A stretch of 20,508 bases of DNA from a virus. The notes beneath the pieces were generated by a model. That model saw nothing but the letters and a program-made list of their open reading frames with translations. It did no database searches and was not told where the DNA came from. Both the position numbers and the translations under genes were made by a program. The DNA lies in the IMG/VR virus record IMGVR_UViG_3300025880_000146, positions 1 through 20,508 of that record. One strand, given 5' to 3'. Each line of letters begins with the position of its first letter. Position 1 is the stretch's first letter. Of this stretch, positions 1 through 20,508 are shown one piece after another.

Positions 1-1062
1 GCGCTGTGGCTTTACTTCGTCATATCCACCTGTGGCAGGTGTACTAGGTGCACTACGCATCGTCATAGTATTACGTCTGTTTTGAGGCTTTACTTCGTCG
101 TATCCGCCTGTGCCAGTCTGAGCTGGTGCACTACGCATCGTACCTACGTTATTAGTAGATGTTTTGGGCCTATCTAATCCTAAAAATTTTGCAATCTTCG
201 GAGTCATTTTACCTGGCATTTTTTGGATACCAGTTGAATCTAATTCATTGATAATATTAATAAACTGATCATGTGACATAGTTCCACTTTCAACCATTTT
301 AAACAGCTTGCTTTTACTCTCTAAAAACTTTTTTTCAGCTAACGCACCCTTCTCCATATTAGCTAGAGCACTTTCAGCTTTAAGTTCACGACCTAGTGTA
401 TTGTCGTCTCCTGCTGCAGCATCATCGCCTGCAAATTCGTCGCTCATATCTAACTCGTCATTTACTTCTGGCTCAGCACCCATGTCAGTTGGCATTGGCG
501 CTGCAATTCGCTCGCCGCTAGCTATTAGTGTAGCGTTTTCCATTGCTTCTTTAGTAGACTTAGCAGTATCTAACATTGCACTTAGTGCTGCTTCTGCTGC
601 AGCATTGTATGAATCTGCAATTTCAAAACCGATTTGTTCTTTCATTGCATCAACGATTGGCATAAGCTCTTGTACTTGCATCTCTGCTAAGTCTTCTACC
701 ATTTTTTGTACTTTGTCAACTAGTTCTTTTGCTGCTAGTAGTACTTCAGCTTGTTCCAAATCAGCTGATTCTTTTACTTTTGTTTTCATCTTTTTTCCAT
801 CAGTGCGACCTGGCGCAACTTCTTTAATATATGTTCTCAATGAATGCGAAATTAAATTTAATTTGTTGTACTGTGGATTTTCCCAATATGTACTGTTGCT
901 TTCTTTAATTTCTGAAATCTTTGCATTAGTAACGTTTAGCATACGCTCCAATGAATTTGTGCTCATTTCCGTGATATTAATGTCATGGCCAAATGTGTTA
1001 GCCAATACTTTATTAATCTTTTCTACGTTATGAGCTGCTGAGTTTAAATCGTTTAAATACAT
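1..1062 (-). CDS. Large acidic, repeat-containing phage protein (3' end cut by window)
   Basis: An open frame of 354 codons starts at ATG 1062 and runs off the left edge, so the C-terminus is missing. The protein begins MYLNDLNSAAHNVEKINKVL. It has a helical, coiled-coil-like middle (around residues 90-185), an acidic stretch near residues 190-220 rich in D, E and A, and a C-terminal region with two copies of a 26-residue unit carrying GGYDEVKPQ and TMRSAP. A T4-type late box, TATAAATA, lies 24 nt upstream, and GGGGAA before the ATG can serve as a ribosome site, so late expression is likely. It resembles, from memory, an unassigned conserved protein of marine T4-like phages. A structural or scaffold role would fit the late promoter and acidic composition, but this is inference. 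No catalytic motif was seen. Confidence 0.8.
   Translation of the reverse strand, partial: MYLNDLNSAAHNVEKINKVLANTFGHDINITEMSTNSLERMLNVTNAKISEIKESNSTYWENPQYNKLNLISHSLRTYIKEVAPGRTDGKKMKTKVKESADLEQAEVLLAAKELVDKVQKMVEDLAEMQVQELMPIVDAMKEQIGFEIADSYNAAAEAALSAMLDTAKSTKEAMENATLIASGERIAAPMPTDMGAEPEVNDELDMSDEFAGDDAAAGDDNTLGRELKAESALANMEKGALAEKKFLESKSKLFKMVESGTMSHDQFINIINELDSTGIQKMPGKMTPKIAKFLGLDRPKTSTNNVGTMRSAPAQTGTGGYDEVKPQNRRNTMTMRSAPSTPATGGYDEVKPQR
8..163 (-). repeat. 78-bp in-frame tandem repeat (26 codons)
   Basis: The segment GGCTTTACTTCGTC.TATCC recurs with a period of 78 bp (starts at 8 and 86), together with GCACTACGCATCGT. The minus strand encodes two units containing TMRSAP, then three or four variable residues, then TGGYDEVKPQ. 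Because 78 is a multiple of three, copy number can change without breaking the frame. More copies may lie beyond the left edge. Confidence 0.85.
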
Positions 1063-1086
1063 TTCATAATTCCCCGTTATATAGTA

Positions 1087-1094
1087 TATTTATA
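1087..1094 (-). promoter_or_regulatory. T4-type late promoter box TATAAATA
   Basis: The minus strand reads TATAAATA, an exact match to the late promoter known from T4. It sits 24 nt before the ATG of the repeat-containing gene and overlaps the stop codon of the preceding 169-aa gene. The predicted transcript would start about 6 nt downstream of the box and carry a GGGGAA ribosome site. Confidence 0.7.
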
Positions 1095-1599
1095 GTCTTT
1101 TTATTATTTTTACTTTCGCATCAGAAAGTTTCGACTTTGCTGCATCTGCTTTAGCCAACGAAACATTTTCGTTAATGCCACGCTTTGCTCTATTTTGATG
1201 TGTCCATAATTCATATAACGAGTTTTCATAGTCTGCGTCAAATTTTGCCAATTCATCGCTGCCCGATCTAAATGTCATACGCTTTTTAACAATTCCCATT
1301 GCAGTTTCAAATAATGCCAATTCTTTATATAGTATTGTATCGGTATCGTTTTCAACAATGTTGTAAAATCTTTTTTGGTGTCCTGCAAATTCTTTTAGCA
1401 CAATATCAATTCTGTAATTCTGAACAGACACACTGGATTCTGATATTTCGGTGTTCATAGCAACTTGCAAATCAACATCTCTGTCTGCTGCTTCAGTCAG
1501 TTGATTAAAAACATTTTTAACTTTTTCATCCATTAGTCGTGGATTAGAGTTTTTCAGCTTTGCCAAAATATTATACATATTAGACTTGTCATTACTCAT
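1090..1599 (-). CDS. Conserved hypothetical phage protein, 169 aa
   Basis: The frame starts MSNDKSNMYNILAKLKNSNP and ends KVKIIKRL. It is charged and predicted largely helical (runs such as VFNQLTEAADRDVDLQVAM and ELALFETAMGIVKKRM), with no cysteine, signal peptide or membrane segment. It starts 3 nt after the stop of the 75-aa gene and belongs to the cluster of small genes at 2379-1090. GGAAAG upstream of the ATG may act as ribosome site. Function unknown; placement beside late-type genes suggests a virion or assembly role, which is inference only. Confidence 0.75.
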   Translation of the reverse strand: MSNDKSNMYNILAKLKNSNPRLMDEKVKNVFNQLTEAADRDVDLQVAMNTEISESSVSVQNYRIDIVLKEFAGHQKRFYNIVENDTDTILYKELALFETAMGIVKKRMTFRSGSDELAKFDADYENSLYELWTHQNRAKRGINENVSLAKADAAKSKLSDAKVKIIKRL

Positions 1600-1602
1600 T
1601 CG

Positions 1603-1830
1603 TTAAGACTTTCCGTAATTATTGATGTTAAGTTTATAATTAGCTGCACCATTGTTTACTACTTTATCAAGTATGCCTCTAGTTACTAGATTCTGTGCAA
1701 TATACGCTTCACGTTCATTTAGCGATTTTTTTTCTAACAACTTGTCTTCAGTGAAATATGTATCTAGAAATTCACTTTCTCTAGAGTTAATAAATGTAGG
1801 GAACCCACCTTTGGTGATAATTGCTTTCAT
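1603..1830 (-). CDS. Small conserved protein, possible winged-helix, 75 aa
   Basis: The start MKAIITKGGFPTFINSRESE is chosen at 1830 because it lies one base after the stop of the 86-aa gene (TAATATG). A longer frame upstream would run through that gene. The second half (LNEREAYIAQNLVTRGIL, then a short hairpin and YKLN) has the layout of a winged helix-turn-helix: helix, helix, beta wing. That is a pattern impression, not a proven fold. Similar small proteins occur, from memory, in marine T4-like phages. A nucleic-acid-binding role is possible. Confidence 0.7.
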   Translation of the reverse strand: MKAIITKGGFPTFINSRESEFLDTYFTEDKLLEKKSLNEREAYIAQNLVTRGILDKVVNNGAANYKLNINNYGKS

Positions 1831-1831
1831 A

Positions 1832-2092
1832 TTATTGCTCCGGACTGCCGGGAACCTGAGGCTGCATAGCCCTAATAGGTACACCTGTAGCAACTCTGCG
1901 AGCCACTCTTTTTTCTTTATGATACTGTTGTTGATTTTTCACACCAAACTCGTCATTGGCGTTTTTGTTTTGATTATTGGCACGACGATTCATATTAGTT
2001 GCTGCGGCATTTTGTTTATTCACTGATGCTCTACTTACACCATACGCTGGCTCATCTTGCATACTATACTCTATAATATCGTGCACTTTCAT
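1832..2092 (-). CDS. N/Q-rich small disordered protein, 86 aa
   Basis: It starts MKVHDIIEYSMQDEPAYG, followed by a low-complexity middle rich in Asn, Gln, Ala and Arg (NMNRRANNQNKNAND), a basic stretch (KEKRVARRVATG) and a proline-rich end. TAGG lies 8 nt before the ATG. The composition suggests intrinsic disorder with nucleic-acid or virion-protein contacts. No family is recognised. It sits between the basic 93-aa gene and the 75-aa gene with gaps of only a few bases, so the cluster is probably cotranscribed. Confidence 0.65.
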   Translation of the reverse strand: MKVHDIIEYSMQDEPAYGVSRASVNKQNAAATNMNRRANNQNKNANDEFGVKNQQQYHKEKRVARRVATGVPIRAMQPQVPGSPEQ

Positions 2093-2097
2093 AATAA

Positions 2098-2379
2098 TTA
2101 CCTATTTAAACGCTTTAATGCTTTACTAGCTGGATTGAATTTCTTAGTTTTTTGTGCTTTACGGGACATCCTTGCTCCCATTTTAGCTTTTGTCTTTTTC
2201 AGAGTCATGCGCTTTTTAATATCGATAGGCGCACTGCACTGACTAGGATTGGATACTACTCTGCCTGAACGTTGTCCGACTGTACAACGATACTTTCGAG
2301 TAATTTTATTACCCTTCCTGGCCCATACTAGTTGCGCTTCAACAACAGGCTCTGATGATGTAAATTCATTTAAGTTCAT
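2098..2379 (-). CDS. Strongly basic conserved phage protein, 93 aa
   Basis: It starts MNLNEFTSSEPVVEAQLVWA. From residue 20 it is dominated by Lys and Arg, with RKYRCTVGQRSGRVV, a CSAPIDIKKR segment and a lysine-rich tail (MTLKKTKAKMGARMSRKAQK). Two cysteines, at RKYRC and SQC, are about 17 residues apart. Proteins of this pattern recur in marine T4-like phages as hypotheticals, from memory. The charge suggests DNA or RNA binding, perhaps packaged with the genome. A TATAAATA late box ends only 5 nt before the ATG and there is no Shine-Dalgarno, so the mRNA may be leaderless. Confidence 0.75.
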   Translation of the reverse strand: MNLNEFTSSEPVVEAQLVWARKGNKITRKYRCTVGQRSGRVVSNPSQCSAPIDIKKRMTLKKTKAKMGARMSRKAQKTKKFNPASKALKRLNR

Positions 2380-2384
2380 ACAGC

Positions 2385-2392
2385 TATTTATA
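2385..2392 (-). promoter_or_regulatory. T4-type late promoter box TATAAATA (leaderless geometry)
   Basis: The minus strand reads TATAAATA followed by GCTGT and then the ATG of the 93-aa basic protein. Late transcripts usually start 5-7 nt after this box, so the mRNA would begin at the start codon. No ribosome site fits between them. Confidence 0.65.
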
Positions 2393-2401
2393 CGAAAAGT
2401 G

Positions 2402-2698
2402 TTAAGACATTAATAGTGTAATAATCACTGTTAATACACCTGCAAGTACTGTACCTGCGGTACCTAACATAATTTTATTAGTTGTGTGTTGGGCTTTAAT
2501 CATATCTTCACGCAAACGTCCAAACTCACGAATATTGTCTTCACGCATTGTTTGAACAGTTTTTTCAATACCATTTAATCTAGTGTCAATATTATTTACT
2601 TTCTCTTCCAATACACGATACCTTTCGGCACACAAGTCAACGTGTGCTTCCAAATTTTCACGCTCTATCTGCGTGGTTGCAATTGTAGTTACTGACAT
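2402..2698 (-). CDS. Coiled-coil protein with C-terminal membrane anchor (XhlA/holin-like), 98 aa
   Basis: The N-terminal 70 residues are a long heptad-like helix (LEEKVNNIDTRLNGIEKTVQ). A hydrophobic C-terminal segment at about residues 76-97 (MLGTAGTVLAGVLTVIITLL) forms one membrane span. This is the layout of XhlA-type phage haemolysin/holin-associated proteins and of some small tail-tip or spanin-like proteins. A role in lysis or membrane attachment is inference. No catalytic residues are seen. It starts MSVTTIATTQIERENLEAHV and is preceded by about 130 nt of noncoding DNA with a GATAAATA late-like box. Confidence 0.7.
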   Translation of the reverse strand: MSVTTIATTQIERENLEAHVDLCAERYRVLEEKVNNIDTRLNGIEKTVQTMREDNIREFGRLREDMIKAQHTTNKIMLGTAGTVLAGVLTVIITLLMS

Positions 2699-2830
2699 AG
2701 ATTCACTCTTTACGGCTTAAATGCTTATTAGCATCGTGTTAGTAAAAGTCTTGGTATTGTAACGCCTAAATTTTATGTGCCAAAGTGTAGAGTTCGCTTA
2801 TTGCTTTCTACAATATTATTTATCTGTGTA
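2699..2830 (-). promoter_or_regulatory. Intergenic leader with late-like box GATAAATA
   Basis: No gene is seen in this 132-nt gap. On the minus strand GATAAATA (2817-2824) resembles the late promoter box, giving a leader of about 110 nt before the 98-aa gene. A small hairpin, ATGCT-aata-AGCAT in minus-strand sense, lies near 2727-2740. AAAGAG before the ATG may be the ribosome site. Confidence 0.35.
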
Positions 2831-3247
2831 TTAGTGTTTAAAAAAGTATATGTTTATTGTATCTTCATTTACAGTATCGAAAATGTTGTTTACAAAATTA
2901 ACTGTTTCGTCTAAGAACGGAGTGAATGCAACTCTATGACAATCTTTTTTTAAGAAGTAAACATTATCGTTATTATTACTGTATACATCGCTATGCTCTG
3001 ATGCAAAATCAAATTTCCACACATTATGTAGTCCTCGAAATGAATTTCCGAAGCGATATTTTACTACATCTTGTGCATAAAGAACACTAACCTTGATATC
3101 TATTGGCTGACTGCGTAGTCCAATTGTCTGGATCAGTGTGTTTAAATTTTGTTGTTGATTGTATCCGCTGTCGTTATGACTTTTGTGATTTGTAATATTA
3201 CTATTTGTTATATCTACTAACGTATACGCTGTATAATGTTGTGTCAA
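2831..3247 (-). CDS. Conserved hypothetical phage protein, 138 aa, TTG start
   Basis: The likely start is TTG at 3247, because AAGG sits 7 nt upstream, an in-frame stop lies just above it, and no ATG is near. The N-terminus (TQHYTAYTLVDITNSNIT) and the element QQQNLNTLIQTIGLRSQP match my memory of a hypothetical protein common in marine T4-like phages. The rest appears to be mixed beta (VYFLKKDCHRVAFTPFLDET, ending NIYFFKH). No membrane segment or catalytic motif is seen. It follows the 263/246-aa gene by a few bases and probably shares its late transcript. Function unknown; a small virion-associated protein is possible. Confidence 0.72.
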   Translation of the reverse strand: MTQHYTAYTLVDITNSNITNHKSHNDSGYNQQQNLNTLIQTIGLRSQPIDIKVSVLYAQDVVKYRFGNSFRGLHNVWKFDFASEHSDVYSNNNDNVYFLKKDCHRVAFTPFLDETVNFVNNIFDTVNEDTINIYFFKH

Positions 3248-3256
3248 AATAAAACC

Positions 3257-3997
3257 TTATTTGACTAGAGATCTTCCAAATGCTCTGCCTGCTGCAAAGC
3301 CGCCTGCGAATGCAGTTGCACCAGCCGCTGCTTTAAATGCTGCTTGCTTGATTTTACCTGGACCTTTTTCTGCGTTACGAACGTTTCGAATTTCCAATCC
3401 GTTTGCTCTAGTCATTTTTTGGAAACTTGGGAACAATTCACTTTTAATTGCATTAGTGCGGAAATATTGCAAAAGCCGTGTACTTGCAAGTCCACGCTGC
3501 GCAGTGTCTGAGTTTGGCCAATTTGAAACAATACGTCTGATACTTCTGTAGTTACTGTTTTGTATATCTAGACCACGTTCTAATTGCATAAAAAATGTTT
3601 GTGGACTAATAATATTTCTTCCGTTAGCCATTTGTTGAAGATATTGTCTAATTTTCATTTCCGGCACATTGACTTTATTACCTTGTATTGCGCCTTTTGT
3701 ATCTGAAGTTCCGATACCGTTTGTGATAGCATGCAAAGAATGATACAAGTCCGTTCCATTTGTTTTATATGCTTTGAAATGGCCTCCACCGGCGGTTAAA
3801 GTACGTTTAGCGTATTGCTGTGCAATAGGTGCTGTTGTGTAATCATTATACATTGCATGCAGTGTAAGTAAATTTAAAAATGCAAAATCTAAATTTTTAC
3901 GAATATCAGTTGCTTCAAGTTGTTGGCGTGTTCTGAACATTTTGCTTTCATTCAAACTACCTACAAATCCAAACTGCGAGGGCTTTGCTTCACTCAT
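3257..3997 (-). CDS. Unassigned phage protein with Gly/Ala-rich C-terminal segment, 246 aa
   Basis: The preferred start, MSEAKPSQFGFVG, has a near-perfect ribosome site (AAGGAGGG, about 6 nt spacing). An upstream in-frame ATG at 4048 would add 17 residues (MEKYTAKQWAEIEGGHT) and sits 5 nt after a TAAATA late box, so a longer leaderless form is possible. The body is helical and basic. The C-terminus has a hydrophobic Gly/Ala segment with small-residue spacing (AAAGATAFAGGFAAGRAFGR) that could insert into a membrane or pack tightly in a particle. It follows the ligase-like gene. No family is recognised; a virion or ejected protein would fit the late box and tail, but that is inference. Confidence 0.7.
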   Translation of the reverse strand: MSEAKPSQFGFVGSLNESKMFRTRQQLEATDIRKNLDFAFLNLLTLHAMYNDYTTAPIAQQYAKRTLTAGGGHFKAYKTNGTDLYHSLHAITNGIGTSDTKGAIQGNKVNVPEMKIRQYLQQMANGRNIISPQTFFMQLERGLDIQNSNYRSIRRIVSNWPNSDTAQRGLASTRLLQYFRTNAIKSELFPSFQKMTRANGLEIRNVRNAEKGPGKIKQAAFKAAAGATAFAGGFAAGRAFGRSLVK

Positions 3998-4052
3998 AGT
4001 GTGCCCTCCTTCGATTTCTGCCCATTGCTTTGCTGTATACTTTTCCATACTA

Positions 4053-4060
4053 GTATTTAC
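4053..4060 (-). promoter_or_regulatory. Late promoter-like box GTAAATAC
   Basis: The minus strand reads GGTAAATAC, then TAGT and an ATG at 4048. The TAAATA core matches the other late boxes in the window. Transcription would begin near 4048, giving the start at 3997 a leader of about 50 nt with a strong ribosome site. Confidence 0.45.
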
Positions 4061-4061
4061 C

Positions 4062-5138
4062 TTACAAATTTGGTGTCCAGCGATGACGTGGCACTAGTTT
4101 GACTTTATCTCGCCCTGCAACATATCCTTCGCCGCCATCTTGTCCTTTAGTAGAGGCAGTTACATCTGCAGGTGCAGCATCTAATTGATCAATGATATGA
4201 TTTTTTACAGTCATAATTTTTACAACTAAATTTAATATAGCATTAAGTCCCTTGGAGTCGCCTGCCATTAATTTTGCTTGTTGCCCTTGACTGACTTTCG
4301 ATGTTTTAAGCCAGTCGAAAAATCCTGTTGCAAGTTGATCTAGTTTGCCTTGCTTTGTCATTTGATTAACATAGTTATAAACAACAGCGCCTTTATTACT
4401 CAGTCCTGTTTCAGGAGTAAGCCACGCATCGATTAACTGTCCAGTTGCTTTTGCTGTATCGAGTATTTCATTTACTTCTGTTGTGTCTATCTTAGGTGTA
4501 TGAGAAACATATGTTTGTCCAAACACAACTACTTCCTGAGTATTTAAACGCTTAGTATCTTTAATAGGAGTGCCTTGTTTATCTCCGAATTCGCCAAACA
4601 AACTATGTGCAGCAATACCGATAGAACTTTGCCCGATGCGCTTTCCGATTTCGCTACTGCCATCTACTGTATATGCAACATTGTTTGGTTCGAACACAAA
4701 GTTACCATTATCTTTTACAAACGGTTTACTAGGAGAGTACAGCAAGTCTCCGTATATAAATCCACGAATGTCGCTTGGGGTATTGCGCTCCATTAAGTCA
4801 AACACAGCGCCCATGTTATCAGCAAAATCCTGTCTCCAGTCTTCACCTTTGCCTGTACTCATAATGAATGACTTTAGCTCATCACTGCTAGTACTTTTGC
4901 TTTTGCCCCAGCCATTTTTACCAGTTAGTATAAATGTGCCACTTGCATCTCTGCCCCAATAAATGGTGGGATTGCCATCCCATTTAATGGCAACATCTGA
5001 AGTGTCTTGACTTAAACGCTGTAGTATTTGCGCAGCTTTAATTGCACCTTTACTACCTTCTGCAAAAACTAAATCTTCTAAATGCTGGTACTCACGACCA
5101 ACTTTAGCTGCTTCAGTTAATATCTCTCGAGCTCTCAT
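4062..5138 (-). CDS. ATP-grasp-unrelated, ligase-like nucleotidyltransferase (DUF6267-type), 358 aa
   Basis: Residues 51-57 read IKWDGNP, a match to motif I (KxDG) of covalent nucleotidyltransferases such as DNA/RNA ligases and capping enzymes, with K52 the predicted AMP-accepting lysine. FIYGDLLY at 127-134 fits motif III, GAVVYNYV at 250-257 is a candidate for motif IV, and the C-terminal KVKLVPRHRW is a candidate for motif V. Similar proteins in marine T4-like phages are, from memory, classed as DUF6267. The start MRAREILTEAAK overlaps the stop of the nucleotidyltransferase gene as TAATG, so the two are translationally coupled. Together they could make an end-modifying and sealing pair for nucleic acid. 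Adenylation activity is inferred from motifs only; a non-ligase nucleotidyltransferase remains possible. Confidence 0.75.
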   Translation of the reverse strand: MRAREILTEAAKVGREYQHLEDLVFAEGSKGAIKAAQILQRLSQDTSDVAIKWDGNPTIYWGRDASGTFILTGKNGWGKSKSTSSDELKSFIMSTGKGEDWRQDFADNMGAVFDLMERNTPSDIRGFIYGDLLYSPSKPFVKDNGNFVFEPNNVAYTVDGSSEIGKRIGQSSIGIAAHSLFGEFGDKQGTPIKDTKRLNTQEVVVFGQTYVSHTPKIDTTEVNEILDTAKATGQLIDAWLTPETGLSNKGAVVYNYVNQMTKQGKLDQLATGFFDWLKTSKVSQGQQAKLMAGDSKGLNAILNLVVKIMTVKNHIIDQLDAAPADVTASTKGQDGGEGYVAGRDKVKLVPRHRWTPNL

Positions 5139-5959
5139 TATTCAAGTTCTTTCCAATTGGGATCATTTGCTCTGATGTTTGCTAATAGCTGTTCGCCTTC
5201 TGTACCCAATGCTGCTACAATAGCTTCCACACTGCCCATGTCTTCTTTGCGGGCATTGGGGCCTAATAATAATTTAGCAATCTCGTTGATGTCGCTGGTG
5301 ATCAATCCGTTTGGATCTTTTTTACCGTTTGGTAAACGCTTGAATAATCCAACATAGTTACTCCACAGCATACCTTTTTCTCTGGCAATAATACTCAGCA
5401 ACTGATGCTTGTTAGTGCCTTTGAATTTTGATCCTGCTGGAATACTATGTGTATGAAACTGCGCCGCATTGGCTGCGTTTGGTACAACCATAACGTCTAC
5501 TTGATGTGTAGCATCACCGCTTTTTACTTCTACATGTACACTAGTACCACTTTGTCCTGTATTAAATCCTGCCAGGTCAAACACTTGACGCAGTTTTTTA
5601 CGGATGTCAGCATCTTTAGCATCTTCCATATTGAAGTGTTGCTTGAGTTGATCCACATCCACAATCATGTCCAAGTCTCCACTTACTTTACCTTTGGTGG
5701 GTGTTGCACCCGATCCAATAGGTATAGCAGTGCTGTTGGTTTTTGTCAACACACCGTTGATTGTTTTCATAATGTCAGGTATTTTTTCGTGCGGAAAGTC
5801 TGTTGTATTAGGAAAGACATTGCCGCCTTCCTTTACATACTTTTTGAGTAGTTTTTTCTTTGTCTTTTTGTTGAAAAGACTGCTACCTTTTAATCTGTTG
5901 ACTCTAAGACCACGTTTTTTACGCTGCTTAGTCCCGCTTAATATGTCTGCTATTTTCAT
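5138..5959 (-). CDS. Pol-beta superfamily nucleotidyltransferase, 273 aa
   Basis: The motif IGSGATPTKGKVSGDLDMIV (residues 81-100) contains the GS of the fold and the metal-binding pair D95-L-D97. HQVDVMVV supplies the third acidic residue at D155. This is the active-site pattern of minimal nucleotidyltransferases, which transfer NMP to RNA, DNA or protein. The N-terminus is strongly basic (KQRKKRGLRV and KKTKKKLLKK), which suits nucleic-acid binding. I chose ATG 5959 (MKIADILSG); a TTG four codons upstream also stays open and has GAGG close by. The gene overlaps the end of the 88-aa gene and its stop overlaps the start of the ligase-like gene. Substrate unknown; tRNA end repair or DNA-end processing are guesses. 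Confidence 0.8.
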   Translation of the reverse strand: MKIADILSGTKQRKKRGLRVNRLKGSSLFNKKTKKKLLKKYVKEGGNVFPNTTDFPHEKIPDIMKTINGVLTKTNSTAIPIGSGATPTKGKVSGDLDMIVDVDQLKQHFNMEDAKDADIRKKLRQVFDLAGFNTGQSGTSVHVEVKSGDATHQVDVMVVPNAANAAQFHTHSIPAGSKFKGTNKHQLLSIIAREKGMLWSNYVGLFKRLPNGKKDPNGLITSDINEIAKLLLGPNARKEDMGSVEAIVAALGTEGEQLLANIRANDPNWKELE

Positions 5960-6194
5960 CGACTTTACCAATACCTCTTTGAAACTTACGTGGATCTTTG
6001 GTACGTATGCTATTAATCAAACGCTTGTTTAGGTCAGCGGCAGTTTCACTATCAAAACTTTCATTAATTAACTTAATTAAGTTTATCGCTGTAACTATCA
6101 CTTGTTGTGCATTTGACTCGACAATATGCTTCTTGTCCCGTTTTGGTGACATAGCATTAATTTCTTCCAATAATGATCTCGTTTTACGCTTCAT
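5928..6194 (-). CDS. Conserved small phage protein, 88 aa
   Basis: It starts MKRKTRSLLEEINAMSPKRD and contains ESNAQQVIVTAINLIKLI, then INSIRTKDPRKFQRGI. I recall this pattern as a hypothetical protein widespread in T4-like marine phages. ATG 6194 is preferred over an ATG 12 codons upstream, because the late-type box CTAAATAC (6202-6209) would lie inside the longer coding region and end just before 6194. The protein is basic and mostly helical with no membrane segment. Its last codons overlap the start of the nucleotidyltransferase gene, so the three genes from 6194 to 4062 form one unit. Function unknown. Confidence 0.75.
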   Translation of the reverse strand: MKRKTRSLLEEINAMSPKRDKKHIVESNAQQVIVTAINLIKLINESFDSETAADLNKRLINSIRTKDPRKFQRGIGKVDENSRHIKRD

Positions 6195-6201
6195 CTTAAT
6201 A

Positions 6202-6209
6202 GTATTTAG
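6202..6209 (-). promoter_or_regulatory. Late promoter-like box CTAAATAC
   Basis: The minus strand reads ACTAAATAC, identical to the box upstream of the virion-like gene at 10283. It ends 7 nt before the ATG at 6194, with no obvious ribosome site between. It would drive the 88-aa, nucleotidyltransferase and ligase-like genes. Confidence 0.5.
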
Positions 6210-6245
6210 TAAATATTGTTGCTGGAGCATTGGTGACTAGCACTT

Positions 6246-6356
6246 ATGGCAGTTGCAAAGAAAAAGGTTCTCAACATAGGATCCATTAAAAATAAGAGCA
6301 AAATCATCAATGGCATGCAAGGTACAAAACACAGGCACAACACAGGCTCATATTAA
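6246..6356 (+). CDS. Possible small basic peptide, 36 aa, plus strand
   Basis: The 190-nt gap between minus-strand genes holds an open frame MAVAKKKVLNIGSIKNKSKI that ends GTKHRHNTGSY. It is basic and reads like a protein, but has no good ribosome site (GGAG is about 18 nt upstream) and no clear promoter. The rest of the gap, 6357-6421, shows no gene. A TATACT at 6406-6411 on the plus strand lacks a matching -35. This may be a chance frame. Confidence 0.25.
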   Translation: MAVAKKKVLNIGSIKNKSKIINGMQGTKHRHNTGSY

Positions 6357-6421
6357 TGATCACTGTACTTTGCAGTTCAGAACACATATAGATAAAAGAT
6401 AAGGTATACTGCACCTTTGCT

Positions 6422-6844
6422 TCAGCACACTATATATTCAAAGTTTTGGCAATCTTTGTGTTTTGCCAAAAACGTTGCACCATTCTTTAAGTGGAACTTT
6501 TCTGCCATCTCTGTTAAAGGACTTAATGTAACAAATCTATTAACCCATTTTCGCTGCATACTGATGAGCTCAGCTACTCCGTTTACTAATTCTCTCCCTG
6601 CTTTTGGTTTATAACTCCAAACAGTGTAAAACACTGCTACTTCATTGCCAACAAACTCCAGATCACTTTCATTTGTTGGCACTTCTGTTGTGTACGCTAC
6701 ACATATACATGCAGCAATTTCGTTATCACGTTCCAATACATACACTTCTCTGCCCGAACGTGTCCGCCATTCTTTGCTAATATGCGGTCTTACTGGATCG
6801 TTTTCTATATGTACTAATTCTTCGATAGTTGCTAATCTAATCAC
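6422..6844 (-). CDS. GNAT-like acetyltransferase-fold protein, 140 aa
   Basis: The layout fits the GNAT fold: an N-terminal helix-strand (MIRLATIEELVHI), central strands REVYVLERDNEIAACICVAY, a strand-helix AVFYTVWSYKPKAGRELVNG that could hold the acetyl-CoA loop (KPKAGREL in place of the usual Q/RxxGxG/A), and a C-terminal MAEKFHLKNGATFLAKHK resembling the end of GNAT proteins. T7 gp13-type virion proteins share a similar ending, so an inactive structural version is possible. The start is GTG at 6844, overlapping the helicase stop by one base (TAGTG), so translation is coupled to the helicase. Substrate unknown. Confidence 0.65.
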   Translation of the reverse strand: MIRLATIEELVHIENDPVRPHISKEWRTRSGREVYVLERDNEIAACICVAYTTEVPTNESDLEFVGNEVAVFYTVWSYKPKAGRELVNGVAELISMQRKWVNRFVTLSPLTEMAEKFHLKNGATFLAKHKDCQNFEYIVC

Positions 6845-8238
6845 TACTGACTCTTTCTCAATAAACTCTTAAGTCTATCTGTTGCATCTACTTGCGGATT
6901 TGCATCCATGTTATTCTCTGCGACAGTTTCGCCTGCAGGTGCTACACTACTCTTTGTTTTTAGCTTTTGATAAATGCTTGCAACTGCACCTTCATCTTCT
7001 TGTTCATCTGGGTCCAAGTCTTCAATCTTCAAACTGTCCATGTTAAATGCCAAGTCCAGTTTACTACCAACCCCACTACTACTGCGTGTTTTCATAAATT
7101 GTATTTGTACTCTGCCACGCTCTCGCATAGCTCTACTGCTGAAAATACCAATCAAGTTGTCTGCTGTGTTAATCTTACTAATACCGCCTGCAATATGGCT
7201 GTGGTCAAATTCAATCTCATCAACTGCACTACGATTCAACTGCGAAGCTGTTACAAACAATATACCAAGTTCAGTTGCCAAGTTGCGCAACTCTTCACTA
7301 ACAAATTTATCTTTAATAAATTGATCGCTTGGGTTAACTTTAACTGTGACTGGCATCATAAGATCCAAATAGTCAACCAGTAGTGCATCAACATGCAAGT
7401 TGTGTTGTATCTGATATTCTCTCATGTATGCTTTGATGTCGTTAACAGTAGTACCATTCTTCATTTGTATTACTTGTAGTTTGCCTGCTTTCTTACTGGC
7501 CATCTTAACACGCAATTCTACATCACTGCTATTTTTCATAACGTCTTTGGTGCTCATACCTGTAAGCATAGCATCCAATCTCATAGCACACAGTTCTTCA
7601 CTAAGTTCCAAACTAATGTACACCACGTTCTTGCCTTGCAATGCCCAGTTCAGTGCCAAGTTTTGCATAAACAAACTCTTACCACTACCACTGCCACCTG
7701 CAAAGATGTTTAGCTCGCCTGGATTAAATCCACCATACAATACTCTATCAAATGTCTCCCAGCCACTACTGTTCTGTCCTCTGTTGTCTTTGATGCTTTG
7801 TATGCGTCCTGCAGGATCATCCCAATAGTTTGTACCAAAGTTCTTAGCAAGTCCAATCTCTGTTGCCGCTTTGATGATTCCTTCTACTGTACCATACTCT
7901 TTGTTCTCTAACATATCAGCACTTTTTAGAATTGCTGCTTCCAACGCTTTGTGTCTACAGAACTGTTCAAAGTTATCCATAAACCAATTTTTATGTTCTG
8001 TGGTTAGTTTGTCTCGCACATCGGATATTTCAACACCAGCCACACCTTTAACTTGCTCTAGCATAGGAACATCGTTGTATTCATCTGCGTGTTTTTGTAT
8101 AAAGTCTACTGTGTCTCTGAATTGTCTATCAAAGTAACTGCTTTCTAAGATAGCATTACACCGCACAAACAGATCCTTGTCAGCCAATAAGAACTCCAAG
8201 TATAACTGTTGTAGGTCTGCGCTGTAATCTTCACTCAT
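6844..8238 (-). CDS. 41: Replicative DnaB-family helicase (T4 gp41-like), 464 aa
   Basis: This RecA-fold hexameric helicase unwinds DNA ahead of the phage replisome and works with primase. Walker A is GGSGSGKS at 181-188, Walker B is ALLVDYLDL at 285-293, and the DnaB motif FVTASQLNR lies at 328-336. RGRVQIQFMKTRSSSG is the conserved end with candidate arginine-finger residues. The N-terminal 130 residues are helical, as in gp41. Length is close to T4 gp41 (about 475). The 40-50 C-terminal residues are acidic and then basic (DLDPDEQEDEGAV, ending LKSLLRKSQ), a likely tail for partner contacts. It starts 8 nt inside the end of the 77-aa gene and is two genes downstream of primase. Confidence 0.95.
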   Translation of the reverse strand: MSEDYSADLQQLYLEFLLADKDLFVRCNAILESSYFDRQFRDTVDFIQKHADEYNDVPMLEQVKGVAGVEISDVRDKLTTEHKNWFMDNFEQFCRHKALEAAILKSADMLENKEYGTVEGIIKAATEIGLAKNFGTNYWDDPAGRIQSIKDNRGQNSSGWETFDRVLYGGFNPGELNIFAGGSGSGKSLFMQNLALNWALQGKNVVYISLELSEELCAMRLDAMLTGMSTKDVMKNSSDVELRVKMASKKAGKLQVIQMKNGTTVNDIKAYMREYQIQHNLHVDALLVDYLDLMMPVTVKVNPSDQFIKDKFVSEELRNLATELGILFVTASQLNRSAVDEIEFDHSHIAGGISKINTADNLIGIFSSRAMRERGRVQIQFMKTRSSSGVGSKLDLAFNMDSLKIEDLDPDEQEDEGAVASIYQKLKTKSSVAPAGETVAENNMDANPQVDATDRLKSLLRKSQ

Positions 8239-8464
8239 TCATATCTCCTTGCAACTTCTTTGTGATGTATTCTTCTCGAGTATAGATCATTCGCCAAGCA
8301 GTGCCTTTGAGTGGCACTGCGCCATTCATATCCATAGTTATAGCGTATTCGTAGTAAGATGTCAACCAAATAAGTCTATCATTGCCATCGCTACGCCTTG
8401 GTAACCAAGCAAAATATTTTGTCCAACAACTTTGTAAATCAGTGTACGCACTAACATGTTTCAT
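8231..8464 (-). CDS. Small conserved protein between primase and helicase, 77 aa
   Basis: The start MKHVSAYTDLQSCWTKYF is preferred: GGAG lies 9 nt upstream and the gene then begins after the primase stop. A GTG at 8536 in the same frame would add 24 residues, overlap primase by 56 nt, and has AGGAG at a long spacing. The core KYFAWLPRRSDGNDRLIWLT is rich in aromatics and Arg, with a likely beta structure, followed by YTREEYITKKL. I recall similar small proteins in marine T4-like phages but no known function. The overlap with the helicase start suggests coupled synthesis, perhaps as a replisome accessory. Confidence 0.7.
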   Translation of the reverse strand: MKHVSAYTDLQSCWTKYFAWLPRRSDGNDRLIWLTSYYEYAITMDMNGAVPLKGTAWRMIYTREEYITKKLQGDMNE

Positions 8465-8480
8465 ATCCGAATACTCCGTA

Positions 8481-9500
8481 CTATTTGCATCTTGACTTTG
8501 CCAAGATCTTAATCTTCGTACTACTGGTTTCGACACTTTCTAATACACTCCTAACTGTGAATAATCTGCCATAATGCTGTGCTGCATCGTTAGCATCTTT
8601 GATGCCGTCATCCCACTCAGGAAATGCTACACTCCAGCCTCGTTTTACTGCAATGTTAACTGTGTCTATGCCTGCGGCGTCGAAATCTGGCAATAATACT
8701 ATTTGTTTATCCAGTTCTTCAATTATGCTGCATTGAACATCACTCGGAGTGTTGCCTGCTAGTGCAACACCGCCTACCACTAGTGCATCCATCTGTCCTT
8801 CTGTAACTATAATTATGTCATGATCTTTTTGTGCATCTAAATTATACACAAAGTTTTTAGGATTCTTCAAGTAATACTTGGGCATTCCTTCTGGTCTATG
8901 TTCTAGTACCCAACGTGCAGTGTATCCTACTATCTCACCTTTGTGTTTGAATGGCAATATAACCCTATTAGCAAAGTGCATGTGCGGGCTCCAATGCCAA
9001 TCTTCATAAAAGTCTACACCACGCTTCATCAAATATGTACATGCTAGTGCTAGTTTTTCTAATTGCTTGGAGTCTAATTTGTCCAAAGGATAGCTTCCGA
9101 TTGGATGACTGTCTGGCGGAAGTTCGTCTGGATGCCATTCTACTGTTACTTTTTTTACACGCTCTTTGGATATAAACTGTCCAGCGATATCGTTTGCTTC
9201 TGCTTCTTTCAATAGCTCGAAGTTGACACGTTGTATATCAGCTTCATCTACTCCAAATGTTTTGAGAAGTTGTGTAAGTCTACCGCCAATGCGTTTTCCA
9301 TCGCTCCACCCTGTTTTAAATCCGCAGTTAAAACAGTTGTACTGAAACTTGTCATCCTGGAACATTATGCCGCCTCTGCCGCGCTTGTCTGCACTGTGCC
9401 CGCGAGTATGACACATTGTACAATTGCCGCTGATCCAGCCGCTGGGTGTTTGCTTCCAGCCATAAGGTAGGTGCTGACGTATAAAGTCTAGTACTATCAT
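8481..9500 (-). CDS. 61: DNA primase (T4 gp61-like), 339 aa
   Basis: It makes RNA primers for lagging-strand synthesis with the gp41-type helicase. An N-terminal zinc-binding module is formed by C27-x2-C30 and C56-x2-C59 (NCTMCH and YNCFNCGF). The TOPRIM catalytic core follows, with IIIVTEGQMDAL (E234) and LLPDFDAAG (D272 and D274 as metal ligands). The length matches T4 gp61 (about 340). No Shine-Dalgarno precedes the ATG; instead a near-consensus TTGACA-N17-TAATAT promoter ends 6 nt before it, so the transcript probably begins on the start codon. The downstream small gene and helicase are probably cotranscribed. Confidence 0.93.
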   Translation of the reverse strand: MIVLDFIRQHLPYGWKQTPSGWISGNCTMCHTRGHSADKRGRGGIMFQDDKFQYNCFNCGFKTGWSDGKRIGGRLTQLLKTFGVDEADIQRVNFELLKEAEANDIAGQFISKERVKKVTVEWHPDELPPDSHPIGSYPLDKLDSKQLEKLALACTYLMKRGVDFYEDWHWSPHMHFANRVILPFKHKGEIVGYTARWVLEHRPEGMPKYYLKNPKNFVYNLDAQKDHDIIIVTEGQMDALVVGGVALAGNTPSDVQCSIIEELDKQIVLLPDFDAAGIDTVNIAVKRGWSVAFPEWDDGIKDANDAAQHYGRLFTVRSVLESVETSSTKIKILAKSRCK

Positions 9501-9506
9501 AGTATG

Positions 9507-9535
9507 ATATTAGCTTCTATATATGATTTTGTCAA
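9507..9535 (-). promoter_or_regulatory. Sigma70-type promoter TTGACA-N17-TAATAT for primase
   Basis: The minus strand has TTGACA (9535-9530), a 17-nt spacer, and TAATAT (9512-9507). Only CATACT separates the -10 from the primase ATG, placing the expected start of transcription at about the A of the ATG. It lies largely inside the end of the 257-aa gene. Confidence 0.7.
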
Positions 9536-10283
9536 GTGTTCCGACGTTGGATACGTCTGGTGTATGCACAAAACGAACCCAGTAATACATGCCGTTGAAT
9601 GTATGGTAATTAGGACCAGTGTCAGCGGTTACTGTATAACTTTGACCTGTTACATCAAACCAATCACCACTAAGTGGGCTCAAGCTCATAGTGGCTTGCA
9701 CTTTATATGTGCCTGTGTAATTGTTTGTGTATACTTGTAGAGTTTGCAATCCTGTTTTATTTGCATTTTGCGGTGGGCCTGCCATTCGACTACCGTAATA
9801 ATCATCATCAACGGTATTAAAAACATTTACAGTTTCACTAGGTCTAAAACGTACAGCACCATCTCTGACTTCTAATACAAATGTAAGTCTATTATTTTGA
9901 TCACTTGTGCCACCATAACTACCTATGTCGCCTGTGTTTTTAAATGTAATTTGTACATCATATAGTTTGGCATCCAGTAGTGATGTTTCTTCATGATCCA
10001 ATTTTAGCAACAGCAGTCCGTTATCATAATCGTGTGGAACTAGTGTCTTAGTTAAAATTACACCAAGGCTGGTTCTATCTATAATATCAGCAGTATATGT
10101 TTTGTTGTGAAGACTTTGCGGTTTACGATCTGAATTTTTAACATATAGATCATAATCTACATTAAGCCCTCGATAAGCTACTAATGGCTTGTGATTATCA
10201 GCGCCATAGTAAGTAGTACCTCTTCTAGTTGGTACTACAACTTCCGCTCGTTGATTATATTGATATATTGTTCCCTGATGCAT
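9510..10283 (-). CDS. Probable virion structural protein, beta-rich, 257 aa
   Basis: The first half contains DYDLYVKNSDRKPQSLHNKT followed by SLLDAKLYDVQITFKNTGD. This is reminiscent of the N-terminal immunoglobulin-like domain of baseplate upper proteins (BppU type). The second half is dominated by alternating Thr, Tyr and Gly with VYTNNYTGTYKVQATM and GMYYWVRFVHTPDV, typical of beta-rich virion proteins. There are few charged helices and no cysteine. It has a TAAATA late box and a GGAG ribosome site about 9 nt before the ATG, consistent with late expression, although it sits among replication genes. The exact virion location is unknown. The primase promoter lies across its stop codon. Confidence 0.7.
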   Translation of the reverse strand: MHQGTIYQYNQRAEVVVPTRRGTTYYGADNHKPLVAYRGLNVDYDLYVKNSDRKPQSLHNKTYTADIIDRTSLGVILTKTLVPHDYDNGLLLLKLDHEETSLLDAKLYDVQITFKNTGDIGSYGGTSDQNNRLTFVLEVRDGAVRFRPSETVNVFNTVDDDYYGSRMAGPPQNANKTGLQTLQVYTNNYTGTYKVQATMSLSPLSGDWFDVTGQSYTVTADTGPNYHTFNGMYYWVRFVHTPDVSNVGTLDKIIYRS

Positions 10284-10299
10284 TTTGAAATCTCCACTA

Positions 10300-10307
10300 G
10301 TATTTAG
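10300..10307 (-). promoter_or_regulatory. Late promoter-like box CTAAATAC
   Basis: The minus strand reads ACTAAATAC, 16 nt before the ATG of the virion-like gene, followed by GGAG as ribosome site. It lies in the 40-nt divergent gap with the plus-strand gene at 10324, within or beside the inverted repeat TTAGT-TG-ACTAA (10304-10315). Confidence 0.5.
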
Positions 10308-10323
10308 TTGACTAAGTAGTACG

Positions 10324-10710
10324 ATGACAAATAATATTCCAAAAAAATATCAAAACTTATTAGACGAGTTTCCATTTTTAACCCTTGTTTCGTACGGTGG
10401 GGCCGAATATGTAGGCATTGTACAAAATATTGATAATAATTTAGCAAGTATGTATAATTTTGACAGCATTAAAACCTTGAAAGACAAGCAATCATTCCTG
10501 GAGCTCGGCGAAGAATGGTGGTGGGGTACAAATAGAATGATCCCAATTAATATTATACTTAAAAATCAATTCGAACCTTTCAGAACGTGTCTAATAACGT
10601 TTAGTCTTAAAGACTTCGAAGTACTACATGGTCCTACTATTAGCCTCAGTAACATTGTTCAAAAAAGAGTTAAACGTAGAAATATTCAATTAGTTAGAAA
10701 AATTAACTAG
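10324..10710 (+). CDS. Conserved hypothetical phage protein, 128 aa, only clear plus-strand gene
   Basis: It starts MTNNIPKKYQNLLDEFPFLT and contains YGGAEYVGIVQNIDNNLASM, then LELGEEWWWGTNRMIPINII, a distinctive acidic-aromatic motif that I recall from hypothetical proteins of marine T4-like phages. The C-terminus is basic (QKRVKRRNIQLVRK). The protein looks alpha/beta and soluble. It is divergent from the virion-like gene and overlaps the dioxygenase gene tail to tail by 8 nt. No good ribosome site or promoter was found in the 40-nt upstream gap. Function unknown. Confidence 0.82.
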   Translation: MTNNIPKKYQNLLDEFPFLTLVSYGGAEYVGIVQNIDNNLASMYNFDSIKTLKDKQSFLELGEEWWWGTNRMIPINIILKNQFEPFRTCLITFSLKDFEVLHGPTISLSNIVQKRVKRRNIQLVRKIN

Positions 10711-11440
10711 TTCTAATACTACTGTTTACTTGTGGATCAATTACACTCAGTCTACGGCTGGTTGTTTTTTCCGCAGCATGCAATAATAGTGCTCTTCTGA
10801 TATTATTACTTTTATTAGGCATGGTACTGTGTAGTAGCCTTGGATGCCATGCTACAAAACTGCCAGCATTTGCTGTGTATTGTTGATAGTTGTCGGCATA
10901 GAATGTATCCCAGCTTTTATCGTCTTGGATGCTTTTTGGATCGAACATGTATTTGTGAGTTCCAGGAACGTATCCCGTTGCTCCGTTGTGATCATTAAAA
11001 TCACACATCATCACCATAAACTGTAGACCTAATAATTCTCGATTATATCGAAATTCTGGAAATCTATAAGGTGTATCAATATGCGGACGATAAAAGTTCA
11101 TACCTGGATGTAATACAATAAAATCTTGCACATGCCATACCCAGTTATGTTCGCCAAATGCAGCGTCTGCATATTGTGCTAATGTATTTTTCATTTCATT
11201 AATTATAGGATGTTGAACTTGCTCAGTCCAATAGTATGCCCAGTCAATCTCAGTTTTAGGATTTTCGATATCTTTTATTTGATTCCACCCAATCCATTTT
11301 TTATCTTTGGTGTGACCACGTTCGGGATTTATTGTTTCTGCAAATTCATTGAGTTCATTTATTTTGTCTATACCAAACGCATCACGCTGAATTGTGAATC
11401 CCGTATGATTCAAATCGTGTAAAAATCCATCTCTGTTCAT
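10703..11440 (-). CDS. PhyH-family 2-oxoglutarate/Fe(II) dioxygenase, 245 aa
   Basis: The metal site is formed by FYRPHIDTPYRF (H120 and D122) and a distal histidine in AWHPRLLHSTMPN (H204 most likely). R215 or R216, in NNIRRALLLHA, is the candidate 2-oxoglutarate-binding arginine. These are the features of phytanoyl-CoA-dioxygenase-like enzymes, which couple 2-oxoglutarate decarboxylation to hydroxylation and are common in marine T4-like phages. The substrate is unknown: nucleotide, protein or metabolite are all open. It starts one base after the stop of the mini-DnaE gene's neighbour region downstream direction, at MNRDGFLHDLNHTGFTIQRD, and its 3' end overlaps the plus-strand gene by 8 nt, so antisense transcription may matter. 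Confidence 0.88.
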   Translation of the reverse strand: MNRDGFLHDLNHTGFTIQRDAFGIDKINELNEFAETINPERGHTKDKKWIGWNQIKDIENPKTEIDWAYYWTEQVQHPIINEMKNTLAQYADAAFGEHNWVWHVQDFIVLHPGMNFYRPHIDTPYRFPEFRYNRELLGLQFMVMMCDFNDHNGATGYVPGTHKYMFDPKSIQDDKSWDTFYADNYQQYTANAGSFVAWHPRLLHSTMPNKSNNIRRALLLHAAEKTTSRRLSVIDPQVNSSIRTS

Positions 11441-11441
11441 A

Positions 11442-12011
11442 TTAATATCCTAATTGTTCACATATGATATTCATATGTACAATAACTGCCATTGCATAGC
11501 TAACTGCATGGGCTTTTTTAAAATAATAAGCCTTGTTATCATTTCTTGGTTTGATCCAAACTTCTTTCAATATGTCGGGCCAGCTCTGATTTTGTAGATA
11601 ACGTTTGGCTGGACGTATAACCGCTAGTGTTGCTGCCAACTGTTCTACCGATTGCGGCTTCAATTGTTTTAAGAGAGTATCGTGCCCTGATAGATGAAAT
11701 ACATTGTCGACGAAGTCTTTGTGCTCCAAAAGTTGCCATACAGGATCCCTTTCCATTAATTTTTGTAAGTGATTGTCATCCCTGACGTCTTTATATATAC
11801 TAAGATTAAGAAAGTCTAATTTAAAGAATTCATGATCTTCAGCTTGTGTGTGTTCTACTGTACACACATTAGTAAACGGGTTGCTGGGTACTCGATGAAA
11901 GTACACACCTGTGTTGTGTTTTCTATCTTTAAGTCGAGCTGGCACATGCTTAAAGTGTTTTAATACTTCGTTCCTGTCGGCGAAGTCGATATCAATATCA
12001 GGTAGTCCCAT
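11442..12011 (-). CDS. Miniature DnaE-like (PolIII alpha) protein, 189 aa
   Basis: Four blocks line up in order with bacterial DnaE from memory. LPDIDIDFADRNEVL (3-17) matches the PDFDVDF strand that holds two catalytic aspartates. FFKLDFLNLSIYKDV (62-76) matches the KFDFLGL strand with the third. VFHLSGHDTLLKQLKP (104-119) plus AVIRPAK matches the VFQLES...RPG block. YFKKAHAVSYAMAV (163-176) matches GFNKSHSAAYAL. DnaE is about 1,100-1,200 residues, so the PHP domain, most of the fingers, the beta-binding and OB domains are absent. It could be a reduced polymerase, a DNA-binding remnant, or a decoy of the host replicase. CAGGAG lies 8-9 nt before ATG, and the gene overlaps the zinc-finger gene by 14 nt. 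Activity is unproven. Confidence 0.8.
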   Translation of the reverse strand: MGLPDIDIDFADRNEVLKHFKHVPARLKDRKHNTGVYFHRVPSNPFTNVCTVEHTQAEDHEFFKLDFLNLSIYKDVRDDNHLQKLMERDPVWQLLEHKDFVDNVFHLSGHDTLLKQLKPQSVEQLAATLAVIRPAKRYLQNQSWPDILKEVWIKPRNDNKAYYFKKAHAVSYAMAVIVHMNIICEQLGY

Positions 12012-12705
12012 CTATCATCTCCTGTACAAAGTTTGTGTCATGCGGACTTAGTTTTGTTTTCTTGCCCCAGTAGTCTGCATCAATACTGTTTGCTACTCTA
12101 GCAAAACATTCATCTGGCATGCTACTTAGTGCAGTTTGTGCTCGTTTACTACTAAGCATAATCCATGGCGAAATCTTACCCATTTCACACCATTCAGCAA
12201 TCAAGTACCCACTAGCACTTTCCCAAAACGCAGAGAAATAATCTGTTTCACTTGCATGTTCTACAAATCTTTCCAAAGCACGTTCTACACTTTCACGTTT
12301 GCAATGATCTTGTACAAACAACAAGTACATTTTATCAGTGGGCCAGTCTTTTAGTTTGGCTTTGTTTTTTATAAGCCATCTTGTAAATGCTTCTTGATCT
12401 AAACAACGTATGTTAAGACAATAATTAGCATACTTTACAAATGCTGTATAATACTGACTGTCTGCAAAGTCCTTGAACTCTTTGGGCTTGCTTTGCATTT
12501 CAATTCTATAAAACAAATCATAGCTACTAAAGCCTACCAAGACATCTTGATTATCTTTGCTCTGCCAGCGTCTTTTCTTTTCACAACTATGAGCCAGCAG
12601 AGTACCTTCACGCTGAAAACTCTTTTTGCAATATTCACATTTGAATGTGTTTTTCTTCAATTTAACACTTCCTATTGCAGTCACTAGTTGTTGTGCAGTT
12701 GTCAT
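11998..12705 (-). CDS. C2H2-like zinc-finger phage protein, 235 aa
   Basis: An N-terminal finger, FKCEYCKKSFQREGTLLAHS, followed by CEKKRRW, provides C23, C26, H39 and C41 as metal ligands (CxxC-x12-HxC). The rest is helical with many aromatic residues (DLFYRIEMQSKPKEFKDFAD and SAFWESASGYLIAEWCEMGK). I recall this combination as a conserved hypothetical in marine T4-like phages. DNA or RNA binding is likely from the finger; the helical domain is unassigned. Its start overlaps the end of the 156-aa gene by 4 nt (ATGA-type) and its end overlaps the mini-DnaE start by 14 nt, suggesting that the three proteins work together. Confidence 0.8.
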   Translation of the reverse strand: MTTAQQLVTAIGSVKLKKNTFKCEYCKKSFQREGTLLAHSCEKKRRWQSKDNQDVLVGFSSYDLFYRIEMQSKPKEFKDFADSQYYTAFVKYANYCLNIRCLDQEAFTRWLIKNKAKLKDWPTDKMYLLFVQDHCKRESVERALERFVEHASETDYFSAFWESASGYLIAEWCEMGKISPWIMLSSKRAQTALSSMPDECFARVANSIDADYWGKKTKLSPHDTNFVQEMIDGTT

Positions 12706-13172
12706 TTTTTAAACAGCTCTTTGATTTGTTTTTTATCCATACCTAACTCTTCTGCAAGTTCTGTAAAGTCTTGCTTGGTATTACTACTTACCAACAACTC
12801 TAGTTCATCGTCATTGTATGTGGGATAAAGTTCCTGCAACCATTTGAGCAGTTTACCTGCTTTACCTTTTTTCTGTTTGCTTGGCGGGATCCAAGGATGA
12901 AATTGACTGCTACCAATTCCAATACACTGTAATAACTTGTGTTGCAGTTGAGTTTCATGTCTTATAATATTGTAGTGTTTGTTGACTAATTCATTTGTAA
13001 GTTTTATATAGTGATATTCAATATCATAGTTCTTGGTTTGTACTGCACTTGTGTATCGCATTAGCACAAAGATATTAACTTTCTTTTGCTCTTCTTCTGT
13101 GAGGCTATCCCACCAACCGCGATCTCTTTGATCAATAGCTCGCATCTCTTCTTTGATAGATAGTTTACTCAT
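12702..13172 (-). CDS. Conserved hypothetical phage protein, 156 aa
   Basis: It starts MSKLSIKEEMRAIDQRDRGW and has a helical N-terminal half (LTEEEQKKVNIFVLMRYTSA), a middle HPWIPPSKQKKGKAGK and a C-terminal helix-turn-helix-like end (FTELAEELGMDKKQIKELFK). I recall the N-terminus from unassigned proteins of marine T4-like phages. The end resembles a small helical DNA-binding motif, but this is a weak impression. It overlaps its upstream neighbour as ATGA (13172-13169) and the zinc-finger gene by 4 nt. Probably part of a replication-linked operon. Confidence 0.78.
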   Translation of the reverse strand: MSKLSIKEEMRAIDQRDRGWWDSLTEEEQKKVNIFVLMRYTSAVQTKNYDIEYHYIKLTNELVNKHYNIIRHETQLQHKLLQCIGIGSSQFHPWIPPSKQKKGKAGKLLKWLQELYPTYNDDELELLVSSNTKQDFTELAEELGMDKKQIKELFKK

Positions 13173-13333
13173 CCAAACACCGCCAATACAATTACAATAA
13201 TCACAAACCAGCCAACTATGCCCAAGCCGTTATTGCCAACTAGTCCTTTACTTTTAGCACAGTCGTAGCAATAACGATATTTCTTAGGTGTACTATTAGT
13301 ACAAAAGAATGAATCACATGTCTTTTTTGCCAT
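13169..13333 (-). CDS. Small zinc-ribbon-like membrane protein, 54 aa
   Basis: The frame MAKKTCDSFFCTNSTPKKYR starts at ATG 13333. It contains four to five cysteines: C6, C11, C22 and C25 (TCDSFFC and YCYDC), a likely zinc knuckle. A hydrophobic end, LGIVGWFVIIVIVLAVFG, would form one membrane span. Its start overlaps the stop of the 69-aa gene (TAATG) and its stop overlaps the start of the 156-aa gene (ATGA), which strongly supports translation. The topology suggests a cytoplasmic zinc module tethered to the membrane. Function unknown. Confidence 0.72.
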   Translation of the reverse strand: MAKKTCDSFFCTNSTPKKYRYCYDCAKSKGLVGNNGLGIVGWFVIIVIVLAVFG

Positions 13334-13542
13334 TACCATAATCCAATTGCTTTACTGTTGCCTACTATTATAAAGCCACATGTGACAATATGCAAGACAA
13401 TCCAGAACGTTCTAAAAGCAAGTGCTTTTAAAACGTCTGTTTGTGTAATAGGCAAAAACTCTGGCTTGTCATCATCATCAAGCCCAACAGGCATGCCCAC
13501 TGTTCTCGCCCACAATTTAAGCCATCGTCTTTGCCCACTCAT
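13333..13542 (-). CDS. Small single-span membrane protein, 69 aa
   Basis: It starts MSGQRRWLKLWARTVGMPVG, followed by an acidic linker (LDDDDKPEF) and a hydrophobic C-terminal segment, FWIVLHIVTCGFIIVGN, long enough for one membrane span. The pattern RRW.KLWAR...TFW.LLH.VTC.FII recalls a conserved small protein of marine T4-like phages. Its first base overlaps the stop of the Hc1-like gene and its stop overlaps the next start, so it is translated within a coupled chain. It may modify the host membrane; this is inference. Confidence 0.75.
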   Translation of the reverse strand: MSGQRRWLKLWARTVGMPVGLDDDDKPEFLPITQTDVLKALAFRTFWIVLHIVTCGFIIVGNSKAIGLW

Positions 13543-13727
13543 TAATAACCCGCCACAGCACCATTTTTACGTGCTTGTATTTCAGCACGGCGTTCTTTGG
13601 CGAGTTTTCCCAAATCACCAAGTGCTTTTCGAGCTCGAGTTGCTGCCGCTTTATTACCGGTATCAAACTTTGCGCTCTCTTCAACGTATGTGATGTATGC
13701 TTCTTCGATTCTTTGATGTAATGTCAT
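13542..13727 (-). CDS. Histone H1-like (Hc1-type) DNA-binding protein, 61 aa
   Basis: The core KFDTGNKAAATRARKALGDL, followed by GKLAKERRAEIQ, closely follows the Hc1 family signature (KGNKAAGxRARxAL...LxKExR) known from chlamydial histone-like proteins. Only the helical core is present, in 61 residues, and it lacks the long lysine-rich tail of Hc1. It starts MTLHQRIEEAYITYVEESAK with AAGGAG about 8 nt upstream. It probably binds DNA, perhaps organising phage or host DNA. It heads the chain of overlapping genes that ends with the mini-DnaE. Confidence 0.75.
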   Translation of the reverse strand: MTLHQRIEEAYITYVEESAKFDTGNKAAATRARKALGDLGKLAKERRAEIQARKNGAVAGY

Positions 13728-13747
13728 ATTTTATCTCCTTATAACCC

Positions 13748-14251
13748 TTACCATAAATCCGATGTACTCAGTACATCGGGTATCTTATTTGTTTCCTTAA
13801 CAAAATATACACAAGGACCGTTGTCCTTTTCTGTTAGTGGAACTGCTAGTATATGTCCAAATTTAAGTTTTGGAAAATACCATTTAACTTCTTGATATAT
13901 GTTTACAATTTCTATTTCTTCAAAACTTGGCAAAAACCCTGTAATTGGATTGAAAACAAAGGCTTTAAACCCTCTATCATTTAAACTAGTGACAGGCAAT
14001 ACTTCAGGATCTCCTACCATAGGATCACATGTAACTAAACTCCAATCAAGCGGTATCTTAATTGTATGCTTTCCGATTCGTAATACTGCGGCAGGTGCAT
14101 TAAAACTTTCTAGGAATACCAATGGCACAAACATATAATCAGCATCCTTGGGGTTACTGTAGTCTAATACACAATAACGTATGTCTTCAATTTCTTCAGG
14201 AACCATATCTAGGTCATATGATTGATTTTCTACTGTTAATATTTTTGTCAT
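13748..14251 (-). CDS. Conserved hypothetical phage protein, 167 aa
   Basis: It starts MTKILTVENQSYDLDMVPEE and contains FVPLVFLESFNAPAAVLRIG, VLPVTSLNDRGFKAFVFNPI and KFGHILAVPLTEKDNGPCVY. I recall these blocks from a conserved protein of T4-like phages with no assigned function. It is acidic and beta-rich with no membrane segment. Its start overlaps the end of the UvsW gene by 4 nt (ATGA-type), so it is translated with UvsW. A 10-bp inverted repeat spans its last codons. Confidence 0.8.
   Translation of the reverse strand: MTKILTVENQSYDLDMVPEEIEDIRYCVLDYSNPKDADYMFVPLVFLESFNAPAAVLRIGKHTIKIPLDWSLVTCDPMVGDPEVLPVTSLNDRGFKAFVFNPITGFLPSFEEIEIVNIYQEVKWYFPKLKFGHILAVPLTEKDNGPCVYFVKETNKIPDVLSTSDLW
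13759..13779. repeat. Perfect 10-bp inverted repeat at the end of the 167-aa gene
   Basis: CCGATGTACT-C-AGTACATCGG is a perfect inverted repeat. As RNA it would form at least 8 bp with a 5-nt loop just before the stop codon. On the minus strand it is followed by ATTTATGG, a poor U-run, so it is a weak terminator or attenuator at best. It could instead be a protein-binding palindrome. Confidence 0.6.
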
Positions 14252-15702
14252 TTATAATCCACCTTTTCTATATGAAAGGGGTACTTGGCTTCTCTATAGA
14301 ATTTCTTCCGCTCAGTCAAATGCCTCTTGCTAAATTTTGCACTACTGGTTATATCCCAGATTTGGACATGATCTTTATCCTGTGCTTTACGTATTCCTCT
14401 ACCAATACTTTGTATTACCCTAACGAAGCTTTTTCCAGGCTCCACCAGAACCAAGTTAAAGATACGAGGAATATTAATACCCACGGCAGCAACTCCATAG
14501 GTTGCGACAATAATTTTGTTATCTGCTTCGCTGATTTCATCATATTCATCTTTCCTGTTTTTGCTTTTCATAGACCCGCTAATAAACACAGCACCGTCGC
14601 CAAGTCTTTCTACAAGTCCTTCTCCTGCACTGATACGATCCACTAGCACAAGAGTGTTGCCACCTAGAGCCATTTTTTCTATCAGTCCGCTCATATAGTC
14701 TAGTCTAGTTGTATTTGTAGTCAAATATGTAAGCTCGCTTTGGTAGTTGCCATAGCTTACACTGTCCTGTAATTGTAGTACGTTTACTTCGCACTGTGCA
14801 AGCACACCCATATCCTGTAGTTCGTGTGCGCTTAAACTGTTTGTGACTTCGCCTAGGCTTACTTCTAGACTTAGTCGTTCGTGATCTGCTTTGGGTATAG
14901 TTCCAGTTAGTCCCCAGCGAATAGGAATATTACTAAACGCACCGGTTAGCAGTTTCTTTAATACATCTGCTTTTGCTTGGTGTACTTCGTCTACCATAAC
15001 ACATACCACATCTTCTGAAAATGCATGCAACCCCCAGTCTTGTTCACCGTCACGGAAACGCTTCTCCATAATGTTTAAACTTTGCCAAGTACAAATGGTA
15101 TGTGTTTTACCAAACTCTTTGCGGTCACCAAAGTATACACCCACATCCAACCCCAAGTTAATGTAGTCTGCTTCTGTTTGTGTTACTAGATCCTTGTTGG
15201 GTACGATAACAATACTGCGTCCGTATGCTTCACACATGTAGCTTAGTGCCGCTGTAATTAACGTCTTACCTGCACCCGTAGCGATCTCTTGTAAGCACTG
15301 CGGTGTTTGTAAAAACTCGTTAATAACTTTAACTTGATAATCTCTAAGCACAACTGGTTGACCAGCCGCTGGATGTTTAGCGGGCCATTGCCTGTCACTG
15401 AACAACTCTTCTGTTACTGTATCCCATTTAAGTTCATGGTGCTGTCTGTGATCCTCAATCTCAATACCATAGCCTTCTTCATCTAGTATGGGAAGTATAG
15501 TAGGCAAACAATTTACAAAAGTGCTGCCACCCATTGTAAAGTAACCCACACACCCGTCCCATCTGCCTAGTTTGTATGCAGGTACATGAAATGCATGTGG
15601 CAAAAAGAACTTTAATTTCTTTTCCAGTTTGCGTCGAGTAGTTAATGCAAGTCCTTCAAACTTACAATTAACCTCGTCTTTGAGGATAAGTTTTGTTTTC
15701 AT
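14248..15702 (-). CDS. uvsW: UvsW-type SF2 DNA helicase, 484 aa
   Basis: In T4-like phages UvsW remodels recombination intermediates and stalled forks and unwinds R-loops at origins. Motif I is ATGAGKT at 141-147, motif II DEVH at 238-241, motif III TGT at 266-268, and motif VI QSIGRGIRK at 431-439. LRDYQ at 119-123 is the Q-motif-like element. The N-terminal 100 residues (GRWDGCVGYFTMGG) match the substrate-binding domain of UvsW. Length is near that of T4 UvsW (about 500). It has no Shine-Dalgarno; a TTGACA-N17-TATTAT promoter ends 6 nt before the ATG, so a leaderless transcript is likely. Confidence 0.95.
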   Translation of the reverse strand: MKTKLILKDEVNCKFEGLALTTRRKLEKKLKFFLPHAFHVPAYKLGRWDGCVGYFTMGGSTFVNCLPTILPILDEEGYGIEIEDHRQHHELKWDTVTEELFSDRQWPAKHPAAGQPVVLRDYQVKVINEFLQTPQCLQEIATGAGKTLITAALSYMCEAYGRSIVIVPNKDLVTQTEADYINLGLDVGVYFGDRKEFGKTHTICTWQSLNIMEKRFRDGEQDWGLHAFSEDVVCVMVDEVHQAKADVLKKLLTGAFSNIPIRWGLTGTIPKADHERLSLEVSLGEVTNSLSAHELQDMGVLAQCEVNVLQLQDSVSYGNYQSELTYLTTNTTRLDYMSGLIEKMALGGNTLVLVDRISAGEGLVERLGDGAVFISGSMKSKNRKDEYDEISEADNKIIVATYGVAAVGINIPRIFNLVLVEPGKSFVRVIQSIGRGIRKAQDKDHVQIWDITSSAKFSKRHLTERKKFYREAKYPFHIEKVDYK

Positions 15703-15708
15703 ATTTTA

Positions 15709-15737
15709 ATAATACACTCGGTTTAGGATGTTGTCAA
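15709..15737 (-). promoter_or_regulatory. Sigma70-type promoter TTGACA-N17-TATTAT for uvsW
   Basis: TTGACA (15737-15732) and TATTAT (15714-15709) are separated by 17 nt on the minus strand. TAAAAT follows and then the uvsW ATG, the same 6-nt spacing seen at the primase. It overlaps the stop codon of the 55-aa gene. Confidence 0.7.
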
Positions 15738-15901
15738 TAGCTAGGTAAACTTGCTTTGGATTGCAGATTGCTTGCATGGTTTTCCATTCGTTGCAATTGC
15801 ATTTGTAGTTCACTAATTTGTTGCTGTAACTGTCGAATCTCTTCGTCTTTGTTTTTGATTTCTATTAATCCGCGATATCCATATTCTGTATAACTGTCCA
15901 T
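15734..15901 (-). CDS. Small coiled-coil protein, 55 aa
   Basis: The frame starts MDSYTEYGYRGLIEIKNKDE and continues with a Gln/Leu-rich helix (IRQLQQQISELQMQLQRMEN), a strong coiled coil. GGAGAG lies 6 nt before the ATG, a very good ribosome site, which is the main reason for calling it. It lies just downstream of an intrinsic terminator (15930-15966) and just upstream of uvsW. Its promoter is not clear, so it may depend on readthrough of the terminator. Function unknown; it may dimerise or bind a partner helicase. Confidence 0.7.
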   Translation of the reverse strand: MDSYTEYGYRGLIEIKNKDEEIRQLQQQISELQMQLQRMENHASNLQSKASLPSY

Positions 15902-15929
15902 GTTTCTCTCCAACTACAGTATTACTTAT

Positions 15930-15966
15930 AAAATAAGGGGACTAGCAAGATGTCTTACTAGCCCCC
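15930..15966 (-). terminator. Intrinsic terminator after the AAA+ gene and structured RNA
   Basis: The minus strand reads GGGGGCTAGTAAGACAT, then CTTGCTAGTCCCC, then TTATTTTATAAG. The stem pairs GGGG with CCCC, CTAG with CTAG and AAG with CTT, with one bulge and one mismatch, and a U-rich tract follows. It would end transcripts from the AAA+ gene. Confidence 0.7.
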
Positions 15967-16066
15967 TCGAGGTCTAACTGGTGTGAGTGAGAGTGACGCA
16001 GACAGAGGAGTACACCAGCCAGTATTGGTAACCATTATTATTGTTGTAAGTTGGTTACCAAATTCT
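15967..16066 (-). ncRNA. Candidate structured RNA: two hairpins before the terminator
   Basis: Between the AAA+ stop codon and the terminator there is no gene. The segment has two perfect stems: TTGGTAACC/GGTTACCAA (16025-16033 with 16053-16061, 9 bp, 19-nt loop) and CTGGTGT/ACACCAG (15978-15984 with 16012-16018, 7 bp). CCTCGAGG then leads into the terminator. This could be a small RNA cut from the 3' end of the AAA+ mRNA, or a 3'-protecting structure. There is no known family match from memory. Confidence 0.4.
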
Positions 16067-16068
16067 TT

Positions 16069-17094
16069 TTAAACTCGTTTCATACAAGTGGACTCTGCAT
16101 AACTCTTCCACTTGTTGGTATTCATTTTTTTAAGATCTGCAATTTTAAGTACCATACGCAAGCTCATCTCACGTAGTCGATTTTTGTTAGTGTAGATATA
16201 ATCCATCAGATCAGCTTCTTCTTGCTCACCGAAGTTATACTTACTAAGCATGCCTTCGCCGATTACTTGTTTACAACGCAAGAACTTATCACGCATTGTG
16301 TCTAGTGTCAAATCCAAGTAGTGGCAACGCGACATAATAGCATCTAGGTGATCCTTTAGTTTACCACGTGTTCGTTCGAACTTTACGTTGGTAATAAAAA
16401 TGATCGAACCTTTGAACTCAAAGCTGTCTGGCACACCATTGTTAGCTAATGCACGACTTTCACTACGCCAGCTAAGTGTCCGCTTAGGACTACTATCCAA
16501 TGCTGCTTTAAGCAAGTTGAGGCTAAGTTCGTCATACAGTACACTATCACAATCGTCTAGCACTAGTACACTGCCAGCGGCGCTGTAATCGTATAGTAAC
16601 TGAAACAATCCAATCGGACTAGCAGCACCTTTTTCAACTCCAAACTTGCGCAAGCTACCGCCTTGTGTCTCCATTTTTAACATGACGCCCGCATCTTTGA
16701 GCACCTTCTCTACACCGAAGCTCTTACCAACACCCGGAGGTCCAGTAACAACCATGCCACGTACAACCCCATCGCATGACGCATATGTCATGTCTTCTAG
16801 GATTTCAAAACGCTCCCGTAACCGTTCAATGACTTGATCATCTGTTTCAACTTGGGCGGCTTCAGCTGAAACAACATTCTCTCCGTCTTCTAAGTAGTTG
16901 TATTCGGATTGGTCAACTACTTTGATCCGAATGGATCGGTCCGGGAATCCAGGTACTGCACTTCCATCGACGGTTATGAAGTTACCTGTTTTACCTTGTT
17001 TAAATTCTTTTACTAAAGGAAACACTACGTCCTTAATGTCTAAATTACGATATGTTCCGCTATGGATACGCACTTGTTTGTTTGTTGTCTGCAT
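16069..17094 (-). CDS. AAA+ ATPase, 341 aa
   Basis: A single AAA+ module follows an N-terminal region of about 100 residues. Walker A is GPPGVGKS at 118-125, Walker B is LVLDDCD at 177-183 (DD-C-D rather than DExx), and IIFITN at 231-236 is sensor 1. The basic element DAIMSRCHYLDL holds a candidate arginine finger. Such ATPases are frequent in marine T4-like phages, from memory, with no fixed role. It is not a clear match to the gp44 clamp loader, since no zinc motif or SRC box is present in the usual place, although MSRC is similar. AATAGGAG precedes the ATG, with a TTGACA-N16-TAATAT promoter above it. It may act in replication or late gene control; this is inference. Confidence 0.88.
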   Translation of the reverse strand: MQTTNKQVRIHSGTYRNLDIKDVVFPLVKEFKQGKTGNFITVDGSAVPGFPDRSIRIKVVDQSEYNYLEDGENVVSAEAAQVETDDQVIERLRERFEILEDMTYASCDGVVRGMVVTGPPGVGKSFGVEKVLKDAGVMLKMETQGGSLRKFGVEKGAASPIGLFQLLYDYSAAGSVLVLDDCDSVLYDELSLNLLKAALDSSPKRTLSWRSESRALANNGVPDSFEFKGSIIFITNVKFERTRGKLKDHLDAIMSRCHYLDLTLDTMRDKFLRCKQVIGEGMLSKYNFGEQEEADLMDYIYTNKNRLREMSLRMVLKIADLKKMNTNKWKSYAESTCMKRV

Positions 17095-17129
17095 CGGTTC
17101 TCACTCCTATTAACAACTTCTATATATAC

Positions 17130-17157
17130 ATATTAACATCACTGCATACTATGTCAA
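17130..17157 (-). promoter_or_regulatory. Sigma70-type promoter TTGACA-N16-TAATAT for AAA+ gene
   Basis: TTGACA (17157-17152) and TAATAT (17135-17130) lie 16 nt apart on the minus strand. The expected leader of roughly 30 nt carries AATAGGAGTGAG as ribosome site. The -35 touches the stop codon of the OB-fold-like gene. Confidence 0.65.
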
Positions 17158-17852
17158 CCTTTTATTTGTGATATTTTCACATAATTAAACACTGTTTCTT
17201 TACAATTGCTGAACTTGCTGACGTCATGTGTTTTAACTTTACCGGTGAGCATAACGTCTGTACCTTCAAGTATTCCAGCAATATCTGGTTCACGATTAAA
17301 GAAAAACTTACAAAGATTGCCGCCGGTATCTACACAAGTTACCAAATGGATACTGTACTTTGCGATAAACTTTACATCTTTGATGTGTGCTTGAAACATC
17401 AGGCGTTCGCCAACTTTACCAACAAACTCACTGTCTTTACGATGCTGGTCAAAGAAATCATCCATTCCTTGCCGCTTTTGCATAACACGGAAACTGTTTG
17501 GCAAACTTGCAATCACAGCAACACCAAATCCGTCTGTGGTTTGATTACCAATACTGTTGAGTACACTTTGTTCAAAATCGTTTATGGTGCTCATCATCTT
17601 CTTAGCAATAAGCTCATGTTGAAACTCGTCAACAATTTTGTCAGCTTGCGTTACTGTGTCTTCGCTAATAGGGATCATATCTTCAACACCAGTCATAAAG
17701 TTCATGATTTGTGTTTTATTATCGTTTACACGTTTATCAGCTTCTCGATCATAATAACCAAATCCACTTTTGATAAACCCTTGATTCTTGTCAACTTCGA
17801 TAGCAAGTTCTAGTACTTGACGGCTGTCGTATTGTGCTTTGTTACGTGCCAT
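17154..17852 (-). CDS. Phage protein with C-terminal OB-fold-like domain, 232 aa
   Basis: The last 100 residues (ERLMFQAHIKDVKFIAKYSI, then HLVTCVDTGGNLCKFFF, and GTDVMLTGKVKTHDVSKFSN ending ETVFNYVKI) have the five-strand pattern of OB-fold domains seen in phage replication proteins, including the GKVK.H...K...T hallmark. The N-terminal 130 residues are helical and charged. The protein may bind single-stranded DNA or serve as a replication accessory. This is a pattern-based reading, so confidence in the fold is moderate. It starts MARNKAQYDSRQVLELAIEV with AGGA before the ATG and a TTGACA-N16-TAATAT promoter upstream. The AAA+ gene follows from its own promoter. Confidence 0.75.
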   Translation of the reverse strand: MARNKAQYDSRQVLELAIEVDKNQGFIKSGFGYYDREADKRVNDNKTQIMNFMTGVEDMIPISEDTVTQADKIVDEFQHELIAKKMMSTINDFEQSVLNSIGNQTTDGFGVAVIASLPNSFRVMQKRQGMDDFFDQHRKDSEFVGKVGERLMFQAHIKDVKFIAKYSIHLVTCVDTGGNLCKFFFNREPDIAGILEGTDVMLTGKVKTHDVSKFSNCKETVFNYVKISQIKG

Positions 17853-17884
17853 TTTCTTATCCTATATTCTGTGTTTACTATTTT

Positions 17885-17912
17885 ATATTAGCATCAAGAT
17901 ATCTTATGTCAA
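17885..17912 (-). promoter_or_regulatory. Sigma70-type promoter TTGACA-N16-TAATAT for OB-fold-like gene
   Basis: TTGACA (17912-17907) and TAATAT (17890-17885) lie 16 nt apart on the minus strand. The expected transcript starts near 17878, with a leader of about 25 nt containing AGGA. The rest of the gap, 17913-18009, has no supported gene. Confidence 0.65.
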
Positions 17913-18009
17913 GACATTTATTAAGATAATTATTAAAATTACTGATATAGTGGGCCATCTTAGCATTAAACAAGTTAATTTAAACATGATGTAATCCCAC
18001 ATATTAGTT

Positions 18010-18097
18010 TGGCAGAGAGACAGGGATTCGAACCCTGGGAACCTTTCGGTTCGGCGGATTAGTAATCCGCTGCCTTCGACCACTCGGCCACCTCTCC
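18010..18097 (-). tRNA. tRNA-Ser, anticodon ACU (CCA encoded)
   Basis: The 88-nt sequence starts GGAGAGGTGGCCGAGTGG. It has an anticodon arm GCGGA-TTACTAA-TCCGC, a long variable arm GAACC-GAAA-GGTTC, a T arm CAGGG-TTCGAAT-CCCTG, and discriminator G with encoded CCA. The long variable arm and G73 mark a serine tRNA. The anticodon at positions 34-36 is ACU, which pairs with AGU. The usual bacterial form is GCU, so A34 is unusual. The acceptor has G1 opposite U72. A promoter sits directly upstream. Confidence 0.9.
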
Positions 18098-18105
18098 ATA
18101 TTCTT

Positions 18106-18134
18106 ATACTACTTTCACTTAGTGAATAAGTCAA
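18106..18134 (-). promoter_or_regulatory. Sigma70-type promoter TTGACT-N17-TAGTAT for tRNA-Ser
   Basis: TTGACT (18134-18129) and TAGTAT (18111-18106) are 17 nt apart on the minus strand. Transcription would start within a few bases of the mature tRNA 5' end at 18097. It overlaps the end of the 77-aa gene upstream. Confidence 0.55.
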
Positions 18135-18348
18135 GTTGTTTTGTGTAGTTTTTTACTGTTTCTTGTGTCATTACACAAGAAATCCAATTGTGTGCAGCAT
18201 CTACTACATAGTCTCTGCTTTTGGAAGGATATTCAATTCTGCCTACAATTTGGTTGTCTTCAAAAAAACTACACATCAAGTATTCGTCATCCACAAAACT
18301 AATGATTGCTTCTCGAGCGTCTTTTTTGAATTTATTGTAATAGTCCAT
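18115..18348 (-). CDS. Small acidic-aromatic conserved protein, 77 aa
   Basis: The start MDYYNKFKKDAREAIISFVD at 18348 has AAGGA upstream. A longer frame would extend into tRNA-Leu and is not credible. The core DDEYLMCSFFEDNQIVGRIE, followed by SRDYVVDAAHNWISCVM, looks like a compact alpha/beta protein. I recall similar short proteins in marine T4-like phages, all unassigned. It lies between two tRNA genes. Confidence 0.7.
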   Translation of the reverse strand: MDYYNKFKKDAREAIISFVDDEYLMCSFFEDNQIVGRIEYPSKSRDYVVDAAHNWISCVMTQETVKNYTKQLDLFTK

Positions 18349-18365
18349 TGAGCTATCCTTTGTTA

Positions 18366-18449
18366 TGGTGCGGCTGGAGAGACTTGAACTCTCACGCTGT
18401 AAAGCACAGGTACCTAAAACCTGCGTGTCTACCATTCCACCACAGCCGC
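18366..18449 (-). tRNA. tRNA-Leu, anticodon UAG (CCA encoded)
   Basis: The 84-nt sequence starts GCGGCTGTGGTGGAATGG and ends AGCCGCACCA. The acceptor stem GCGGCTG/CAGCCGC is perfect. The anticodon arm is CAGGT-TTTAGGT-ACCTG with anticodon UAG, reading CUA. The long variable arm (about GTGCTTTACAGC) and A73 fit leucine. CCA is encoded. Confidence 0.92.
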
Positions 18450-18456
18450 TTGTTAA

Positions 18457-18663
18457 TTAACTGAAATGTACGTTTAGCATTTCAATACGATCTGTTGCAG
18501 CAGCCATTTTATCAAGTTCTTCTTGAATAGCTTCTACAATATCACTATGCTCACCAATGCCTACACTTTGATGCATATACACCATAATATTTGTTTTTGC
18601 TCTTTCAAGCTCGCCTTCGGCATGCATACGTGCTGCTTTTACTAATTGTGCGCTCATACTCAT
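18457..18663 (-). CDS. Conserved small helical protein, 68 aa
   Basis: It starts MSMSAQLVKAARMHAEGELE and continues as a helical protein with VYMHQSVGIGEHSDIVEAIQ. I recall this pattern from a small protein that recurs in marine T4-like phages, with no function assigned. AAGGAG lies 6-7 nt before ATG, only 11 nt after the stop of the 17-aa micro-ORF, so translation may be coupled. tRNA-Leu(UAG) follows directly. Confidence 0.78.
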   Translation of the reverse strand: MSMSAQLVKAARMHAEGELERAKTNIMVYMHQSVGIGEHSDIVEAIQEELDKMAAATDRIEMLNVHFS

Positions 18664-18674
18664 TGTTTTCTCCT

Positions 18675-18728
18675 TTACTCGTGTTCGCCGCCTGGACCGC
18701 GGCCATTGTATGCTGTTACTTTGTACAT
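18675..18728 (-). CDS. Micro-ORF MYKVTAYNGRGPGGEHE, 17 aa
   Basis: The frame has GAGG about 9 nt upstream of ATG and ends 11 nt before the next gene. Its first seven residues match those of a second micro-ORF at 19461 (MYKVTAY against MYRVTAW), including the shared DNA ATGCTGTTACT on the plus strand. It may be a leader peptide or a very small protein. TATAAT lies about 29 nt upstream but without a good -35. Confidence 0.4.
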   Translation of the reverse strand: MYKVTAYNGRGPGGEHE

Positions 18729-18779
18729 CCTGTTGCCTCTTGAATAGCTACGTTTTATTATAATAATACGATAACCTGA

Positions 18780-19379
18780 TTATTTAGTTAACCAAAAAAC
18801 TCCATGTTTATGGTTTAATACTCTATTATTTTGATTTGCAAATTCAGTAACTGAATTTACTAGGTTTGCCCATCTTGTTATCTCAAAGTCATCTCCACAT
18901 ATTAAATCACAATCTTTAAAATACTCCAGTTGTCTTGACACATCATCACCGTGATGATCAGCATCTAAAAATACACAATCATAATTATTATCAAATGTAG
19001 ATTTAAGTAGTAAATCATCAGTTCTCATATGATATGTATTGCGTATTAAATGTGATCTTGGATGTGAATCAGTATGCATTTTCCAAACACCAAACTGATC
19101 ACCTCCGTTGTCTAAAAAATTAAATAATTCAGTATAATCACCGTCAATCCAGGTGTTAATAAACTCACGTATTTCTGTATTTGGTATTTCAAAGCTATCA
19201 TTTATATCAAGTATAGCATTATCTGGTAACCTGTCAAGCCACATATTTGTACTTTTACCTAAAAATGACCCAATTTCCAACACTGTTGGTGAATCAGGTA
19301 GTAACGGTATTACGTTTTCAATCATTACACGACATCTGCTTTCGTGTAATAATCCGGGTATTGTTAAATATCTATCCAT
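18780..19379 (-). CDS. Class I SAM-dependent methyltransferase, 199 aa
   Basis: VLEIGSFLGKST (33-44) is the glycine-containing SAM-binding loop (motif I), and YDCVFLDADHHGDD (133-146) fits motif IV of the Methyltransf_24-like group. CGDDFEITRW follows as the next strand. These enzymes methylate small molecules or glycans as well as proteins, so the target is open. It starts MDRYLTIPGLLHESRCRVMI at 19379. The ATG overlaps the end of a micro-ORF that would read through a TAG, suggesting coupled translation. No membrane segment. Confidence 0.85.
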   Translation of the reverse strand: MDRYLTIPGLLHESRCRVMIENVIPLLPDSPTVLEIGSFLGKSTNMWLDRLPDNAILDINDSFEIPNTEIREFINTWIDGDYTELFNFLDNGGDQFGVWKMHTDSHPRSHLIRNTYHMRTDDLLLKSTFDNNYDCVFLDADHHGDDVSRQLEYFKDCDLICGDDFEITRWANLVNSVTEFANQNNRVLNHKHGVFWLTK

Positions 19380-19461
19380 CTATCTTATCCATTGCATCGT
19401 TCACATCATGAAACTATTCTGACACTTTACGATCTTTAAACCATGCTGTTACTCTATACAT
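19372..19461 (-). CDS. Micro-ORF MYRVTAWFKDRKVSE-TAG-FHDVNDAMDKIDG
   Basis: The ATG at 19461 has AAGGA about 9 nt upstream. The frame reads 15 residues, meets TAG (19416-19414), then stays open for 13 more sensible codons to a second TAG (19374-19372), which overlaps the methyltransferase ATG. The start matches the other micro-ORF (MY[KR]VTA). It may be a 15-aa peptide, a small gene broken by a nonsense mutation, or a readthrough case. Many other genes here stop normally at TAG and no suppressor tRNA is present. Confidence 0.4.
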
Positions 19462-19480
19462 TACTTATCTATCCTTTATT

Positions 19481-19564
19481 TGGTACTCGCACCCGGACTC
19501 GAACCGGGACGCCTTACGGCCACAGATTTTAAGTCTGTTATGTCTACCATTCCATCATGCGAGC
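19481..19564 (-). tRNA. tRNA-Leu, anticodon UAA (CCA encoded)
   Basis: The 84-nt sequence starts GCTCGCATGATGGAATGG and ends GGGTGCGAGTACCA. The anticodon arm is ACAGA-CTTAAAA-TCTGT with anticodon UAA, reading UUA. The variable arm (GGCCGTAAGGCGTC region), A73 and encoded CCA fit leucine. The acceptor has G1 opposite U72, as in tRNA-Ser. Confidence 0.92.
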
Positions 19565-19566
19565 AT

Positions 19567-19642
19567 TGGTGCTCCCGGTAGGATTCGAACCTACGGTCAA
19601 CCCGTTATGAGCGGGCGGCTTTAACCACTAAGCTACAGGAGC
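19567..19642 (-). tRNA. tRNA with anticodon CAU, probably Ile2 (lysidine type), CCA encoded
   Basis: The 76-nt sequence starts GCTCCTGTAGCTTAGTGG. The anticodon loop is CTCATAA with CAU. The acceptor contains C4-G69 and C5-G68, as in E. coli tRNA-Ile2, the substrate of TilS, and unlike elongator tRNA-Met. All other tRNAs here read A/U-ending codons, and AUA would fit. Methionine elongator remains possible. Confidence 0.85.
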
Positions 19643-19648
19643 GGTTAT

Positions 19649-19725
19649 TGGCGATCTCTGCAGGATTCGAACCTGCGACCTAGTGCTTAGAAGGCACTTG
19701 CTCTATCCAGCTGAGCTAAGAGACC
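19649..19725 (-). tRNA. tRNA-Arg, anticodon UCU (CCA encoded)
   Basis: The 77-nt sequence starts GGTCTCTTAGCTCAGCTG. The anticodon arm is AGTGC-CTTCTAA-GCACT with anticodon UCU, reading AGA. The T arm GCAGG-TTCGAAT-CCTGC and discriminator G with CCA are present. It is the first of the tRNA cluster after the 135-aa gene, 12 nt downstream. Confidence 0.93.
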
Positions 19726-19737
19726 AGTTATAAAAAT

Positions 19738-20145
19738 TTAAGCTGTTAATTCGTACGGCTTGTTCCACTTACCAACGTTAACGTCGGTGTAGTGACTACG
19801 ACTAAAGTAATCAGTCATTGCGTCATCATTGTTAAAGTACTTTGGACCTTTCATAGCATCTACAAGCTCTTCTAAAAAGTCACTAGCGGCACCGTATGTT
19901 TCAGGATAGTAAGGGTTTACTTGAATATATCCATCGTTCGCATAGTATGGTGTATCACGGCGTTCTGCGATCTCCATATTCTTTTTATTAGCTTCACCAA
20001 TAAAGTCAATTGGGCCGCTCTTAATGTTTACACAAATTGTTGAGTGATTATTAACACTAATACTAGCTTTCATTTTATATTTTTTAAGCACTGCTTTGAT
20101 GCCTGGTGCCAATTCTTTTTTCATTGCTTGTGATACATATGCCAT
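19738..20145 (-). CDS. LPD29-like conserved phage protein, 135 aa
   Basis: It starts MAYVSQAMKKELAPGIKAVL and continues KKYKMKASISVNNHSTICVN, then IKSGPIDFIGEA, YIQVNPYYPETYGAASDF, and an end with SDFLEELVDAMKG...NNDDAMTDYF. The pattern of a helix, then two strands with a GP.D element, resembles the LPD29-type domain found in phage and mobile-element proteins. The function of that domain is unknown. AGGAG precedes the ATG, and a strong sigma70-like promoter lies 35-60 nt upstream. It likely heads a transcript that continues into the tRNA genes. Confidence 0.8.
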   Translation of the reverse strand: MAYVSQAMKKELAPGIKAVLKKYKMKASISVNNHSTICVNIKSGPIDFIGEANKKNMEIAERRDTPYYANDGYIQVNPYYPETYGAASDFLEELVDAMKGPKYFNNDDAMTDYFSRSHYTDVNVGKWNKPYELTA

Positions 20146-20178
20146 TTGCTAACTCCTGTTTGCTTAACTTACTCTTAT

Positions 20179-20207
20179 ACAATAGCAGTAAGACGTCATA
20201 GTGTCAA
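20179..20207 (-). promoter_or_regulatory. Sigma70-type promoter TTGACA-N17-TATTGT
   Basis: TTGACA (20207-20202) and TATTGT (20184-20179) are separated by 17 nt on the minus strand. It would transcribe the LPD29-like gene and then the tRNA cluster. AAGACGTC occurs in its spacer (20190-20197) and again just upstream (20214-20221), a possible operator pair. Confidence 0.6.
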
Positions 20208-20221
20208 GTAAAAAAGACGTC
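20190..20221. repeat. Two AAGACGTC sites at the promoter
   Basis: The octamer AAGACGTC occurs at 20190-20197 and 20214-20221, 24 bp apart in the same direction. Each contains the palindrome GACGTC, and the second is part of a 12-bp palindrome, AAAGACGTCTTT. One sits between -35 and -10 and the other just upstream of -35. Confidence 0.45.
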
Positions 20222-20235
20222 TTTCTGAATCTTTT

Positions 20236-20478
20236 TTACCATTCTTTAGAATGACCTTCATCTTCATTATCGTTATAGCCTTTGGTATAGGCTGTAATTT
20301 CTGCAGGAGTCATATCCTTCATATCAACACGAGTACCTTTTTGTGTGCCTTCGGGCCAGTAGTGAGGATCAAACGCTCGACCATAGTAACTATCAGCTCC
20401 ACCTCGGTCATATGGACCTCCGTGCGTAGTATCATATTTAATTTTAAATTTTGGTTTTAAGTCTAGCGGTAACGTCAT
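20236..20478 (-). CDS. Small conserved hydrophilic phage protein, 80 aa
   Basis: It starts MTLPLDLKPKFKIKYDTTHG and contains GGPYDRGGADSYYGR, then PHYWPEGTQKGTRV and MTPAEITAYTKGYNDNED. This Gly/Tyr-rich pattern recurs in many phage small proteins, from memory, with no known role. GGAGG lies about 7 nt before the ATG, and the start overlaps the stop of an upstream gene (TAATG). It is hydrophilic with no membrane segment. Confidence 0.75.
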   Translation of the reverse strand: MTLPLDLKPKFKIKYDTTHGGPYDRGGADSYYGRAFDPHYWPEGTQKGTRVDMKDMTPAEITAYTKGYNDNEDEGHSKEW

Positions 20479-20508
20479 TACACTGCCTCCATTTGTTTAG
20501 CTTTAAAG
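20478..20508 (-). CDS. 3' end of an upstream gene (partial)
   Basis: The last ten codons of an open frame, ending FKAKQMEAV, stop at 20480-20478 with TAATG overlap to the 80-aa gene. The overlap style matches other junctions here and is the only support. Too little is visible to say more. Confidence 0.4.
   Translation of the reverse strand, partial: FKAKQMEAV

What the first reader, a model, noticed from the sequence alone, without database searches (positions are those of the whole stretch)
4062..5959. Coupled pol-beta nucleotidyltransferase and ligase-like nucleotidyltransferase in a late region
Seen: GS...SGDLD plus HQVDVM in one protein and IKWDGNP plus FIYGDLLY in the next, with TAATG overlap. 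A nucleotide adder next to a covalent nucleotidyltransferase is the logic of an end-repair or tagging pair (compare tRNA or DNA end repair systems), but here it comes under a late-type TAAATA box in a region of unassigned late genes. The pair appears conserved in marine T4-like phages, yet I know of no demonstrated substrate.
Basis: partly seen in the sequence, partly recalled or inferred. Interest (0 to 1): 0.72.

Follow-up and report, generated by a model that had tools for sequence, protein, structure and literature searches.

The report
Late phage nucleotide-adder and ligase-like pair
A marine phage carries two overlapping late genes, one with the shape of a nucleotide-adding polymerase and one that looks like a nucleic-acid ligase, which probably mend broken RNA or DNA ends together; the same logic is known from other phages, but both protein families here lack an assigned function.

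Summary
In detail: both genes, the motifs, the TAATG overlap and the late-type box exist, but the box lies upstream of a third, small gene that heads the operon. The 273-aa protein matches no Pfam, PHROG or NCBIfam family. Its predicted fold matches DNA polymerases lambda/beta (E 8e-9), and its three catalytic aspartates are invariant in 49 of 49 relatives. The 358-aa protein is Pfam DUF6267. Its ligase-type motifs (Lys52-x-Asp-Gly, Gly-Asp, Glu-Gly-x-Val, Lys-Leu-Val) are essentially invariant in 111 relatives. Ligases top its fold ranking, but no single PDB match is significant. The polymerase-fold gene almost always abuts DUF6267. In two rhizobial jumbo phages a relative instead overlaps a clearer RNA-ligase-type gene, also downstream of the replicative helicase. 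I read the pair as a ligase-associated nucleotidyltransferase system, analogous to RlaP plus RNA ligase but not RlaP by sequence. The substrate is unproven. DUF6267 is not simply the missing DNA ligase, because several of these phages encode one separately. A capsid-targeting-like N-terminal tag and the late promoter leave open a virion-carried role, but DUF6267 was not listed in the one related virion proteome compared.

The parts
5138..5959 (-). P0002, 273-aa Pol-beta/X-fold nucleotidyltransferase. Catalytic D95 and D97 at 5677-5669, D155 at 5497-5495, G82 at 5716-5714.
   Evidence: Structure (pLDDT 86.5) and Foldseek PDB. Conservation.
4062..5138 (-). P0001, 358-aa DUF6267 protein, ligase-like covalent nucleotidyltransferase. 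Motif I K52-W-D-G-N-P at 4985-4968, G130-D131 at 4751-4746, motif IV E337-G-Y-V at 4130-4119, motif V K347-L-V-P-R at 4100-4086.
   Evidence: Pfam PF19782 E 4.4e-27. Motif invariance. Structure (pLDDT 90.5). Foldseek.
5928..6194 (-). Small gene (88 aa from ATG at 6194, MKRKTRSLLEE...) heading the operon; overlaps the start of P0002. Matches PHROG 11854, 'virion structural protein'.
   Evidence: E 1.7e-17. Start chosen from the conserved family N-terminus and box position.
6203..6208 (-). Late-type TAAATA box, 8 nt upstream of the small gene's ATG; presumed promoter of the three-gene operon.
   Evidence: present at this place in 94% of 155 related loci.
6844..8238 (-). Replicative DnaB/gp41-type helicase gene upstream; the same kind of neighbour precedes DUF6267 in cyanophages and the NTase-ligase pair in jumbo phages.
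   Evidence: Identified from its sequence and synteny; inference, no family search was run on it.
3257..4048 (-). Downstream gene of unknown function with its own TAAATA box (4054-4059).

Best explanation
A late operon makes a two-enzyme nucleic-acid end-mending system. P0002, a Pol beta/X-fold nucleotidyltransferase, adds one or a few nucleotides to a damaged 3' end using the D95/D97/D155 metal site. P0001 (DUF6267) adenylates its own Lys52, passes AMP to a 5' phosphate and seals the strand. Shown here: gene coupling, invariant catalytic motifs, the predicted Pol X-like fold, the conserved late-type box. Inferred: ligase chemistry of DUF6267, sequential action, substrate. RNA (for example cleaved tRNA) is slightly favoured over gapped or nicked DNA, because a relative of the same NTase overlaps an RNA-ligase-type gene in two distant jumbo phages and the DUF6267 model ranks RNA and tRNA ligases first. 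Late timing argues the other way.
For: P0002 fold: the Foldseek hits shown are all Pol lambda/beta, ~205 aligned columns, TM 0.43-0.50; two relatives weakly match DNA_pol_B_palm. P0001: K52, D54, G55, P57, G130, D131 and H178 are invariant in 111/111, and E337, G338, K347 in every sequence that covers them. Foldseek PDB best hits are tRNA ligase, archaeal RNA ligase, RNA editing ligase and T4 Rnl1, with ASFV ligase, LigD and capping enzymes further down; in BFVD the first named protein outside the DUF6267 group with a ligase name is an RNA ligase of Agrobacterium phage Atu_ph07, E 4.3e-3, 324 aa. In Atu_ph07 a P0002 relative (hhalign probability 86%, E 4.6e-6) overlaps a 324-aa gene with KLDGS and EGVV motifs and weak PF09414 (E 0.002). 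Phosso has the same arrangement. Adjacency in ~200 loci. Phage RlaP-RNA ligase pairs are proposed to restore lost nucleotides before ligation (PMC7824862). Five tRNA genes lie in the window.
Against: No individual PDB match of P0001 is significant (best E 0.057, TM about 0.2), and profile comparison with single phage ligase sequences gave nothing. Motif III is Gly-Asp rather than the usual Gly-Glu. P0001 ends right after motif V, with no OB domain. DUF6267 also occurs without P0002, with unrelated upstream genes and a HIGH-type nucleotidyltransferase downstream or fused, so the pair is not obligatory. PF09414 scores of the jumbo-phage ligase-type genes are below Pfam's cut-off. tRNA repair genes are not typically late (own knowledge).
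Confidence: 0.5

Rival explanations
1. DNA gap-repair module: P0002 is a minimal Pol X that fills short gaps and DUF6267 seals the nick, late in infection so that genomes are intact before packaging.
For: The closest fold of P0002 is DNA Pol X; no CCA-adding or poly(A) enzyme is among the 50 matches shown. Late-type promoter. Position beside helicase and primase genes. African swine fever virus ligase is among the fold hits of P0001.
Against: Three contigs with the pair also encode a standard ATP-dependent DNA ligase. P0002 lacks an arginine at the place of Pol beta R183, a recognisable YF/HF steric gate and an 8-kDa domain. P0001 has no OB domain. Jumbo-phage partners resemble RNA ligases.
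Confidence: 0.25
2. The proteins are packaged in the capsid and ejected with the genome, acting early in the next cell, for instance mending injected DNA or host/phage tRNAs.
For: A T4 capsid-targeting-like N-terminus (M..[hydrophobic].[EDNQ][hydrophobic]..(L/I/V/F)xE) occurs in 45% of the pair-bearing DUF6267 family and in downstream families including one with a transglycosylase and one with a weak PHROG 'virion structural protein' match, ~1% in shuffles and 0% in helicase and primase families. T4 gp21 cleaves after L/I-x-E and CTS peptides route proteins into the head (PMC9026906). The cytidylyltransferase next to DUF6267 was detected in virions of S-SZBM1 (PMC9146016), and NMNAT/cytidylyltransferase-type proteins in virions of S-CREM2 (PMC10665884) and S-SCSM1 (PMC9602691).
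Against: In S-SZBM1 DUF6267 (SSZBM1_141) does not appear in the virion proteome passages read; there it lacks the tag. No T4-type (S77) or S78 prohead protease was found in six contigs with the pair. The tag is weak in P0002 (26% vs 11% shuffled for the looser pattern). The motif was defined after looking at the sequences.
Confidence: 0.15
3. Nucleotide tagging of a protein or metabolite rather than end repair: DUF6267 works with a HIGH-type (NMNAT-like) nucleotidyltransferase in NAD or nucleotide-cofactor chemistry, and P0002 is a substitute partner.
For: DUF6267-type folds occur in proteins named cytidyltransferase-like domain-containing, in S-PM2 and uncultured phages, and DUF6267 is followed by such a gene in cyanophages, Melnitz and DLP_6 and in some relatives of the window clade.
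Against: P0002 and its jumbo-phage relatives pair with ligase-type genes. Five of six pair-bearing records searched show no CTP_transf_like gene, though they may be fragments.
Confidence: 0.1

Closest known systems
[quoted passage not shown]
   Same: A Pol-beta-fold nucleotidyltransferase linked to a ligase, proposed to restore lost nucleotides before sealing (PMC7824862).
   Different: P0002 has no PF10127 match, and Atu_ph07 carries a separate RlaP elsewhere besides the P0002 relative. The partner here is DUF6267, not Rnl1/Rnl2. The operon has a late-type box.
Family X DNA polymerases (Pol lambda, Pol beta; bacterial PolX2, which lacks the 8-kDa and PHP domains, PMC12926913)
   Same: Fold over about 205 residues, catalytic Asp triad, SGD-x-D motif.
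   Different: About 18% identity, no arginine at the R183 position, no clear YF/HF gate, no 8-kDa or PHP domain, no significant Pfam match.
ATP-dependent RNA/tRNA/DNA ligases and capping enzymes (covalent nucleotidyltransferases)
   Same: Order KxDG ... G-D ... EGxV ... K-L-V along the chain, and the strand/helix order of the model.
   Different: Asp for Glu in motif III, a helical insertion of about 100 residues before motif IV, chain ends after motif V, fold match not individually significant.
ASFV Pol X plus DNA ligase repair pair (own knowledge)
   Same: Virus-encoded minimal Pol X together with a virus-encoded ligase.
   Different: The ASFV ligase is a DNA ligase with an OB domain; P0001 ends after motif V. 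A DNA substrate is not shown here.

Membership tests
Pfam DUF6267 (PF19782) | Profile match above curated cut-off over most of the model | tested here: met
   95.9 bits vs cut-off 27, residues 17-352 to positions 5-366 of 376.
Covalent nucleotidyltransferase (ligase/capping) superfamily | Motif I K-x-D-G with invariant lysine | tested here: met
   K52, D54, G55 in 111/111.
Covalent nucleotidyltransferase (ligase/capping) superfamily | Motifs III, IV, V in order | tested here: inconclusive
   G-D (not G-E) at 130-131; EGxV at 337-340; K-L-V at 347-349, all essentially invariant; IIIa uncertain.
Covalent nucleotidyltransferase (ligase/capping) superfamily | Fold | tested here: inconclusive
   Ligases lead the PDB ranking but best E is 0.057 with TM 0.19; best named viral ligase E 0.0043.
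DNA ligase | C-terminal OB domain after motif V | tested here: not met
   Chain ends 7 residues after R351; the model shows only a short helix there.
DNA polymerase family X | Palm fold and catalytic Asp triad | tested here: met
   Foldseek E 8e-9; D95, D97, D155 in 49/49.
DNA polymerase family X | R183-type arginine, GS motif and YF/HF steric gate of canonical members (PMC9226535) | tested here: inconclusive
   No Arg between G82 and S93; G176-S/T177 present; I-P instead of YF. Positions matched by motif, not by superposition.
DNA polymerase family X | 8-kDa (lyase) domain | tested here: not met
   Residues 1-50 are a mostly low-confidence basic tail.
RlaP (PF10127) | Profile match | tested here: not met
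   No match for P0002 or any of 32 relatives at E<=1; none in five pair-bearing contigs.
RlaP (PF10127) | Genetic linkage to a ligase | tested here: met
   (if DUF6267 is accepted as ligase-like).
T4-type capsid-targeted internal protein | N-terminal targeting peptide ending in (L/I)xE | tested here: met
   P0001 MRAREILTE|A; statistics. Weak in P0002.
T4-type capsid-targeted internal protein | gp21-type prohead protease in the same phage | tested here: not met
   No PF03420 or PF04586 match in six pair-bearing contigs, which may be incomplete.
T4-type capsid-targeted internal protein | Presence in purified virions | not testable with these tools
   No proteome of this clade was found; in S-SZBM1 DUF6267, untagged there, does not appear in the proteome passages read.

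The most novel reading that the evidence does not exclude
Two unassigned protein families form a late-made, capsid-delivered repair kit: a minimal Pol X-like nucleotide adder and a new ligase family (DUF6267) that enter with the genome and mend entry-damaged DNA or host-cleaved tRNAs at the start of infection.
Probability: 0.1. Interest if true: 0.85.

Novelty: new variant of a known kind. Interest (0 to 1): 0.55.

Why it matters
DUF6267 occurs in many T4-like cyanophages and related marine phages, yet the paper library held here contains no paper that mentions it. Naming it as a ligase-like enzyme with a specific candidate catalytic lysine, and giving it a partner of Pol X-like fold, turns two blank families into a testable enzyme pair. 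If active, it would add a second, independent phage solution to the ligase-plus-nucleotide-adder logic, and possibly new ligase reagents.

Tried and rejected
1) DUF6267 as the missing replicative gp30 ligase of cyanophages: attractive because the Kyanoviridae tested and Melnitz show no PF01068 gene, but three contigs with the pair, DLP_6 and XG4 have one as well. 2) P0002 as RlaP or another named NTase family: no match. 3) Sequence-profile links of DUF6267 to ligases: hhalign against phage Rnl- and DNA-ligase single sequences gave probability about 0.1-0.2, same as the control; PDB sequence search gave nothing relevant. 4) The gene upstream of DUF6267 in cyanophages as a P0002 relative: not detected. 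It looked like a PD-(D/E)XK nuclease by eye, but the pattern is only modestly above shuffles (67% vs 46%) and no profile supports it. 5) Tag-to-virion association in S-SZBM1: 7 pattern hits vs 1.2 expected; only one of them (the cytidylyltransferase) was recognised in the listed proteome, so no general link. 6) Literature on phage family X polymerases with ligases: one search returned no paper.

Full report
What was checked. The TAAATA box is at 6203-6208 on the minus strand, 8 nt upstream of the likely ATG of a small gene (6194-5928) that overlaps the start of P0002. The operon is therefore small gene, P0002, P0001. Across relatives, TAAATA occurs within 30 nt upstream of the small gene in 94% of 155 loci, of P0002 in 2%, of P0001 in 0%, and of helicase and primase families in 0%. 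TAAATA is otherwise rarer in the window than expected (15 vs 28). The small gene matches PHROG 11854, labelled virion structural protein.

P0002. It matches nothing in Pfam, PHROGs or NCBIfam. A profile search of the PDB by sequence only brushes the catalytic region of the TUTase Tailor (E 1.3). The AlphaFold2 model, built on 32 relatives, has mean pLDDT 86.5. Foldseek finds 183 PDB chains at E<=0.001, and the 50 shown are all DNA polymerase lambda or beta (best E 8e-9, probability 1.0, about 18% identity, TM 0.43-0.50). S93-G94-D95-x-D97 and D155 are invariant in 49 of 49 non-redundant relatives. Features of canonical Pol X described in PMC9226535 are only partly seen: no arginine corresponds to R183, a G-S/T pair is present, and no YF or HF gate is evident. 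These positions were matched by eye. There is no 8-kDa or PHP domain. Two relatives give weak hits to DNA_pol_B_palm (best 0.054). I call it Pol X-like, not a proven Pol X.

P0001. It is Pfam DUF6267 (E 4.4e-27). In an alignment with cyanophage, Melnitz, DLP_6 and XG4 members, and in 111 non-redundant sequences, K52, D54, G55, P57, G62, K74, G130, D131, Y156, H178, N258 and K312 are invariant, and E337, G338 and K347 are invariant in every sequence that reaches them. This is the order of ligase motifs I, III, IV and V, with two departures: Gly-Asp at motif III and K-L-V at motif V. The model has pLDDT 90.5. In the PDB no match reaches E 0.001, but the top of the list is dominated by tRNA and RNA ligases, with DNA ligases and capping enzymes further down. 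In BFVD, below the DUF6267-like group, the first protein with a ligase name is an RNA ligase of Agrobacterium phage Atu_ph07 (E 0.0043), followed by many RNA and DNA ligases. Global superpositions are poor (TM about 0.2), so the fold assignment is probable, not shown. A region of about 100 helical residues precedes motif IV, and the chain ends after motif V, so it lacks the OB domain of DNA ligases.

Linkage. With profiles of both families over 300 loci, 203 hold both, and about 200 of these have the genes overlapping or directly abutting. Three loci have P0002 only: two are cut by contig ends, one (L240) truly lacks DUF6267 next to it. In three loci an extra gene lies between them. DUF6267 without P0002 is common: in Kyanoviridae, Melnitz and DLP_6 it is preceded by other genes and followed by a HIGH-type nucleotidyltransferase, and its fold is found in proteins named for such a domain in S-PM2 and others, which I read as fusions. 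In 84,980 prokaryote species genomes, 25 loci with DUF6267 turned up, mostly in MAG or single-cell contigs, so it looks phage-borne (inference).

Independent pairing. A distant P0002 relative used as query found two jumbo phages, Atu_ph07 and Phosso. hhalign of the P0002 profile against the Atu_ph07 protein gives probability 86% and E 4.6e-6. In both phages the gene overlaps a ligase-type gene with K-L-D-G-S and E-G-V-V motifs (PF09414 E 0.002 and 0.085), downstream of the replicative helicase. The Atu_ph07 gene has the same length (324 aa) as the RNA ligase found by Foldseek; identity of the two records is inferred from length. This argues for RNA-ligase-like partners and for RlaP-like logic (PMC7824862), although P0002 is not RlaP and Atu_ph07 carries a RlaP elsewhere.

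Replicative ligase? PF01068 ligases are present in contigs G001, G003 and G004 that carry the pair, and in DLP_6 and XG4; none was found in the cyanophages and Melnitz tested. DUF6267 is therefore not simply a gp30 substitute.

Virion idea. The DUF6267 family begins M..F...LTE. A capsid-targeting-like pattern is present in 45% of 202 pair-bearing members, in 76% of a family with a weak PHROG 'virion structural' match, in 58% of a family that includes a transglycosylase, about 1% in shuffles, and 0% in helicase and primase families. It resembles T4 CTS peptides cleaved by gp21 after L/I-x-E (PMC9026906). Against it: DUF6267 does not appear in the S-SZBM1 virion proteome passages read, no S77/S78 protease or gp23-type capsid gene was found in the pair-bearing contigs searched, and P0002 shows the tag weakly. 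I keep it as a rival at 0.15.

Verdict. A real, strongly conserved enzyme pair in two unassigned families; a new variant of the ligase-associated Pol-beta NTase logic. Mechanism and substrate are inferred.

Noticed in passing
window 1087-1092, 2103-2108, 2385-2390, 4054-4059, 6203-6208, 10301-10306 (minus): TAAATA boxes sit about 6-25 nt upstream of gene starts, mostly in the structural part of the window, though the hexamer is rarer than expected overall; at 4048 the box is only about 6 nt from the ATG, which would suggest near-leaderless late mRNAs.
   Followed up: partly
L086 11814-12680, L030 12876-13193, L288 2167-2994, L298 4469-5011: A cassette of otherwise unrelated downstream proteins shares a short N-terminus like MKI.[DE][IL][IV].E, including a transglycosylase and peptidoglycan-binding-like proteins; possible capsid-targeted cargo.
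   Followed up: partly
L136 13171-14244, L140 7176-7742, L326 9173-10261; S-PM2 A0A0M6VVW4: NMNAT-like HIGH nucleotidyltransferase next to or apparently fused with DUF6267; proteins of this kind are reported in several cyanophage virions.
   Followed up: partly
L136 11151-11930, L137 10866-11951, L138 11076-11993: Highly varied genes directly upstream of DUF6267 in other phages share a possible PD-(D/E)XK-like D...(S/E)xK pattern; only modestly above shuffles.
   Followed up: partly
contigs G001-G005 (behind L051, L025, L228, L103, L012): No gp23-type capsid (PF07068) or S77/S78 protease match although neighbouring replication genes look T4-like; the head module of this clade may be different or very diverged, or the contigs incomplete.
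   Followed up: partly
window 18010-18097, 18366-18449, 19481-19725 (minus): Five tRNA genes (Ser, Leu, Leu, Met, Arg).
   Followed up: no
window 10324-10710 (plus): A plus-strand ORF with relatives in many of the loci, among genes otherwise on the minus strand; function unknown.
   Followed up: no
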